Shown: positions 1 through 64,000 of the stretch, piece by piece | How positions within the stretch are numbered: the stretch's first letter is position 1 | Layout: every line of letters begins with the position of its first letter | Assembly (NCBI RefSeq): GCF_000685155.1 | Contig: NZ_JMIY01000001.1 | Span: 416,414-480,413, forward strand | Source: Candidatus Methanoperedens nitratireducens | GTDB taxonomy: Archaea; Halobacteriota; Methanosarcinia; Methanosarcinales; Methanoperedenaceae | Length of the DNA stretch: 64,000 bases | Direction: 5' to 3' | Notes under the pieces: generated by a model | Seen by the model: the letters and a program-made list of their open reading frames with translations, nothing else | What the model was told of the DNA's origin: nothing | Databases searched by the model: none | Made by a program: the position numbers and the translations under genes

Positions 1-118
1 ACTGGACGATAAATAAAATCATAAAATAGCATGCTGCAAAGTGGAAAAGTGCGGAAAATAGGATAAAGTATAAATAGAATAAATCCGTAATGAAATTATT
101 ATTTGGGAGGTTATTAAA

Positions 119-1291
119 TTGGTAGAGAGAGTTTCATATATAGTCACTTTTAAGACTAAGAACGAAAGGGCGGATAAGGAAAGCGATAAGGTGGAAATAT
201 TTAGGAGTGCAATCAAATCGCCTGTGAATGTTATAGAGGCTGCTTCGGCTCTAAGATTGCCTGCTCATGTACCTGCGGAGAACATAGCGCTCGATATAAA
301 CGAGTACGAGGCACCAATAGTCACAGCTAAACTCACGGATGATGATGTTGCAGCTCTAAAAAAAGACCCAAATGTGGCTGCTGTTGAACCGGATGGAAAA
401 TGTTATGCTCTGCCTGCAGTAGAATGTCAGCCATCGCCTGAGGTTGAGACTATTCCATGGGGTATCGATAGAATAAAAGCACCTCAAGCATGGGATATAA
501 CTAAAGGTAAGGGCATGAAGGTCGCGGTCTGTGACACGGGCGTAGATTATACACATCCAGATTTTAGTCCAAACTACAGAGGCGGGATAAGCTTTGTACC
601 AGCAGAAACAGATCCAAAGGATTTTAACGGACATGGAACCCATGTTGCAGGTACCATTATAGGGGTTGCACCATCTGCATATCTATATGCTGTAAAGGTA
701 CTCGGCAGTGATGGTTCAGGAAATTTTAGCTGGATAATTGCGGGTATAGACTGGTGTGTCAGGAATGGCATGCATGTACTTAATATGAGCCTTGGTGCTC
801 CTTCGGCGCCTACTACAGCATTAGAGAGAATGTGCAATCTGGCATGGAGCAGAGGATTAATACTGGTTGCGGCGGCCGGAAACGACAGAGGACCAGTAAA
901 CTTCCCTGCGAGGTATCAATCAGTTATAGCTGTATCTGCAATAGATAGTGCCAACGTGATAGCAGAGTTCAGCAGTAGAGGTCCTGAGGTTGAGCTGTGC
1001 GCTCCGGGCGTAGATGTTCTATCAACTTTACCGGGAGATAGATACGGAACACTGAGTGGAACAAGCATGGCATGTCCTCATGTGGCTGGTGTTGCAACAC
1101 TTGCGTTATCTTCACATAGATGGGCACCATCTGATGTGGCTAAAAACGTCGCTATCAGAAGGCTGCTTGCCTCTACAGCGGAAAACCTGGGCATACCTGG
1201 CCGTGATGAAGAGTATGGTTTCGGCAGGGTGAATGCAGACGAAGCAGCATTCAGGCTAGAAGTGCCATCCGCTGTGTCAGGATTACCATAG
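119..1291 (+). CDS. Subtilisin-family (S8) serine protease with I9 propeptide
   Basis: Peptide-bond hydrolase of the subtilase family. Residues about 1-98 resemble an I9-type inhibitory propeptide that ends in C-Y-A-L, so autoprocessing after Leu98 is plausible. The catalytic domain shows the full triad: Asp139 in DTGVDYTHPDF, His172 in NGHGTHVAGT and Ser316 in GTSMACPHVAG, with oxyanion Asn255 in AAGND. No signal peptide or transmembrane segment is visible at the N-terminus, so an intracellular location or non-classical export is possible. The start is TTG at 119, preceded by a GGGAGG Shine-Dalgarno sequence at about 105-110. The next gene, convergent, encodes a lone I9-like domain. The family call is firm; the location is inferred. 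Confidence 0.95.
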   Translation: MVERVSYIVTFKTKNERADKESDKVEIFRSAIKSPVNVIEAASALRLPAHVPAENIALDINEYEAPIVTAKLTDDDVAALKKDPNVAAVEPDGKCYALPAVECQPSPEVETIPWGIDRIKAPQAWDITKGKGMKVAVCDTGVDYTHPDFSPNYRGGISFVPAETDPKDFNGHGTHVAGTIIGVAPSAYLYAVKVLGSDGSGNFSWIIAGIDWCVRNGMHVLNMSLGAPSAPTTALERMCNLAWSRGLILVAAAGNDRGPVNFPARYQSVIAVSAIDSANVIAEFSSRGPEVELCAPGVDVLSTLPGDRYGTLSGTSMACPHVAGVATLALSSHRWAPSDVAKNVAIRRLLASTAENLGIPGRDEEYGFGRVNADEAAFRLEVPSAVSGLP

Positions 1292-1337
1292 TTTAAATCA
1301 TATTTTTCTTTTTGTCTAAGGCTATTTTTGAGTGTAA

Positions 1338-1598
1338 TTAAAGGGCATAGACCCTGGAATCGTATTCTATGATCTTTACACCCTTAATTTCAGAGATCCT
1401 CTTTGCAGCACTTGCTGTAACCGTTCCTGAAACAGCATTTATCTCAGGGAATTTATTCCTAATATGCAATCCCGCTCTCTCAATGGCCGAGATATCTAAA
1501 TCAGGATCAAATGTAACTATGACAGGTATTTTCTGGTTTGGATCTATTCTCTCTGCTTCTTCTATCTTCTTTGAGAGTTCTTCAGTAATTTTTGACAT
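1338..1598 (-). CDS. Free-standing I9-like protease inhibitor / propeptide-like protein
   Basis: A protein of about 86 residues that looks like an isolated subtilisin propeptide: a beta strand (IPVIVTF), a helix (DISAIERAGL), a second strand pair and a helix (TASAAKRISEI), then a strand ending in R-V-Y-A-L at the C-terminus. The neighbouring subtilisin propeptide ends in C-Y-A-L before its likely cleavage point, so the tail could occupy the protease S4-S1 pockets like a product inhibitor. This start (ATG at 1598) follows GGAGTG at a good distance; an upstream in-frame ATG at 1628 has no ribosome site. The gene is convergent with the protease gene. The I9 assignment comes from pattern and context, not a search. 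Confidence 0.75.
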   Translation of the reverse strand: MSKITEELSKKIEEAERIDPNQKIPVIVTFDPDLDISAIERAGLHIRNKFPEINAVSGTVTASAAKRISEIKGVKIIEYDSRVYAL

Positions 1599-1726
1599 CA
1601 TCACTCCATTGTTTAATAGGGCCTCCATAAGTTTAAATTTTTGGTCTATTCTTACAAAGCGGAAGAAGCTGGTAAGATTGTAGAGCTGGTTAATCCAATC
1701 TTGAATAGATACTCCATCTAAATACC

Positions 1727-2023
1727 TTACTTCCTCGCATACACCACCAGAGACTGAAGCAGAGGTCGAAGCGTTGCAGGAACTGCTGGATCGCTCACAT
1801 CCACTGTATGCTTTCTTCCATCTTTTTCAACTGTCAGTCTGTATACAAAGTAATCAGCACCTCGTGCTGGCAGTGGAAACTTAGCTGGCAGGTTGAAAAA
1901 ACCGGCAGAATCTACCATCTCATGTAGCTTACGTGCCTCTTCAGCAGGAAGCGTATCCGTATCCAGCGTAACAGCCGTACGCAGCCCTGCAAAGCCGCCT
2001 GTGCGCTCCAATTTAATCAACAT
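1727..2023 (-). CDS. Emfourin-type inhibitor of protealysin-like M4 proteases
   Basis: About 98 residues beginning MLIKLERTGGFAGL, followed by LPAEEARKLHEMVDSAGFFNLPAKF and a C-terminal stretch with YRLTVEKDGRKHTV and RPLLQSL. This pattern matches the emfourin family, small cytoplasmic inhibitors encoded beside protealysin-like metalloproteases in bacteria. The start at 2023 follows GGAAGG directly. It lies 32 bp downstream of the M4 protease gene on the same strand, so the two are probably one operon and the inhibitor would restrain the protease inside the cell. The reading frame extends further upstream only by overlapping the protease gene. Confidence 0.85.
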   Translation of the reverse strand: MLIKLERTGGFAGLRTAVTLDTDTLPAEEARKLHEMVDSAGFFNLPAKFPLPARGADYFVYRLTVEKDGRKHTVDVSDPAVPATLRPLLQSLVVYARK

Positions 2024-2055
2024 ATTGCCTTCCAGGCATACTTTCTGAATTATTA

Positions 2056-3216
2056 CTACCTGGCAGGGATGGCTTCCATAGCGCGAACGGTGATATTGAT
2101 GCCCGCATCTGTCCACCCTTTCCTCACAGCCTTCTGCTCTTCACTTCCGGCCCCGAACAACTCTCCGGCTACCAGGAATGTCTTGTTCGCAGCATCCTGG
2201 AAATTCGAAAAACGTCTGAGCCTATCTCTTAATGCGATATACCATATTCTACCTGCCCTCTCCCATGCAAATCCACCGATTTCCATTGCTGTAATGCAGA
2301 ATGCACGGTTCGGGATACCAGAGTTTATGTGCACACCTCCGTTATCTTCCCAGAAAGGCAAACGCTTAACATCTCTCATATGTGCTGGCTGGGGGTCCCT
2401 ACCGAGTTTCGGATCATCATAGGCAGTCCCTGGCTCTTTCATCGATCTCAGAGCTTTGCCGTTGACTTTCGAGGTGAAAAGTCCTTCACCGATCAGCCAG
2501 TCTGCCTCATCTGCAGTCTGGTTGAGTTTGCGCTGCTTCACAAGAGAACCAAAGACATCAGACATAGACTCGTTCAATGCACCAGATTGAAATGCATATA
2601 ATAGATTTGCCTCATATTGAGTCACACCGTGGGTCAGCTCGTGACCGATCACATCAATGGCCCTGGTGAAGGGCTCGAAAATGTCCACATCACCATCACC
2701 GTACACCATCTGCGTCCCATTAAAGAAGGCGTTATTGTAGTCTTGACAGAAATGTACCGTGGAGTCTATGCGCATACCCCTATCATCAATAGAGTTACGC
2801 TCGAATATCTCTCTATATAAATCGTAGGTCGCACCTGCCCCATCATATGCTTCATCCACAGAAGGATCACCCTTTGAAGGATCTCCCTCTTCGCGGACTA
2901 AAGAGCCAGGAAGGCATGGAGAATGAGGATCACAGCACTCATTCTTTACATCGTAGACGGTGCGGCGCTTCTCTCCAGCCGGTGTCGCAACAGCAGTAGC
3001 GAGTGGACCAAGCACTTCGCGCCGTTCGCGGATCCGCTCGGATAAAGTTAACGCTTGAAAAGCCCTCTCGCGCTGTTTTTGATCACCGCGCTGAGCAAGC
3101 TCCTTAAGCATATGCGGAGGGATTATACCCTGAACTGTAGCCCTATTAATCTGTGTTCTTCTTGCTATTCTTACTCCTTCAGAAGGAGATACTTTTACTA
3201 AATTATTTTTATACAT
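2056..3216 (-). CDS. Protealysin-like M4 (thermolysin family) metalloprotease
   Basis: Zinc endopeptidase. The N-terminal region carries I-I-P-P-H-M-L (residues 31-37), the signature of the short protealysin propeptide, instead of a long FTP/PepSY propeptide. The catalytic domain has HELTH at 192-196 (zinc ligands His192 and His196, catalytic Glu193), the third ligand Glu216 in GALNES, and His296 in NGGVHINSGIPN. No signal peptide is present, which is typical of protealysins kept in the cytoplasm with an emfourin partner. A GGGGGC ribosome site precedes ATG at 3216. The emfourin gene follows immediately. The family is mainly bacterial, so lateral acquisition is likely. Confidence 0.95.
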   Translation of the reverse strand: MYKNNLVKVSPSEGVRIARRTQINRATVQGIIPPHMLKELAQRGDQKQRERAFQALTLSERIRERREVLGPLATAVATPAGEKRRTVYDVKNECCDPHSPCLPGSLVREEGDPSKGDPSVDEAYDGAGATYDLYREIFERNSIDDRGMRIDSTVHFCQDYNNAFFNGTQMVYGDGDVDIFEPFTRAIDVIGHELTHGVTQYEANLLYAFQSGALNESMSDVFGSLVKQRKLNQTADEADWLIGEGLFTSKVNGKALRSMKEPGTAYDDPKLGRDPQPAHMRDVKRLPFWEDNGGVHINSGIPNRAFCITAMEIGGFAWERAGRIWYIALRDRLRRFSNFQDAANKTFLVAGELFGAGSEEQKAVRKGWTDAGINITVRAMEAIPAR

Positions 3217-3280
3217 ATTTTGCCCCCTATAAATTCAGATATCATTCCTCTATACCCCTTGTTTCTTTTGCTCTTTTAAT

Positions 3281-4783
3281 TCACACTGCCTCCTTTTCAT
3301 AAAATCGATAAACAATTTCGGAAGCATTCCCTTTATCAATAGCAATAAAATATACAGTGTTAGTCTCGGAGATCTTTACTCTATTTCCCTCATTAAAATG
3401 CATACCGTCAAAAGAAAAATATAATTTACCACTCGAAGCTTTAGCTTTAACTTCAAGAGAATCAGTAAATTTAGGTCTATCAGGAGTCTCTATTTCTACT
3501 GCAGGCTTAATTACAGAAACACCATACATTCTCTTAATATCGCTCGCACCAGTACCTGAAAAAGTAACATCCCATATCCCATCTTTAGATAGAGTAAGTC
3601 CTTCCCCGTTTCTTAATTTACCACTACAGGTCTCTGCAACATTTTCTATAATATAACCTGCCTGATATTCTTTAGTTACACGCTTTGTAGTATAAGAGAC
3701 AACCATATCTGCCGGAGTAACATTTACAGTAACTGACAAAGGTTTAGGGGAAATCTCACCTATCTCGCTAACCTTTATAGGGGCACTCTCAGTAACCCTT
3801 ATAGAAACAGGACTTACAGCAATTCTCTGTAATGCAGAAACTGGAATACCAGGCGGATGCTTATTTAAACACCCTTTAAAAGCATCAAAAACCCCTCTTT
3901 GCATAAGAATTTGTGAGTGTCCCATTATATTTGGACCTAAATTAAATCTTAAATTACAATGAGCACCCTCCAACCTGCCAGTATCTTTATTTTGTTTATC
4001 AACAAAGTCACCTGTCGCTGTAATAGCGACATACACATTTTGAGGAGGTAATGTACCTACATCCAATTCAGTTGTAACTTTCCAGCTCTCCTCAAGAGCA
4101 GCCATCTCCGCAAACATCTGCTCTGGATTCTTTACACCTTGACTTTCTTCACTTTCATGCTGACACGTTTTTGCCTCCTCAGGAATAATCATCTGCTTTG
4201 GATCATCTGTTCCTCTGGGACTATCATCTTTAACCCCATTGAATATATGAGAATTTACCTCAAAACTACCACCAGTCTGAAACTCCCCTGGCGAAAACCT
4301 ACCCAGACCATTATTGGCAGTAGCAAGAAATACGGCAGTTCCGACATTGTCAAGCCTGTGGTTCGCATTATCGAATGTACCATCTGACCTGTAACCTCTC
4401 ATATAGGCACAGGTCATCATACCACCAAGAGAATGGCAGATAATATCAATTCTTTCTACATTCAAATAGTCTATAACATCATCAATAAACTCTCTAACAT
4501 CATCTATATGGTTTCTAACCGGTGTGGGCATCTCTGGTGGAAAGGATCTATTTTCACCTAAATAATCCATCGCCCAGATCTCACAATCCTGATACCCTTC
4601 CTCCTTTAGAAAACGTTTCATAGTATCCCAACCAAACGTCGGATGAGCTACATGCGCAGCGTTTCCATGTATTAGGATTATTGGGGCTTTCTTTATAGTT
4701 TTCCTATGCTGTTCCTTATTCATATTCGGGTCGCCACCAAAACCAGTTAAAGTATGAGTAAAATCTCTTGGAAAGATATTCAT
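3281..4783 (-). CDS. Alpha/beta-hydrolase lipase/esterase with C-terminal beta domains
   Basis: Serine hydrolase of the lipase fold. The oxyanion-loop motif PIILIHGN lies near residues 48-55 of the longest frame, the nucleophile elbow is C-H-S-L-G-G (serine about 132), and a later G-H-S-Q supplies a probable catalytic histidine. The last 170 residues look like beta-sandwich material, ending in a segment resembling a chitobiase/hexosaminidase C-terminal domain (KLYFSFDGMHFNEGN, VYFIAIDKGN). I place the start at ATG 4783 because GGGAGTGATGG lies just upstream; the frame continues to 4825 without a ribosome site. No clear secretion signal is visible. It follows the protease genes on the same strand. 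Substrate unknown. Confidence 0.75.
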   Translation of the reverse strand: MNIFPRDFTHTLTGFGGDPNMNKEQHRKTIKKAPIILIHGNAAHVAHPTFGWDTMKRFLKEEGYQDCEIWAMDYLGENRSFPPEMPTPVRNHIDDVREFIDDVIDYLNVERIDIICHSLGGMMTCAYMRGYRSDGTFDNANHRLDNVGTAVFLATANNGLGRFSPGEFQTGGSFEVNSHIFNGVKDDSPRGTDDPKQMIIPEEAKTCQHESEESQGVKNPEQMFAEMAALEESWKVTTELDVGTLPPQNVYVAITATGDFVDKQNKDTGRLEGAHCNLRFNLGPNIMGHSQILMQRGVFDAFKGCLNKHPPGIPVSALQRIAVSPVSIRVTESAPIKVSEIGEISPKPLSVTVNVTPADMVVSYTTKRVTKEYQAGYIIENVAETCSGKLRNGEGLTLSKDGIWDVTFSGTGASDIKRMYGVSVIKPAVEIETPDRPKFTDSLEVKAKASSGKLYFSFDGMHFNEGNRVKISETNTVYFIAIDKGNASEIVYRFYEKEAV

Positions 4784-5089
4784 ATTACCATCACTCCCAT
4801 TACTCAACGTTATACTATCTAGCATATAAGTCTTCTTATGTCAGTGAGACCATCCGCTAATTCAAAAGCTTAAAAAGGGTGTGGTCGTTATTGGTGTAAA
4901 TAGAATGCTCACTCCACGGTTATCGCAAGATATTTACGTTAGAAAGGGAAACATATTCAGTAGGGGTAGAATAAATCTCTATTTTGCCGCATTAAGTTAT
5001 TTTTGTATAAAACGGGGAAAATGTAAAAAAGAGTAAAACAAAGGCGTGTTTGAGATAATTCAGGATAGTAAAACCCAGGTTTAGAAAAT

Positions 5090-6532
5090 ATGATCGTTAC
5101 AAAACATATCTCCCTTGATAAAGACTGCGTTGAAAAGATGGAACCATACGTGGAAAGACATAGTGGTAATTTCAGCGCTGCAATGAGAGAGATAATAGAC
5201 AGGGCAGGTAAATCCGGATTGCCATACAACTCATCGGCAATAGGCAACTCTCTGCTTAAATGGATGCTGATGGAGACCGATGATATACTTGTTCCTGATG
5301 GTGTATTAGATGAACTGATTAATCCCATACTGATGAATTCGATGAAAAAACTTGAGGAATATCTCAGCTACAAGTTCGGTGAGCTTGGATGGAATATTGA
5401 CCTTGTGTTAAAATACGATAATGAAAAGTTACCTTCTGATGTATTGATAGAGATAAAAGGGGATACTCAGAGAATAAAATTTGTTGCCTGCATACTATCT
5501 CAATATCTGGTTAAAAACTCACTTGAGCGTACACCGCTTAAGATAAGGTGTGTTATTAATTTCAGTGATAGTATAAAAGTAGAACTATCCCGATCTAATA
5601 AAGATGAGGCACACAGAAGCCTGGTTACATTTTTTGGGGGGATGGATGAAGTAATAAGAGCGATAAAGAGCAATCCAGACTTCTGGAAGGCTATAATCAA
5701 CAGGCATGTTTTGAGTAATTACAATATGGTCACTCTTCACAGGAATTATTTTGAGGATCTGCTTGCCAATAAGATACCCCTTGGAGAGATAACGATAGAG
5801 ACGCTTGCAAAAAAACCGATACAGGAGATACCCTTAAAAGAGATGCTTTTTCTGATAAAGGAGGTTTATGAGACCTCCAGGGTTGCAGATAGAGTAGAGA
5901 TCGATAAAGAGAATATAATATTATTCCACAATTATAGAAATAAAGAAGCAATAGAAAAACTAAAAAAAATACTGGTAATGCTTCTGGAGGCTAACGGTCA
6001 TTTATATGATGCAAAGTCAACAGCCAATATAATCGTACTGACACACAGGCCTGATGTGGGTATAAAAATCAATGAAATAGTAGATAATTTGAAAACAAGC
6101 AACAGCAAAGTGGATCAGGAATTAATAATGTTCTTGACTTTTCTAAAAGGGTTTAAGGATATTCCAGATATACCCCTTTCACTGACCGTGCTGGGCAGAA
6201 AAATCGGTAGATCCCTGATGCAGGAGTATGAAAGAGAAAACGGCATCAAGAGCTGGAATCTGGAGACTTTCAAACATGCTTTTGAAACAATTAATTCCAG
6301 AATCCATGTAGAAAGCGAATGGAAATTGGAAGGGAATAACCTGCTGTACACTGTAAGGAAATGTAATATTGCTACAGAAGGGAATAAGTTCGATACATAT
6401 ATCTGCCATACAGCAAGAGAGGCATTCAAAGGCGCGCTTAATTATGCATTCGGGAACAGGGCAGGATTAGAAATTAGAAAATTGCTGTCTCATGGAGATA
6501 ATCTCTGTGAGGTTGTCATACAGATACACTAA
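5090..6532 (+). CDS. Conserved archaeal-type protein with N-terminal ribbon-helix-helix-like segment
   Basis: 480 residues that I do not recognise as a named family. Residues 1-40 (TKHISLDKDCVEKMEPYVERHSGNFSAAMREIIDRAG) have the strand-helix-helix pattern of a ribbon-helix-helix DNA-binding domain. The middle is a long mixed alpha/beta region without obvious catalytic motifs. The C-terminal 60 residues (CHTAREAFKGALNYAFGNRAG ... CEVVIQIH) resemble the end of V4R or sensor-like domains, only by general pattern. A regulatory role is therefore plausible but unproven. The gene stands alone, followed by a hairpin at 6553-6571. Confidence 0.6.
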   Translation: MIVTKHISLDKDCVEKMEPYVERHSGNFSAAMREIIDRAGKSGLPYNSSAIGNSLLKWMLMETDDILVPDGVLDELINPILMNSMKKLEEYLSYKFGELGWNIDLVLKYDNEKLPSDVLIEIKGDTQRIKFVACILSQYLVKNSLERTPLKIRCVINFSDSIKVELSRSNKDEAHRSLVTFFGGMDEVIRAIKSNPDFWKAIINRHVLSNYNMVTLHRNYFEDLLANKIPLGEITIETLAKKPIQEIPLKEMLFLIKEVYETSRVADRVEIDKENIILFHNYRNKEAIEKLKKILVMLLEANGHLYDAKSTANIIVLTHRPDVGIKINEIVDNLKTSNSKVDQELIMFLTFLKGFKDIPDIPLSLTVLGRKIGRSLMQEYERENGIKSWNLETFKHAFETINSRIHVESEWKLEGNNLLYTVRKCNIATEGNKFDTYICHTAREAFKGALNYAFGNRAGLEIRKLLSHGDNLCEVVIQIH

Positions 6533-6552
6533 AGCAGCAATCTTATAGAGCT

Positions 6553-6571
6553 GCTCATGGATATCATGAGC
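6553..6571 (+). terminator. Hairpin downstream of the RHH-like gene
   Basis: Perfect 7-bp inverted repeat GCTCATG / CATGAGC with a 5-base spacer, 20 bp after the stop of the preceding gene and followed by a T-containing stretch (AATCTTTTA). It may mark transcript termination or RNA stabilisation. An imperfect AGCAG/CTGCT pair lies just before it. Confidence 0.4.
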
Positions 6572-6615
6572 AATCTTTTAATCTTATGTAAATCCTATAA
6601 TACACAGGTGATATT

Positions 6616-6927
6616 ATTCAGGAGTATTCGTTTAAACGAGGATCTTCACAGGATATTGCGCGAGTCCGTGAGGTACTGGAGAGGAATTTTTCTGCTGAAT
6701 TAAAAGAAGAAAGTGGTAAATACACACTGAGCTACGGTGCCTTTAAGAGGTTAACAGTCTGGGTTGATAAAAAGAAGCTATATGTTGATACAGAATCCAA
6801 TAAGGAAGCCCGGGATGAAGCTATTCTTGATACAAATAAACGCTACAGGGACTTTCTTGAAGAGGCAACAGGCTACACTGCCAAAGAACGCCTTGCAAGG
6901 GCCAAAAAAGAAGTGCAAGAGGTTTGA
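6616..6927 (+). CDS. DUF5611-like small protein, probable ATT start
   Basis: An open frame of about 103 residues: IQEYSFKRGSSQDIARVREVLERNF..., then YTLSYGAFKRLTVWVDKKKLYVDTES and a Lys/Glu-rich C-terminal helix. It resembles the small DUF5611 family known from methanogens. There is no ATG, GTG or TTG between the upstream in-frame stop (6598-6600) and the conserved N-terminus. Instead AGGTGAT lies at 6605-6611, followed by ATT codons at 6613 and 6616, so initiation at ATT is the simplest reading. The stop codon overlaps or abuts the TTG start of the next gene, indicating coupled translation. The coding status is supported by composition and family resemblance; the start is uncertain. Confidence 0.65.
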   Translation: MQEYSFKRGSSQDIARVREVLERNFSAELKEESGKYTLSYGAFKRLTVWVDKKKLYVDTESNKEARDEAILDTNKRYRDFLEEATGYTAKERLARAKKEVQEV

Positions 6928-6929
6928 AT

Positions 6930-7427
6930 TTGTGGGATGTGCTTAAAAGACCTGATATTCCCACCTGTCTTCGAATATGCGCAGGCACTGATGGTTCGAT
7001 CACGCTGCTGCTTGAGCTACTTACCGGAAAGGCAGTAAAAGTCGTAACTCTTGATCAACGTGTGGTAAAAGCCACATCCGATATGGCAGAGCTTCTGGAG
7101 ATAGAACCTGGGGATGATGTTAACAGCAGGCTTGTAACCCTGAGCGCCAACGGCACAGTGTATGTGCTGGCAAAGTCACTGGCGGCTATTAAAAGAATGC
7201 CGCAGGCAGTAAGGGACGATCTCATGAGGGCTGATATCCCGATAGGCAGGATTTTACGTGAGCACAAGCTTGAGACCAGAAGGGATATACTTAATATGCA
7301 AATAATCCGCTCAGAATTTTTTGGAGAACTCCCTGTTATTTCAAGGGAATACAGGATTATACACCAAAATAATATACTAATGTGGATAAATGAATGCTTC
7401 CCGATCGATGATCGATGGAATATCTAA
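6930..7427 (+). CDS. Chorismate pyruvate-lyase-like protein (UbiC/DUF98 family)
   Basis: Resembles the family (Rv2949c, archaeal UbiC-like) that turns chorismate into 4-hydroxybenzoate plus pyruvate. The family-type segments PIGRILREHKLETRRDI and ISREYRIIHQNNILMWINECFP are both present, with the conserved Arg/Glu region of the active site. The start is TTG, either 6924 or 6930; I prefer 6930 because GAGGT at 6919-6923 is then correctly spaced. It follows the DUF5611-like gene with essentially no gap, and its 3' end overlaps the end of convergent carA by 4 bases. In an archaeon the product might feed a methanophenazine-like or other aromatic cofactor route; that is inference. Confidence 0.75.
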   Translation: MWDVLKRPDIPTCLRICAGTDGSITLLLELLTGKAVKVVTLDQRVVKATSDMAELLEIEPGDDVNSRLVTLSANGTVYVLAKSLAAIKRMPQAVRDDLMRADIPIGRILREHKLETRRDILNMQIIRSEFFGELPVISREYRIIHQNNILMWINECFPIDDRWNI

Positions 7428-8518
7428 AGAACAGTTGTGTTATTTTTAGTCCTCTCAACAACCCTTTCAAAGAACATCTTCTCTGTATCAAGAGGCCCTG
7501 GATGTGCTTCAGGATGATACTGCACTGATACTATATCCAGGTATTTATGCTCCAGTCCCTCAACTGTCGTATCATTGGCATTGATCTGAGTTATAATTAC
7601 TTCTTTTTCATCAATGCTGCTCTTATCCACTGCATAGCCGTGGTTCTGTGATGTAATATGCACGATTCCTCTTTTGAGGTCTTTTACAGGCTGGTTGGCA
7701 CCGCGATGCCCGAATTTCATCTTGTATGTATTCCCTCCGAGGGCAAGTGAAATGATCTGGTGGCCAAGGCATATACCGAATATAGGGAGCTGCCCTGCAA
7801 GCTCTTTTACGACCGATATGCCGTTTATGGCCTGCTGAGGGTCACCCGGACCGTTTGACAGGAGCAGGGCATCTGGCTCGTAATTCAAAATATCTCTCAC
7901 CGATGCTGTGGCAGGGACTACGGTAACATTCAATCCTCTCATGTTCAGGCTTTTAATGATATTCCTCTTCACACCAAAATCCATGAGGACTATGCTGCCG
8001 CCGTCTTTATCCCCTTTTACCTGATACTGCTGCTTACAGGTGACTTTCCCTATAAGGTCCAGATTTCCGATATCAGGCTGTTCTCTTGCAAGCCTGACCG
8101 CTTCCTCACCGCTATCATCTCCGACGATGATGGCAGCCTTCATGGTGCCGCGCTCTCTTGTTTTTATTGTAAGCATGCGTGTGTCGATCCCCATTATACC
8201 TGATTTGCCCTCATCTCTTAGGAACTCGCATATGGAGCGCCGGGATCTGTGGTGGGATGGGCGGCCGCAGGCCTCTCTCACAACCAGTCCTTCTGCCTGC
8301 ATACCATCGGATTGGAATGTCTCACCGCTTATGCCGTAGTTACCGATAAGCGGGTAGGTGAACATCAGTATCTGGCCTCTGTATGACGGGTCTGTCAGGG
8401 CCTCCTCGTATCCCGTGTACTGGGTTGTGAAAACAAGCTCGCCCTGAACAATGCCCTCTACTCCCATGCCCTTTCCTTTAACGAACGTTCCATCCTCAAG
8501 ACCAAGTACCGCTTTCAT
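7424..8518 (-). CDS. carA: Carbamoyl-phosphate synthase small subunit (glutamine amidotransferase)
   Basis: Hydrolyses glutamine and passes ammonia to the large subunit CarB for carbamoyl phosphate, the precursor of arginine and pyrimidines. The N-terminal CPSase small-chain domain covers about residues 1-140. The C-terminal class I amidotransferase domain has the nucleophile Cys250 in FGICLGHQ and the dyad His335/Glu337 in YHPEAHPGP. The 364-residue length is normal. carB is not next to it: the downstream neighbour is a convergent chorismate-lyase-like gene and the upstream neighbour is a dtxR-type gene about 90 bp away. carB must therefore lie elsewhere. Confidence 0.97.
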   Translation of the reverse strand: MKAVLGLEDGTFVKGKGMGVEGIVQGELVFTTQYTGYEEALTDPSYRGQILMFTYPLIGNYGISGETFQSDGMQAEGLVVREACGRPSHHRSRRSICEFLRDEGKSGIMGIDTRMLTIKTRERGTMKAAIIVGDDSGEEAVRLAREQPDIGNLDLIGKVTCKQQYQVKGDKDGGSIVLMDFGVKRNIIKSLNMRGLNVTVVPATASVRDILNYEPDALLLSNGPGDPQQAINGISVVKELAGQLPIFGICLGHQIISLALGGNTYKMKFGHRGANQPVKDLKRGIVHITSQNHGYAVDKSSIDEKEVIITQINANDTTVEGLEHKYLDIVSVQYHPEAHPGPLDTEKMFFERVVERTKNNTTVL

Positions 8519-8609
8519 GCGTGCTTAAAACGTAGGGGCAGGGTAAATATGTTACTATCCTAAAGTTGAAGACGGCAATTTACCTGATTATAAAAATCAC
8601 AGTTAAATC

Positions 8610-9266
8610 CTATCTCTTCCTCACCAGTATCTTCTCTGCCAGCTCTTTTCCAAGCGATCTCTCTTTATCTGCCACCCTGACCAGAATCGGTCCCCCGAAT
8701 GGAGCGATGCTTTTTACCTCAACCTCTGCATCAGGATATAACCCAAGGCTGCCTATATACTGCAGCATCTGCGGGTTCTCCTCAGAGACACTTTCAATAA
8801 CACCAGCCTCACCCGCTTTCAGTTCTGATAACTGCACTGTATCACCGCGGGCTATCTTTCCGTGGATATCAGGTATGGGATAACCATGAGGGCACGTCCT
8901 GGGATCACCCAGCTTCTCTGCGATTTTCTCTTCCATCTTATTGCTGATATCGTGCTCAAGCCTGCATGCCTCATCATGTACCTCATCCCACCCGAAACCC
9001 AGGATATCCGTAAGAAGCCGCTCAGAGAGCCTGTGCTTTCTTATCACCCTCTTGGCTTCAAGTTCGCCCTCTTCTGTTAATACCACTCCCCGATCTGCAT
9101 ATCTCACAAGTCCCCTCTGTTCGAGCTGTTTTAGCATCTCTGAAACTGATGATGGACTCAGCTCCAGGCGCTCTGCTATCCTGGAAGTGGTGGCAGGTTC
9201 CTGCATCTCATGCAGCTTGTATATACACTCAAGATACTCCTCTATTCTGGGTGATTTTTTTGCCAT
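8610..9266 (-). CDS. DtxR/MntR-family metal-dependent transcriptional regulator
   Basis: A Fe/Mn-responsive repressor type. The N-terminal winged helix (about residues 1-65: PRIEEYLECIYKLHEMQEP, SRIAERLELSPSSVSEMLKQLEQRGLV) is followed by a dimerisation and metal-binding domain (HRLSERLLTDILGFGWDEVHDEACRLEH, with CPHGYPIP) and a C-terminal FeoA/SH3-like domain from about residue 145. It lies 52 bp downstream of the ABC transporter ATPase gene on the same strand, so it may be the last gene of that operon and regulate it, or be separately transcribed. The metal is not predictable from sequence alone. Confidence 0.92.
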   Translation of the reverse strand: MAKKSPRIEEYLECIYKLHEMQEPATTSRIAERLELSPSSVSEMLKQLEQRGLVRYADRGVVLTEEGELEAKRVIRKHRLSERLLTDILGFGWDEVHDEACRLEHDISNKMEEKIAEKLGDPRTCPHGYPIPDIHGKIARGDTVQLSELKAGEAGVIESVSEENPQMLQYIGSLGLYPDAEVEVKSIAPFGGPILVRVADKERSLGKELAEKILVRKR

Positions 9267-9318
9267 ATCTGCCTGTATAATTAAAAATGTGGCCTTAGGA
9301 TAATTAAGTTTTGCTAAT

Positions 9319-9975
9319 CTACTTTAGCTCTGTTATACAGGTAACCTCACCGTGGGACATCTGTATGACCTTGTTCCCTATCTCACCTATCTCGGGGTTG
9401 TGGGTTACTATCACTATCGTCCTCCCCTCTCTGTGGAGTTCCCTGAAGATCTCAAGAACCGCTTCCTCGTTCTTTTTATCAAGGTTGCCTGTTGGCTCAT
9501 CAGCAAGTATTATCTTGGGCTGGTTGATAAGTGCTCGGGCTATACATACGCGCTGCTGTTCCCCGCCTGAGAGCTGGGACGGCAGGTGATCCAGCCTGTG
9601 CTCCATGCCCACGCGCAAAAGCGCCTCTTTTGCCTCTTCCTCATCCTCTATGCTGTGGAAGTACTGCGCTATCATCACATTCTCAAGCGCGGTGAGATGG
9701 GGAATCATGTGGAACTGCTGGAAAACCAGTCCAATGTTCTCCCTCCGAAACCTTGTCCTCTCTTTCTGATTGAGAAAAGCGGTCTCAGTACCGTTCACAA
9801 GCAAAGAGCCACCTGTCGGTGTATCAAGGCACCCTATCAGGTTCAAAAGCGTGGTCTTTCCGCTCCCTGAAGGTCCCATTATGTTTGCCCATTCTCCTCT
9901 GTCAATAGTGAAACTGGCCCCTTTTAGCGCACAGGTGGTATCGTATTTCTTAACAAGATCTTTAGCTATGATCAT
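9319..9975 (-). CDS. MacB/LolD-type ABC transporter ATP-binding protein
   Basis: ATPase subunit of an ABC system of the MacB/LolD type. It has Walker A GPSGSGKTT at 34-42, the Q-loop QQFHMIPHLTALENV, signature LSGGEQQR at 135-142, Walker B IILADEP at 155-161 and an H-loop in IVTHNPEIG. The two preceding genes encode FtsX-like permeases, with 1 bp between this gene and the nearer permease. Systems of this kind move lipoproteins, peptides or drugs, or act as mechanotransmitters at the membrane; the substrate here is unknown. The DtxR gene just downstream hints at a link to metal status, which is inference. Confidence 0.95.
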   Translation of the reverse strand: MIIAKDLVKKYDTTCALKGASFTIDRGEWANIMGPSGSGKTTLLNLIGCLDTPTGGSLLVNGTETAFLNQKERTRFRRENIGLVFQQFHMIPHLTALENVMIAQYFHSIEDEEEAKEALLRVGMEHRLDHLPSQLSGGEQQRVCIARALINQPKIILADEPTGNLDKKNEEAVLEIFRELHREGRTIVIVTHNPEIGEIGNKVIQMSHGEVTCITELK

Positions 9976-9976
9976 C

Positions 9977-11035
9977 TTATTCGCCTCTTAGTGTTATAAC
10001 CGGATCTATCGATAGTGCCCTGCGTACAGGCAGGATGCTTCCAATAAATGCGATAAGTATCGATGTCAGGATGGTGAGTAGAAATACCTCTGGCTTAACT
10101 GATACAGGGATATTGAATATCCTTATTCCTATGAACTGGGCAAGTGCAAGCCCGGCAAGGAACCCGAGAATACCGCCTGCAGTTCCCACTATCCCTGCCT
10201 CGGTGAGGAATATGGATGCTATCCTTCTATCTGTGCAGCCCAGGGCTTTCATAAGCCCTATCTCTCGGCTTCTCTCAAGCACGCCTGTTATCATAGTGCT
10301 CATCAGGCCGAGGAACGCGGATGACAGGACAAAGAGCGCCACAAGGGACATTAAAAGCTGGGTTTTGCCAAGGAGTACTTTCTCACTCTCTGCTACCTGC
10401 CGTATCTTCTTTACTTTGTAGTTATTACTCTCAAGGTATTCTGAAACCTCATCGATATCCCCAAGAACGCTTACCTGTACAGATGTTGCCCCGCTTTTAC
10501 CTGAGATCTTCGAAGCTGTAGCAAGATGCATGAATACCCTGTCATCATCAGATGTGCCTGTGTCCAGGATACCTGAGACCCGAAAGGAATTCCCCTGAAT
10601 TCTGAGGGTGTCATCCGTTTTAAGCCCGAGCCTGTTTGCAGCATTAATTCCGATCATGACCTCGTCCTGATCAGGAAGCGTGCCTTCGATATGCCACCAG
10701 GGGTTCATTCTTTTTGCAGCCTCAAGATCAGTGCCCGCAAACTCGATCTTTTTTGAGCTAATATCAGACTTGAAATAAAGGAAGGGGACAGAATCTATGA
10801 TAGAGCTATGCGAGGCGTCGAATTTTTCGATGTATTCCCCTTCGCCTGGCAGGACAACAAGGTTGGCTCCGTAGCTACGCAACTCTTTTCCCATCCTCTC
10901 TTTTATATCAAAGGAGATGGTCAGCAGTGAAGCCACCATAGCAGCGCTGAGCATTACTGCAACCATAGCTATCAAAAACCGCTCTTTTCTTACCCAGAGG
11001 GATCTCATTACAAGACGGATGAACAATTCAATCAC
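9977..11035 (-). CDS. FtsX/MacB-like ABC transporter permease (shorter subunit)
   Basis: 352 residues with the MacB/FtsX layout: one N-terminal membrane helix (about 18-40, FLIAMVAVMLSAAMVASLLTI), a large extracytoplasmic domain with the family-type WWHIEGTLP and GINAANRLGL segments, then three C-terminal helices (LLMSLVALFVLSSAFLGLMSTMI and following) containing the coupling region ERSREIGLMKALG. It overlaps the upstream permease gene by 8 bp and is followed by the ATPase. It is paralogous to the upstream permease, so the pair probably forms a heterodimeric membrane component. Confidence 0.92.
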   Translation of the reverse strand: MIELFIRLVMRSLWVRKERFLIAMVAVMLSAAMVASLLTISFDIKERMGKELRSYGANLVVLPGEGEYIEKFDASHSSIIDSVPFLYFKSDISSKKIEFAGTDLEAAKRMNPWWHIEGTLPDQDEVMIGINAANRLGLKTDDTLRIQGNSFRVSGILDTGTSDDDRVFMHLATASKISGKSGATSVQVSVLGDIDEVSEYLESNNYKVKKIRQVAESEKVLLGKTQLLMSLVALFVLSSAFLGLMSTMITGVLERSREIGLMKALGCTDRRIASIFLTEAGIVGTAGGILGFLAGLALAQFIGIRIFNIPVSVKPEVFLLTILTSILIAFIGSILPVRRALSIDPVITLRGE

Positions 11036-12284
11036 TCCTGAGTATGATCGATGGCTCTACTTCTGCCGCCCTTTTCACAGGCAGCAGACTGCCAAGAAGG
11101 GCAAATACAATCGCAAGTGCCTCTGAGATCAGTGCAGGCATGAGGGATGGGCTTATGCTTGCCCCGAATACCCACAGACCCACCATTCTTGAGAGCACAA
11201 AACCAATGAGAATCCCGATTGCCCCGCCTATGATGCCGATAACAACCGCCTCTGCAAAGAATAACTGGGAGATCTGAACACTATCTGCGCCTATTGCCTT
11301 CATCAAACCGATCTCTTTTCTTCTCTCGAAGATAGAGGTTGTCATAGCCGCACTCACGCCCAGAGAGGCCGAGATCATGGCTATTCCCGTGATCAAAAAC
11401 ATCAGTAATTCAAATTTTTTAAGTAATTTTCCCTCGTTATCCGCCACCTGACGTATTGGCTTTGCGCTTGCATCTGGTATTGCCTCTTCGATCTGGAACA
11501 TGATAGAAGAGATGTACGGAGTACAGTACCAGACCTCATATTCCTCTGGCGGAAGAAGAGAGGGATCTATATTTTCCCGGGGCTCAGGTTTGGTCAATGC
11601 GCTTACCACCACGCGATCCACCATGCCCTGCCTTTCAAACAGTCCCTGCGCCTCCCCCAGGGAGACTATCACCCGGTCATCCTCATCCCCGCCTGTGGAG
11701 AGTATGCCTGATACCTTATAGGTTGCATTATTATCTCCATATTCTGCCCTGAATATATCCCCCTTCTTTATGCCCATCTTCTCTGCTGCACTTATGCCTG
11801 CCAGAGCCTCTCCAGGTTCGGGCCATTCTCCCTCTATATTCCACCAGGGCGCTATCTTCTTTACCCCGGTTCTAAAGCCTGTCGCGCTCTCTTCTGCCTT
11901 CCTGTTCCCGATAAATGTTTTTTTGAGTTCAGGCAGCCAAATCTCCTCATCGAAGTATGTGCCGCTCAGCACTATTTCCTCATCTTTTATCTTCACCGTG
12001 TCACTGAGGTATGGAGAGTATCCCACTATATTATGCCTCCAGAAGATGGTCTTCATTTTATAAAGTTCGCTCTCCTGTATGAATTCCCCCTCTGATGATG
12101 GCATTAAAAGAATGTTTGCACCGTAGCTCTTCAGCTCCTTTCCCATCTTATCATTGATATCAAATGATACCGTAAATAAGGTCGAGGCTATGGACGCTCC
12201 CATAACCACGGCCAGAACTGCCAGGGCTATCCTTAGCTTTCTTCTTTGAATAGCAGAGAAGAGAAGGTGGAAAAACATAGTCAA
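11028..12284 (-). CDS. FtsX/MacB-like ABC transporter permease (longer subunit)
   Basis: 418 residues, first gene of the permease-permease-ATPase operon. The N-terminal helix (IALAVLAVVMGASIASTLFTV) is followed by a roughly 250-residue extracytoplasmic domain (APWWNIEGEWPEPGEALAGISAAEKMG) and three C-terminal helices with ERRKEIGLMKAIGADSVQI, the FtsX coupling motif. It shares the DINDKMGKELKSYGANIL type of segment with the next permease (DIKERMGKELRSYGANLV), which shows that the two arose by duplication. The extracytoplasmic domain is longer than in its paralogue. Substrate unknown. Confidence 0.92.
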   Translation of the reverse strand: MTMFFHLLFSAIQRRKLRIALAVLAVVMGASIASTLFTVSFDINDKMGKELKSYGANILLMPSSEGEFIQESELYKMKTIFWRHNIVGYSPYLSDTVKIKDEEIVLSGTYFDEEIWLPELKKTFIGNRKAEESATGFRTGVKKIAPWWNIEGEWPEPGEALAGISAAEKMGIKKGDIFRAEYGDNNATYKVSGILSTGGDEDDRVIVSLGEAQGLFERQGMVDRVVVSALTKPEPRENIDPSLLPPEEYEVWYCTPYISSIMFQIEEAIPDASAKPIRQVADNEGKLLKKFELLMFLITGIAMISASLGVSAAMTTSIFERRKEIGLMKAIGADSVQISQLFFAEAVVIGIIGGAIGILIGFVLSRMVGLWVFGASISPSLMPALISEALAIVFALLGSLLPVKRAAEVEPSIILRSD

Positions 12285-12489
12285 TCAATATATTACTTTT
12301 AACTTAAATGTTTCGGTAGTCCGAATATATTAATTAGGAATTCCTGATGGTTTTTAATAGACCTGTATATAAAGTAAGGTGAATAGGATACTTGAAGCCT
12401 ATCAGATTTAGCCCCGTATCCTGTATCTTAATCTGCAAGGCTCACTAATCTGTCCTTCACATGCTCCTTTATAACATAATCTATATACC

Positions 12490-12505
12490 TGTGTATGTAT
12501 ACACA
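12490..12505. promoter_or_regulatory. Inverted-repeat operator before vapBC
   Basis: TGTGTAT-GT-ATACACA, a perfect 7-bp inverted repeat with a 2-bp centre, ends 7 bp before the vapB start codon. Antitoxins of this type normally bind an inverted repeat at their own promoter, so this is the likely autoregulatory operator. It may also cover the translation start region of a short leader. Confidence 0.55.
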
Positions 12506-12512
12506 GAATATT

Positions 12513-12731
12513 ATGGGTACAAAGACAATATCTATAAGGGATGATATATATAACATTCTCAAGAGCTTAAAAAGAGAGAATGAAAGTTTTAGCGATGTAA
12601 TAGGAGAGCTTGCAAAGAAAAAAAAATCAAACCTGAGGGATTATTTTGGAGCTTTGAAAGATAGTAAAGCACTGGATGAGATAGAGGATGATTATATGAA
12701 AATAAGATCATCTGCAAGGTCGAGAGTATGA
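12513..12731 (+). CDS. vapB: VapB-type antitoxin
   Basis: 72 residues starting MGTKTISIRDDIYNILKSLKRENESFSDVIGELAKKK, the N-terminal DNA-binding part of the archaeal VapB (DUF217-like) family, followed by a Lys/Asp-rich tail that would wrap the toxin. The gene ends with an ATGA overlap (12728-12731) with the PIN toxin gene, so the two are translationally coupled. The start is ATG at 12513; an upstream in-frame start at 12495 would lie inside the operator-like palindrome and is less likely. Confidence 0.88.
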   Translation: MGTKTISIRDDIYNILKSLKRENESFSDVIGELAKKKKSNLRDYFGALKDSKALDEIEDDYMKIRSSARSRV

Positions 12732-13111
12732 TAATTCTTGATACAAGCTTTCTCATTGATTTTTTTAAGGGTAGAAATAAAACCCTTGATCTTGTAAACT
12801 CTGATGTTGCAACTACTGTTATAACATTCCATGAAATAATCTCAGGGGCAAAACATAAAAAAGCTAAAAACGAGGAGAAATTTTTTAGGAGATTTTTCTC
12901 CGAAATCAAGGTGTTTGATTTTGATATAAGGGCTGCAGAAAAATCAAGTGAAATAATGGCAAGTCTTTTGACCACGGGAAAAGTTGTGAACGCTCTTGAT
13001 GTTATGATAGCAGGGATTGCTATAACAAACGGAATAGATAAGATAGCCTCAAATGATAAGGATTTTATAGAAATATCCAAGATAACCGGATTGGATATCT
13101 TAAAGTACTGA
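12728..13111 (+). CDS. vapC: VapC-type PIN-domain toxin (ribonuclease)
   Basis: PIN-domain RNase toxin of 127 residues. The acidic metal-binding residues are in place: Asp5 (ILDTSFLIDFF), the Glu of TFHEIISGA, the Asp of NALDVMIAG and the Asp pair of ASNDKDF. VapC proteins cleave tRNA or rRNA when free of VapB. The gene overlaps vapB by 4 bases. AT-rich composition and typical mobility of such modules suggest it may have moved here recently, though nothing else in the flanks marks an insertion. Confidence 0.92.
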   Translation: MIILDTSFLIDFFKGRNKTLDLVNSDVATTVITFHEIISGAKHKKAKNEEKFFRRFFSEIKVFDFDIRAAEKSSEIMASLLTTGKVVNALDVMIAGIAITNGIDKIASNDKDFIEISKITGLDILKY

Positions 13112-13232
13112 GTCCATCCAATAACTCCAAATTTTCAAATAATACAGTGAAGCGACTCCAGCAGCAGGCATGAAGGGCGATCCGGGTATGAGAAGCTACT
13201 ATATGCCCTTATTTACCAATTTCAAAGGTAAA

Positions 13233-13244
13233 TAATATATATAT
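13233..13244 (+). promoter_or_regulatory. TATA region upstream of the pyrophosphatase gene
   Basis: An AT run (AATATATATATT) about 50-60 bp before the hppA start codon, preceded by purine-rich AAAGGTAAAT that could act as BRE. A clear AGGAG ribosome site follows at 13283-13287, so the transcript should carry a short leader. The assignment rests on position and composition only. Confidence 0.45.
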
Positions 13245-13294
13245 TCACTACCAAGTGAGCGGAGCAATCATGGAATAATCATAGGAGAAAAAAT

Positions 13295-15343
13295 ATGAAT
13301 TCGTTGTTGTACTCGGCCCCACTTGCGGGCATTATAGGTCTAGCATTCGCAGGTTATCTTGTTTTGTATATTCTCAAACTGGATGCTGGAAGCGAAAGGA
13401 TGAAAGCAATTGCATCTGCCATACAGGAAGGTGCCATGGCTTATTTGAACAGGCAGTACAGGACAGTGGCAGTTATCGCGGTAATACTTGCAATTCTGCT
13501 TGCATTGGCAATCAGTGTGGAGATTGCTATCGGATTTATTCTGGGTGCAGTTCTGTCAGCAGCAGCAGGTTATCTCGGTATGAGCATCTCTGTTCGCAGC
13601 AATGTCCGCTGCGCCAATGCCGCAAAAGAGGGCCTGCAGAAAGCACTGAGCGTGGCATTCAGGGGTGGAGCGGTCACAGGGATATCTGTTGCAAGCCTTG
13701 CGCTCCTGGGTGTGAGCGGACTGTTCATTGCATTCGGCGGGGATGTAGAAGCTGTTGAAAAGATCATAGGGTTCGGGTTCGGAGCATCGCTCATCAGCCT
13801 GTTTGCAAGGGTTGGCGGCGGCATATATACTAAGGCTGCTGACGTAGGTACAGACCTCGTAGGAAAAGTCGAAGCTGGAATACCTGAGGATGATCCACGC
13901 AACCCCGGCGTCATTGCTGATAATGTGGGGGATAACGTGGGCGATTGTGCTGGAATGGCAGCAGATCTTTTCGAGACCTATGTCGTAACAGTGCTTGGTG
14001 CTATGCTGATCGGTGTGACAGTTCTGAGCGTCTTTCCTAATGCTGTCGCATACCCCCTGGTACTTGGCGCTGCAGCGATCTTCGCATCCATAATAGGGAT
14101 ATTCTTTGTAAAGCTCGGAAAATCAGGCAACATAATGGGTGCAATGTACAAAGGCGCTATCGTGGCAGGAGGAATCTCTGCTATCCTGTTCTACATAATC
14201 ACACAGGTCATGATGGATGGGAATATTGGCCTTTTCATAAGCGCACTTGTGGGCCTTGGCGTCACCGCAGCAATGATAATGATCACTGATTACTATACCT
14301 CGCTATCCCACAGTCCAGTAAAGGAAATTGCCAATGCCTCAGTCACAGGTCCTGGAACGAATATCATTACCGGACTTTCGGTCGGGTTGCGCAGTACAGC
14401 TTTACCTGTACTGGTCATCAGTGCAGGAGTATTGATCTCATATTATGTTATGGGCGGCGCAACAGACCCCATTCTGGGACTTTACGGTATTGCCATAGCT
14501 GCAGCAGCCATGCTGTCTGTTACAGGCATTATAATCTCCATAGACTCTTACGGCCCGATAACAGATAATGCAGGGGGCATCGCTGAGATGGCAGAGATGC
14601 CAAAGGAAGTAAGGGATATCACCGATCCGCTCGATGCGGTCGGGAACACCACAAAAGCGGTTACAAAGGGTTATGCTATAGGCTCCGCAGCACTTGGGGC
14701 TCTTGCACTTTATGCAGCATACAGCAGCGAGGTAAACAGGCTGCTTGCAGAGCAGGAACTACCGCCGTTGTTGCTTGTGCTGTCAGATCCGCTTGTCTTA
14801 ATTGGATTATTCATAGGAGGTATGATTCCTTTCCTGTTTGCAAGCTTCCTTATGGGGGCAGTCGGCAGGGCGGCATCCACAATAGTCTCAGAGATCAGGC
14901 GCCAGTTCAAGGAGATCCCGGGAATCATGGAAGGAAAGGCAAAGCCTGATTACGGGCGCTGCGTGGATATCGTTACGATAGCAGCCCAGAAAGAGATGGT
15001 AGTACCCGGGCTTCTTGCAGTGCTCTCTCCTGTATTTGTTGGTTATATCTTCGGTCCGATAGCACTGGGAGGTTTGCTGATCGGTGTAATTATCTCAGGC
15101 CTGCTCCTGGCACTCATGATGACAACAGGAGGGGCAGCATGGGATAATGCCAAGAAATATATTGAGTCAGGCAACCTTGGCGGGAAGAGATTACCTGATG
15201 GCAGACCTAACCCGACACATGCAGCAGCAGTTGTGGGCGACACAGTAGGCGATCCAACAAAGGACACAGCAGGCCCGGCAATCAATCCTCTCATAAAAGT
15301 GATGAATATTGTAGCAATACTGATTGCTGCATTGATTCTATAA
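13295..15343 (+). CDS. hppA: Membrane-bound proton-translocating pyrophosphatase, K+-independent type
   Basis: Couples pyrophosphate hydrolysis to cation transport across the membrane, conserving energy from biosynthetic PPi. 682 residues with about 16 membrane helices. The substrate site is intact: [44 protein letters not shown] at about 174-217, and near the C-terminus [13 protein letters not shown] and [21 protein letters not shown]. Residue 454 in GNTTKAV is Lys; in this family Lys here marks K+-independent enzymes, which usually pump H+, whereas Ala marks K+-dependent ones. The canonical DVGADLVGK reads DVGTDLVGK, a mild variation. AGGAG precedes the ATG. Confidence 0.95.
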
Positions 15344-15359
15344 CAGGCTCTGTAAAGAC

Positions 15360-15425
15360 GATAGGACACGGATCGCACGGATAATACGGATGCGTACAGA
15401 TTTCGTATCCGTGTTTTCCTGTATC
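15360..15425. repeat. Palindromic intergenic repeat (degenerate REP-like hairpin)
   Basis: Imperfect inverted repeat whose best arms are ACACGGAT and ATCCGTGT, extended outward by GATA/TATC with bulges, and containing further ACGGAT units inside. It resembles the element at 41681-41745, which has the widespread ACGCAGAT / ACGCGGAT style. It lies after hppA and before the glycosyltransferase operon. Confidence 0.45.
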
Positions 15426-15574
15426 TCAGACTTTTGATAAAATACTATAATCTTCACTTACTTTTACAGATCTATTGTTCATTATTAATAATGTCCGTAA
15501 CCCATATATAGATGCTAAAATATATGGTAATACTACTATAATAATCATGATAATAATGATGCAGGTGGTAATCT

Positions 15575-16810
15575 ATGGTCTCATGTTTAAACACATATGT
15601 ATGGGTATCGCCCCATGAAGGTGTACAGTATAGTGATACCCGCTCACAGAGATTGCGGATTGCGCTGTATTCCCATGATACCATGGGACTTGGTCACATG
15701 CGCCGCAATCTGCTGATTGCCCATGCGCTTGCTCAGTCTCCTTTACATCCGGTCATACTTATGATCAACGGGGCGTATGAGGTGAATACCTTTACAATGC
15801 CGCCCGGAGTTGATTGCTTGAGTCTGCCTGCCCTGTTAAAAGAAACTAATGGTGAGTATAAATCGCGCTGCCTTGATATTTCACTCCAGGAGCTCATTAC
15901 ACTGCGCAGTAATGCAATCCACAGTGCACTTGAAGCATTTGAGCCAGATGTATTGATCGTGGATAAAGTACCGCGAGGTGCACATAGTGAACTCGATCCA
16001 GCACTTAAATCCCTGCGTTCCACCGGGCGCACCCGCTGTGTGCTCGGTCTGCGGGATGTGCTGGATGATCCAGCAACAGTTCAGAGTGAATGGTCAAACG
16101 AGTGCAACGAGGATGCCATTCGGGAATATTATGATGCGATCTGGGTGTATGGCGATCCAGCGGTTTACGATCTGGTGCATGAGTATCGCCTCTCTCCTGA
16201 TATTGCTTCAAAAGTGCGCTATACGGGTTATTTTGACCAGCGCATGAGGTTAAAATTATCAGAGGGTATTGATCCCCTTGCCGGTCTGCCTCCTGATAGA
16301 CTCATCCTGTGTCTTGTGGGCGGGGGTCAGGATGGGACTCACCTTGCCGAAGCATTTGCTCATGCAGATCTGCCTCCCGCAACCAGCGGGATAATCCTGA
16401 CAGGCCCATTTATGTCTCATGAGGTCAGGCAGCACCTGCGCTTCCAGGCTGCCAACAATCCCCGCTTACGTGTGCTCGATTTTATCAATGAGCCTGCCCT
16501 GCTTATAGACCGTGCAGACAGGATTATAGCGATGGGGGGCTACAACACCATGTGCGAGGTACTCTCCTTCAAAAAGCGTGCGCTCATCGTGCCCAGGGTG
16601 AGACCCCGTATTGAGCAGATGATCCGTGCAGAGTGTATGCGCGACCTGGGTCTTATCGATGTGCTTCATCCCGATGAGCTCAGCCCGGAGGCGCTGGCAG
16701 AATGGATGGCATGTGACCTGCCACCAATGGGGAACTGCGACCGAATTGATCTGAACGGGCTTGAGCGTATTCCCTTCCTGCTGTGTGAGGTGATCCAGCA
16801 TGCCGGGTGA
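15575..16810 (+). CDS. MurG/GT-B-like glycosyltransferase (COG4671 type)
   Basis: First gene of a six-gene operon. The N-terminal half begins LRIALYSHDTMGLGHMRRNLLIAHAL, the glycine-rich start of GT-B enzymes like those grouped as predicted glycosyltransferases near GT28/MurG. The C-terminal half has LILCLVGGGQDG, SGIILTGPFM and AMGGYNTMCEVLSFKKRALIVPRVRPRIEQMIRA, which fits the nucleotide-sugar pocket. The annotated frame begins with about 25 residues before the domain, so a later start is possible. The sugar and acceptor are unknown. The composition reads GC-richer than the chromosome around it. Confidence 0.8.
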   Translation: MVSCLNTYVWVSPHEGVQYSDTRSQRLRIALYSHDTMGLGHMRRNLLIAHALAQSPLHPVILMINGAYEVNTFTMPPGVDCLSLPALLKETNGEYKSRCLDISLQELITLRSNAIHSALEAFEPDVLIVDKVPRGAHSELDPALKSLRSTGRTRCVLGLRDVLDDPATVQSEWSNECNEDAIREYYDAIWVYGDPAVYDLVHEYRLSPDIASKVRYTGYFDQRMRLKLSEGIDPLAGLPPDRLILCLVGGGQDGTHLAEAFAHADLPPATSGIILTGPFMSHEVRQHLRFQAANNPRLRVLDFINEPALLIDRADRIIAMGGYNTMCEVLSFKKRALIVPRVRPRIEQMIRAECMRDLGLIDVLHPDELSPEALAEWMACDLPPMGNCDRIDLNGLERIPFLLCEVIQHAG

Positions 16811-16814
16811 GACC

Positions 16815-18029
16815 ATGCGAGTTGGCTATGTGCTTAAGAGGTATCCCCGATACTCAGAGACCTTTATTGTAAATGAGATACTTGCCCATGAAGCCGCAGG
16901 ATTGGAGATCGAGATCTTTGCTCTCCGGCCTATAAATGATACGCATTTCCAGGATGCGATCGCCAGGGTTAAAGCGCCTGTAAACTATATTCCCGCGGCA
17001 GTTCCAAAGTCCTCTGATTTCTGGGCAGAACTTTCCGGGGCCGGCAGGGCCACTCCTGATATATGGACTGCACTCAGAACTGCACAGGATGAGGCAGTCC
17101 TTGATATCTACCAGGCTGCATTACTTGCACGCGAGGTGCGCCTGAGAGGTATCTGCCATCTTCATGCGCACTTCGCCAGTGTGGCCACGTCGGTGACAAG
17201 GCTTGCAGCTCGATTTGCGGGAATTCCTTATACATTCACCGCTCATGCCAAGGACATCTTTCACGAGAACGTCAATCCAGAAAACATGCAGCGCAAACTC
17301 AACGATGCCTCAGCCGTGATCACGGTGAGTGACTACAACCTGAAATATCTTCACGCGATCTACGGCCCTTCGGCACAACATGTACAGCGCGTTTATAATG
17401 GGCTTGATATTGATAGATTTCCTTATAAAGCGCCAGATCGGCGTAAAATGCGGATCATATCGGTTGGCAGACTTGTTGAGAAGAAAGGTTTTAATGACCT
17501 GATAGAGGCCTGTGCAATCCTTGCTGACAGGGGCTGCGCCTTCGGTTGCCATATCATCGGTACAGGACCGCTTGAGGCTGAACTTAGTGCTCAAATAGAA
17601 CGTCTTGGGCTTCAGTCATATATTGAGCTTGCGGGATTACTCCCAAGAGATGAACTAATTGAGGCTGTTCAGGATGCTGCTGTGTTTGCAGCGCCCTGCA
17701 TCATAGGAAGAGATGCAGACCGCGACGGACTGCCGACCGTACTTCTTGAGGCAATGGCGTTGGGCACTCCCTGTGTTTCGACAGACGTGACCGGTATTCC
17801 TGAGGTGCTGTACGATGGGAAGACCGGATTAATGGTATCCCAGCATAATCCTGCTGAACTTGCGGCGGCATTAGAGCGCCTGCTATCCGATCCAGCACTG
17901 CGCGTACAGCTTGCAGCAAAGGCAAGGCAACTGATCGAGGCAAAGTTTGATATCAACATCAATTCAGCCTTTATACGTGATATCTTCCAGTCTACCAGAC
18001 AGATCAGGATCGCTCAGAAGGTAGACTGA
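16815..18029 (+). CDS. GT4-family glycosyltransferase
   Basis: Retaining GT-B glycosyltransferase. The start MRVGYVLKRYPRYSETFIVNEILAHE resembles enzymes of the WcaL/exopolysaccharide type. Further on are LHAHFASVATSVTRLAARFAGIPYTFTAHAKDI and, in the C-terminal donor domain, ISVGRLVEKKGFNDLIEA and DRDGLPTVLLEAMALGTPCVSTDVTGIPE with the E-x7-E motif. I use ATG 16815 because GGGTGA lies just before it; ATG 16800 overlaps the preceding gene by 11 bp and has no ribosome site. It ends in a TGATG overlap with the next gene, so translation is coupled. Confidence 0.88.
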   Translation: MRVGYVLKRYPRYSETFIVNEILAHEAAGLEIEIFALRPINDTHFQDAIARVKAPVNYIPAAVPKSSDFWAELSGAGRATPDIWTALRTAQDEAVLDIYQAALLAREVRLRGICHLHAHFASVATSVTRLAARFAGIPYTFTAHAKDIFHENVNPENMQRKLNDASAVITVSDYNLKYLHAIYGPSAQHVQRVYNGLDIDRFPYKAPDRRKMRIISVGRLVEKKGFNDLIEACAILADRGCAFGCHIIGTGPLEAELSAQIERLGLQSYIELAGLLPRDELIEAVQDAAVFAAPCIIGRDADRDGLPTVLLEAMALGTPCVSTDVTGIPEVLYDGKTGLMVSQHNPAELAAALERLLSDPALRVQLAAKARQLIEAKFDININSAFIRDIFQSTRQIRIAQKVD

Positions 18030-19198
18030 TGCGGATCGCATATATCTGTGCGGATACGGGCGTACCGGTATTCGGCCGAAAGGGCAGTTCAATCCATGTA
18101 CAGGAGGTAATTCGTGCTCTCATGGGACAGGGTGCCAGGGTTGAGCTGTTTGCTTCCCGCCTCGATGATAAAACGCCTTCTGGATTGGAGAGTGTCTGCA
18201 TCCACAGGCTTCCAGTTCACAGGCCACAGAAAAGCGACCGCTCTGCCATGGAGCGTGCTACCCTTGCAGCGAATCACGACCTGATGGACCTGCTTGAGCG
18301 AGAGGGTCCATTTGATATGGTCTATGAACGCTACTCGCTATGGAGCTTTGCAGGCATGGAGTATGCCCGTGATATGGGGATATCCGGGCTTCTTGAGGTA
18401 AATTCACCCCTGATTGAGGAACAGGTTCAACACCGAGGACTGTCTGACCGGGCCTGTGCTGAGCGGGTAGCCAGGCGGGCCTTCGGGGCTGCAGGGGTCT
18501 TAATCGCTGTATCCAGGGAGATTGCAGCATACCTTGAGCGCTTTCCTATCGTTGGAGCGCGTGTGCATGTTGTGCCCAATGCAGTAGATCCTTCTCGCTT
18601 CCCTGATAATATCAAACCCTCATGCCCTTCTGATATGTTCACAATTGGCTTTGTTGGCACACTGAAGCCCTGGCATGGCCTTCCGCTTCTTATCGAGGCA
18701 TACTCATTACTCCACAGGAGTAACCAGGACACCCGGCTGCTCATAGTGGGCGATGGACCGGGGCTGCCTGATCTGGTTGAGGATCTGTCCGCACGCGGTC
18801 TATCTGAAACGGTTCACCTGACAGGCTCGGTTGATCCGGATGAGGTACCGGGTCTTCTGGCTTCCATGGATGCTGCTGTTGCACCATATCCGGATTATCC
18901 CGATTTCTATTTCTCACCATTGAAGATCTATGAATACATGGCAGCCGGTCTGCCGGTTGTGGCCAGCCGTATAGGACAGGTGGCAGAACTGATCCAGGAT
19001 GGGACCAACGGTCTTCTCTATCAGCCGGGCGATGCTGTCGCACTGTCTGCTGCACTCAACCGATTGAGATGTGAGCCCATGCTGCGCTCCAGTCTCGGAA
19101 GAGCAGCCAGAGAGACTGTACTTCACGACCATACATGGGAGGCGGTTGCTAAGCGCATCCTTCATCTGGGCGGTATAGAGCCAGTTAAGGTGAGCTAA
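18029..19198 (+). CDS. GT4-family glycosyltransferase
   Basis: Second GT4 enzyme of the operon, 389 residues. It starts MRIAYICADTGVPVFGRKGSSIHVQEVIRAL, a typical acceptor-domain beginning with a glycine-rich loop. The donor domain contains IGFVGTLKPWHGLPLLIEAYSLL, LLIVGDGPG and YFSPLKIYEYMAAGLPVVASRIGQ, including the E-x7-E region. Its start overlaps the previous stop (TGATG) and the next gene starts immediately after its own stop, so it is part of a strictly coupled series. Substrates unknown. Confidence 0.9.
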   Translation: MRIAYICADTGVPVFGRKGSSIHVQEVIRALMGQGARVELFASRLDDKTPSGLESVCIHRLPVHRPQKSDRSAMERATLAANHDLMDLLEREGPFDMVYERYSLWSFAGMEYARDMGISGLLEVNSPLIEEQVQHRGLSDRACAERVARRAFGAAGVLIAVSREIAAYLERFPIVGARVHVVPNAVDPSRFPDNIKPSCPSDMFTIGFVGTLKPWHGLPLLIEAYSLLHRSNQDTRLLIVGDGPGLPDLVEDLSARGLSETVHLTGSVDPDEVPGLLASMDAAVAPYPDYPDFYFSPLKIYEYMAAGLPVVASRIGQVAELIQDGTNGLLYQPGDAVALSAALNRLRCEPMLRSSLGRAARETVLHDHTWEAVAKRILHLGGIEPVKVS

Positions 19199-21031
19199 AT
19201 GGCGCGGCCGCAAACATTAGAACAGAGTTTACCTGGTATCAGGCGGTTCATTGTGCGTTTCTGGCCGTATATCCGTACACAGCGCACCCTTATCTCAGGT
19301 TCAATGCTGGCTCTCTTTATCGAGGTAGGTCTGCGTCTGCTTGAGCCCTGGCCTCTTAAGTTCATCTTCGATCGCGTAATCACCACCGCACCTTCAGGCG
19401 GCTTATCCGGCATCTCCATAATTGATAATATGGATCCGATGACCCTGCTCACCTTCTCTGCGTTCGCAGTGGTCACGATCGCCGGACTGCGGGCGATTGC
19501 TGCCTACAGCAATACGGTCGGGTTCGCCCTGATCGGCAACCGTGTTCTCACAAAAGTACGAAACGACCTTTTCCGCCACCTGCAGTTCGTATCACTCTCT
19601 TTCCATAACAGATCAAGGAGTGGCGACCTGATCATACGTGTCATTGACGATGTTGGCATACTCAAAGAGGTCACTGTTACGGCAATCCTGCCACTTCTGG
19701 CGAACTTTCTCATCCTGGCAGGCATGGTGGCAGTGATGTTCTGGCTGAACTGGGAGCTTGCTCTTCTGGCTATGATGATCTTTCCTCTATTCTGGCTCTC
19801 CACTATTCGCATCAGTCGGAACATCCAGCATGTTGCCAGAAAGCAGCGCAAGCGTGAGGGAGCAATGGCAGCCACAGCAGCAGAATCATTTGGAGCGATA
19901 AAGGTTGTCCAGGCACTCTCACTTGATGCAAATTTCACCCAGGTTTTTTCTGACCAGAGCAACAAAGATCTGAAGGTGGGGGTTAAGGCCAAGCGTCTTC
20001 AGGCCAGCCTTGAGCGTACAGTAGACATACTGATAGCGTTCGCTACTGCAATGGTGTTATGGTATGGGGCGACATTAGTGCTTGACAATATTTTTACTCC
20101 AGGTGACCTTCTGGTTTTCCTTTTCTATCTCAAAAGTGCCTTCAGACCAATACGGGACACTGCCAAGTACACGGGCCGGCTGGCAAAGGCCACAGCCGCG
20201 TGTGAGCGGGTGGTCGACCTCCTGGAGATAGAGCCTGAAGTTCGCGACCTGCCAGATGCTGTACCTGCACCTGCTCTTCGAGGAGGGATACGGTTTGAGG
20301 GTGTAAGTTTCGCCTATGAGCCAGGCCAGCCTGTGCTTGAGGATATCAGCTTTGAGGTGCATCCCGGTCAATACATTGCTCTGGTCGGTCCATCTGGCGC
20401 GGGTAAATCCACGCTCATCAGCCTGATCCTGCGTCTTTATGATCCGATGCAGGGGAGGATCATGATCGATGGACGCGATATCCGCAAATATACAGTTGCA
20501 TCCCTCCGCCAGCAGATCAGTGTGGTATTGCAGGATAATATCCTGTTCGCTGCGAGCATAAGGGACAATATCGCCTACGGTGCGCCCGATGCTACACCAG
20601 GGGAGATCGAGGCTGCAGCCCGTCTTGCCAATGCCCATGAGTTCATCGGGGCTCTGCCGCAGGGATACGATACTATCCTGGGTGAGCGCGGTGTAACCTT
20701 ATCCAGCGGACAGCGACAGAGAATCGCGATCGCAAGGGCAGCCATACGAAAAGCTCCCATCCTGATCCTGGATGAGCCAACCAGCAGTCTGGACAGGGAG
20801 AACCAGAGAGCAGTGATCCAGGCCCTTGAACGTCTCGCTCATGGCAGCACCACTTTTCTCCTTACCCATGATATGGAGTTCGCTTCAAGCGCTGATCTGA
20901 TACTCTATCTTGAGAACGGGCGGGTGATTGAGTGCGGAACGCATGAGGAATTGATGAAAGCCAGTGGTCGGTACAGCACACTGTACCGCCTGCAGTCAGC
21001 CTTGCATGAGTATACCGCCCACAGGGGATAG
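19199..21031 (+). CDS. ABC exporter, fused transmembrane and ATPase domains (MsbA-like)
   Basis: Type IV (MsbA-like) half-transporter of 610 residues. The N-terminal membrane domain of about six helices spans residues 30-320; the ATPase domain has Walker A GPSGAGKST, signature LSSGQRQRI, Walker B ILILDEPTSSLD and the H-loop LTHD. The signature LSSGQ instead of LSGGQ is a common variant. Lying among glycosyltransferases, it probably flips or exports a glycosylated lipid or oligosaccharide; this is inference. AAGGTGAG precedes the start, which abuts the preceding stop. Confidence 0.93.
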   Translation: MARPQTLEQSLPGIRRFIVRFWPYIRTQRTLISGSMLALFIEVGLRLLEPWPLKFIFDRVITTAPSGGLSGISIIDNMDPMTLLTFSAFAVVTIAGLRAIAAYSNTVGFALIGNRVLTKVRNDLFRHLQFVSLSFHNRSRSGDLIIRVIDDVGILKEVTVTAILPLLANFLILAGMVAVMFWLNWELALLAMMIFPLFWLSTIRISRNIQHVARKQRKREGAMAATAAESFGAIKVVQALSLDANFTQVFSDQSNKDLKVGVKAKRLQASLERTVDILIAFATAMVLWYGATLVLDNIFTPGDLLVFLFYLKSAFRPIRDTAKYTGRLAKATAACERVVDLLEIEPEVRDLPDAVPAPALRGGIRFEGVSFAYEPGQPVLEDISFEVHPGQYIALVGPSGAGKSTLISLILRLYDPMQGRIMIDGRDIRKYTVASLRQQISVVLQDNILFAASIRDNIAYGAPDATPGEIEAAARLANAHEFIGALPQGYDTILGERGVTLSSGQRQRIAIARAAIRKAPILILDEPTSSLDRENQRAVIQALERLAHGSTTFLLTHDMEFASSADLILYLENGRVIECGTHEELMKASGRYSTLYRLQSALHEYTAHRG

Positions 21032-21034
21032 ACC

Positions 21035-22306
21035 ATGCTTTCAGCATCTGATACTGATCTTATCCAGCGCGACCCGGCCCTTCCAGGACTATCTACTCTG
21101 CTGGATAATGATGCTCTTGCTGATAGATTGCGCCCTTTCCTGCCTGATACAGGAACAGTACAGAGCACCTATGTTAGATACAAGCCAGGAACGAGTTGCC
21201 TTGTCGCCTATCGGCTCAAAGTAGCAGGAACGGAAATAGAGTTTTACGCCACAGCTTATCGGCCTGATGCCAGGGATAAGCTTCAAAAAGCCCGCAGATT
21301 GCCGTGTGTACCAGGACTTACCGGCCCGGGGCGCATCTTTCTGGACGACTGCGCCGTGGTTGTATCCATCTTTCCGAACGATAGTAGACTGAAAATACTC
21401 CCCTGCCTGACTGATACACAGGCCCGCAGGCGTCTGCTCTATAAGCTCTTCCCGCATTGTCCTGACCTGTGGGAAGGTACGGTAGAGACCTTAAGATACA
21501 AACCCGGGCGGAGGTATGTTGCCAGGCTGATGACCGGGGATGATGCCAGGGCTGTACTTAAGATCTACACGAGTAACGGTTACCAGGCGGCAAATAGCAA
21601 TTCTAAAGCCTTCAGGTCAAGGTGGCCGCTCCGTATCGCACAGCGGGTAAGCAGGTCCAACCGTCATCACATCATGGCTTTTGAGTGGATTCATGGATAT
21701 TTGATAAGCGATGCCATCTTCAATACCGATCAGGCATATGAGGGGGTTGTGACCACAGGCGCAGCACTTGCCGAACTGCATGCTCAGAATCCCGGAGGAC
21801 TGGTGTGCCTTGAGCGCAGGACAGAAGCGGCTATCCTGCTTGAGGTGGCTGCATGGATCGGTTTTGTCTGTCCTCATCTTGCTGAGCAGGCCCGTGACCT
21901 GGCACAGCGGCTTGCCGCCCGCCTCATGCATGAGCCTCCTGTGAACCGCTCGATCCACGGGGACTTTTATGCCAAGCAGGTACTGATCCAGGATGATACT
22001 GCAGCCATTCTTGACCTGGATAAAGCAGTCCGTGGCGATCCTGCTGCAGATCTGGGTAATTTCATTGCTCATCTTGAACGCGATGCTCTTTGCGGTAACA
22101 TCTCCGTACACCGGGTAGAGATGCTGAAGAAGGCGCTGCTCGAAGGCTATGGGGCTGCCACCTGCAAACCTGTCCCTGCCAGTGTCGAATTATATACTGC
22201 TGCTGGATTATTACATCTCGCACCTGAGCCATTCCGTATTCGTCAGCCTGACTGGCCGCAGAGAACTGAGACAATCCTGAAGCAAATCGAGGCAATAGTA
22301 AAATGA
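21035..22306 (+). CDS. APH-fold phosphotransferase with duplicated N-terminal region
   Basis: Kinase of the aminoglycoside-phosphotransferase/choline-kinase fold, 423 residues. The catalytic loop reads S-I-H-G-D-F-Y-A-K-Q, where most APH enzymes have Asn at the last position, and the metal site is ILDLDKAVRGDPAADLGNF. The N-terminal 230 residues contain two related units, each with a Y-K-P-G motif (VRYKPGTSCLVAYRLK and LRYKPGRRYVARL), suggesting duplication of the N-lobe. The substrate is probably a sugar or sugar lipid made by the neighbouring enzymes rather than an antibiotic. It starts 3 bp after the ABC gene. Confidence 0.75.
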   Translation: MLSASDTDLIQRDPALPGLSTLLDNDALADRLRPFLPDTGTVQSTYVRYKPGTSCLVAYRLKVAGTEIEFYATAYRPDARDKLQKARRLPCVPGLTGPGRIFLDDCAVVVSIFPNDSRLKILPCLTDTQARRRLLYKLFPHCPDLWEGTVETLRYKPGRRYVARLMTGDDARAVLKIYTSNGYQAANSNSKAFRSRWPLRIAQRVSRSNRHHIMAFEWIHGYLISDAIFNTDQAYEGVVTTGAALAELHAQNPGGLVCLERRTEAAILLEVAAWIGFVCPHLAEQARDLAQRLAARLMHEPPVNRSIHGDFYAKQVLIQDDTAAILDLDKAVRGDPAADLGNFIAHLERDALCGNISVHRVEMLKKALLEGYGAATCKPVPASVELYTAAGLLHLAPEPFRIRQPDWPQRTETILKQIEAIVK

Positions 22307-23328
22307 TACCTGTGGTTGACCCGTTCAGCATTACTGAAGATCCGAAGATGCCCTTCCTGGCAAAAGCGATTAATCCCGCCGAGGCAAGGGATAAGCTTGA
22401 GCAATACCTTTTACATCCAGCATGTGGGAATCACAATGTATATCTTCATGCTATACGGGTGATACGGTACAAGCCCGCACGGCGCTGCATGATAGAATAT
22501 GATCTTGAGATATGTAGCCCGCAGCCTGAAAAAGTTACGGTGATCGGCAAGGTACAGGCGCAGGGACCGCGGCGATCAACGTATTACGTTCTTAATTCAC
22601 TCTATAACGCTGGTTTTGGACAGGACAGCCAGGACGGGATCTGTGTGCCTGAGACCGCTGGCATAATCCCAGAATTTAATATGCTGCTCCAGCGCAAGGT
22701 ATCAGGCGATACCGCAACCCGGCTGCTGATAGAACCGGGTGGTACAGCATTATCAAGACGCATTGCCCGGGCAGCCCACAAGCTCCACAGGGCGGATATC
22801 CCTGTCAAGCGCCGACATACGATGGTGGATGAGCTTCGCATCCTTCATGAGCGCCTGTCCATCGTGGCCCGGATGATGCCTGACCGGGCAGAGCGCCTGG
22901 AGCGAATCCTTGATTCCTGCGATCAGATCGGTGCAGCAACACCGAAGCCTGAGCTGTGTGGAATCCACAGGGATTTTTACCCTGACCAGGTGATCGCAGA
23001 CGGGTCGCATCTTTACCTTATCGATTTTGATCTGTACTGCGAAGGTGACCCCGGACTGGATATAGGCAATTTCCTGGGGCACCTGATAGAACTGAGCCTT
23101 CGCACCTTTAATGATCCCGATGCTCTGTCAGACCGCACAGAGGCGATGGAAGAAGAGTTCGTGGCGCTCTCAGGTGAGCATACACGGGCCTCGGTGCGGG
23201 CTTACAGTGTGCTCACACTGGTTCGGCACATATACCTGAGCACGCAGTTCCCGGAGCGGCGTAACTTTACTGAGCCCTTGCTGGAATTATGCGAGCAGCG
23301 CCTGGCACGGTGTATACCGAAACTGTAA
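22303..23328 (+). CDS. APH-fold phosphotransferase
   Basis: Last gene of the operon, 341 residues, overlapping the previous one by ATGA. The N-lobe carries IRYKPARRCMIEYDLEI, the same motif as in its neighbour. The catalytic loop is GIHRDFYPDQVI, again with Gln where Asn is usual, followed by LIDFDLYCEGDPGLDIGNFLGHL for metal binding. Both kinases share these features, so they are paralogues. They may act on successive sugar or alcohol positions, or as a heterodimer. No aminoglycoside role should be assumed. Confidence 0.75.
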   Translation: MIPVVDPFSITEDPKMPFLAKAINPAEARDKLEQYLLHPACGNHNVYLHAIRVIRYKPARRCMIEYDLEICSPQPEKVTVIGKVQAQGPRRSTYYVLNSLYNAGFGQDSQDGICVPETAGIIPEFNMLLQRKVSGDTATRLLIEPGGTALSRRIARAAHKLHRADIPVKRRHTMVDELRILHERLSIVARMMPDRAERLERILDSCDQIGAATPKPELCGIHRDFYPDQVIADGSHLYLIDFDLYCEGDPGLDIGNFLGHLIELSLRTFNDPDALSDRTEAMEEEFVALSGEHTRASVRAYSVLTLVRHIYLSTQFPERRNFTEPLLELCEQRLARCIPKL

Positions 23329-23389
23329 TTAAAAAACGTTGACAATCTTTAAATAATATAAATTCGGAATACTACGAACAGGAAAATAT

Positions 23390-24400
23390 ATGGACTTCGT
23401 AGAACGGGTAAGGGAAAACCTTGAAGGGAAATTGCATATAGAAGAAGGGAACTGCGGCACGACCCATAAGGTACTGAAAGAGATATCCAGATTAGGTGGT
23501 AAAGCAGTAACCTGGGAGCGGCCTGATGGGGTGGGCTCAAGGATACTTGATGATAAAGGGAACATTGCAGGTGAGGGCGAAGGCATAACATGGCCTCCTG
23601 CGATCCTGTTTGCAATGGTAGAGGGAGGTTTCTTCCCGAAGCATATAGAATCTGAACTTATAAAGTCGTTGCAGTGCATTATCGACATGGAGAAAGTTGC
23701 AGATATCTATGGCTATGGCAGGGTGGTCACACCTGTATCTTCTGCCTATAACGAAGTCTGGAAGAGCGGGGGCAGGGTGGCTATAAGACGAAACTCATGG
23801 GGGGTTGAAGTTGCTTTTATCGATAAAGATAGTAATGAGATAGCTGTTGGCCCGATCTCCTATTGCCCGACATGCGGAACAGCAGCAACTATTCCCAGGG
23901 CTATTGAGCTTGCTGCAAGGATAAAAGAGGAACTCAAAAACAAAAGGAACACTGGAAAAGAGAAATACGAGCGCGGGATGGAGAACTGGTTCTTCTATAA
24001 GAACGACAGGATATGCTGCGAGATAGTGGAGAACGGTAGCGTGATAGGAAGAGCGATGAGGTGCTGCATTGCTTATGCAGGAGTGGTTGCTGAAGCGCAC
24101 GCCGGGATCGCAGGGCCAAAATGGGGCGCTCTATTTAAGGAATACTGCAAGATATGCCCTGTGAAACTGTGCAGAAAAGGGAAGAATACAGGAGAAGAAG
24201 CGAATAGACTTCTTGTTAATCTTGAGAAGAAGAACATGACGACAGATGTAAAGATGAATACATATATCACAGCAATGGTGAAAAAGGATGAGGAACTCAT
24301 TGGCAAAGGCATAGGGACGGTGTGCGCGTTCTCGTCATTGCTATATGCTGCGGCTAAATGTATACAATTAAAATCCGAAATAGAGGTTGTAAGGGAGTGA
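23390..24400 (+). CDS. Cys-rich protein of unknown function, linked to hypA
   Basis: 336 residues; I do not recognise the family. Features visible: a CPTCG motif near residue 160, a C-C pair in RMRCCIAYAG, and near residue 260 the cluster CKICPVKLC, which together could bind a metal or Fe-S cluster. A glycine-rich region (YGYGRVVTP) and a C-terminal hydrophobic helix with GIGTVCAFSSLLYAAAKC are also present. No signal peptide or transmembrane anchor is evident. The gene ends 6 bp before hypA, so both are likely co-transcribed, which points to a role in nickel-enzyme maturation or metal handling. The ribosome site is weak (AGGAAA). Confidence 0.7.
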   Translation: MDFVERVRENLEGKLHIEEGNCGTTHKVLKEISRLGGKAVTWERPDGVGSRILDDKGNIAGEGEGITWPPAILFAMVEGGFFPKHIESELIKSLQCIIDMEKVADIYGYGRVVTPVSSAYNEVWKSGGRVAIRRNSWGVEVAFIDKDSNEIAVGPISYCPTCGTAATIPRAIELAARIKEELKNKRNTGKEKYERGMENWFFYKNDRICCEIVENGSVIGRAMRCCIAYAGVVAEAHAGIAGPKWGALFKEYCKICPVKLCRKGKNTGEEANRLLVNLEKKNMTTDVKMNTYITAMVKKDEELIGKGIGTVCAFSSLLYAAAKCIQLKSEIEVVRE

Positions 24401-24406
24401 GAACAT

Positions 24407-24769
24407 ATGCATGAGGTATCAATTGCAGGTGCTATAATAGATGCAGTGCTTGATGCGGCAAAGAAGAACAATGCAGAAAAGGTGAGCGAAGTTTTCATTG
24501 AGGTAGGAGAGCTTACTGCGCTCTACCCTGACCAGCTCAGGTTCATTTTTGAAACAATAACCGCCGGGACCGTGGCAGAAGGCGCGAAGTACGATATCAA
24601 GGTTATCAAGCCTATGATAAAGTGCAAGTGCTCATATAACGGACCCGTTGAGTCCTTTGAGAAACTTCATTTCTTTATGCCCACAATAAAGTGCCCGAAG
24701 TGCGGGGAAACTGATGTTGAGATCACTGCCGGAAGAGAATGCTGTGTTAAGAGAATAAAGATATCATGA
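24407..24769 (+). CDS. hypA: Hydrogenase/nickel maturation protein HypA with atypical Zn site
   Basis: HypA delivers nickel to [NiFe] hydrogenase, with a partner GTPase HypB. The Ni-binding N-terminus M-H-E is intact, as are the I-x-V-G-E-L region (EVFIEVGELTALYPDQLRFIFETI) and the C-terminal zinc domain. The zinc site is unusual: the first half is Cys73-Lys-Cys75 instead of C-x-x-C, while the second is normal (C96-P-K-C99), and a vicinal Cys112-Cys113 follows. The usual length of about 120 residues is kept. No hypB or hydrogenase gene lies in this window. Confidence 0.88.
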   Translation: MHEVSIAGAIIDAVLDAAKKNNAEKVSEVFIEVGELTALYPDQLRFIFETITAGTVAEGAKYDIKVIKPMIKCKCSYNGPVESFEKLHFFMPTIKCPKCGETDVEITAGRECCVKRIKIS

Positions 24770-24778
24770 CCGATTCGA

Positions 24779-24997
24779 TTAATCGATCTCGCCTTTTAGC
24801 AGCTCGTTCACCACATCCTGCGTCCTGAGAGTCCCTTCTGCTACCCGCTTGATCAGGGGATAGATATACCTGCAGTCCTCAATCCTGCTCCAGATCTCAG
24901 GGTCTATATCTCTTGTGATCTGGCCTATGATCCTGCTGCATCTATCACATATCCCCGTTTCGTTTGTTGTGGGGCTTCCACATACCTCGCAGTTCAT
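24779..24997 (-). CDS. Small zinc-ribbon protein
   Basis: 72 residues beginning MNCEVCGSPTTNETGICDRCSRI, a four-cysteine zinc ribbon (C3, C6, C17, C20), followed by an acidic helical region (DPEIWSRIEDCRYIYPLIKRVAEGTLRTQDVVNELL). Similar small proteins occur in methanogens without known function. It is convergent with hypA, 9 bp away. Coding is supported by the motif and the lack of any better frame here. Confidence 0.7.
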   Translation of the reverse strand: MNCEVCGSPTTNETGICDRCSRIIGQITRDIDPEIWSRIEDCRYIYPLIKRVAEGTLRTQDVVNELLKGEID

Positions 24998-25124
24998 ATT
25001 ATCCGTAATTCAATTATAGCTTGATAGATAAATAGATATCGCATGCTGCATTACATCATTCTATTAATCTCAGTTAGTTATAAGTAAGACTGGATATAAC
25101 AGTAAACTGAGGAGTGGAGGTTAG

Positions 25125-25508
25125 ATGAACGCAGAAGAGATTATTAAAACTATTACCGAGGAAATCGCCACTATGATTTCAACAAAGACAGTGATCGGAG
25201 AGCACATAACCATAGATGGCAGGATTATCATACCCGTTACCAGGGTCAGTTTCGGATTCGGAAGCGGCGGTGGTACAGGCAGGAATAAAGCAGGTGAAGA
25301 GGGGATAGGCAGCGGTGGGGCTGGAGGTGCCAGCATTCAGCCAATCGCCTTTCTTGTGATAACGCCAGAAGATGTACAATTGCTCAGTATCAAGGGAAAA
25401 GGTACGATCGCGCGTCTGGCAGAGATAATGCCAGAGATGATGGAGAAATACGAACAGGTTATGGAAAGACGCAAGAAAGAGGAATCGTACAGGACAGAGG
25501 AAGAGTAA
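25125..25508 (+). CDS. GerW/YtfJ-family protein
   Basis: 127 residues of the family named from the Bacillus sporulation protein YtfJ/GerW. The family pattern is clear: GEHITIDGRIIIPVTRVSFGFGSGGGTG, then a Gly-rich loop (GIGSGGAGGAS), IQPIAFLVITPEDVQLL, and a Lys/Glu-rich C-terminus. Archaea do not make spores, so the role is different and unknown. A strong GGAGG ribosome site precedes the ATG. The next gene is a DUF2953 protein, the same pairing as ytfJ-ytfI in Bacillus. Confidence 0.88.
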   Translation: MNAEEIIKTITEEIATMISTKTVIGEHITIDGRIIIPVTRVSFGFGSGGGTGRNKAGEEGIGSGGAGGASIQPIAFLVITPEDVQLLSIKGKGTIARLAEIMPEMMEKYEQVMERRKKEESYRTEEE

Positions 25509-25554
25509 TTCAGTATAAATCAACCGACCTAAGACAATGAAAAATTAACCTGAA

Positions 25555-26199
25555 ATGGTCTGGCTTATAGTTGCTGTAATAGTAATTATTGCAGTGCTGG
25601 CCTTGCTGCTATTTCCTGTGATGATCAGCATCAATTCAGTAAGGTCAGGAGGTAAAGTAGACGGAAGTCTGAGCATAAGCTGGCTGATGTTCATTGTTAG
25701 ATATGCGTTAAGAGATAAACAGGTAGAAATTTTCGTTTTCAACCGAAGGGTAATTGTCAGGCAACATAAAGAGAAACCGCTCAGATTAGAAAAAACAGAA
25801 AAGATAGAAAAAATAGAGAAAATAGAGAAACCCGGAAGATCCAGGAGACCCAGGGGCATGCCGCCTATCAGATATATTTTCAATATTATCAGGCCGTTGC
25901 TGCGGCTCTTCAGAGACCTGGTCACTGCCTTCAGGTTAAGGTATCTTGATATTGATATCACCTATGGCCTGGATGACCCGGCATATACAGGCATTCTGAC
26001 AGGATTCATGTATGCGGCCGTCACTCCATCACGGATAGGGCGTGACATTGTATTTACTGCGGATTTTACAAAACCGGTACTTGACTGGAACATGGGGGCA
26101 AAAGTCTCAATCACGCCAGTTCAGGTTGTACTGCCAGTAATAAGGTTTGTAACTAACAGGCAGGTTTTGAGACTGGGATGGAGGATGATCAGGGATTAA
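25555..26199 (+). CDS. DUF2953 membrane-anchored protein
   Basis: 214 residues. An N-terminal membrane helix (WLIVAVIVIIAVLALLLFPVMISI) is followed by a conserved DUF2953-type region (VDGSLSISWLMFIVRYALRDKQVEIFVF), a charged Lys/Glu linker with a short EKIEKI repeat, and a C-terminal part containing DITYGLDDPAYTGILTGFMYAA. The Bacillus relative YtfI is encoded beside YtfJ, as here, so a membrane complex with the GerW-like protein is a reasonable inference. There is no strong ribosome site, so the start is less certain. Confidence 0.8.
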   Translation: MVWLIVAVIVIIAVLALLLFPVMISINSVRSGGKVDGSLSISWLMFIVRYALRDKQVEIFVFNRRVIVRQHKEKPLRLEKTEKIEKIEKIEKPGRSRRPRGMPPIRYIFNIIRPLLRLFRDLVTAFRLRYLDIDITYGLDDPAYTGILTGFMYAAVTPSRIGRDIVFTADFTKPVLDWNMGAKVSITPVQVVLPVIRFVTNRQVLRLGWRMIRD

Positions 26200-26288
26200 G
26201 TACTGATCAAGGTTAAAAGCCGTATTTGGTAATAATTTGGGTATAATCTTGGAAAATTGCTTTAAATATCTGATCCAATGATGATTCA

Positions 26289-26349
26289 TGAGGAACCTCC
26301 AAACCTATCCTATCCATTAGATATAATCACTAATTTTTTTGGTTCCTCA
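26289..26349 (+). ncRNA. Possible hairpin RNA in the mgtE upstream region
   Basis: A 9-bp inverted repeat TGAGGAACC (26289-26297) / GGTTCCTCA (26341-26349) closes a C/U-rich loop of 43 nt that ends in a run of T. TTTAAATA at 26261-26268 sits about 25 bp before the first stem base, where an archaeal TATA box would be for a transcript starting at the hairpin. It could be a small RNA or part of the mgtE leader (mgtE starts 140 bp further on). Confidence 0.35.
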
Positions 26350-26488
26350 AATATCCTATCACCCTCTTCTCTATAAATCTATAATAGCAATCAGGTATAA
26401 TTACTATTTAAATTTGATACTTAGAATTCTGCTCGACTTTCATACCTCTTAATGCTGAAAAATAAATACATACTAAAATAAATATATC

Positions 26489-27838
26489 ATGATGGAAGAT
26501 CTACCAAAAGATAGAATAGAAGAACTTATCAGGCAGCGCAGGTGGACTGAGCTGAAAGAAAAACTGATAAAGATGCCTGCGCCGGAATTGGCTGACCTGT
26601 TGATGAGCCTGGATAAGCCGGCCCGCGTTCTACTTTTCCGTTTATTACCTCGCAGTGTATCTGCCATGGCTTTCTCTCACCTTGAGTCTAAGGATAAGGA
26701 TATTCTTTTGAAGGACCTGACAGATCATGAAGCACGCCAGCTCCTTGATAATCTGAGCCCTGATGACAGAACTGATTTTTTTGAGGATATGCCAGGCCAG
26801 GTAATCCAGAGGTTGATCAACCTGTTGAGCCCCGATGAGCGCAGGAAAGCGTTGCAGCTTCTGGGCTACCCTGCTGAGAGCGTTGGCAGGCTGATGACGC
26901 CGGATTATGTGGCAGTACGCCCGGACTGGACTGTAAAACAGGCTCTTGACCACATAAGAACCAAGGGCAGGGATAGTGAGACTATAAATGTGATCTATGT
27001 AACTGATGCATCCTGGAAGCTTTTAGATGCTCTTGAACTGCGGAGATTTATTTTAGCAGATCCTGCAAATACCGTCCAGCAGATAATGGATTATTCTTTT
27101 ATCAGTATCTCAGCCTTTGATGACCGCGAAGAGGCAGTTCATCTTATACAGCGGTATGATCTTGATGCCCTGCCTGTAGTGGATCCATATGGTGTTCTTC
27201 TCGGGATCGTCACTGTTGATGATGTCCTGGATGTAGCGCAGGAGGAGGCTACAGAGGACTTTCACAAGACTGCAGCAGTGGCACCGCTTAAGGTCAGTTA
27301 CCGTGAGGTGGGTATGTGGATGCTCTACCGTAAAAGGATTGGGTGGCTGGTAGCACTGGTGATAGTTAATCTGGCATCATCAGGGGTGATTGCAGCTTAT
27401 GAAGAAACACTTGCTGCTGCAATTGTCCTGGCATTTTTTATTCCGCTTCTGATCGATAGCGGTGGGAATACAGGTGCCCAGTCAGCAACCCTGATGATCC
27501 GTGCAATAGCCACAGGTGATGTTAAAATAGACCAGTGGTTAAAGGCGGTGAGTAAGGAGCTGGGTGTAGGTATCACCCTGGGTATTACTATGGGACTGGC
27601 CGGGTTCGTGATAGGGTTCTTACGGGGTGGACTTGAGATTGGAATAGTGGTTGGTCTCTCGATGCTGATCATAGTAATTTTTACCAACCTCATAGGTATA
27701 GCGCTTCCTTTCCTGCTGGTTCGTTTAAGATTGGATCCAGCCGTGGCGAGCAGTCCGTTGATCACATCTATATCCGATATTACAGGACTTATTATCTATT
27801 TCTCTACAGCAGCATGGATTCTGGGTATATTAAGGTAG
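26489..27838 (+). CDS. mgtE: Magnesium transporter MgtE
   Basis: Mg2+-gated Mg2+ channel. 449 residues in family order: an N-domain of superhelical repeats (about 1-125, with LPRSVSAMAFSHLE, DRTDFFEDMP), two CBS domains (about 130-255, with MTPDYVAVRPDWTVKQAL and DALPVVDPYGVLLGIVTVDDVLDV), a plug helix, then five membrane helices including PLLIDSGGNTGAQSATLMIRAIATGD, the pore region. It probably starts at ATG 26489; the ATG at 26492 is also possible. The 290 bp upstream are free of genes and may be regulatory. Confidence 0.95.
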   Translation: MMEDLPKDRIEELIRQRRWTELKEKLIKMPAPELADLLMSLDKPARVLLFRLLPRSVSAMAFSHLESKDKDILLKDLTDHEARQLLDNLSPDDRTDFFEDMPGQVIQRLINLLSPDERRKALQLLGYPAESVGRLMTPDYVAVRPDWTVKQALDHIRTKGRDSETINVIYVTDASWKLLDALELRRFILADPANTVQQIMDYSFISISAFDDREEAVHLIQRYDLDALPVVDPYGVLLGIVTVDDVLDVAQEEATEDFHKTAAVAPLKVSYREVGMWMLYRKRIGWLVALVIVNLASSGVIAAYEETLAAAIVLAFFIPLLIDSGGNTGAQSATLMIRAIATGDVKIDQWLKAVSKELGVGITLGITMGLAGFVIGFLRGGLEIGIVVGLSMLIIVIFTNLIGIALPFLLVRLRLDPAVASSPLITSISDITGLIIYFSTAAWILGILR

Positions 27839-27925
27839 CATGAGGACTCAGGGGGCGAAAGCTTTTATTACAGTACTGCATTAGTGAGAGGAATTATTAT
27901 TTTCACGATGAAAGAGGATTAAAAT

Positions 27926-28312
27926 ATGAGATGGCAAGGCAGATCAAGACGTAAATACACAGGCGGAAGGATAATCTATTCAAGAGGCAAAAGAAGATTT
28001 GAATTAGGCGGTGAAGATACAAACACGATTATTGGTGAGACCAGCAGGAAAACTGTAAAAGCAACTGGTGGACAGGAGCATATAAAGCTCTTAAGAGTAA
28101 ACACCGCAGTGGTCACAGACCCGGCAACAAATACCTCAAAGAAAGTCAGGATAGAAACGGCAGCAGGTAACCCGGCCAATATACACTATGTCAGGCGGAA
28201 CATAATAACAAAGGGTGCTATTATCAAAACAGAGATTGGTAATGCCCGTGTGACCAACAGGCCAGGACAGGAAGGCAGTATAAACGCAGTACTTATACCA
28301 GGTACTGCCTGA
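27926..28312 (+). CDS. rps8e: 30S ribosomal protein S8e
   Basis: Archaeal/eukaryotic-type small-subunit protein, 128 residues. It has the usual start MRWQGRSRRKYTGGRI, followed by KRRFELGGEDTNTIIG and VRIETAAGNPANIHYVRRNIITKGAIIKTEIGNARVTNRPGQEGSINAVLI, all family-typical. A TATA-like stretch (GCTTTTATTA at about 27861-27870) lies upstream. It stands alone, which is usual for this gene in archaea. Confidence 0.97.
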   Translation: MRWQGRSRRKYTGGRIIYSRGKRRFELGGEDTNTIIGETSRKTVKATGGQEHIKLLRVNTAVVTDPATNTSKKVRIETAAGNPANIHYVRRNIITKGAIIKTEIGNARVTNRPGQEGSINAVLIPGTA

Positions 28313-28463
28313 ACTGCGGCACACCTTTATAGTCACCCCACATTGAAGCCCTGCACCGACTTTTAAAGATGTGAAGATCGTCTCCGGGCTCCTGGTTGCT
28401 ATCATGGCTCGGTTGTGCAGAGCCGGGAAGTGGTTGAAATATAGAAACAATGTAGATACCTCT

Positions 28464-29612
28464 CTAAAGATCACTCGTCTTTGTGCCCTCGGCCATAATC
28501 TCTACGAAACTATAAAACATGTACCGTTTATATCTTTCTTTCCCAGTAACCTCTCTTAAAATACCTAACCCCACAAATACTTTTATGAGGCTATTCGCTG
28601 CCACTTTAGATATCTCTAATCTCTCTGAGACTTCTTTAATACTAATCATAGGCTTATCGAAAAGTATGTCCAATAATTTTATAGCGGATACATTTGGTGC
28701 CTTTTTATAAAGTTTAGTTCTTAAATCTTCTTTTAGCTTAATAACCTCTCTAGCAGTATTTGCTGCTCCTTCTGAAGTCTCACTCACACCTTTAAGGAAA
28801 AACTTAATCCAACCTTCCCAATCCCCATCTAGGCGGACTTTCATTAATAAATCATAATATTCAGCCCTATTCTTCTTAAGATAATAACTCAAATACAAAA
28901 GAGGTTTAGATAGAATCTTTTTCCAAAATAGATAAAATGTTATTAGAAGTCTACCAATTCTTCCATTTCCATCCTGAAACGGATGGATCGTTTCAAATTG
29001 AGCATGGATTAATGCAATCTTAACTAAAGGTGGAATGCTATTACTATAAAAGAACTTTTCAAGTTCTTCCATTACAGGTATCACCATACTTGGGGGAGGT
29101 GGAACAAATGTTGCTTCATTTAAAGTAGCGCCCGGCGGTCCTATATAGTTTTGGCGCGACCGGAATTCACCTGGTCTCCTGTCAGCACCTCTTGTTTCTT
29201 CTAATAAAATTTTATGAATCTCTTGTATAAGCCTCAAACACATGGGTAATTCGCTAAGCCTTTCCATTCCATAATTTAAAGCTTTAATATAATTGACTAC
29301 TTCTTTTATCTCATTTATATCTTCTTTAGGCTTGAGATTAGCTTCAAATTCTAGTACTCCTTCAAGAGAAACTTGAGTCCCTTCAATCTGAGAACTTAAA
29401 AGTGCTTCTTTTTTTACATACATTGCAATGAATAAATCCGGATTTGGTAGAACTGTTGTAATCCCATCTAATCTTGCGAGGTTCCTATCAGCTTTAGATA
29501 AAAGTGAGTGGAGTTCATCATCATATCTAATATCAGGATCAGGCGGTAAATTTTTCGGAATAAATGCCCTATAGCCTTCATATTGTAGTTCAAATATGCC
29601 TGCTCTACTCAT
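28464..29612 (-). CDS. Fic-domain protein (adenylyltransferase) with own inhibitory helix and C-terminal winged helix
   Basis: Fic enzymes transfer AMP from ATP to hydroxyl groups of target proteins. Layout: Fic_N domain with the inhibitory motif S-S-Q-I-E-G (residues 73-78, the S/TxxxEG pattern of class II Fic proteins), the Fic core with HPFQDGNGRIGR (catalytic His210), and a C-terminal winged-helix region (SIKEVSERLEISKVAANSLIKVFVGLGIL). Self-inhibited Fic proteins with a wHTH are often autoregulated. The upstream region 29613-29914 carries repeated palindromic sites that fit such regulation. The gene reads AT-richer than its neighbours. Confidence 0.93.
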   Translation of the reverse strand: MSRAGIFELQYEGYRAFIPKNLPPDPDIRYDDELHSLLSKADRNLARLDGITTVLPNPDLFIAMYVKKEALLSSQIEGTQVSLEGVLEFEANLKPKEDINEIKEVVNYIKALNYGMERLSELPMCLRLIQEIHKILLEETRGADRRPGEFRSRQNYIGPPGATLNEATFVPPPPSMVIPVMEELEKFFYSNSIPPLVKIALIHAQFETIHPFQDGNGRIGRLLITFYLFWKKILSKPLLYLSYYLKKNRAEYYDLLMKVRLDGDWEGWIKFFLKGVSETSEGAANTAREVIKLKEDLRTKLYKKAPNVSAIKLLDILFDKPMISIKEVSERLEISKVAANSLIKVFVGLGILREVTGKERYKRYMFYSFVEIMAEGTKTSDL

Positions 29613-29652
29613 GATACTTTGCTTTTAATTATCTCCGATTAATATATACTTT

Positions 29653-29759
29653 TCTAAGTTAAGTAAACTTATCTTAAAATCAGATATATCGCTCTAAGTT
29701 AAGTATGGGTTATCTTAGAATTAAATGAATAATTTTAGATCAGGTGAACTTAACTTAGA
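29653..29759. promoter_or_regulatory. Operator array upstream of the Fic gene
   Basis: TCTAAGTTAAGT occurs at 29653-29664 and, exactly 40 bp further, at 29693-29704, and in reverse orientation at 29748-29759. The first copy is half of a palindrome TAAGTTAAGT-AA-ACTTATCTTA (29655-29676, one mismatch). The Fic gene's probable TATA (TATATATT at about 29641-29649) abuts the first palindrome, so a bound protein would block its promoter. The remaining 300-bp gap holds only a 20-codon frame at 29769 that I do not regard as a gene. Confidence 0.6.
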
Positions 29760-29914
29760 TAAACTGCTATGAAAATTATCAAGATTAAGATTGCAGATAT
29801 TGAGAAAAGGTTAGCATCAGCACAGGCATGAGTTTATCTCTTTTTGAAAATCTTGATCTATAAAAGATCGAAAATTATATTTAAAAAGCTCACTATTACC
29901 TGTAAACAGGCAGG

Positions 29915-30997
29915 ATGTTTATGAGCTTTAAAAATACACTTATCCTATTTCTGATAACACTGGTCATATTCACGGCAGGCTGCATCTCCTCCATAATTGA
30001 CAGCTCCTATACAATGCGTTTTTTTATTAATGGGACTAATGAACCCCTGGAAGGGGGTGTCTTTAATAATGATAACCTGCTGGGTTATACACAGGACGGG
30101 AGTTTTAATACGAGCCTTGATAAATTAAGGCCTGGACTTATCGCTCTAAACGGGACTTATGATAACCAGCCGTTTGAGTTCTACTTTGAATTCCCAAGAG
30201 AAAACCTGAATTATAGCGGTATAGATTTTTCAGTCAATATGGATGATATCAAGAAAGTTCTCTTTAACGCATCCCTCCTGGATATCCCTGAACTTGAACA
30301 TACAATTTTTGATCTTATTAACGAGAAAAGAAGGGCATCAGGGACAAAGGTCCTTAAATGGAACGATAGAATAGCACCAATAGCCAAAAACTACAGCAGG
30401 ACCCTCTCTATTGAGGGGTTCCACCATAAAGATCTTGAGGGAAAAGATGCAGGGGACAGGCTAAAAGAAAATAGAATATTTTACACAATCGTTGCAGAAA
30501 ACCTGTATATGATAAGTGGTTTGAATGATACGGTTAATATCAGCGAGACCATGGTGAACGGGTGGATGAGCAGTCCCGGGCACAGATCCCCTATTGTGGA
30601 TCGGGATGAACTGTTCAGTGATGGTGCTGTTGGAGTGTATTGCGAAAAGAAGACCTGTTATGCAACAATGGTTTTTGCAGGTATGGAGAATGAAAGAAAC
30701 ATACAACTTAAGCCCGGTTACCTTACATTTTTTTATCTATATGACCCCTCATATCTTTTTGATTTTGATGTGCCTGCATTCGTAGAAATAGATTCGACAG
30801 AATATATAAATATGTATTTCGTATCGGGCAGGGAACAGTATGAGAATTTTATTAATGGCAGGAACTTTCAGGCTATTTCAGAGAACAGACGGATAAGAAA
30901 GTTCAGCAGTACAGTTATAGCCAGCAAAGGAGAGGGCATTATAATAGAATCCGGAGGGAATAACGCAGAAATAAATATACGCTTAAGATATTCATAA
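29915..30997 (+). CDS. Lipoprotein with CAP (SCP/PR1-like) domain
   Basis: Exported lipoprotein of 360 residues. The N-terminus has a hydrophobic signal (LILFLITLVIFTAGC) with lipobox Cys at about residue 23. After a beta-rich region there is a CAP domain: LEHTIFDLINEKRRASGTKVLKWNDRIAPIAKNYSRTLSIEGFHHKD and VNGWMSSPGHRSPIVD, with two family-type His residues and the Glu of AENLYM. The final about 100 residues are of unknown type. CAP proteins are surface or extracellular; the function in archaea is unknown. An AT-rich promoter with TATATTTAAAA lies at about 29875-29886. Confidence 0.88.
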   Translation: MFMSFKNTLILFLITLVIFTAGCISSIIDSSYTMRFFINGTNEPLEGGVFNNDNLLGYTQDGSFNTSLDKLRPGLIALNGTYDNQPFEFYFEFPRENLNYSGIDFSVNMDDIKKVLFNASLLDIPELEHTIFDLINEKRRASGTKVLKWNDRIAPIAKNYSRTLSIEGFHHKDLEGKDAGDRLKENRIFYTIVAENLYMISGLNDTVNISETMVNGWMSSPGHRSPIVDRDELFSDGAVGVYCEKKTCYATMVFAGMENERNIQLKPGYLTFFYLYDPSYLFDFDVPAFVEIDSTEYINMYFVSGREQYENFINGRNFQAISENRRIRKFSSTVIASKGEGIIIESGGNNAEINIRLRYS

Positions 30998-31079
30998 ACC
31001 AAAACTAAATATAACATAAGAACTCCAGCCATGCACAGGGCGTAAATTATATATATCACATTCGCATTTATACGAACTA

Positions 31080-31136
31080 ATAGTGGGCAGAAAATAAACT
31101 TTTTTATACCACCATAATCCCCCTTCTGCCCACTAT
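31080..31136 (+). ncRNA. Candidate structured small RNA, element A (U-tract/C-tract loop)
   Basis: A 13-bp perfect stem, ATAGTGGGCAGAA (31080-31092) with TTCTGCCCACTAT (31124-31136), closes a 31-nt loop. The loop has CTTTTTT (31099-31105), ACCACC (31108-31113) and CCCCC just before the 3' arm (31119-31123). TTATATATA at 31047-31055 is centred about 29 bp before the first stem base. It lies between two convergent genes, so it is not a leader of either. Elements at 35389 and 45160 share this plan. Confidence 0.6.
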
Positions 31137-31235
31137 CCTCCTACTATTTTAGAAGCCCTGCGAAAACCCGAATAATTATCTACTATTCTCTAATACTTGC
31201 TATTATGCTGCAGGGTGCGCTATCTAATCCATCTA

Positions 31236-32528
31236 TTAGTGACGGGTGGTCACTGTTCGCCTTATAACCTCAAAATTCGTAAGAACCGATAGGACTAAAA
31301 ATGTTATCAGGATCTGATTGATAATGGCACCTATTGCCACTATAAACAACCTCATGTCCCGTCGAAGCGGTATTCCTCTTGATTCAGAACTCTCAAAAAT
31401 TGCTTCATACCTGGCGTTGGTATAGCTAAAAACAAACACGCCTATTAGAGCAAAAAAACCCAGAGCCCATACTAATAAACCTTCATTATGAATCCAGTAT
31501 CCATATGCCAGCCCGAATATGATCAACGAATCAGCATATCTATCCAGTATAGAATCAAGGAAAGCACCGTATCCCGATCCGATGAATCTAAGTCTTGCAA
31601 TCTCTCCATCACAGCCATCTAGAATGGATGAGAACTGAACCAGTATGCCTCCTGCTAAAAGATACACCCATTCACCAAGTGCAAAAAACACCGATGAGAG
31701 AACAATTAATAGAAAAGCAATTATAGATACCATGTTCGGGGTAATATCAGTCTCCACAAGCTGGCGCGTTATATGTTTTGAGATTCGCCTGTTAAGTAAA
31801 CGGGAGATCGCTCCATCAGTTGTCTTTGAGAGGCTATCAAGCAACCGCTGTTTTGCATATTTCAGGCTTTTCTCTGTATCTATATCTATCCAGAATCTTC
31901 CTGTTACATCTCTGATATCCAGTCTGTCTTTATATATCAGATACTGGATAGCATCAGTGAGCTGGTATTTTCCTTCCGAGACTGTCCTCCCAAGGGCAGT
32001 AAATATCTCAGGGGTACAGTAGAAAATGCCACAATCAACTGCATCATAGTTTTCAAGGTTTTTCCCTATATCTACTGGCACGCCATCTTTGATCTGAATC
32101 TTTGTGGCATCCTCAAGATCAAACACACTATTCAGATCTCTATCTATCAATACAGCAGTTTTATCATTATCATTTTTCTTTGATACAGGTTCGAGAATAT
32201 CAGGATCAAAGAGATGATCGCCCATAAGAAGAAGGAAGTCCTCATTTTCCAGAATAGGCTTTGCTCTCAGGGCGGATACACCATTCCCTTTTTCCCACTC
32301 TGGATTTTCAATAAAGGTTAACTTGATACCAGTTTCTCTCTCCTTTAATTTTTCAATGATTTCACTGCTCCGATAGCCTGTAACAACTACCGCTTCAGCT
32401 ATTCCCTTCTGCTTTAAGGAAAAAATAATTCTCTCAATAAGGGTTAAACCAAGCAGGGGAGTAAGGGGCTTTGGTTCAGACTGCTGTAGCCGACTTCCTC
32501 TCCCTGCTGCCAGTATCAATGCTCTCAT
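31236..32528 (-). CDS. Bifunctional CTP:inositol-1-phosphate cytidylyltransferase / DIPP synthase
   Basis: Makes CDP-inositol and then joins it to inositol-1-phosphate, giving di-myo-inositol-phosphate phosphate, the precursor of the compatible solute DIP. Residues 1-230 are a nucleotidyltransferase (RALILAAGRGSRL, LLLMGDHLFDPD). The second half is a membrane CDP-alcohol phosphotransferase with the complete motif D304-x2-D307-G-x2-A-R-x8-G-x3-D325-x3-D329 and several helices. The fusion is known from Archaeoglobus and Thermococcales. It overlaps the inositol-phosphate synthase gene by about 50 bp. A role in lipid headgroups is an alternative. Confidence 0.85.
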   Translation of the reverse strand: MRALILAAGRGSRLQQSEPKPLTPLLGLTLIERIIFSLKQKGIAEAVVVTGYRSSEIIEKLKERETGIKLTFIENPEWEKGNGVSALRAKPILENEDFLLLMGDHLFDPDILEPVSKKNDNDKTAVLIDRDLNSVFDLEDATKIQIKDGVPVDIGKNLENYDAVDCGIFYCTPEIFTALGRTVSEGKYQLTDAIQYLIYKDRLDIRDVTGRFWIDIDTEKSLKYAKQRLLDSLSKTTDGAISRLLNRRISKHITRQLVETDITPNMVSIIAFLLIVLSSVFFALGEWVYLLAGGILVQFSSILDGCDGEIARLRFIGSGYGAFLDSILDRYADSLIIFGLAYGYWIHNEGLLVWALGFFALIGVFVFSYTNARYEAIFESSESRGIPLRRDMRLFIVAIGAIINQILITFLVLSVLTNFEVIRRTVTTRH

Positions 32529-33624
32529 TTGAGATCTCCTTATATTGATCTATAAAGGCTTCAACCATCGCTCTGGCAACGTCATCTCTATACTGTATCG
32601 GTGGATGTTTCATGGTATAGGCAGATATTTCTTTAAGCGGCCCGCCTATTCCCCGATCCAGTGCAAGCTTGCACACCCGTATGGCGTCGATTGCTGACCC
32701 GGCACTGTTAGGGGAGTCCTCAACCGAGAGCCGCAGTTCAAGGTTAATTGGAACATCTCCAAAGATCCGTGCCTCCATGTGCAAGAAACACAGTTTGTTA
32801 TCATTTTGCCATGGAACATAATCACTGGGCCCGATATGTATATTCTCAGGTGCCAGCGGTACATCCAGAGCAGATTGAACAGCCTCTGTCTTGGATATTT
32901 TCTTGGATTTAAGTCTCTCTCGATGGAGCATATTCAAAAAATCAGTGTTACCGCCAGTGTTGAGTTGATATGTCTTAACCAGTTGAACACCTCTGTCCTT
33001 CATTAGATTGGCCAGTGCGCGGTGGACGATGGTAGCACCGAACTGGGATTTGATATCGTCGCCAACTACTGGTAGCTTCTTTTCCTCGAATTTTTTTGCC
33101 CAGTTCTTATCTGATGCAATAAACACAGGCATACAGTTAACAAATCCAGTACCTGCATCTATGGCTGCCTGTGCATAGAACCTTGTTGCTTCTTCAGAGC
33201 CTACTGGTAGATAATTCACCAGAATATCTGCCCCACAGCTCTTTAGCTCTTTTGCAACATTACATGGTTCATTATCAGCCGCAATGAAGGTTCTGTCCTC
33301 AGGGTAGTCCACCATGTGAGAGGATACCCCATCCAGAACATGCCCCATTTTTACTTCAACCCCAAATTCTGGCAGGTCTGGATAGAATAATTTTGTGCAG
33401 TTTGGTTTTGAAAATATGGCATCTCTTAGATCTTTTCCTACCTTCCTTTTATCGATATCAAAAGCAGCTACCACCTGAATATCATCCGGCCTGTATCCCC
33501 CTATACCATAGTGCATCAGGCCGATATAATCCTCATTATTGATATTAGAATAATATTCTATTCCCTGAATCAAAGAGCTACAGCAATTTCCTATGCCAAC
33601 TATCGCTAGTTTAATTTTACCCAC
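32476..33624 (-). CDS. Myo-inositol-1-phosphate synthase
   Basis: Converts glucose-6-phosphate to inositol-3-phosphate with NAD+. The Rossmann start KIKLAIVGIGNCCSSLIQGIEYY is followed by VVAAFDIDKRKVG, DILVNYLPVGSEEATRFYAQAAIDAG and DDIKSQFGATIVHRALANL, all typical of the archaeal/actinobacterial short form. I place the start at GTG 33624, because GAGGTGATC just upstream is the ribosome site; the longer frame would start at a GTG inside it (33633). Its 3' end overlaps the downstream cytidylyltransferase/DIPP synthase gene, so the two enzymes are made together. Confidence 0.92.
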   Translation of the reverse strand: MGKIKLAIVGIGNCCSSLIQGIEYYSNINNEDYIGLMHYGIGGYRPDDIQVVAAFDIDKRKVGKDLRDAIFSKPNCTKLFYPDLPEFGVEVKMGHVLDGVSSHMVDYPEDRTFIAADNEPCNVAKELKSCGADILVNYLPVGSEEATRFYAQAAIDAGTGFVNCMPVFIASDKNWAKKFEEKKLPVVGDDIKSQFGATIVHRALANLMKDRGVQLVKTYQLNTGGNTDFLNMLHRERLKSKKISKTEAVQSALDVPLAPENIHIGPSDYVPWQNDNKLCFLHMEARIFGDVPINLELRLSVEDSPNSAGSAIDAIRVCKLALDRGIGGPLKEISAYTMKHPPIQYRDDVARAMVEAFIDQYKEISNESIDTGSRERKSATAV

Positions 33625-33879
33625 TCTGATCACCTCATCAAATGTACTGGCTTAAAATGAGCAGTATCATATATCTATAGGTTTCAGTTCTATAAATAAC
33701 TTCTGTGTTTTTGGTTCGCCCAATAATGCTTTTATATGCGATTTATAGTAATAGCCTCTATCTGCGCTACTGTAAACCTAACTTTTATAAAGAATAAAAT
33801 CAAAATTCATATATTGGAGTGAGGCTTTAACTAAACATAGATATGGTAAAGGTTTATTAAAATAATAAGCGGGGGTTTT

Positions 33880-34359
33880 ATGGAAATAGTAAAGATTCCA
33901 AAGATGGAGAAAGAGGAATATGACCGATTAATCTCAGAACAACATATTTCCAGAATTGCCTTTAAAGGCGAGGAATATCCATATATTGCACCATTTTTAT
34001 ACGTTTTTGATGGGAATTTCATGTATTTTCTCTCAACAAAGTATGGTAGAAAGATTAAATATTTCAAGCAGAACCCGCATGTTTCGATAGAGATAGAAAG
34101 ATACAGCCGGGATCTCTCGAATTATTCTTTTGTAGTCCTGACAGGGCGCCTTGTTGAAGTAAAAGACGCCACAGAGAAAAAAACTGTTCGGGAAAAGTTT
34201 GTTCGCCTGATCAAGGATAAAAATATCTCGAAAAACATTATGGTTGCTATCGGTCATTCACCTGATGACCCGATCGAGACCATTACAGGTGAAGATAATA
34301 CCAACATCTGGAAGCTTGTGGATGTCAGAGAGATCATAGGCCTGAAGAGCAAGACCTGA
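33880..34359 (+). CDS. Pyridoxamine-5'-phosphate-oxidase-fold (FMN-binding) protein
   Basis: 159 residues with the split-barrel flavin-binding fold: MEKEEYDRLISEQHISRIAFKGEEYPYIAPFLYVFDGNFMYFLSTKYGRKIKYFKQNPHVSIEIE, then SFVVLTGRLVEV. It resembles NimA-like or general stress proteins that bind FMN or F420. Substrate unknown. A second, unrelated member of this fold is at 55364-55771. The gene is preceded by a 247-bp gap with AT-rich promoter-like stretches. Confidence 0.85.
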   Translation: MEIVKIPKMEKEEYDRLISEQHISRIAFKGEEYPYIAPFLYVFDGNFMYFLSTKYGRKIKYFKQNPHVSIEIERYSRDLSNYSFVVLTGRLVEVKDATEKKTVREKFVRLIKDKNISKNIMVAIGHSPDDPIETITGEDNTNIWKLVDVREIIGLKSKT

Positions 34360-34371
34360 TAGTTCAGTCTG

Positions 34372-35304
34372 CTACAGATCCATGGCGTATTTTGAACCAA
34401 TAGTGACATGAAAAAGGAATGTAATGCCACGATCAAGCAGGGCAATTGAAATACCTGCGTAGAGTGGAATTCCAAATAGCGATAGCAGAGCCGCAACGCC
34501 TGCCTCAACAAATCCCAGTCCCGATATGGATACAGGTATTAGTGATAAGGCAGCAGTAATCGGTAGCAGGAGAATAAGAAAAGCAAAAGGTGGTGAGTAG
34601 CCGATTGCACTGGCTATCAGGGTGATACGAAGAGCCTGGGTTGCCCATGAGAGGATGGTAAGGGAAAGGCATAAAACAAACAGTTTGATGGGATTATTAA
34701 TTCTACCCATGCTTTCATCAAATGTAGTCAAAATTTTAAAATGGCTTACATGAAGAGAAATAAATATATTCCTTAAAAAATCGATCGTTTGTCTTCTTCT
34801 AATCCATAGGCTTATTGATCCAAAAAAGAACATCAGAAGGAGGATCGAGAACCATATATATATGTAGCTGAAGTCCATATTTATCATCCTATTAAAATAA
34901 AATAAAACATATCCCAGGCCAGATAGGAATAGTATTGTTGAGACATCCACATACTTATCAAACACAACCGAGGCAAAGCCAGAAGCTGTATCAATATACC
35001 GCCTTGCCAGATACGGCCTTGCAAACTCCCCCAGCCTGGAAGGGGTCAGGTCAGATAATAGTATTCCACCAGCCAGGATCCGATAGGCTGGATATAAAGG
35101 AATAGTTATTCCCATATTGGAGAGTATAATTCTCCATCGTATCGTTAAGATCAAAAAAGTGAATGAATATACCATCAGGCTTAGCATTATGAATATAGGA
35201 TCTGTATGAGAGATGGCGTTGATTATAGCCCTGAAGTCAAAGGAGTATATTAAATATAAAAGAATGCCAAGACCGATACCGAATTTAATTAATCTTTTAA
35301 CCAT
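34372..35304 (-). CDS. Lysylphosphatidylglycerol-synthase-like / flippase-like membrane protein
   Basis: Integral membrane protein of about 310 residues with eight or so helices (FGIGLGILLYLIYSF, PIFIMLSLMVYSFTFLILTI and more) and the family segments GGILLSDLTPSRLGEFARPYLARRY and SISGLGFVEAGVAALLSLFG of the UPF0104/LPG_synthase_TM family. Members move or modify lipids. I choose the start at 35304 (MVKRLIKFG); the longer frame from 35421 would run through the hairpin element at 35389-35442. It is convergent with the FMN-protein gene and divergent from mtrE. Its nearness to the DIP genes may be coincidence. Confidence 0.85.
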   Translation of the reverse strand: MVKRLIKFGIGLGILLYLIYSFDFRAIINAISHTDPIFIMLSLMVYSFTFLILTIRWRIILSNMGITIPLYPAYRILAGGILLSDLTPSRLGEFARPYLARRYIDTASGFASVVFDKYVDVSTILFLSGLGYVLFYFNRMINMDFSYIYIWFSILLLMFFFGSISLWIRRRQTIDFLRNIFISLHVSHFKILTTFDESMGRINNPIKLFVLCLSLTILSWATQALRITLIASAIGYSPPFAFLILLLPITAALSLIPVSISGLGFVEAGVAALLSLFGIPLYAGISIALLDRGITFLFHVTIGSKYAMDL

Positions 35305-35369
35305 TTTGTTATACTTACTAACCTCTATGTTACGAAAACTATTTAAGCATAGGGCGCTAAAACTACCTC

Positions 35370-35442
35370 GTTCGTTATACGACGAACCAGATAAGCGGGT
35401 TCTTTTTTCCACCAAAACCACCCACTCCCCTCCCGCTTATCT
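35370..35442 (+). ncRNA. Candidate structured small RNA, element B (two hairpins, C-rich loop)
   Basis: First a short hairpin GTTCGT (35370-35375) / ACGAAC (35382-35387). Then an 11-bp perfect stem AGATAAGCGGG (35389-35399) / CCCGCTTATCT (35432-35442) with a 32-nt loop holding CTTTTTT (35402-35408) and CCCACTCCCC (35421-35430). TATTTAAG at 35340-35347 lies about 26 bp before 35370. It is in the divergent region between the flippase-like gene and the mtr operon, upstream of the mtr promoter. Confidence 0.6.
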
Positions 35443-35515
35443 TACTCCTCTTACTTACCACAGAAAACTGCTGGATCAAAACAATTGCGCATCGGAAGAT
35501 AAGCTAAAAGGAAAG

Positions 35516-35530
35516 GTTTATAATATATAA
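35516..35530 (+). promoter_or_regulatory. Probable mtr operon promoter
   Basis: TTTATAATATATAAT preceded by purine-rich GGAAAGG forms a good BRE/TATA pair. A start about 26 bp downstream would leave a leader of roughly 50-60 nt before mtrE, which has a strong AAAGGAGG ribosome site at 35583-35590. Confidence 0.6.
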
Positions 35531-35599
35531 TAAGGTAGTTCAGTAAAAACTGGTCTTTATGGTCTTTAATGGTAATTTTAATAAAGGAGGATATAATAA

Positions 35600-36496
35600 A
35601 TGGTATTAGATTTAACCATGAGCATGGCTGTACTGGCACTCATGGGAGCGCTTGCTATGATTGCAGGAAGCCTTGAGGATCTAGAATCCGATGTGGGCTC
35701 CCAGAGCAACCCGAACTCCCAGGTACAGTTGGCCCCACAGATGAATTTTCTGCACAGAATCTATAATAAAGCGATCTCAGGTGAGCCTGTAAGCAACGGT
35801 CTTTCCGCAGTGATCGCTGGTACAGTAACTGTAGTGTTTTTAAATGCTAATTTCAATGTATTGACAGCAATAGCACTGGGCGCTACTGTCGGTGCAATCG
35901 TACTGGGTATTTTTGCAACAACCGCATACGCAGGCCGGGTATCCAGTCAGACAAGGTTCAAGCAGCCCCTGTACATGGATATTATGAGATATACCACACC
36001 CTCAATAATAGCGCATAATTTCATTATGAATTTCTGTCTTGTGGCATTAGCGTATATCCAGTATACCATACTTGGACACCCGTTCTCGATCCCCTTTCTG
36101 GCATTGATATGGGGAATAACAGCAGGAGCAGTCGGTTCTTCAGCCGGGGACGTGCATTACGGAGGAGAGCGGGAATTCCAGAACCGTGAGTTCGGATGCG
36201 GCCTCAATACATCGCTTTCAGGGCGGATAGTAAGGAGGGCGGAATCAGGGCTCAGGAACAGCATCGATAATGTCTGGTTCTGCGCTAAATTAGGAGGTCC
36301 GGCAACAGGGATTGCCCTTGGTCTTGTTGTATTTTTGAGCAACTGGCCCACAATAGCTGTTCAAGAGTATAGCTGGAGTGCCGTAATTGTGGGTTTTATG
36401 ATCGTGCTTTTGCTGATTATCGCAAACAGGCTGGTAGAGTATAATGCTAAGAAAACATACGGTCCGTATAAAGAAGAAAAGGAGGCTGCAGCATAA
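35600..36496 (+). CDS. mtrE: Methyl-H4MPT:CoM methyltransferase subunit E
   Basis: Membrane subunit of the Na+-translocating Mtr complex. 298 residues with about six helices; the family-type segments DVGSQSNPNSQVQLAPQMNFLHRIYNKAISGEPVSNGL and GDVHYGGEREFQNREFGCGLNTSLSGRIVRRAESGLRNSIDNVWF are present. It is first in the operon and its stop overlaps the mtrD start (TAATG). A strong ribosome site fits high expression. MtrE together with C and D is thought to form the Na+ path. Confidence 0.98.
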   Translation: MVLDLTMSMAVLALMGALAMIAGSLEDLESDVGSQSNPNSQVQLAPQMNFLHRIYNKAISGEPVSNGLSAVIAGTVTVVFLNANFNVLTAIALGATVGAIVLGIFATTAYAGRVSSQTRFKQPLYMDIMRYTTPSIIAHNFIMNFCLVALAYIQYTILGHPFSIPFLALIWGITAGAVGSSAGDVHYGGEREFQNREFGCGLNTSLSGRIVRRAESGLRNSIDNVWFCAKLGGPATGIALGLVVFLSNWPTIAVQEYSWSAVIVGFMIVLLLIIANRLVEYNAKKTYGPYKEEKEAAA

Positions 36497-37230
36497 TGGT
36501 AGAGGCATTACTTGATCCATCGACACTGACGAGCATCCTTCTGATAGCCATCAGCGGAACCCTCATATGTATCGCTGTGCACTTCGTGCCTGTCGGGGGT
36601 GCGCCGGCAGCAATGGCGCAGGCAACAGGTATAGGCACGGGCACAGTAGAACTTGCAGCAGGCTCAGGACTGGTGGGACTGATCACAGCAAGCTACATGA
36701 ATGCTAATGTTCCTGATGCACCGATGGCTTTAATACTGGGTGCAGGAGCGATGGGCTCCATGATAATGATATCAAGCGCTATGTTTGTAGGCGGTTTGAT
36801 CTACGCTTATGGCGTGGGAGTTCCATTTGCTTCAGCCCAGATTAAACGCGATCCCTTTACAGGAACACGTCAGGATATCTATATGTCAAAAGGAACGCAG
36901 GGACAGGGACTTCCGACAATATGTTTCGTAAGCGGAGTAATAGGCGCAGGGCTTGGCGGCATTGGAGGCGCATTGATATACTATGTATTATATGGAATAT
37001 ACGAACCTCTGATCAGCCCAACAAGCGCTGCTGCTGTAGCAGGTGTATTTACCGTTGGTGTTTTCTATGTTAATGCTGTCATCCCCTCATATGGTGTGGG
37101 CGGAACAATAGAAGGGTTCCATGATCCCAAGTTCAGGCGTGTTCTTCCAAAGGATACAGTCACAAGCTTTGTTGTGAGCCTGATCAGTGGTGTTGTTGCA
37201 GTATTGATCGCCGGAGGGATGGTAACATGA
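36496..37230 (+). CDS. mtrD: Methyl-H4MPT:CoM methyltransferase subunit D
   Basis: Membrane subunit, 244 residues, about six helices. Typical segments: HFVPVGGAPAAMAQATGIGTGTVELAAGSGLVGLITASYMNANVPDAPMALILGAGAMGSMIMI and IPSYGVGGTIEGFHDPKFRR. It overlaps mtrE by one base at the start and mtrC by ATGA at the end, so translation is coupled along the operon. It contributes to the Na+-translocating membrane part of Mtr. Confidence 0.98.
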   Translation: MVEALLDPSTLTSILLIAISGTLICIAVHFVPVGGAPAAMAQATGIGTGTVELAAGSGLVGLITASYMNANVPDAPMALILGAGAMGSMIMISSAMFVGGLIYAYGVGVPFASAQIKRDPFTGTRQDIYMSKGTQGQGLPTICFVSGVIGAGLGGIGGALIYYVLYGIYEPLISPTSAAAVAGVFTVGVFYVNAVIPSYGVGGTIEGFHDPKFRRVLPKDTVTSFVVSLISGVVAVLIAGGMVT

Positions 37231-38018
37231 GCGACCACAAAGACATTCCCCCCAATACACTGATGTTATTCGGTGTGATCGGAGGATTAATTGGAATATA
37301 CCTCACATATTTCTCATATATATCGCCCTATTTTTCTATAGCAGGAGCGCTTGGGGCAATCTGCGCCGTGATATGGGGTGCTGATGCTGTAAGGCGTGTT
37401 GCTAAATACGGTCTCGGGACAGGTGTACCCTCGATCGGGCAGATAGCTCTCGGAATGGGTATAGTTGCATCCATGTTCGGTCTTGCAATAGTAAAGCCAC
37501 TGCCACTTGCAGGTCCGATAGTTGCACTAATAACTGCATCGCTAATTGGATTAATAATAGGCCTGTTCGCCCAGTATGTAATAAAGATGAAGATCCCGGT
37601 GATGGTTCGCTGCATGACTGAGATAGCGGCGGCAGGTTCTATTATTATTGTAGGCTACAGTGCTGCAGTAGCAGGAAATTTCGAGTTCGTTAGCAGTATC
37701 ATTCCCAGGGTTTTTGATAACGGCATAATACTCGTAGTTTTCTGGGCAGGGGCGGTCGCGATCCTGCATCCATTCAATGCCACGCTTGGACCTGATGAGA
37801 CGCAGAAGAGGCTTATATATATTGCAGGCTCAACAGGAGCAATCACCATGACTATAATAGGTATAGCATCGACCATGACCCTTGGAGCAGTAGGGGGAGT
37901 CACAGTAGTACTTGGAATAATCCTGTGGGTCATATTCTACAAGAAATTCTGGGATGAGGTCTATAAGGATTCAGCATCAGTAGTCGGAACAGGATTGATC
38001 CCAAAAACGGAGGCATAA
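37227..38018 (+). CDS. mtrC: Methyl-H4MPT:CoM methyltransferase subunit C
   Basis: Membrane subunit, 263 residues, about seven helices. Family segments include WGADAVRRVAKYGLGTGVPSIGQIALGMG, GPIVALITASLIGLIIGLFAQYVIKMKIPVMVRCMTEIAAAG and HPFNATLGPDETQKRLIYIAGSTGAITM. Its start overlaps mtrD. With D and E it forms the membrane core on which the cytoplasmic corrinoid subunit A sits. Confidence 0.98.
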   Translation: MSDHKDIPPNTLMLFGVIGGLIGIYLTYFSYISPYFSIAGALGAICAVIWGADAVRRVAKYGLGTGVPSIGQIALGMGIVASMFGLAIVKPLPLAGPIVALITASLIGLIIGLFAQYVIKMKIPVMVRCMTEIAAAGSIIIVGYSAAVAGNFEFVSSIIPRVFDNGIILVVFWAGAVAILHPFNATLGPDETQKRLIYIAGSTGAITMTIIGIASTMTLGAVGGVTVVLGIILWVIFYKKFWDEVYKDSASVVGTGLIPKTEA

Positions 38019-38020
38019 AT

Positions 38021-38332
38021 ATGGGCCATATACGAGCAGTACCAGAGCTGCACCTGATATTAAATCCATCAACAGGCGTAATTGCAGAGGAGCGGGAAGA
38101 TGTGGTTGAGTACTCACTGGATGCTGTGAAAACACAACTTGATGAACTGGATAACATTGTAACAGATATGATGAACCAGCTTTCACCCACATCACCATTG
38201 CTGAGCATGTTCCCGGGAAGAGAGAGAGCCTCGTATAACGCAGGAATAGTCACCAATGCATTCTACGGCGCAGTAGTAGGATTTATAATCACCTTTTTAC
38301 TGCTTATTCTGTTGAAGATAGGAGGAATATAA
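38021..38332 (+). CDS. mtrB: Methyl-H4MPT:CoM methyltransferase subunit B
   Basis: 103 residues with one C-terminal membrane anchor (GAVVGFIITFLLLILLKIGG). The cytoplasmic part has the family-type SGAAPELH-like start (HIRAVPELHLILNPSTGVIAEEREDVVEYSLDAVKTQLDELD) and YNAGIVTNAFYGAVVG. It lies 2 bp after mtrC and abuts mtrA. It is a small structural subunit of the complex. Confidence 0.96.
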   Translation: MGHIRAVPELHLILNPSTGVIAEEREDVVEYSLDAVKTQLDELDNIVTDMMNQLSPTSPLLSMFPGRERASYNAGIVTNAFYGAVVGFIITFLLLILLKIGGI

Positions 38333-39055
38333 ATGGTAAATAAGGTAAAACCTGCTGATGGCTGGCCTGTTGTTAAAGGAGAATACGAGGCCGGGAATCC
38401 TGAGAATCCTGTAGCTGTGAGCACATGCGGGTCGCATCTTAAGGGTGCTGCACAGCTGGCAGCAGGTGCTGCGATTACAGGGTCGCAAAAAACAGAGAAT
38501 CTCGGAATTGAGAAGATAGTGGCCAACGTTATATCCAATCCCAATATACGCTTCCTGCTTGTTACGGGGGCAGAGGTCAAGGGTCACATATCAGGTGAAG
38601 CTATAATAATGCTTCATAAAAACGGTATAAAAGATAATCGGATTGTTGGGTCGACAGGAGCTATACCTTATATTGAGAACCTGCCTGATGATGCCATAAA
38701 GAGATTCCAGGCCCAGGTGCAGGTATTTGATATGATCGGCACTGAGGATGAGGGGGCAATAATCGCCAAGATAAAGGAACTTGCTTCAAAAGACCCCGGG
38801 GCCTTTGAGGGCGAGCCCATGATTATCCAGGTCGGTGAGAAGGAAGAAGTTGCTGAGGTGGGCGGTGTAAAGCCCATGTCAGCCGAAATAGCCACCATAC
38901 AGGCAAGGATTAAGGGAATCCAGCACCAGACCATAGAGATAGGCAACCTGAACAAACTGATGTCCGGGATCTATACAGGAAAGATAGAGGGCATAATGAT
39001 CGGCCTGGTTGTCGGGTTAACGGTCCTTGGAATAGTGATATTCGGAGGTATGTAG
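38333..39055 (+). CDS. mtrA: Methyl-H4MPT:CoM methyltransferase subunit A (corrinoid)
   Basis: Carries the cobamide that accepts the methyl group. The N-terminal domain [32 protein letters not shown] is typical; the corrinoid ligand His85 lies in [19 protein letters not shown]-terminal membrane anchor ([21 protein letters not shown]) is present. 240 residues, normal length. Cobalt oxidation state and His ligation changes are believed to drive Na+ transport. The nearby cobT gene at the end of this window is relevant to corrinoid supply. Confidence 0.98.
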
Positions 39056-39056
39056 A

Positions 39057-39275
39057 ATGGCAGAGAAAGAATATGAATACGGGAAAGGTGTACCTATGGT
39101 AGTAACCCCCTCAATGGCGGCTATTGAATCAATGATAGAAGATCTCAGATACAGGGGACAGCTCATTGCGAGAAACCAGAAACTTGAATCAGGGGTTGGT
39201 TCCACAGGAGTAATAGGATTCATAATCGGGTTTTTTATCGTTATGATGATGGTACTGGTTCCGGTACTGAGGTGA
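39057..39275 (+). CDS. mtrF: Methyl-H4MPT:CoM methyltransferase subunit F
   Basis: 72 residues. In some genomes MtrF resembles the C-terminal part of MtrA. The segment [34 protein letters not shown] followed by a single membrane helix ([21 protein letters not shown]) fits. It starts 1 bp after the mtrA stop and precedes mtrG by 4 bp. Confidence 0.95.
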
Positions 39276-39279
39276 TAAA

Positions 39280-39549
39280 ATGGCAGATAAAGTCCCAACA
39301 GTAATCGTAGATCCTGAGGATTACAAGAATATACTGCAGAAATTGAATGATATTGAGGAGAAGATTGAATTTACCAGTTCAGAGATACACCAGAGATATG
39401 GGAAAAAGATTGGAAGAGATATTGGCATTTTGTACGGAATATCCACGGCTCTGGTGATAATCGTGGTATATCTATTGCTGGTGCTCTCACCACTAATTTC
39501 AGATCCAAGATTACTCGATATAATCAAGAGGGCATTAGGGTTAAGTTAA
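39280..39549 (+). CDS. mtrG: Methyl-H4MPT:CoM methyltransferase subunit G
   Basis: 89 residues. A coiled-coil-like cytoplasmic part (YKNILQKLNDIEEKIEFTSSEIHQRYGKKIGRDIGILYG) is followed by one membrane helix (TALVIIVVYLLLVLSPL). The ribosome site is GGTGATAA overlapping the preceding stop. It is the standard order mtrFGH of the Methanosarcina-type operon. Confidence 0.96.
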   Translation: MADKVPTVIVDPEDYKNILQKLNDIEEKIEFTSSEIHQRYGKKIGRDIGILYGISTALVIIVVYLLLVLSPLISDPRLLDIIKRALGLS

Positions 39550-39562
39550 ATGAGGTGCTAAG

Positions 39563-40513
39563 ATGTTCAGATTTGATAAGAAACAAGAAGTTTTTGAATT
39601 CGGCAAGATAAAAGTCGGCGGACAGCCGGGAGAGTACCCCACAGTACTGGTCAGTACGATGTTCTATGGAAAACATAAGATTGTAACTGATGAGGACAAA
39701 GGTATCTTTGATAAAGAGAAGGCTGAGAGTCTGTGGAAAGTGCAGGAAGAGATGGGAGACCAGACAGGGCTTCCATATTTCAACCAGATTGTAGGGGAAG
39801 CTCCTGAAGCTATTAAAAGGTATATCGACTGGTTTGTGGATATATGTGATGATGTCCCGTTCCTTGTGGATTCCTCTGTCCCCAGTGTAAGGGCAGAAGC
39901 AGCAAAATACGTCTCAGAGATAGGTGTAGCGCCGCGCGCAATACATAACTCGATCAATGCGAGTACAGGTCCTGAGGAGATCAAAGCACTCAAAGAGAGC
40001 GATCTTGACTCTGCCATTGTGCTTGCATTTAATGCCACGAACCCGAGTGTTGAGGGCAAGATGGAGATCCTTGAAAAAGGCGGTACCGGACAGACAAAGG
40101 GAATGCTTGAGGTTGCAAAGGAGGTCGGGATCACAAGACCGCTCATAGATGTGGCAGCAACACCCCTCGGAGCAGGCTCTGGAGCTACAATAAGATCTAT
40201 CCTTGCTATTAAAGGGAAACTCGGGCTTCCTGCAGGCGGAGGATTCCATAATATGGCTTCTGCCTGGGACTGGCTTAAGAAAATAAAGAAAACAGATAAA
40301 GAGAGTTACCTTGAGATGTATCCTCCCACTGATATAGGCACAAACCTTGTGGCCCAGGTAATGGGTGCGAACTTCCTTCTATATGGTCCTATTGAGAACG
40401 TGAAGCGCATATTCCCTGCAGCAGCAATGGTTGATATCATGCTGGCAGAGACCGCAAAGGACCTTGGCATGAGCACGCTGGCAGAGGTACATCCTATAAA
40501 GAAACTGGTGTGA
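39563..40513 (+). CDS. mtrH: Methyl-H4MPT:CoM methyltransferase subunit H
   Basis: Soluble subunit that transfers methyl from methyl-H4MPT to the corrinoid of MtrA. The TIM-barrel methyltransferase has GGQPGEYPTVLVSTMFYGKHKIV, VPFLVDSSVPSVRAEAAKYVSEIG, INASTGPEEIKALKESDLDSAIVLAFNATNPSVEGKMEILEKGGTGQTKGMLEVA and HNMASAWDWLKKIK. 316 residues, normal. GAGGTG precedes the ATG. It ends the operon; the next gene, 46 bp on, is a damaged methyltransferase. Confidence 0.98.
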   Translation: MFRFDKKQEVFEFGKIKVGGQPGEYPTVLVSTMFYGKHKIVTDEDKGIFDKEKAESLWKVQEEMGDQTGLPYFNQIVGEAPEAIKRYIDWFVDICDDVPFLVDSSVPSVRAEAAKYVSEIGVAPRAIHNSINASTGPEEIKALKESDLDSAIVLAFNATNPSVEGKMEILEKGGTGQTKGMLEVAKEVGITRPLIDVAATPLGAGSGATIRSILAIKGKLGLPAGGGFHNMASAWDWLKKIKKTDKESYLEMYPPTDIGTNLVAQVMGANFLLYGPIENVKRIFPAAAMVDIMLAETAKDLGMSTLAEVHPIKKLV

Positions 40514-40559
40514 AGACACCAATTCTTTTTTTATTGAGTTTAGAACCTATCTGAACGCG

Positions 40560-41222
40560 ATGGACAGAATAGCGCGCTCAGTAAACCAGTTGTATGAGAG
40601 ATACCCCTATCCTTCCCTTCCTATCCGCAGTGAACATGACCTTATCATCAAACTCCATGCCAATGTTATGTCAAAGATCCTTGCTACGGCAGAATTGGTG
40701 CCGGAATCACTCTCAGGAAAGGAAATCCTGGATGCAGGTTGTGGCACAGGGGAGAAGTCATGCTATTTCTCATACTACGTCTTCTGTCTTGGAGTGCTGC
40801 ACCATACCAGTGGTCCCTATCTGCGTTTTTGTGTACTTGCAGATCTGTGCAAACCCGGCGGGACTGTGACAGTAGGGCTATATAACCGATACGGCAGGCT
40901 TGTGCACAGGATCAGAAGATTGCAGATAGGATTGAATGCAGGTGAGAATATTGATAAGAGACTGGAATATGTTGAAAGATCGATCTACAGAAGAAAACTG
41001 AAAAGCACACATGAGCAAGCTTATGCGGCAGATAAGTACGTCAATCCCTATGAGAGCTACCACTCAGTGGGCGAGGTGCTCGGGTGGTTTGATAAAAACG
41101 ATATTACATACACAGGATCGTATCCACATACAGGTACCGGGAGATTCCATGCATTGTCTGCCCAGTTGAAGTGGTTGATTAAAAGAAACGGATTTTTTAT
41201 CATATCGGGAAGAAAAAATTGA
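40560..41222 (+). pseudogene. SAM-dependent methyltransferase with internal deletion
   Basis: The frame begins NQLYERYPYPSLPIRSEHD, a known start of a class I methyltransferase subgroup, and reaches motif I (ILDAGCGTGEKSCYFS). It then jumps directly to YYVFCLGVLHHTS, which is motif IV/V. The SAM-adenosine and acidic-loop segment normally between them (roughly 60-70 residues) is absent, although the frame stays open. The C-terminal half is otherwise intact (KPGGTVTVGLYNRYGRLVHRIRRLQ). It cannot bind SAM normally, so it is probably a decaying gene or has a changed role. It could also be a sequencing or assembly artefact. Confidence 0.6.
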
Positions 41223-41347
41223 AGGTAGCGGCAGTCAGTGAATAACAGTACTGCAAATCATGATATCATAATAACCATAACAGTTATAACTACAAGATTA
41301 AATATAGAAAAACAAGGATCCAAATTACTGAAGAAGGTCGAAGCTGT

Positions 41348-41662
41348 ATGGAAAACGGAATGAAGGCAAAAAGCATATTTCTAATATCAATTGCATTCGG
41401 GTTGTTCTACTTCGGTGACATTATTACTACTTTCTGGATTTTAAAAAACGGAGGGTACGAATTAAACAGGTATATGGCAGCGATTGGATTTAACGGGTTT
41501 GTTATTTTTAAAACTATTTTGATAGTGATATTCAGCCTGATGATATACTATCTCGATAGATTCAAGTTCTACAGGGAATCAGGGATGATAATAGGCATGG
41601 TCCTGATGTCCGGGCTGCTTGCTACTCTATACAACCTGGGTTTTTATGGTTTTGGCAGATGA
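41348..41662 (+). CDS. Small membrane protein (DUF5658-like)
   Basis: 104 residues with about three membrane helices. The segment FYFGDIITTFWILKNGGYELNRYM has the conserved Asp and Glu/Asn pattern of DUF5658-like proteins, and the two later helices are KTILIVIFSLMIYYL and IIGMVLMSGLLATLYNLGFYGF. The function is unknown. An AAGG ribosome site precedes the ATG at 41348. It stands alone between the damaged methyltransferase and a palindromic repeat. Confidence 0.7.
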   Translation: MENGMKAKSIFLISIAFGLFYFGDIITTFWILKNGGYELNRYMAAIGFNGFVIFKTILIVIFSLMIYYLDRFKFYRESGMIIGMVLMSGLLATLYNLGFYGFGR

Positions 41663-41680
41663 TTGGTAGAAAAATGTAAG

Positions 41681-41745
41681 AAACCGCAGATAGACGCAGA
41701 TGAACGCGGATTACTTCATCGTGTGTCTGCGTCAATCCGCGGTTT
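41681..41745. repeat. Palindromic repeat of the ACGCAGAT/ACGCGGAT type
   Basis: Arms AAACCGCAGATAGACGCAGAT (41681-41701 region; 21 bases described by position) and CGTCAATCCGCGGTTT (41730-41745) pair with few mismatches and enclose ACGCGGATTACTTC-like sequence. Units of the form ACGCAGAT and ACGCGGAT occur in intergenic hairpins of many bacteria and archaea. It lies after the small membrane-protein gene. The element at 15360 is a more degenerate relative. Confidence 0.6.
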
Positions 41746-41781
41746 ACCACTAAAGGAAGAGCGGTGAGCCGCCAGCACTCC

Positions 41782-42660
41782 CTACTTTGAGAACTTGAAG
41801 TTCGCTATGTGAGAAGTGCCATCATCCAGCTTTACGACAAGTTGTCGGCAGGTGTCAGTCCAGGTTTTATCGGTCTTCCAGACATAGTTATACTGATCTG
41901 TGGTGGCGTTGTAGGAGAGGCTGCTCGATCCTGCAGTGATAGTTTCATCGATGCCATCGGCAATGTCTATTGAACCACACGTAATCAACTCCGACTTCGG
42001 ATAACCTTCTGCGAAGATATCCAGTCCCTGGTCACCGTCCAGGCTGAACTTCACTGGTATGGCACTCCCGGCTTTGACAACGTTCAGTATTGGAGGGTTT
42101 TCGACCGGACGGAAGAAGCCACTGAAGGTATAGGTGGATAGTTGCGAAACAACGGTCACGTTATAGGCGCTGGAATAGCGTGCTCCAAGCTTTGCACCTG
42201 TTGGGTTTGTGTTCGTAATATTGAAGACACCAATGGCCAGTGTGTATGGTCCTCCAGGAGTCTCTCCAGCGGCAACTGAGACATTACCCGAAGTGCTGAA
42301 GTTGTTCGCTGGATCTTGAGCCTCACGCGGGCTAACAGTAAATTCCTCGGGGTTGGATCCGGTGAAGACGCCGCCAGAGAGCGTCCAGTCTCGGTAGACC
42401 TCAAAGGTGGCCGTACCGTTCTGTTTCCCGGAGACTGATATATTAATAGTTATAGCTTCGCTTTGACCTGGAGCGAGCTCAACGCTATCGATTGGCGCTG
42501 TGACATCTACCACTGAGACATCGGCATCGCTTGCCACAGCCGCCCAGGCCATGAGCCCGATTATTAATACCACGCTCAGCGCCGCCGTCCTCTGTGTCCG
42601 TCCCCTGTAGAGACTGGATTTGATGGATATAAGACCATCTCTTATTGTATTTTTACTCAT
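41782..42660 (-). CDS. Secreted PxKF-domain protein
   Basis: About 292 residues. The N-terminus has a basic stretch then a hydrophobic signal (AALSVVLIIGLMAWAAVA). A middle Ig-like region (VDVTAPIDSVELAPGQSEAITINISVSGKQNG) is followed by the C-terminal PxKF domain: SAIPVKFSLDGDQGLDIF, then YNYVWKTDKTWTDTCRQLVVKLDDGTSHIANFKF. This domain is typical of secreted actinobacterial and Chloroflexi proteins, so acquisition from bacteria is likely. The start MSKNTIRDG at 42660 follows GGGAGGAAAC; the longer frame lacks a ribosome site. Function unknown, probably surface. Confidence 0.8.
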   Translation of the reverse strand: MSKNTIRDGLISIKSSLYRGRTQRTAALSVVLIIGLMAWAAVASDADVSVVDVTAPIDSVELAPGQSEAITINISVSGKQNGTATFEVYRDWTLSGGVFTGSNPEEFTVSPREAQDPANNFSTSGNVSVAAGETPGGPYTLAIGVFNITNTNPTGAKLGARYSSAYNVTVVSQLSTYTFSGFFRPVENPPILNVVKAGSAIPVKFSLDGDQGLDIFAEGYPKSELITCGSIDIADGIDETITAGSSSLSYNATTDQYNYVWKTDKTWTDTCRQLVVKLDDGTSHIANFKFSK

Positions 42661-42872
42661 TTTTGTTTCCTCCCTTTTTGTGAATGATGCAAACAGCACT
42701 GTAAAGATACAAGTTCACCCCTCTCTTTACCGGTCTGTTCACCAGACACTTTAGTTTCTTAAAATAGTACTCTGGTTATTTAAACCTTTCCACTTTAGAA
42801 ATATTTTAATAATTCTAATGATCATTATACTAAGGTGTACGGCTTTTTTCATAACTTTAATTTTGTCTGAAC

Positions 42873-43985
42873 TCAAACCTCCGCCGAAGGCGGCGCTGTC
42901 CGGGTTCCGGGGCTTGCCCCAGTGCTATAATTAATCTCCCAGTACTCCTTGAAAGTCACCCATAACTCAGGCAGGTGCTCCTGCAATAGCTCATTTGAGG
43001 TATAACATGCATCCAGTCTTTTCCTTTTCTCAAGCGCTCTTTTCAGCGGCCCTCCAAGCAGCCTGTTAATCCTGGTCTCATATTGCGCAAGTATTGTCAG
43101 ATCATCGTTTTCGAGGGCTTTTACTACCGTATTCCCTGCGATCTCCCCGGCGAGCATTGCATTATTGATGCCTGCGCCCGTGATTGGATCAGCCATACCA
43201 GCGCTGTCGCCGGCAAGCAGGATATTGCCATAACAGAGTTTCTCCCTGAGACCGCCTATCGGCAGGGCGCCGGTTATATACTCTGTTTTTATGCCAGAAA
43301 GCCGTCCTGCGATATGGGAATGACTGATAAATTCATCCAGGTATGCGCGCGGGGATTTTAAGCCTGGGCCTTCAGTGATCCCGAGGCCCACTCTGGCGCA
43401 ATCCTCTCCAGTCGGGTAGATCCATACGTATCCCCCGGGCGCATGATCTGAATCAAAAAAAATCTCACATGTTCGGGCCAGGGTTTTGATCCCTTTGAGG
43501 TGGTACTGGGCGCAGACTGCGAATCTATGCTGCTGCAGTCCCAGAAGTGATGCAGTTTTTGAAAAAACACCATCTGCACCAACGATTAATTTTCCATATG
43601 CTTTCTCATATGTCTTTCCATCCCGAAATTTAATCCCTCCAGATATAAGCTCTGTCAGTGGCGAATCCCACCTGATCTCTGCGCCAGCTTCTTTCGCCCT
43701 CTGAGCAAGTGCCGTATCAAACATCGGTCTATCTACCACAAGACCGTTCAGTTCAAAATCATGAAACGATAGATCAGGAAGATACGTGCGCATTTTTGTT
43801 ATTTTTGACTGGATAACAGAATCATCGGGTAATTCCATATTAATCGTGCGGCTGATGTATCCTGCACACGGCGATCGGCATGATGTATATCTCTCCAGTA
43901 CCAGTACACGATATCCTGCCCGAGCTGCGGCTGCTGCAGTAATAGATCCGGCAGGTCCTGCACCGATCACAATAACATCATACAT
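42873..43985 (-). CDS. Geranylgeranyl reductase family flavoprotein
   Basis: FAD enzyme that saturates isoprenoid chains of archaeal ether lipids, or a relative. The Rossmann FAD start YDVIVIGAGPAGSITAAAAARAGYRVLVLE is complete; the family has RSPCAGYISRT and a second FAD segment GNILLAGDSAGMADPITGAGINNAMLAGEIAG, both present. The start ATG at 43985 overlaps the stop of the lipoate ligase gene (TGATG), which suggests coupled translation; the longer frame begins within that gene. It could be a digeranylgeranylglycerophospholipid reductase or act on another isoprenoid. The context with lipoate ligase is unexplained. Confidence 0.9.
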   Translation of the reverse strand: MYDVIVIGAGPAGSITAAAAARAGYRVLVLERYTSCRSPCAGYISRTINMELPDDSVIQSKITKMRTYLPDLSFHDFELNGLVVDRPMFDTALAQRAKEAGAEIRWDSPLTELISGGIKFRDGKTYEKAYGKLIVGADGVFSKTASLLGLQQHRFAVCAQYHLKGIKTLARTCEIFFDSDHAPGGYVWIYPTGEDCARVGLGITEGPGLKSPRAYLDEFISHSHIAGRLSGIKTEYITGALPIGGLREKLCYGNILLAGDSAGMADPITGAGINNAMLAGEIAGNTVVKALENDDLTILAQYETRINRLLGGPLKRALEKRKRLDACYTSNELLQEHLPELWVTFKEYWEINYSTGASPGTRTAPPSAEV

Positions 43986-44728
43986 CAGCGGTATACCCAC
44001 TCATGAGAGTAGTATTTTGGCAGAAGATTGTTTGTAAGATCCCTTTCTTCTCTGGTAAGTGCTGCGGTTTTTAATCTTATGTGGAAGCGTTCTTCGAATT
44101 TTTTCTTTATGATATCCTTTACTTCTTCCATATCACGCTGCTCTCCAAGCTCGCGGTCAAGCCATGTAAGCCCTTCCCTGATAGATGCTATCTTTTTATC
44201 AAGGAACTTCTCCTTTGGTATATTGGATATCCTGAGCATCTCCTCAATATCAAAATCAAGCAGCAGTGTCCCGTTCTGGAGCAGTTTTCCCTCCCATCGT
44301 GTCTGGGCATTACCTGATATTTTCTTGTTATCCACCACAATATCGTTAATCGGGCGGAAAGCGGCATTTAAGCCGTAATGAACAAGCGTATCTATCAGGA
44401 CACCGCATATCTGTTTATAAGATTCGATAATATCAAGCGGGAATAATTCGTTATCTATCGTCCCCACAACTCCGTAGTTTATCTGCCTGCACCTCTCATC
44501 TGAGAACGCTATCCCGCCACCACTTATCCGTCGGGTGATAGTATAGTCCCTGCACCGGGTCAGGTCTAATTCAACATCTGCCTTCTGGAAAAATCCAAGT
44601 ATTATGGATTTTTTTGGTGTCCAGAAAAAGAAGGTATTCCCTCCATCTCCTTTTAATATGGCCTCGTCCATTGCCATCATGTCGCGTATATCCACCAATC
44701 CAAAATCTATGAAGCGCCATTCTTCCAT
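43985..44728 (-). CDS. lplA: Lipoate-protein ligase A, catalytic subunit (split type)
   Basis: Activates lipoate with ATP and attaches it to a carrier protein such as GcvH. 247 residues. Motifs: MDEAILKGDGGNTFFFWTPKKSIILGFFQKADVELD, TITRRISGGGIAF (the RRxSGGGAVF-type substrate loop), and DNKKISGNAQTRWEGKLLQNGTLLLDFD with the catalytic Lys. Such short ligases need a separate C-terminal domain protein, which is encoded just upstream (44730-45020). No lipoyl-carrier gene lies in this window. Confidence 0.9.
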   Translation of the reverse strand: MEEWRFIDFGLVDIRDMMAMDEAILKGDGGNTFFFWTPKKSIILGFFQKADVELDLTRCRDYTITRRISGGGIAFSDERCRQINYGVVGTIDNELFPLDIIESYKQICGVLIDTLVHYGLNAAFRPINDIVVDNKKISGNAQTRWEGKLLQNGTLLLDFDIEEMLRISNIPKEKFLDKKIASIREGLTWLDRELGEQRDMEEVKDIIKKKFEERFHIRLKTAALTREERDLTNNLLPKYYSHEWVYR

Positions 44729-44729
44729 G

Positions 44730-45020
44730 TTATACCTCCAGTGCTTTCATTATTGATTCCGTAAAATCGGAAGGTGCAGTCCCGGGTGACTGGATGCCCT
44801 CCTTTTGATAGATCGCCTCTATATTTTTCTGGATCTCTTCACGATTTGCAGGGGTTCCTTTTAATTGTCCGAGGATTTTGAAGATTGCCTCCTCCGGGAA
44901 CATAAAGAAATCTCCTGATATTGTTATTTCTTTTATCATTCCATCTTCTATTGATACGAATGATCTTATAAGCCCGCCTTTTGATTTATATATACCTTGC
45001 TTTGTTTCTGATATGTCCAT
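44730..45020 (-). CDS. lplB: Lipoate-protein ligase accessory subunit (LplB-like C-terminal domain)
   Basis: 96 residues matching the C-terminal domain of lipoate-protein ligases: YKSKGGLIRSFVSIEDGMIKEITISGDFFMFPEEAIFKILGQLKGTPANREEIQKNIEAIY. In Thermoplasma the ligase is split in this way and both subunits are required. The gene is followed by lplA with a 1-bp gap, so they are co-expressed. The hairpin RNA candidate at 45160 lies upstream on the other strand. Confidence 0.85.
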   Translation of the reverse strand: MDISETKQGIYKSKGGLIRSFVSIEDGMIKEITISGDFFMFPEEAIFKILGQLKGTPANREEIQKNIEAIYQKEGIQSPGTAPSDFTESIMKALEV

Positions 45021-45159
45021 TATAGTTGCTCCTGCATTCCCAGAGGAACATGAAAATATAAAAAATACACTCTAACCTGTTGCCTGTCCGATAGAACTGT
45101 ATGCTTTTTAAACTGCCTGTACCGTTACTTTTAAATATGATGCTGTTATAGTAGGAGAT

Positions 45160-45217
45160 GATGGGCAGGTAAACTTCTTTTTTAATACACTAACCCCCAC
45201 TCCCCAACCTGCCCGTC
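45160..45217 (+). ncRNA. Candidate structured small RNA, element C (C-rich loop)
   Basis: An 11-bp stem, GATGGGCAGGT (45160-45170) / ACCTGCCCGTC (45207-45217), with one G-U pair in RNA, closes a 36-nt loop. The loop contains CTTCTTTTTT (45174-45183) and CCCCCACTCCCC (45194-45205). TTTAAATA at 45130-45137 is centred 26-27 bp before the first stem base, the usual archaeal TATA distance. It lies 61 bp before the tRNA-Ala gene and 140 bp from the divergent lplB start. It shares its last loop decamer with element B. Confidence 0.65.
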
Positions 45218-45277
45218 TAAAATTATTCATGAATCGATACCTTTATCTGAATCTATGTACTATGCAGTACATTCTTT

Positions 45278-45349
45278 GGGCCGGTAGCTCAGGGGTAGAT
45301 CGCTCCCTTGGCATGGGAGAGGCCTCGGGTTCAAATCCCGACCGGTCCA
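45278..45349 (+). tRNA. tRNA-Ala (GGC)
   Basis: Acceptor arms GGGCCGG and CCGGTCC pair (one G-U). The anticodon stem CTCCC/GGGAG encloses loop TTGGCAT with anticodon GGC at 45310-45312, and the T arm TCGGG-TTCAAAT-CCCGA is perfect. The D stem GCTC/GATC has one mismatch. The end given includes the discriminator A; CCA is not encoded. No intron. Confidence 0.93.
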
Positions 45350-46521
45350 TCTATATCCGGGTAGGAGATCCTGTATATCTTTCCCGCATTATCATCGCTC
45401 ACAAACAGCGAGCCATCCTCAGCAACGATTATATCGACAGGTCTTCCAAGAACATTACTGTCCTGAAGCCAGCCTGTTGCAAAATCCCTCGCTGTAAGAT
45501 CATTCATATCAATACTTATAATCTTATAGCCTGTCGGTTCCCTGCGGTTCCACGAACCATGGAGGGCAACGAACAGATCGCCCCTGTATTCCTGTGGAAA
45601 GCTATCGCCATAGTAGAAAGCAAGCCCAAGAGGGGCTGAGTGTGCCTGAATATCTATAAGGCTTGGCATCTTAAGCGGTTCCATGCACGGGTTTTGAATA
45701 TAAACATTCTTATCAAAATCAGTATCGTGGATATTTTTGCCAAAGCATATCGGCCAGCCATAATCTTTACCATCTTCAACCAGATTTATCTCATCTGGCG
45801 GCAGGTCATCCCCGAGCCAGTCGCGACCGTTATCAGTGGCGTACATCTTGCCTGTTACAGGATGAAAGACAAAACCAACCGCATTTCTCAAACCTCTTGC
45901 AAAAACCCTGCATCCCGTTCCATCAAGAGCGCACCTGGTGATCGCAGCCCTTCTTTCATCCTCTTCATAACAGACATTGCAGGATGAGCCCATGCTCAGG
46001 TATAAACTGTTATTGTGGATCTTCACGGTTCTGGTGAAATGGCCCCCGCTCGGAAGGTCATCGATAAGGGTCTCTAATGTATCCATATCTGCGATTAGAT
46101 CGTTATCGCTATCTTTCACCCTTATCACACTGCTCTCCTCTGCAATATAGAACCAGCCATTATAAAAATCGATCCCGTGGGGGTTATTGAGCCTGTCTAT
46201 GAATGTTATCACCTCATCTGCTCTATTATCGCCGTTCCGGTCAGGAAGCGCAACAACCCTTCCCTGGTTCGGTATAGTAACGAACAGAACATTGTCTTTA
46301 AGCAGCATCATTCTCGGCCCGGGATTTGGGCCCGGATATGAAATGGGGCTTCCGCCCAGATTCTCTGCGAAAATCTCTATACTGAATCCCTGCGGCAGGT
46401 TTATCTCATCGATAGAATCGAATTTCAACGCTGGCCTCAAACCCAGCAGCGTATACATAGAAGCTATGATCGCTATTACAAACAATACGACCAGCACAAG
46501 TTTAATTCTTCTATTACTCAT
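45331..46521 (-). CDS. Membrane-anchored PQQ/glucose-sorbosone dehydrogenase-like beta-propeller
   Basis: About 396 residues. An N-terminal signal anchor (IKLVLVVLFVIAIIASMYTLLGL) precedes a beta-propeller of the soluble glucose/sorbosone dehydrogenase family: INLPQGFSIEIFAENLGGSP, RLNNPHGIDFYNGWFYIAEE, ARGLRNAVGFVFHPVTGKMYATDNGRDWLGDDLPPDEINLV and SRPVDI-like GRPVDIIVAEDGSLFVSDDNAGKIYRI. Family members oxidise sugars with PQQ, but many have unknown substrates. The start ATG 46521 follows AGGGGAGAT. The last codons overlap the 3' end of the tRNA-Ala gene on the opposite strand. It follows a small membrane-protein gene by 7 bp. Confidence 0.85.
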   Translation of the reverse strand: MSNRRIKLVLVVLFVIAIIASMYTLLGLRPALKFDSIDEINLPQGFSIEIFAENLGGSPISYPGPNPGPRMMLLKDNVLFVTIPNQGRVVALPDRNGDNRADEVITFIDRLNNPHGIDFYNGWFYIAEESSVIRVKDSDNDLIADMDTLETLIDDLPSGGHFTRTVKIHNNSLYLSMGSSCNVCYEEDERRAAITRCALDGTGCRVFARGLRNAVGFVFHPVTGKMYATDNGRDWLGDDLPPDEINLVEDGKDYGWPICFGKNIHDTDFDKNVYIQNPCMEPLKMPSLIDIQAHSAPLGLAFYYGDSFPQEYRGDLFVALHGSWNRREPTGYKIISIDMNDLTARDFATGWLQDSNVLGRPVDIIVAEDGSLFVSDDNAGKIYRISYPDIDGPVGI

Positions 46522-46528
46522 ATCTCCC

Positions 46529-46930
46529 CTACAGCGGCAGATAATAGGCAATGACCGCTACCACAGCTCCTATGATCACCGAATATATAATAATCTGCCA
46601 TGCCTTTCTGCGATCACTGGCACGGAACTCTGCCTCTTCGACAGTACTGATCCTGTCGGCATCAGAGCTAAAGTTAAATACCCCACGCATACCGAAATAA
46701 GCGCAAAAATGCATATACGCCTGTAAGAAACCAATCGCTGCCATAGTTGCAGGGAAAAAGAGTATAAGCCGCAAGATAGGCGGCATGCCAAAATATACAA
46801 GCAAACCGAACAGAATAATAGTAATGGAAAGCCCAATCCAGCCGCCCTGCTTTCTCTTTCGGATCTCGGCTCTTCCGATATTACATACCCCCGGAATATA
46901 CTGGTTCTGTGGATGCATATCCAGACTCAT
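46529..46930 (-). CDS. Small membrane protein linked to the dehydrogenase-like gene
   Basis: 133 residues with three membrane helices (LSITIILFGLLVYFGM, LILFFPATMAAIGFLQAYMHFCAYFG, IIIYSVIIGAVVAVIAYYLPL). Between them is a soluble segment with DRISTVEEAEFRASDRRKAW. I do not recognise a family. It is immediately upstream of the beta-propeller gene on the same strand and could anchor or assist it. The start at 46930 is one of two nearby ATG codons (46918 is the other). Confidence 0.7.
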   Translation of the reverse strand: MSLDMHPQNQYIPGVCNIGRAEIRKRKQGGWIGLSITIILFGLLVYFGMPPILRLILFFPATMAAIGFLQAYMHFCAYFGMRGVFNFSSDADRISTVEEAEFRASDRRKAWQIIIYSVIIGAVVAVIAYYLPL

Positions 46931-47057
46931 AGCAGATCTCTATATATGCAGCATGAGTTATAAATGCAATTCTCATATTTATCTGGTGACCAGACTATTG
47001 ATAAATAATACATATTCATAGAAACCCTTACGTTTTTCGCAGTGCTGTATACCTATC

Positions 47058-47864
47058 ATGTCCATTGAGCATAAGATGCAGCGTATTATGAATGCACTGG
47101 TAGAGAGAGATAGTGTCCTTATTGCATACTCGGGAGGTGTGGATAGCTCTGTCCTCGCAGCGCTTGCATACAGGGCGCTGGGAGATAATGCTATTGCGAT
47201 CACCGCCGATTCATCCACTTTAGCGCCAGGTGAACTCGATTGCGCAAAAAAAGTTGCAGAGGAGATAGGGATAAGACATATTGTAGTATCCTATGATGAA
47301 CTCGATGAGCCTGAGTTTGCCAGGAACCCGATTGAGCGATGCTATTACTGCAAAAAAGGTTTAATCAGGGAGTTAAAAAAACTGGCAGTTCAGCATGGTA
47401 TGAATACCATTGTTGAGGGGACAAATATCTCGGATCTCTTAAACCACAGACCAGGCCACAGAGCAGTCATCGAAGAAGGAGTATACAATCCGTTCATTGA
47501 ATTCAACGTAACCAAGGAAGAGATCCGTGAGATGGCGCGTGAGCTAAATCTATCAGTTGCAGATAAGCCCTCTATGGCATGCCTTTCCTCACGTTTCCCA
47601 TACGGGCAGACAATAACCAGGGAGGCGCTCAAGCGCGTTGGAGATGCTGAGGCTTACCTCAGGAGCACTGGATTTAAGGTTGTGCGTGTGCGCGACCACG
47701 GCGGCATAGCACGTATTGAACTCATGCCCTATGAGATGCCCCGTCTTTTAGCGGTACGTGAATCTGTGGCATTTGAATTTAAAAAGCTTGGTTTCTCCTA
47801 TGTTACCCTTGATATTATGGGCTTCAGAAGCGGGAGCATGGATGAAGTGTTATCAAGACCATAA
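47058..47864 (+). CDS. larE: Sulfur transferase LarE, [4Fe-4S]-type
   Basis: PP-loop ATP pyrophosphatase that donates sulfur during synthesis of the nickel-pincer nucleotide cofactor of lactate racemase-like enzymes. The PP-loop is AYSGGVDSSVLA (residues 23-34). Three cysteines, Cys95 and Cys98 in RCYYCKKG and Cys175 in KPSMACLSSRFPYG, match the variant LarE known to use an Fe-S cluster, rather than the sacrificial single-Cys type. 268 residues, normal. No larB or larC gene is in this window. Confidence 0.93.
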   Translation: MSIEHKMQRIMNALVERDSVLIAYSGGVDSSVLAALAYRALGDNAIAITADSSTLAPGELDCAKKVAEEIGIRHIVVSYDELDEPEFARNPIERCYYCKKGLIRELKKLAVQHGMNTIVEGTNISDLLNHRPGHRAVIEEGVYNPFIEFNVTKEEIREMARELNLSVADKPSMACLSSRFPYGQTITREALKRVGDAEAYLRSTGFKVVRVRDHGGIARIELMPYEMPRLLAVRESVAFEFKKLGFSYVTLDIMGFRSGSMDEVLSRP

Positions 47865-47947
47865 CTGATGCAGTACCAAGCTTCGTATCCAAAAGAATAC
47901 CAAAAGAATATAAAGAATTAGCCTCAACTTTAAATTGAGGAGTGTAT

Positions 47948-48811
47948 ATGAACATCGCTATAGGTGATATCTTAAACTTCATCTGGATACTTTTCTTGCT
48001 CATGTTATTCGTTCCTCTTTTGCAAAAACGCCTGATGGCAGGCAGGCGGATTTCGATTATACAGAGCATGGAAAAGGATCGCCAATCCCGGGTGATCACA
48101 ATGATCCACCGCCAGGAGACCATGAGCCTGCTTGGTATCCCCATCGCCCGCTACATTGATATCGAGGATTCGGAGGCTGTGCTGCGAGCCATTCGCATGA
48201 CACCGCCTGAGATGCCGATCGACCTGGTATTGCATACCCCGGGCGGGCTGGTTCTGGCATCTGAGCAGATTGCGTGTGCCCTTAAGCGTCACACGGGCAA
48301 GGTCACAGTATTTGTGCCCCACTACGCCATGTCTGGCGGCACACTTGTAGCAATGGCAGCAGACGAGATTGTTATGGACCCCAATGCCGTCTTAGGCCCA
48401 GTTGATCCACAGTTAGGCGGCCAGCAGGGTTATTATCCTGCCGCTTCGATCCTCAAGGCACTGGAGCATCCAAACCCCAACCGGGATGATCAGATACTGA
48501 TCCTGGGTGATGTGGCCAGGAAGGCTATCAATCAGGTACATAAGACCGTTTACAACCTGCTACTTGAGCACCATGAGCCTGAGAAGGCAAACGAGATTGC
48601 AAAGATGCTCAGTGAGGGGCAATGGACGCATGATTATCCAATTGACTTTGATCAGGCCAGGGAAATGGGCCTGCCGATGAACGACCAGGTGCCAAACGAG
48701 ATATACGCCCTGATGGAACTTTATCCACAGTCCGGTCAGAGACGGCCCTCGGTAGAGTTCATTCCCACACCATATCGACCATCTGCGCCTGCGCCCAGAA
48801 AACGGGCATAG
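47948..48811 (+). CDS. Membrane-anchored SppA/SDH-type Clp-fold serine protease
   Basis: About 287 residues. An N-terminal membrane anchor (FIWILFLLMLFVPLLQ) precedes a Clp-like fold of the SDH_sah family: IDLVLHTPGGLVLASEQIACALKRHTGKVTVFVPHYAMSGGTLVAMAADEIVMDPNAVLGPVDPQLGG, where the Ser of AMSGGT is the probable nucleophile and a later Lys/His region completes it. It probably works on membrane proteins. The start ATG 47948 lies after TTGAGGAG; a GTG at 47942 is less likely. It is followed by a rhomboid gene after 10 bp. Confidence 0.88.
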   Translation: MNIAIGDILNFIWILFLLMLFVPLLQKRLMAGRRISIIQSMEKDRQSRVITMIHRQETMSLLGIPIARYIDIEDSEAVLRAIRMTPPEMPIDLVLHTPGGLVLASEQIACALKRHTGKVTVFVPHYAMSGGTLVAMAADEIVMDPNAVLGPVDPQLGGQQGYYPAASILKALEHPNPNRDDQILILGDVARKAINQVHKTVYNLLLEHHEPEKANEIAKMLSEGQWTHDYPIDFDQAREMGLPMNDQVPNEIYALMELYPQSGQRRPSVEFIPTPYRPSAPAPRKRA

Positions 48812-48821
48812 AGGTGAGAGC

Positions 48822-49502
48822 ATGTTCGTGCCAGTAGGTACAGAAGAGCCAACACCGCGCCGACGGTTCCCTGTTATGACCGCAGCCATCGTGTTGCTCA
48901 ATATCCTGGTCTTCATCTACGAGGTGTCCATCATAATCACGACCAATGAGGGGGCCCTGAACAACTTCATCACAGCCTATGGCGTGATACCCGCTGCGGT
49001 AATCAGTGGCCAGAGCATCCATATCCCTTTCTACCTCACCCTGTTCACCTCGATGTTCGTACATGCAGGCCTGGCTCATTTAGGTTTCAATATGGTATTC
49101 CTCATGGCCTTTGGTGACAATGTGGAAGATAGACTTGGGCCCTGGAACTACCTGATTTTTTACTTAATATCCGGCCTGGCTGCAACCTTTGCCCATATTG
49201 CCGTCAATCCCACCTCACAGATTCCCAGCGTGGGGGCAAGTGGGGCTATTGCCGGTGTCCTGTCAGGCTATATCCTGTTCTTCCCCAAGGGTATCGTGCG
49301 CATGCTCTTATTCATTGGCCCGTTTATCACCGTCACAAGGATACCAGCCATGATATTCATAGGCTTCTGGTTTGTCGTTCAGCTTATAATAGGCATTGCC
49401 TCTCTGGGAGCAGAGACTGCGCAGACAGGAGGTGTGGCCTACTGGGCGCACATAGGCGGCTTTGCGGCAGGTTTTGTACTGGCGCTACTCTACAGGAGAT
49501 AG
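48822..49502 (+). CDS. Rhomboid-family intramembrane serine protease
   Basis: 226 residues, six to seven membrane helices. The catalytic dyad is present: Ser140 in PSVGASGAIAG and His210 in VAYWAHIGGFAAG, with the helix-2 motif HAGLAHLGFNMVFL containing the oxyanion Asn90. Rhomboids cut membrane proteins within or near the bilayer. GAGGTGAG precedes the ATG, and the preceding gene also encodes a membrane protease, so the pair may act together on the same substrates. Confidence 0.95.
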   Translation: MFVPVGTEEPTPRRRFPVMTAAIVLLNILVFIYEVSIIITTNEGALNNFITAYGVIPAAVISGQSIHIPFYLTLFTSMFVHAGLAHLGFNMVFLMAFGDNVEDRLGPWNYLIFYLISGLAATFAHIAVNPTSQIPSVGASGAIAGVLSGYILFFPKGIVRMLLFIGPFITVTRIPAMIFIGFWFVVQLIIGIASLGAETAQTGGVAYWAHIGGFAAGFVLALLYRR

Positions 49503-49591
49503 AAGTTGTTGGTCTCTGGACAAGTATTAAATAGGTATAATCAGAAACACATAATATGTAGACTTAATGTAAAGGGGGGTGAGCTCTACAT

Positions 49592-49858
49592 ATGAATGAA
49601 GCAAGAGAATCTTCTGTTATGAGGATAGAAGCTGTGCAGATGAGCGGATGGATGCGGGCATGGTCTATAATCGTCGGTATTATTGCCATTGTATTGTCTA
49701 TTATGGTTCTTTTCTTTCCACTGTTTGCACTTGAAACACTAATACTATTCCTGGCAATAGCGTTACTTTTTATAGGTATAGACAGACTTATCAGTGGAAT
49801 CGCTGGAAAAATGTACAGACCTGCAGGATATGAAAGAGAGAAGCGCGTACCTGCTTAA
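49592..49858 (+). CDS. Small membrane protein (DUF308/HdeD-like)
   Basis: 88 residues with two helices (RAWSIIVGIIAIVLSIMVLFFPLFALETLILFLAIALLFIGIDRLISGI). The phrase FPLFALETLILFLAIALLFIGIDRLISGI matches half of an HdeD/DUF308 repeat, so this is a half-length version. Function unknown. A very strong GGGGGGTGAG ribosome site lies upstream at 49574-49583. It is a single gene after the rhomboid. Confidence 0.7.
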   Translation: MNEARESSVMRIEAVQMSGWMRAWSIIVGIIAIVLSIMVLFFPLFALETLILFLAIALLFIGIDRLISGIAGKMYRPAGYEREKRVPA

Positions 49859-49887
49859 TGTTTAAATGAATTGTACCGATTCCAATG

Positions 49888-49946
49888 CTTCCGCTTTGAT
49901 GATTCAGGACGTCGGGATGATCTGCCTGGAAAAATCAAAGCGGAAG
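49888..49946 (+). ncRNA. Possible hairpin RNA, element F
   Basis: A 13-bp perfect inverted repeat CTTCCGCTTTGAT (49888-49900) / ATCAAAGCGGAAG (49934-49946) encloses 33 nt. TTTAAATG at 49861-49868 is about 24 bp upstream. Size and promoter distance match elements A to C, but the loop lacks their U/C tracts, so it is at best a relative in architecture. It lies in the gap before the hemerythrin-like gene. Confidence 0.4.
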
Positions 49947-50006
49947 ATTTCGATAGATTTAAGCTTCTTAGCCTGGAAATAGTATAATACAGACAGGGGT
50001 TAGATT

Positions 50007-50450
50007 ATGGAATTCAATATTCCCAAATCGTTGAAACTGGAGCATGAAGAGCTTCATGCTGAACTTGTAAAGGCTACCAGGGCAGGTGGTAAGATAGGGG
50101 ATTCTGCAAAAGCTGTTGCAAATATCCTGCATCCGCATTTTATTAAGGAGGAAGAATACGCGTTACCTCCACTTGGATTATTATCTCCTCTGGCAGAGGG
50201 TAAAATCACACAGGAGATGAGAGACGTCTTAGATCTGACAGATAAAATGAAAGCTGAGCTCTATCAGATGCTTAATGAGCACAGAGCAATCGTTGTAGCA
50301 CTTGAGAATCTAATCGATGTAGCAAAGAAAGAGAATAGAATGGAGTACGTGCGCTTTGCAGAGAAACTGATGTTGCACGCACAGAACGAAGAGGAAATCT
50401 TGTACCCTGCTACTATATTGATCGGTGAATATCTGAGACTCAGGATGTAA
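50007..50450 (+). CDS. Hemerythrin-like domain protein
   Basis: 147 residues, a four-helix bundle with the His/Glu pattern of hemerythrin-like proteins: LKLEHEELHAELV, ILHPHFIKEEEYALPPL, LNEHRAIVVALENL and EKLMLHAQNEEEILYPATI. Such proteins bind a di-iron site and sense or carry O2 or NO, or regulate oxidative stress. The AGGGGTTAG leader precedes the ATG. The next gene encodes an ABM-like protein. Confidence 0.9.
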   Translation: MEFNIPKSLKLEHEELHAELVKATRAGGKIGDSAKAVANILHPHFIKEEEYALPPLGLLSPLAEGKITQEMRDVLDLTDKMKAELYQMLNEHRAIVVALENLIDVAKKENRMEYVRFAEKLMLHAQNEEEILYPATILIGEYLRLRM

Positions 50451-50508
50451 GTGATGAATCTGGTTTACTGGCATCACGCCAATCCAGTAATAACTCAGGG
50501 GTGAAATT

Positions 50509-50832
50509 ATGTTTATAAATATAGTTGAATATCCACCTATCAGGATGGGAAAAGATGAGGAATTCAGGAAATGGTTTGAATGGTCTAACACTTTATATGA
50601 GGGATTTGACGGATTCATATCAAGGCGGCTGCTGAAACCTGTAAAAGGGAGGGAACACTACGTTGAAGTCATAGAGCATGAAAATGAGATAACTTTTATG
50701 GCAATGCACCTGAGCGATGAACGACGGAGAGCATGGGCAAAAGTGAATATACTGCTTGAAGGATCACCTACACTGGGCTTCTACGAGGTAATAATCGCCT
50801 CAGAGGAGAAATACAGGCATGAGCATCCATAA
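50509..50832 (+). CDS. Antibiotic-biosynthesis-monooxygenase-like (ABM) protein
   Basis: 107 residues of the dimeric alpha/beta-barrel fold: FINIVEYPPIRMGKDEEFRKWFEWSNTLYEGFDGFISRRLLKP, HYVEVIEHENEITFMAMHLSDERRRAW and SPTLGFYEVII. ABM proteins act as small oxygenases, heme enzymes or stress proteins; the substrate is unknown. AGGGGTGAAA is the ribosome site. It sits between hemerythrin-like and ferredoxin genes, a small redox group, all on the same strand. Confidence 0.75.
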   Translation: MFINIVEYPPIRMGKDEEFRKWFEWSNTLYEGFDGFISRRLLKPVKGREHYVEVIEHENEITFMAMHLSDERRRAWAKVNILLEGSPTLGFYEVIIASEEKYRHEHP

Positions 50833-50901
50833 TAAGTACAATTTTTAATAGATAAGTACAAATGTGCAGTTTATAGATAATGATCATGGGAGGTATGCTG
50901 T

Positions 50902-51135
50902 ATGACAGGTAAACTCAAGGTAAGTATAGACCGTGATGGCTGTATTAGTTGTGGAAACTGCTGGACTACCTGTCCTGAGTTCTTTGAGCAGAATCCTGAT
51001 GATGATCGCAGCCAGGTAATCGAGGAATACAGAACTGAGGGCAACATGGGCGAAGGGGAGGCGCCTGAGAATCTTGAGGACCTGGTGAGAAGAGCTGCGG
51101 ATCTATGCCCTGTCCAGGTTATCCATGTGAAGTAG
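50902..51135 (+). CDS. Ferredoxin, single [4Fe-4S] cluster type
   Basis: 77 residues. KVSIDRDGCISCGNCWTTCPEFFEQNPDD, with C-x2-C-x2-C-x3-C, and DLCPVQVIHVK, which gives the distal Cys, build one [4Fe-4S] or [3Fe-4S] site. It is an electron carrier between redox enzymes. GGGAGG precedes the ATG at 50902. No dedicated partner is evident nearby. Confidence 0.93.
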   Translation: MTGKLKVSIDRDGCISCGNCWTTCPEFFEQNPDDDRSQVIEEYRTEGNMGEGEAPENLEDLVRRAADLCPVQVIHVK

Positions 51136-51203
51136 TGTTAAGTGCTAAGCCCAAAGGATTAAGTCTGATAACATACAAGTAGGCAGTCCATTAGAGGTAA
51201 ACT

Positions 51204-51356
51204 ATGGCAAGATTCCCAGAAGCGGAAAAAGTATTATTACATATGAAAATTTGCATGAAATGCAATGCACGCAACTCTGTACGTGCAACCAGATGCAGAA
51301 AATGCGGATATACAGGTCTTAGATCGAAATCAAAGGAAATAAAGGGCAAAGGATAG
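51204..51356 (+). CDS. rpl40e: 50S ribosomal protein L40e
   Basis: Only 50 residues: [50 protein letters not shown]. The four-Cys zinc ribbon (C-x2-C ... C-x2-C) and basic tail are exactly those of archaeal L40e. GAGGT lies just before the ATG. The next gene starts 18 bp on, so the two may be co-transcribed. Confidence 0.95.
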
Positions 51357-51374
51357 ACTGTAATTGATGGGTAA

Positions 51375-52211
51375 ATGCACCCATATCTAGACATAGGCAG
51401 GCCCCTGACCTCTGTGATGATCGGGCTGGCCGTGTTAACGTCTGCATTAATAGGGGCTGGAGGCGATGCAGACGAATATACCCTTCCTATTTTTCTTGGC
51501 TTTACTATAGCGTTTCTATTTGGAATAGCAGGTAATGCAATAAATGATTACCTTGATCGGGAGAATGATAAAATAAATCACCCAGACAGGCCTATACCAT
51601 CCGGGAAGCTAAAACCAGGCCAGGCCCTGAATTTTGCTATAATTTTTTTTATTATTTCTCTGGTGCTCTCTTTGCTTTTAAGTCTCATGGTGGGATATGC
51701 TGCACTTATGGTGGTTATAGCTGCGCTCGTATTCCAGATCGCCTATGAGCTCAGGTTCAAACATGAGAAAATCATAGGAAACATGATAATAGGCTCTCAG
51801 ACCGCACTTGCGTTTGTATTTGGCGGCGTTGTAGTAGGCCAGTCTTTGATAACAGGAATAATCGCGATTGCGGTGTTTTTATCTATTTCAGGGCGGGAGA
51901 TAGTGAAAGATATCGAGGATGTAAAAGGAGACATAGATAGAAAGACCCTGCCGATAATGATCGGGGTAAAGAGAGCTGGCATTGTTGCAGCGCTTCTTAT
52001 CTTGCTTGCGGTTCTAATAAGTCCAATACCTTATTATCCTCTTTATCAATTTGGATGGGAATACCTATCGGTCGTTCTAATAGCCGATCTACTATTTATT
52101 GGCTCAATACCTGTGATTTTTAAAAATGCTAAACTGGCAAGAAAGATGCTCAAATTTGCAATGCTGATAGCTATACTGGCTTTTATAACAGGGGCTATTT
52201 TTAGGGCTTAG
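51375..52211 (+). CDS. UbiA-family prenyltransferase, likely (S)-2,3-di-O-geranylgeranylglyceryl phosphate synthase
   Basis: Adds the second geranylgeranyl chain to GGGP in archaeal membrane lipid synthesis. 278 residues, eight to nine helices, with the two Asp-rich motifs NAINDYLDRENDKINHPDRPIPSG and GREIVKDIEDVKGDIDRKTLPI. These match the archaeal DGGGP synthase group well; other UbiA prenyltransferases (quinone or heme) are less likely. It follows the L40e gene closely. Confidence 0.9.
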   Translation: MHPYLDIGRPLTSVMIGLAVLTSALIGAGGDADEYTLPIFLGFTIAFLFGIAGNAINDYLDRENDKINHPDRPIPSGKLKPGQALNFAIIFFIISLVLSLLLSLMVGYAALMVVIAALVFQIAYELRFKHEKIIGNMIIGSQTALAFVFGGVVVGQSLITGIIAIAVFLSISGREIVKDIEDVKGDIDRKTLPIMIGVKRAGIVAALLILLAVLISPIPYYPLYQFGWEYLSVVLIADLLFIGSIPVIFKNAKLARKMLKFAMLIAILAFITGAIFRA

Positions 52212-52222
52212 GAGCAAGTGAG

Positions 52223-52942
52223 CTACTGAGCGATTAATCGCCCAGATTTTTTCCCTTTCCCTCTCGGTATTTTTTTCGGTGCAGGTGTCGCGTCTGGTTC
52301 AGGAGTTGGCATCGGGGTTGGGGTTACAGTTATAGCTGGAGTTGGGGTGGGTGATGGCATATCGGGCGGGGATAATTCAAGCCTGTAGAAGGTATGATTC
52401 CCTATCTTCACTGTGCGCTTATCAGGATCAGCCCAGTAAGGCGGTGTTTCTCCTCTTGATGTGTAGGCTTCAAAATGATCTGACCTGAGCGTATGATCTG
52501 GTAATTCTCCACGGATCACTTTGCCAGCTACGTCATAGCTCTCGTACCAGGCATCCTTCTCAGCAGGTATGTTGAATAGAAGAGAAGGATCTTCAACGTA
52601 TTTCCTGTTCTGGCCGTACAGGTCGAATGCAGCGAACTGGCCTGGATGGAGGATGGTAGCATGATAGGTGGGTGTATTGTTGTTCCACCACCTTGGATTA
52701 TCCCTCCTGTTCCTGATCACCCAGGCAACTGCCTCTTTGCCTTCCCTGGGTTCCCCGCGCGCCTCACCGAATAGAGCTCTTGCAACTATCATCTGATCTG
52801 TGTCATCTAAAAAATTCCCTGTCCACTTAGGTGAATCCACAGTAGGTGTTGACTCATTTTCAATGGCTGCTCCAGTTAAGGCATAACCCAATACAAACAA
52901 AAAAACTGATACTGTTCCTATCCACTTCACATTTTTTAGCAT
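52223..52942 (-). CDS. Secreted cell-wall-hydrolase-like protein (SleB/CwlJ Hydrolase_2 domain)
   Basis: About 239 residues. A signal peptide (WIGTVSVFLFVLGYALTGAA) precedes a SleB/CwlJ domain: DQMIVARALFGEARGEPREGKEAVAWVIRNRRDNPRWW, the conserved catalytic Glu lying in GEARGE, then ILHPGQFAAFD and Pro/Thr-rich linkers (SPTPTPAITVTPTPMPTPEPDATP). In bacteria this domain cuts peptidoglycan. An archaeon has none, so the target is another wall polymer or bacterial neighbours. I start at ATG 52942 (MLKNVKW), which lies 12 bp into the longer frame. Confidence 0.8.
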   Translation of the reverse strand: MLKNVKWIGTVSVFLFVLGYALTGAAIENESTPTVDSPKWTGNFLDDTDQMIVARALFGEARGEPREGKEAVAWVIRNRRDNPRWWNNNTPTYHATILHPGQFAAFDLYGQNRKYVEDPSLLFNIPAEKDAWYESYDVAGKVIRGELPDHTLRSDHFEAYTSRGETPPYWADPDKRTVKIGNHTFYRLELSPPDMPSPTPTPAITVTPTPMPTPEPDATPAPKKIPRGKGKKSGRLIAQ

Positions 52943-53120
52943 TTTTACCACCATATACAGTGCCAGTTTTTCATGATAACTGGCATCATTCTTATCATTA
53001 TCACAATAATGCTATTTATTATTTTTGATGCTGTTGAACCACATCGGAATCTAAGATGCGATATTACTGAAAATTATATAGGCCTGGAAACCACTCTATT
53101 AATGAATACAAGGGGGTAAG

Positions 53121-54164
53121 ATTACGAAAAAATTTGATACGAAAACATTAGAAAATATCAAAGATGCTTTGCTAATACAAGAAATTTGCAGCGGTTACTG
53201 GAAGTCTTCTGTTTTATTCACTGCTAATAAATTACACCTTTTCACTAAACTGGGTAATAAGCAACTCTCCAAAGAGGAGATTGCACGCGAATATAAAGCA
53301 GATACAGGAGGTATGGAGAAACTTTTGAATGCCTGTGTATCCATGGGACTTCTTGAAAAAAAGAGTGGGTTGTATAAAAACTCAGAGTTTAGTAGTAAGT
53401 TCTTAGCGGAAGGCAAAGATTGGTATCAGGGTTACATAATAGCCCATTGGGCAGATATGTTCGTTGCTGGACACTGGCAACGTCTTGAAAAAGCTGTGCT
53501 AACAGGATCTCCTGTTAGAGGTATAGAGGATAGATTGTATGATGAGAAGAACGAATGGGGTTTCGGTAACGGGCTTTATAACTGGGTTATTGGTATGCAT
53601 AATTGGGCGATGGCTGAGCATGCTGAATTATTAGCCTCGGCTGTAGATCTGGAGGGACGCAAGAATTTGATTGATATTGGTGGTGGATCTGGCACATATA
53701 GTATAGTGTTATGTCAGAAGTATAAAAACTTAAATGCTATTGTTTTTGATCTACCTGAAGTTATAGAAATTGCTAAAAAAATTATTGAGAAATACAACTT
53801 AAGCGACAGAATCACTACAATAAGTGGAGATTTACGCTATGACTCATGGGATCAAGGTGATGTTATTCTTCTCTCAAATGTTTTACATATGGGGAAAAGT
53901 GATTTTTGTAAAAAGGCACTTAAAAAATGCTATGAGTCTCTTCCCGCTGGAGGATTAGTGATAATACAGGAATGGTTTCTAAATCCTGACAAAACAGCTC
54001 CTACTCTATCGGCTTTATTTTCTCTTCATATACTTGCAAGACCTGGTGGAGATGTGTACTCTGCAAGCGAAATGATGGGCTGGATGCATGATATAGGTTT
54101 TGCTAATATAAAAGAAATAACTTTACCCGGACTATGGTCTCTTGTAACAGCAGAAAAACTTTAA
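53121..54164 (+). CDS. SAM-dependent O-methyltransferase-like protein (class of plant/ASMT O-methyltransferases)
   Basis: Dimerisation winged-helix domain (residues about 20-110: LFTKLGNKQLSKEEIAREYKADTGGMEKLLNACVSMGLLEKKSGLYKNS) followed by a Rossmann methyltransferase: LIDIGGGSGTYSIVLCQKYKNLNAIVFDLPEV and DVILLSNVLHMG. Catalytic His/Asp positions are not clear, so the substrate is unknown. The first ATG-like start in frame is TTG 53169, but in-frame sequence continues upstream to ATT at 53121, just after AGGGGGT at 53111-53117, and the extra residues (TKKFDTKTLENIKDA) look like protein. I therefore give the ATT start as preferred, with moderate certainty. Confidence 0.8.
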   Translation: MTKKFDTKTLENIKDALLIQEICSGYWKSSVLFTANKLHLFTKLGNKQLSKEEIAREYKADTGGMEKLLNACVSMGLLEKKSGLYKNSEFSSKFLAEGKDWYQGYIIAHWADMFVAGHWQRLEKAVLTGSPVRGIEDRLYDEKNEWGFGNGLYNWVIGMHNWAMAEHAELLASAVDLEGRKNLIDIGGGSGTYSIVLCQKYKNLNAIVFDLPEVIEIAKKIIEKYNLSDRITTISGDLRYDSWDQGDVILLSNVLHMGKSDFCKKALKKCYESLPAGGLVIIQEWFLNPDKTAPTLSALFSLHILARPGGDVYSASEMMGWMHDIGFANIKEITLPGLWSLVTAEKL

Positions 54165-54185
54165 ATGGATCGACATTTATAAAAA

Positions 54186-54258
54186 TAGCCCGGCAAGGAT
54201 TCGAACCTTGGTCGCAAGATCCAGAGCCTCGCATGATTGACCGCTACACTACCGGGCT
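54186..54258 (-). tRNA. tRNA-Gln (CTG)
   Basis: On the minus strand, acceptor arms AGCCCGG and CCGGGCT pair fully. The anticodon loop CTCTGGA carries CTG, closed by CGAGG/TCTTG with G-U pairs. The T arm CAAGG-TTCGAAT-CCTTG is perfect. The coordinate range includes the discriminator base at 54186. No CCA is encoded and no intron is seen. Confidence 0.93.
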
Positions 54259-54310
54259 TCTGGTGTTAATACTAACTTTTCACATATTAATCTATCGGAG
54301 CCTGATGAAT

Positions 54311-55339
54311 TCAAAGATGCCAGTATTTGCTCTGGATTTTTTTTATCTGTTCTAACCGCGCTCTCACCTGCGGACTGGGCTTAACCGGTCCTTTCATATC
54401 CGGTTCTTTTCCCATAAAAACTTCTATTATAGCCGCAACAGACCGGGCAAGCAGTTCAAGATCATAGCCTCCTTCAAGTGCGGCCGCTATTTTCACATTG
54501 CTCTCTTTAGCTATTGATTTTACGATAAATGCAAGTCTTGCAAAACCACCTGCGCTCATCCTCATCCAGGCCAGTCCATCATCGGTGCCTGCATCCTGTC
54601 CTGCTGATATAAGCACTATATCGGGTCTGAACTCAAGCGCTGCAGGAACAAGTATCTCCTCAAACGCGGCAATGAATCCTGTATCATCAGTCCCTGCTGG
54701 CAGAGGTACATTTATATTATAACCTGTTCCTTCCCCGGTCCCGACCTCATCCAGCCATCCTGTTCCAGGATAATGCGGGTACTGGTGGGTCGAGAAATAC
54801 AGTACAGCAGGATCATCATAGAACGCATCCTGCGTCCCGTTACCGTGATGAACATCCCAGTCCACGATCAATATCCGTTTTTTCCCCTTTTTCTGCGCAT
54901 GGCGTGCAGCAATCGCAATATTGTTGAAGATACAGAACCCCATCCCCCTATCGGGCTCTGCATGGTGGCCAGGCGGTCTTACAAGTGCGAACGTACTCTC
55001 GGCTCTATCAGCAAGCACGGCATCAACAGCCGTTATTGCGCCTCCTGCCGCAAGCAACGCGACGCTGTATGAGTCTTTTCTCAGGATAGTTTCAGGATCA
55101 AGTGAAATTTCCAGCTCAGAATATCTTTTTACCTTTTTGATATACTCAGGTGTATGGATATACTGGATCTCATTTGGATCTGCATATCTTGGCTCTATAA
55201 GATCCAGTTGTTCCATCAGTCCTGTTTCTTCAAGATGGGCGATTATTGATACTAAGCGCTCTTTTCTCTCAGGATGTAAACCTGTATCGTGCTTTAAATA
55301 ATCGGGATGGTAGATTATCCCCGCTCTTTTCTGTGACAA
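54311..55339 (-). CDS. Histone-deacetylase-fold amidohydrolase (AcuC/acetylpolyamine type)
   Basis: Zinc hydrolase of the HDAC superfamily that removes acetyl groups from lysine or polyamines. Active-site residues: His125/His126 in [20 protein letters not shown], zinc ligands Asp162 and His164 in [13 protein letters not shown], and Asp in [10 protein letters not shown]. 342 residues, normal for archaeal members. The substrate might be a chromatin protein or acetylpolyamine. GAT-rich promoter; the neighbouring gene at 55364 (FMN-fold) is on the same strand, 24 bp upstream. Confidence 0.93.
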
Positions 55340-55363
55340 TCCTGTATAAAAATGAAAAAGGTT

Positions 55364-55771
55364 TTATGCGAGCTTCTTTCCTGCATTGGGTCCGTATGTC
55401 GCATCATATATCTCTTTCACATGAAAGATAAAGGCCGCTTTTCCTGGTAATTTCTTGGAATCTGCCATCGCCCTGGCGGTTGAAAATAGATCTCCCTTCT
55501 CTTCAATATCCACCGTTCCTTTTATCTGGTATGATTTCTTGGCATCACCATCATACGCCACGATCGCCATATTGGGGTTGGCCTCTATGTTCTTTCGTGT
55601 CTTGTTAAAAAAGTTATCCACGAACATTATGTTTTCATCGTCCAGTATCTTCCACATGGTAACGAATACTACATTGGGCACCCCACCCTTGTCCGCGGTG
55701 GCTATGGGAAGGGGTTTTTGCTTTTCAACGACATCTCTTATCTCAGGAGGCATTTTTACCATAATTATCAC
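55364..55771 (-). CDS. FMN-binding split-barrel (pyridoxamine-phosphate-oxidase-like) protein
   Basis: 135 residues: MVKMPPEIRDVVEKQKPLPIATADKGGVPNVVFVTMWKILDDENIMFVDNFFNKTRKNIEANPNMAIVAYD and YQIKGTVDIEEKGDLF, the split-barrel pattern of small flavin-binding proteins. It could reduce or sequester substrates with FMN or F420. It is upstream of and close to the HDAC-like gene, same strand. I do not see a partner oxidoreductase. Confidence 0.85.
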   Translation of the reverse strand: MIIMVKMPPEIRDVVEKQKPLPIATADKGGVPNVVFVTMWKILDDENIMFVDNFFNKTRKNIEANPNMAIVAYDGDAKKSYQIKGTVDIEEKGDLFSTARAMADSKKLPGKAAFIFHVKEIYDATYGPNAGKKLA

Positions 55772-55873
55772 CTTTTTTCATTTAGTATGCCTTATGTATA
55801 AAGGTTTTGATATGTTCACAGGCTTTCGATAAAAAGATATCTATATTGTTTCTGCAAATAAAGATGAGTTTTA

Positions 55874-56299
55874 ATGAAGGTATTCTTTGCAGGTTCCATA
55901 AGAGGAGGTCGGCAACTGATCTCCACATATGAGTATATTATCCGCTTCTTAGAAGCCCATAATTACATGATTATAAGCGAGCATGTAGCCTTGCAGGATC
56001 TTGAAAGAATTGAAGCCAAAATGACAGAGCAGGCAATCTTCAAGAAAGATACGACCTGGATCGAAGAGAGCGATTGTGTGATCGCCGAGGTCACAGTTCC
56101 ATCGACAGGTGTCGGCTATGAGATATGCCACGCCGTTAATCACCAAAAACCTGTGCTCTGCGTGTATGAAGAAGGAGCCAAAGTATCGGCTATGGTTCTT
56201 GGGAATACAAGCAAATATATTATTGCTAGATCGTATTCAAACAAACAACAGCTTGAAGAGATACTGCTGGATTTTCTTGGAAAAAATAGTAGAATGTGA
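55874..56299 (+). CDS. Nucleoside 2-deoxyribosyltransferase/DNPH1-like hydrolase
   Basis: 141 residues similar to the Rcl/DNPH1 group that cleaves the N-glycosidic bond of nucleoside monophosphates. It starts KVFFAGSIRGGRQLISTYEYIIRFLEAHNYMIISEHV and continues TWIEESDCVIAEVTVPSTGVGYEICHAVNHQKPVLCVYEEG, the family's catalytic Glu/Asp region. A nucleotide-salvage or housecleaning role is likely. It is divergent from the FMN-fold gene and convergent with ftsZ. Confidence 0.85.
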   Translation: MKVFFAGSIRGGRQLISTYEYIIRFLEAHNYMIISEHVALQDLERIEAKMTEQAIFKKDTTWIEESDCVIAEVTVPSTGVGYEICHAVNHQKPVLCVYEEGAKVSAMVLGNTSKYIIARSYSNKQQLEEILLDFLGKNSRM

Positions 56300-56327
56300 T
56301 GTGATCCTTCACATCACTTAAAATATT

Positions 56328-57308
56328 TTACTCGCCTTCCATGAACGGGCTCTTAACACCTGTCAGGACTGCCATTACACGTACTCTGCCTGTGAGCTGG
56401 TCATCCACTTTTGCGCCCCAGATAACTCTCTTTGTATTGGGTACCTTATCCATGATCAACTCGCCTGTCACTGCGACCTCCTCAAGCGTCATGTCCTCGC
56501 CTCCAACGATGTGTATGAGCACACCGTATGTGGCAGACATATCGGATATATCAAGTAACGGCACAGCCAGCGCCTGAGAGACAGCTTTTGTTACCCTGTC
56601 CTCTCCGTCGCCTTCACCGATTCCGATCGAGGATATCCCGCCGCGCTCCATGACCGCACGCAGATCAGCGTAATCAAGGTTGATAAGGCTTGGCTGGGTG
56701 ATCGTTTCAGTTATATTTTTTACGAATGCGCCTACCAGTGCGTTTGCAACTGCAAGTGCCTCTTTTAATGGTAGATTCCCTGCTACTTCCCTCAACTTTG
56801 AGTTATCGATCACGATCGTTGAGTCGCAGCTCTCTGTGAGGGCCTGTATCGCCTCTCTTGCTTTTTCTCTTCTGTACTGCTCGATCTTGAAAGGAATCGT
56901 GACACATGCGATTGTAAGTGCTCCGAGTTCTCTTGTCACTCCAGCAACTACAGGTATTGCTCCTGTGCCTGTTCCTCCGCCTAATCCAGCAACCAGGAAT
57001 ACCAGATTTGTTCCCTCAAGATCAGTTTTTATCTCTGATATATTCTCTTTGGTTGCCTGGGCACCCATCTCAGGATATCCGCCGCATCCGTGTCCTTTGC
57101 ATAATTTTTCGCCAATTAAAATCAGCTTATCAGCTTTACTCATTGTACTGAGGTGATTTACATCAGTATTAGCTGCGATTATCTTACCGCCTGCCATTCC
57201 TTTCTCTGCTATCCAAGTCGTAATATTGCACCCTGCACCACCAAGCCCGACAACAGCAACAGATGGTTTTGATGTTTTTACAAGCTCTGCTAACTTTTCG
57301 TCAACCAT
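56328..57308 (-). CDS. ftsZ: FtsZ-family tubulin-like GTPase
   Basis: GTP-dependent cytoskeletal protein, probably for cell division. 326 residues. N-terminal nucleotide pocket: AVVGLGGAGCNITTWI, ANTDVNHL, and the tubulin signature GLGGGTGTGA at 108-117. The T7 loop is LINLDYADLRAVM (Asp212/Asp215), needed for hydrolysis. The C-terminal tail is short (VKSPFMEGE), with no obvious conserved binding peptide, unlike many bacterial FtsZ. It could be FtsZ1 or FtsZ2; I cannot decide without alignment. Confidence 0.93.
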   Translation of the reverse strand: MVDEKLAELVKTSKPSVAVVGLGGAGCNITTWIAEKGMAGGKIIAANTDVNHLSTMSKADKLILIGEKLCKGHGCGGYPEMGAQATKENISEIKTDLEGTNLVFLVAGLGGGTGTGAIPVVAGVTRELGALTIACVTIPFKIEQYRREKAREAIQALTESCDSTIVIDNSKLREVAGNLPLKEALAVANALVGAFVKNITETITQPSLINLDYADLRAVMERGGISSIGIGEGDGEDRVTKAVSQALAVPLLDISDMSATYGVLIHIVGGEDMTLEEVAVTGELIMDKVPNTKRVIWGAKVDDQLTGRVRVMAVLTGVKSPFMEGE

Positions 57309-57399
57309 ATATTTATAGCCTCCTTGACTAAATAGTGACGAATATATTTACACTCTTAAAGTATATAGATATTATTGATGATTCCTGATGTTAACAGGA

Positions 57400-58809
57400 T
57401 CATTTTGGTTTAGGAGGCCAGTTTTTCTCCATCCATCCAGGAATGCGTCCTGAATCAGGTGGGCCGATCATTACTCTCAGTCCTGTCACATCCTCAACAT
57501 CTCCCTGCAGCCGTGCTGCAAGACCCGGCAGTATCAGTGTACTGTGGTCTGTCTTTTCCTTGAAGTCAAAGCCAGCCTTCTGAAAGGTATCTTTTATCTT
57601 GGCTGCAGTTAGCTGTCCGCCTGCTACTGCCGCTTCAACCCCTATGCCATCGGTATCCACTGCTGCAATATAGCAGTTTATCTTATTGGAGGAAAGATCG
57701 CTCTCTACTGTATAATAGGTGAGAGCAAAGTTTGTTGTGATTATCACAGGCGAATCCTTTGTCGGTGAGCCGATCTCATTGACCCCGGGAGCGACTTTTA
57801 CAGGCGTCCTGGGATCTGTATATATTGTATCCCGCAGGTGCACCTGTGGCAGCATGGCATACGGCTCAAGGCCGTGAAGGATCATTATATCAGCGTACCT
57901 GACTATGAAAACAGAAGCAAGAACTGTCTCCCAGTAAGAGGCTGTGACCGCATCATTATATACAAGCCATGCGCTCAGGGGAAGGGCCATAATCGGGAGA
58001 GCAATGTCCTTCTGCCCCTCTTTTATCCCTGCGCGGCGAAGCTTTATGCATCTCTCAAAGGTCTCTTTTAATTGCTTCCCCTGAGGATACGTACCCGGAT
58101 CAAGTATAAGCTCTTTTATTCCCATCTCCTGAAATGTCAGTGCAAGCGACCTAAGTTTATCCAGATCAGATGAGGACAGAACGACAGGAACTTTATAATT
58201 TAATGCAAGTTCTGCCACCTCACCCCAGTTCTTCTCTGTTGCAGCGTATATAAGCGGATTTTTATCCTTTACAACTTCAAGCGCAGCCCTCAGTACTGCC
58301 GGGTCAAAAGAACAGAGCACAAGAGGAAGTTCTGTTGTCTCACTGACCTTTTTTACCGCACTGGCAAACTTAAGGGCATCTCCTGAGACGCACCTCACTG
58401 CAACCATATCTACCTTTAAGAACTTTCCAACATAGAATTTCCTGAAGTTTGCGATATTATTTATCCTGTCTACAAGTTCTTGTTCAGCCATTGTGTCCCA
58501 GACATCATAGGCAAACGTTGTCGGGTTAAAAAATGTCAACTGGTGACGGTACAAAACATCATCCCCGCCTATTTTCTTAGCATGCTCTCCCCTGCCTACT
58601 ATGATCTCACGAACCTCCGGGGCAAGAAGCGACTCAAGTTCCAGATATTTTTTCTTGAACTCATCTTTAAGTAATGGGGGACAATCCTCCAGCTTTTTGG
58701 ATCTGTCGATCAGATGTGCAGCAAAAGCCATGCATGTTGCATCACCGCATTCGGCACAGTTTATCTGAGGCAGGTATTTGTAGACCTGAAGTGGACTGTT
58801 CAGTTTCAT
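57400..58809 (-). CDS. cdhE: Acetyl-CoA decarbonylase/synthase subunit gamma (corrinoid/Fe-S protein large subunit)
   Basis: Methyl carrier between H4SPT/H4MPT and the CdhC A-cluster. An N-terminal [4Fe-4S] domain has Cys18, Cys21, Cys26 and Cys43 (INCAECGDATCMAF ... EDCPPL), followed by a TIM-barrel and a C-terminal cobamide-binding domain. 469 residues. Its ATG overlaps the cdhD stop (TAATG at 58807-58811), showing coupled translation. Together with delta it forms the corrinoid/Fe-S protein; cdhA, B and C are not in this window. Confidence 0.97.
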   Translation of the reverse strand: MKLNSPLQVYKYLPQINCAECGDATCMAFAAHLIDRSKKLEDCPPLLKDEFKKKYLELESLLAPEVREIIVGRGEHAKKIGGDDVLYRHQLTFFNPTTFAYDVWDTMAEQELVDRINNIANFRKFYVGKFLKVDMVAVRCVSGDALKFASAVKKVSETTELPLVLCSFDPAVLRAALEVVKDKNPLIYAATEKNWGEVAELALNYKVPVVLSSSDLDKLRSLALTFQEMGIKELILDPGTYPQGKQLKETFERCIKLRRAGIKEGQKDIALPIMALPLSAWLVYNDAVTASYWETVLASVFIVRYADIMILHGLEPYAMLPQVHLRDTIYTDPRTPVKVAPGVNEIGSPTKDSPVIITTNFALTYYTVESDLSSNKINCYIAAVDTDGIGVEAAVAGGQLTAAKIKDTFQKAGFDFKEKTDHSTLILPGLAARLQGDVEDVTGLRVMIGPPDSGRIPGWMEKNWPPKPK

Positions 58810-60095
58810 TATATCACCGCCGTTATCCAGTTATCGATATTTGTAGGCTCAGCTTCCTTTGAGCCGTACAGTGTCTGGGTAATCTCTTTTAATACCTGGA
58901 CTGCTGTGGGATGCATCATCATGAATAGATCGTTCCCTGCAAGCGATAGAGTCAATCCTGTGATTATCTCCCATATCGGACCCCGGTACTCCCGCGGCCC
59001 CCAGTCTGAGTCTTCCTTTAGAGGTGAAGCCACCATCCAGGCTTCGCGTGCACCCCATGCATTGGTAGTACCGCTTGACATAGGGAAATTGAGTTCTGCA
59101 TCGCCTGTCAGGCCTGCAAGCCTTATCCGTTCCATATTTGTATAAGCATAATCCAGACCGTACCCAAGCGCAGCAGTTGTTGGGTCCATCAGAATATTCT
59201 CCCGTGCCACACCGCACTGTTTCATCAATTTTCGATTTAGCTCTTTCTGTGCATTGATCTCAAGCTGGGTCCATGAGAGCACAACATGATTATATTTCTT
59301 GGCTGCTTCTGCTATTCGCGCATAGTCAAGATTTAAACTTGCAGATGCAAGCAGGCAGCGCTCACCTTCAGCCACCTCGGCTGCTTTCTCTAATACAACC
59401 GGGTCTTTCTCAGGATTGCCTGAGCCGCCGATCACGATCGGCACATCCACAGCCTGGAGAACCTCTTCCACTGTTTTTGCGGCCTCAGCAGGAGAGGTAT
59501 CCTTTATATTCGGGTCTGTACTGATGAGGTGAACTGTAACCATATCTGCCCCAAAGTCGCGCACAACCTTCTTTGCCCATTCAGAGGGGCTGTTGATAAC
59601 ATCTTCATAGTTGGATTTGACCGCTTTTGCCATGTTTATCGGCATATCAAAGACATCCATTGTTATGTAGTTGCGGTGAGGCATTGGATTGTCAAAATAA
59701 TATGGAAGAGCATGCTCTCCTCCGAGTGTTACAGTGCTACTGCGTGAACCGCCGTCAGATGAAGTAGCTCCAAGTGTGACCTCCTGTATAGGTGTCTTCC
59801 ATTCCTCCATTCTACCCACACTGAATTTTGATTCAATTAACCTGCTGGGCCTGATCGGCTTCGCTGCTGTCCCACTAAACATCTGATCAACTGGATATCC
59901 AAGAATCCTGGAGATGTTTATTAGGTGATGAGCAATCTGGGCGGCCTCATGCCCTAATGCATATGCCATCTGCGGGTTTAGCATATGTCCCAGATCCAGC
60001 TCTACATCGCCTTCTATCTTTACTCCCTCAAGGGCTTCAATATCAAGACCCCCTAACAGGCTTCCAAGTTCAGAGAGTTTAATCTTTTTCGTCAT
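58809..60095 (-). CDS. cdhD: Acetyl-CoA decarbonylase/synthase subunit delta
   Basis: Corrinoid/Fe-S protein small subunit, 428 residues. Segments such as [94 protein letters not shown] and [27 protein letters not shown] fit CdhD. It precedes cdhE in a two-gene operon. Separation from the other cdh genes is a real feature of this arrangement, unless they sit far beyond the window. Confidence 0.97.
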
Positions 60096-60233
60096 TATAA
60101 CATCCTATTCAGCACTATTCTATTAACCATACCAGATAGGGCTGGCTACATATATATTTTTAGATGCAGTACTGTGAGCCTACAAAAAGCATGGAAAGAT
60201 TTTTCTATACTAACTTAATAAATGGGTTAAAAA

Positions 60234-60422
60234 ATGAATAAAAAAAGCCCCTTCTTCACAGCTATTGCTGCATCTATTCTGTACTTTATTATCCTTATAC
60301 TGTTACGATATTTTGCAGACCATAGTTCTATTGACTGGCAGGGAGCATTGCTGGGTGCCATTATCTTCTGGATTGTCATCTTCGTAGTGCACCAGTTCCT
60401 CAGAAAAAGGTATTCAGATTAG
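60234..60422 (+). CDS. Small membrane protein of unknown function
   Basis: 62 residues: MNKKSPFFTAIAASILYFIILILLRYF, a short loop (ADHSSIDWQ), and GALLGAIIFWIVIFVVHQFLRKRYSD. Two membrane helices with basic ends. I recognise no family. Coding status rests on composition and the clean two-helix design; it is divergent from cdhD. Confidence 0.55.
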   Translation: MNKKSPFFTAIAASILYFIILILLRYFADHSSIDWQGALLGAIIFWIVIFVVHQFLRKRYSD

Positions 60423-60430
60423 TTGATACA

Positions 60431-60598
60431 TCATAATAGCCTTGTTAAAAGCAGGTATATAATATATACAACTAGTATGAAGAGAATCAATCTTATAATT
60501 AGACCTATCGATGCTAATAAAAACCCGAATACATAAAAAGCGATGATCACAGCAATGATTAAAAGGATTATATTCGTCAGTGTCATACCATCTACCAT
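60431..60598 (-). CDS. Very small membrane protein
   Basis: 55 residues: MVDGMTLTNIILLIIAVIIAFYVFGFLLASIGLIIRLILFILVVYIIYLLLTRLL, two hydrophobic helices. A GGGGAA ribosome site lies just upstream of the ATG at 60598. It is convergent with the 62-residue membrane-protein gene (8 bp between the stops). The length and clean hydrophobic pattern support a real gene, though not strongly. Confidence 0.55.
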   Translation of the reverse strand: MVDGMTLTNIILLIIAVIIAFYVFGFLLASIGLIIRLILFILVVYIIYLLLTRLL

Positions 60599-60658
60599 GT
60601 TTTCCCCATTAATATGATTATCCCTGATACATAAATACTTTACCCTAATTTAAAACAT

Positions 60659-61786
60659 ATGCGTATAGGAATCATACTCCACGGTCCAGAGATCATTGAT
60701 ACAGGCTCAGCAGAGCGAATAATCGGAATATTCAAGCAGGAACATGAGATCATAGTAAAGCTTGGCGGAACGATGGGGCGGACTGCTGTGCTGGATGCCG
60801 GGCTTGAGGATATAATCGATATCTCACAGGGGCTCACACCAAGTGAGACCATCATAGCACTAAAGGATAGTATCGACCTTGCGATACTTCTAAACCAGGG
60901 TAAAACACCACAAACAGGGCGGCATTTCGGGCGTATCATAGCATCGAAGCTTGATCATCCTGATCCTGATTCAGATCTCCCGCCGCTTGTCCATATCGAG
61001 AGCCCGGATTCTGGCGGCAGGATAATCTACTATAACCAGCGGGCTGCAGAGTATGCCGGGTATGTAAAAAATGTACTTACCAGATATTATGAGAATTATG
61101 ACCTGCCCATCGAATACTGTAGCTCTATGCCACTGGATATCAGATTTGAAGGTAATAAGATCATCCGCAGGCTATGCGGGGTATTTTGCGGTGAGAACAT
61201 ACGCCTTGAGGGAGTAGTTATCGGATATGCCACGCACGATGCACCTGAAATAGTATGTGAGGACGGTAAGGTAATTGAGCTCAGGGGAGTAAGAATAAAA
61301 CCTCACGGACTTGAGAAGCTTGAGAACAGGAGAATCGACCTGTTCACTGCAAAGGTCAAGACAGGAAACATAAGGCGAACCCGGCATAGAACAAGGATAA
61401 AAAATATACAGCCAGGAACATCGGGCAGGATAGCTATCATCGACCACTGCGCAGAATCCACATTTGAACTTATAAAAGATGCAGATCTTGTCATAACAGT
61501 AGGAGACGATACTACAGCGATAACGGCAGATATACTTGTACGATTTGGCGTTCCTGTTATAGGGATCACGGATGGTGACCTGGACTGCATACTTGAGGAT
61601 TCAGCAGTACCGACAGGGTCTGTGATCATCCAGGTCAGGGAAGGATTTGATGATATCGTGGGAAGGGAAGTGTTCGAGAAAATAATGCATTTCAAACAGC
61701 AAATTCATATGCAGAGAAGAGATGAACTGCTTTCCAGGATACTTGCTCTGGCTGAAAAAGAAATGGTAAATATAAAATATTATTAA
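60659..61786 (+). CDS. DUF2117 family protein
   Basis: 375 residues, conserved in methanogens and relatives with unknown function. It begins MRIGIILHGPEIIDTGSAERIIGIFKQEHEIIVKLGGTMGRTAVLDAGLEDIID, a nucleotide-binding-like start. The C-terminal region SGRIAIIDHCAESTFELIKDADLVITVGDDTTAITADILVRFGVPVIGITDGDLDCIL suggests ligand binding. There is no transmembrane segment. Its function cannot be inferred from the neighbours. Confidence 0.85.
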   Translation: MRIGIILHGPEIIDTGSAERIIGIFKQEHEIIVKLGGTMGRTAVLDAGLEDIIDISQGLTPSETIIALKDSIDLAILLNQGKTPQTGRHFGRIIASKLDHPDPDSDLPPLVHIESPDSGGRIIYYNQRAAEYAGYVKNVLTRYYENYDLPIEYCSSMPLDIRFEGNKIIRRLCGVFCGENIRLEGVVIGYATHDAPEIVCEDGKVIELRGVRIKPHGLEKLENRRIDLFTAKVKTGNIRRTRHRTRIKNIQPGTSGRIAIIDHCAESTFELIKDADLVITVGDDTTAITADILVRFGVPVIGITDGDLDCILEDSAVPTGSVIIQVREGFDDIVGREVFEKIMHFKQQIHMQRRDELLSRILALAEKEMVNIKYY

Positions 61787-61809
61787 AAATTTAATAAAAA
61801 TGGTATAAC

Positions 61810-62298
61810 CTAGATTAATGCGGATGTTATTCCTAATACACCTGCCTGAATAATAATTGCGACCGCTATTATTACTCCAGCCATCTCCAGTGCAACCGCA
61901 ACATTTCCTTTCTTGAGTTCTTCAAATTCATCTATTCCCTTGGTCAGTTTATCAAGTATATTTATCGCAAGATAGATAGCAGCTATAGCAAGTACTACTC
62001 CAAGTATTAATTGAATTATGCTTGCTATTAAAGAGAATATATCGCCTGCCAGAGCATTGGATATCCCTATAGAAACTCCCGCAACTCCAGATTGCACTAC
62101 TAGACCTATCGCGATAAATACTGATGCGACAAGAATGCCTATCGCAACATTACCACTAGCAATTTCCTTTTCTTCGTTCATTCCTTTGGTTATCTTTCTT
62201 AATACAGAAAAGCCAATATACAGGGCAACTACTGCCAGTAGAATGGCAATAACCAATTGAATCAATCCTACTACTGCGTTTTCTAAAGCCATATTCAC
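61810..62298 (-). CDS. DUF350 membrane protein, two tandem repeats
   Basis: 162 residues made of two homologous halves: LIQLVIAILLAVVALYIGFSVLRKITKGMNEEKEIASGNVAIGILVASVF and IIQLILGVVLAIAAIYLAINILDKLTKGIDEFEELKKGNVAVALEMAGVI. Each half has the DUF350 pattern of two helices with K-I-T-K-G-x-(D/N)-E between. DUF350 proteins are small membrane proteins of unknown role. The gene ends close to the DUF2117 gene on the other strand. Confidence 0.88.
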   Translation of the reverse strand: MNMALENAVVGLIQLVIAILLAVVALYIGFSVLRKITKGMNEEKEIASGNVAIGILVASVFIAIGLVVQSGVAGVSIGISNALAGDIFSLIASIIQLILGVVLAIAAIYLAINILDKLTKGIDEFEELKKGNVAVALEMAGVIIAVAIIIQAGVLGITSALI

Positions 62299-62477
62299 AC
62301 CTCACGCTTAAAGCGTGCATACGCATAATTGTAATGAGGTAAATATAATGATTTTGATGGTTTTGAATTGGTGTGTTGACAAGGTATTTAAGTTTACAGG
62401 TACTAAGATTGGTTTTGTATAAAATGTGCAAAAACCGGGAATCCGGTTTTTGTAAAACAATAGAATATGAGGTTACC

Positions 62478-62849
62478 ATGCCAAGATCGATCCCTGAAAT
62501 GATCCGGGGCGACTTCAAATGCGAGGAAATCGCAAAGTGTATCCTTGGACTTAAGGATATAGATATCGATGCCTATAAAATACTTGTAGCAAAAGGCCCT
62601 ATGACTGCTGAACATCTTGGAGAGCTTCTGAACAGGGAGCGAAGCACGGCTTACAGGTCATTGCAGAGTCTGGCAGGATGTGGTCTTGTCCGCCGCGAAA
62701 CCAGAACAATCAGCTCAGGCGGTTATTATTACGAGTATATAGCACTTGATCCATGTAAGATGAAAGAGATGGTTCTTGAGAATATAGATGAATGGTACAG
62801 TAAAATGAAGCAGCTTGTTGTTGAGATCGATAAGGATATTATGAAATAG
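62478..62849 (+). CDS. TrmB-like winged-helix transcriptional regulator
   Basis: About 123 residues: MPRSIPEMIRGDFKCEEIAKCILGLKDIDIDAYKILVAKGPMTAEHLGELLNRERSTAYRSLQSLAGCGLVRRETRTISSGGYYYEYIALDPCKMKEMVLENIDEWYSKMKQLV. This is a winged helix of the TrmB/MarR-like kind that occurs in methanogens, with a coiled-coil end for dimerisation. The GAGGT ribosome site at 62469-62473 supports ATG 62478; an upstream start at 62373 is unlikely. It converges with and slightly overlaps cobT. Confidence 0.85.
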   Translation: MPRSIPEMIRGDFKCEEIAKCILGLKDIDIDAYKILVAKGPMTAEHLGELLNRERSTAYRSLQSLAGCGLVRRETRTISSGGYYYEYIALDPCKMKEMVLENIDEWYSKMKQLVVEIDKDIMK

Positions 62850-63867
62850 AGAAAATGATATCGCATACTTCTTCCACTTTTTCCCTGAATTCTTTCTGAG
62901 AAAAACCCATCATTGCCGCAGCAAACATGGCACCGCCTGCACCTACTCCTTCTTTTACATCACCCCTCTCATACATACGAAGTCCCCTGAGCCTTGAGCT
63001 TCCAAATCCCGGATCAGAGACAAATGCCTGGTAGCCCAGGATATCCGCCATTTCCCTAAAATTGGCACTTGGGTCGCTGGCAACATAACGGGTGGTAGCT
63101 ATTGAGACATCCCTCTTCAATCCAAGAGCTTTTATTATACCCAGGACAGAGATCATCTGAGTCCCTCCAGCGAGGACTGTTTTTGTACAAAGCCCATCTA
63201 CAAGTCCGGCTGCTGCTGCCATCATGGGATCGCCAAGACATTCGATAGCACGAAGAGGATTATTCTTTAAACTGCCAAAAGAGATCCCGGATCTCCTCAT
63301 CCCCTCGCTTACCACTTTATCCTTAACGGAAAGCGGGTTTTCGGGAAAACTGGATGAAACTTTACCATCATAGCCAAGGGCTCTCATCACGCCCATGGCT
63401 GTTGTAGTTCCACCAGGCACGCTCTCACCTATTATCACAAAATCCGAGAGTTTTGCGATCTTCCTGCCAAAATTTTCTGATTTTTTGTATATGTCGGTAA
63501 CCCCTGCAACTGCATGTCCATCTCGAATATCTCCACCCGGCTGCGCATTAATATCTATAGCAGGTATCCTGGGCCGAACATTCAGCCCTGAGTTGATAAA
63601 AAGACATGGAATCCCGGTAAGGAGCATTGATGCCCTGGTCAGTACTGCAGGAGTAGGAGCACCAGATGGCGTCATCGCCGGCTCACTGATGCTGATCGGC
63701 CTGCCTGTTTCAACCAGTTCTGCATCGGCAGCAGGTGTATAATCAGTAAGTTCAGGGGATTTTCCTGCCGCTGAGATATTCGGGATTTTAGCAGTCTCTG
63801 TGTTAGCAAGAATGCATATGAAAAGAGGTCTTTTGGGATTGAAATCTGGATAGGGTTCTATCCACAT
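62839..63867 (-). CDS. cobT: CobT-like nicotinate-nucleotide phosphoribosyltransferase
   Basis: Archaeal CobT (TIGR00303 group), which activates the lower-ligand base in cobamide synthesis. 342 residues. Typical segments are PGGDIRDGHAVAGVTDIY, IGESVPGGTTTAMGVMRALGYDGKVSSSFPENPL, and GLCTKTVLAGGTQMISVLGIIKALG. The protein is needed for the corrinoids of MtrA and CdhE. It starts 8 bp after the DnaG-like gene on the same strand, suggesting co-transcription. Confidence 0.9.
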   Translation of the reverse strand: MWIEPYPDFNPKRPLFICILANTETAKIPNISAAGKSPELTDYTPAADAELVETGRPISISEPAMTPSGAPTPAVLTRASMLLTGIPCLFINSGLNVRPRIPAIDINAQPGGDIRDGHAVAGVTDIYKKSENFGRKIAKLSDFVIIGESVPGGTTTAMGVMRALGYDGKVSSSFPENPLSVKDKVVSEGMRRSGISFGSLKNNPLRAIECLGDPMMAAAAGLVDGLCTKTVLAGGTQMISVLGIIKALGLKRDVSIATTRYVASDPSANFREMADILGYQAFVSDPGFGSSRLRGLRMYERGDVKEGVGAGGAMFAAAMMGFSQKEFREKVEEVCDIIFSIS

Positions 63868-63875
63868 CTTAATCC

Positions 63876-64000
63876 CTACAGTTCACTTGATGCCTCAATA
63901 TGCATTGATGCCGGGCTTTTTACCACGTTTCCCATCTTCGCACCGATTAGATTTACTATTCCTTTTGCTGATGCAATATCTACTATCCTCTGGGTTATCA
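63876..64000 (-). CDS. dnaG: C-terminus of an archaeal DnaG-like Toprim protein (partial)
   Basis: Only the last 40 codons lie in the window, in frame with a stop at 63876-63878. They read [40 protein letters not shown], similar to the end of the Toprim region in archaeal DnaG-like exosome/primase proteins (ITQRLIDIA-type followed by GNVxKxP). The upstream part is beyond position 64000. cobT follows 8 bp on. The family call is by recollection of pattern. Confidence 0.5.

Follow-up and report, generated by a model that had tools for sequence, protein, structure and literature searches.

The locus studied here raises the question of whether a short hairpin with a C-rich loop, designated element C, is a gene for a small RNA in its own right and, if so, what such an RNA would do. 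The hairpin lies in a stretch of 64,000 nucleotides from the archaeon Candidatus Methanoperedens nitratireducens, which was analysed as a whole and is called the window from this point onwards; the coordinates of the features are collected in Table 1. The stem of element C, 11 bp long, is formed by GATGGGCAGGT with ACCTGCCCGTC, and the minimum free energy of its fold (-17.5 kcal/mol, z -5.2) was equalled by none of 200 shuffled sequences. A direct reading places the TATA box and the beginning of the stem exactly where the original prediction had put them, the spacing between the two being such that a transcript is predicted to start on the first paired base. The same architecture had been claimed for two further elements of the window, A and B, and both of them do fold and are recovered, together with element C, by the family covariance model R1, the training set of which included C but neither A nor B. 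The decamer CCCACTCCCC, said to be common to B and C, is identical in the two, A carrying only a diverged form. What did not hold is the promoter spacing of element B, since its TATA-like box is situated approximately 50 nt ahead of the stem and not 26 nt. It should be added that mtrE is present in the window, and that a tRNA-Ala gene follows 60 nt downstream of element C, a near-identical copy of which precedes the same tRNA-Ala in a record of Methanoperedens nitroreducens (L036).

Table 1 Coordinates of the hairpin elements and of the candidate target site in the window
Feature	Position	Strand	Basis
Element C, TATA box TTTAAATA	45130..45137	+	direct read
Element C, 5' stem arm; predicted transcript start 45160	45160..45170	+	fold, covariation, model match E 2e-13
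Element C, loop: U-tract, then CUAACCCCCACUCCCCA core	45171..45206	+	core near-invariant class-wide
Element C, 3' stem arm	45207..45217	+	fold, covariation
Element B, ahead of the mtr operon; member of the family	35390..35441	+	model match E 1e-4; fold z -5.8
Element A, diverged family member	31082..31134	+	model match E 3e-4; fold z -6.1
Candidate target site GGAGUGGAGGUUAG, ribosome-site region of GerW/YtfJ	25111..25124	+	loop duplex -24.2 kcal/mol

Judging from the sequences compared, the hairpin is a class-wide family of putative small-RNA genes and not just a set of window elements. Its members share a plan in which a stem of 9-14 bp closes a loop with a U-tract and the near-invariant C-rich core UAACCCCC-ACUCCCC-AA. 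In an alignment of 36 members, which was not fitted to a covariance model, 96.6% of the stem cells pair and 8 of the 12 pairs exhibit compensatory changes. The larger alignment of 109 R1 matches, representing 95 distinct sequences and including some matches that were not chosen by an exact word, was fitted to R1 and is thus biased towards the structure; in it, 92.5% of the cells are paired and all 11 pairs contain compensatory changes. Among the 95 distinct sequences, double-change cells number 200 versus 71 in shuffles, and the covariation score reaches 0.492 versus 0.228 when shuffled, every slid version remaining at or below 0.14. Such compensatory changes across the stem indicate that the pairing is under selection, and the excess of G-U over A-C in the inner stem pairs (32 versus 8, i.e. 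4:1) points to the plus strand as the RNA strand. The original argument from covariation to RNA is therefore borne out by the class-wide data, including the further copies with compensatory changes that the proposed covariance-model check brought to light in related genomes, whereas the three stems of the window alone are thin evidence. The diverged members from Methanosarcina keep UAACCCC and ACUCCC(C)AA, the middle of the loop being altered or duplicated. In one type found in Methanosarcina (L159, L160, L164 and L165), the loop contains two copies of the C-rich motif (CCCCCCACTCCCCATATGACCCCCCACTCCCC), identically across species.

Concerning the distribution, the decamer occurs in 12 exact copies in the 3.2 Mb genome, and among the nine copies looked at, seven sit in hairpins of the family type with different stems and two outside such hairpins. 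With R1, the own genome yields nine copies at E ≤0.01 and 14 at E ≤1; two copies on contig C7 lie in tandem. A search with the exact word CTAACCCCCACTCCCC in named genomes returned at least 118 stretches, mostly from Methanosarcinales-type archaea; among the matches listed, nearly all archaeal copies possess a strong stem, which is absent from the bacterial ones, so that the latter serve as a natural negative control. At E ≤0.01, R1 matches 169 of the 171 genomes of the class, among them Methanoperedens, ANME-2, Methanosarcina, Methanolobus and Methanothrix, with 1-16 copies per genome. In the sample of the phylum, 106 genomes were matched, all of them within the class, and R1 matched none of the approximately 284 genomes of the phylum outside it, genomes absent from the phylum listing being taken as outside the class because that listing is ordered by kinship. 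The highest number, 16 copies, belongs to a Methanoperedens genome (G038), while Methanosarcina keeps 2-3. Tandem copies approximately 130-230 bp apart were seen in G038, in L057, L088, L108 and L040, and in the own genome (G000:C7:183895-184117). The sole apparent bacterial member, L092 (MAXT01000059.1, labelled Desulfuromonadales), has a copy and a promoter almost identical to those of the archaeal L112 and is probably a misbinned contig.

The surroundings of the copies are those expected of genes rather than of leaders. Across 101 members, the TATA box is usually placed such that a transcript would begin on the first paired base; a TATA-like box begins 30-31 nt ahead of the stem in the largest class, the second class, to which element B belongs, having a spacing of approximately 50 nt; runs of T occur within 50 nt downstream of 33% of the copies versus 9% of the controls. 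Only 4 of 104 copies overlap open reading frames (96% intergenic) versus 75% of random positions, and the downstream gene is on the same strand in 46 cases and on the opposite strand in 50. From this intergenic placement, the indifference to the orientation of the neighbours and the TATA spacing, the copies look like independent genes, each with its own predicted promoter. A role in cis, as leader or attenuator of the gene that follows (for element C, the tRNA-Ala), might be suggested by the fact that both C and the L036 copy precede that tRNA and that two copies precede a small gene; most copies, nevertheless, have no tRNA nearby, and orientation and context led to the rejection of a leader of either the next gene or the tRNA, which is considered highly improbable. 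The two copies ahead of a small gene (L001 1168-1544 and L005 1240-1543, contig C1 of the own genome) lie shortly before it and have near-identical leaders, the product being a protein of approximately 73-97 aa of the form MAEY...NAPN or NTPN; in contrast to the other members, these two may act in cis. Still less credible is a mobile or recombination element, MITE-like or attC-like, acting as DNA: multiple copies, palindromic ends and tandem pairs would suit it, but the loop is conserved and the stem varies with compensation and a G-U bias, the promoters stand at a fixed distance, and the copy number is stable in one genus (g21).

Element C would thus be a free-standing small-RNA gene belonging to a multicopy family, from which an RNA is presumably made, the stem protecting that RNA and displaying the loop. 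The most likely mechanism, to which we assign a probability of roughly 0.6 on sequence grounds, is base pairing with selected mRNAs: the loop would pair in trans with the G-rich ribosome-binding sites of a limited set of messages and block their translation. The U-tract may, speculatively, be an Lsm site.

The original prediction had pointed to purine-rich ribosome sites as partners of the loop, citing GGAGTGG before the GerW gene and GGGAGTG before a lipase gene, and both words are present, the former at 25111-25117. The lipase gene has no orthologue in 23 relatives, for which reason it was not retained as a target. The GerW/YtfJ gene (25125-25508, plus strand, PF09579) has a loop duplex ranking second of 808 starts, and it comes first when the own genome and that of a member of the Methanosarcinaceae are compared over 253 orthologue pairs, a screen that covered 864 kb of the former and 1.2 Mb of the latter, with the GerW gene of the second genome added from its own locus. 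In these 253 pairs, 4 of 200 shuffled loops matched the GerW result, and 12 of 200 matched it with some pair. In the tests of GerW leaders, for which the candidate had been pre-selected, the start codons were picked partly by their ribosome-site match and the sequences share ancestry, 13 orthologues from the genus, with the own gene left out, had a mean of -13.1, that of shuffled loops being -9.3 (1 of 500 equal), and 35 distinct leaders from Methanosarcinaceae and ANME-2 gave -13.4 versus -11.2 (20 of 500 equal). A loop complementarity of -11.5 or lower was found in 92% of the GerW genes and in none of 28 neighbouring genes. In the Methanosarcinaceae and ANME-2 leaders the complementary words vary (GGGAGUG, GGGGUU), as do the parts of the loop with which they match. 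The leaders from Methanothrix do not fit the loop, although Methanothrix carries the RNA, and with these and wrongly picked starts included, 22 of 300 shuffled loops were as good. Taken together, the evidence is modest and suggestive, and among the candidate targets the GerW/YtfJ mRNA has the strongest support.

Two further genes deserve mention. A gene for a LEA_5/KGG-type stress protein (L215 17491-18036; C2:217491 in the own genome) has GGGGAGUGAU ahead of its start, the duplex of which with the loop is predicted at -18.5 kcal/mol, making it a further candidate target. When the orthologue pairs are ranked by loop complementarity, the gene at C1:270967-271470 of the own genome takes third place, and its product, judged by eye only, looks like an Hsp20-type protein.

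As regards a more general role, the complementarity of the loop over 655 gene starts is no better than that of shuffled loops (33 of 60 equal), and the word complementary to the loop is not more common before ATG than a composition-matched G-rich word. These two results led to the rejection of an anti-Shine-Dalgarno function as a global statement, so that of the proposed masking of ribosome sites there stands, as a suggestive finding, the complementarity of the GerW leader kept in relatives, and not an excess at gene starts genome-wide. The lack of complementarity to starts genome-wide would also agree with a protein-binding RNA, the C-tracts and the U-tract of which bind a protein (KH, cold-shock, TRAM or Lsm) and the copies of which act as a sponge or scaffold. 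The loop core, near-invariant over the class, and the retention of the C-tracts even in rearranged or duplicated loops speak in the same direction, but the GerW leaders keep their complementarity to the loop via different words in different genera; on balance, protein binding is judged unlikely, and base pairing with selected mRNAs is preferred.

Archaeal regulatory RNAs known from more than a single genus are few, and a family that almost every genome of a class possesses would rank among the most widespread of them. This class comprises methane-making and methane-eating archaea, so the family would link RNA regulation to organisms controlling methane flux. Some of its hosts, Methanosarcina for one, are amenable to genetics, and with GerW/YtfJ as a named candidate target the mechanism is testable now.

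With regard to known systems, a search of the window and seven related loci against Rfam 15 at gathering thresholds yielded only tRNAs and one PYLIS element, none of them on the hairpin, and a description of the class-wide family was not found in the literature searched (subscription papers and supplements excluded); the family as such is thus probably undescribed. Among the archaeal RNAs, sRNA154 and sRNA162 of Methanosarcina mazei pair with ribosome sites, as proposed here, but the former has two stem-loops and a small open reading frame, and the latter, 191 nt long, forms three stem-loops, its reported homologues being confined to Methanosarcina, whereas the present family is class-wide and consists of a single hairpin of approximately 58 nt; membership of sRNA162 was rejected on its length and its three stem-loops. 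In Methanolobus psychrophilus, nine cold-induced conserved sRNAs have been reported (PMC5378194); the genus carries the family, and these RNAs, compared by description, could be related to it, the copy numbers being without obvious agreement. Another is M. mazei sRNA41, an archaeal sRNA reported to cover the ribosome sites of several genes (PMC6560208, PMC5867862), whose host belongs to the same class and which was compared here by description only. It may be a member of the family, and this would be compatible with the best explanation. That the family simply is that of sRNA41, with its mechanism already known and its breadth alone new, is nonetheless rather doubtful: the 2-3 copies in Methanosarcina genomes, the reported action of sRNA41 and the pairing of one cdh leader of the ACDS operon, GGAGCGGAGGTG, with the loop at approximately -16 kcal/mol favour it, but the pairing of the remaining cdh leaders is weak.

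The design of the family also has its parallels among bacteria. The cyanobacterial Yfr1, likewise short, occurs throughout one large clade and has an ultraconserved motif containing ACUCC that is left unpaired (PMC2190773); its motif ACUCCUCACAC is located between two stem-loops, whereas that of the archaeal family is inside one hairpin loop, and membership was rejected, neither ACUCCUCACAC nor the layout of two stem-loops being present. The alphaproteobacterial alpha-r14 or cuckoo RNAs (NfeR1, CcsR1-4), occurring in several copies, combine an ultraconserved unpaired C-rich motif with sequence-variable stems (PMC10746234, PMC10253847), a combination also present in the archaeal family. They carry the motif CCUCCUCCC in three hairpins and are bacterial; the archaeal family has UAACCCCC-ACUCCCC, one hairpin per gene, a U-tract and archaeal TATA promoters, and in the absence of CCUCCUCCC and of the three-hairpin layout it was not counted among them. 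Tentatively, and with somewhat less than even confidence, the family may be seen as an undescribed core regulatory RNA of an archaeal class, parallel to the cuckoo RNAs and controlling a small, conserved group of mRNAs centred on GerW/YtfJ.
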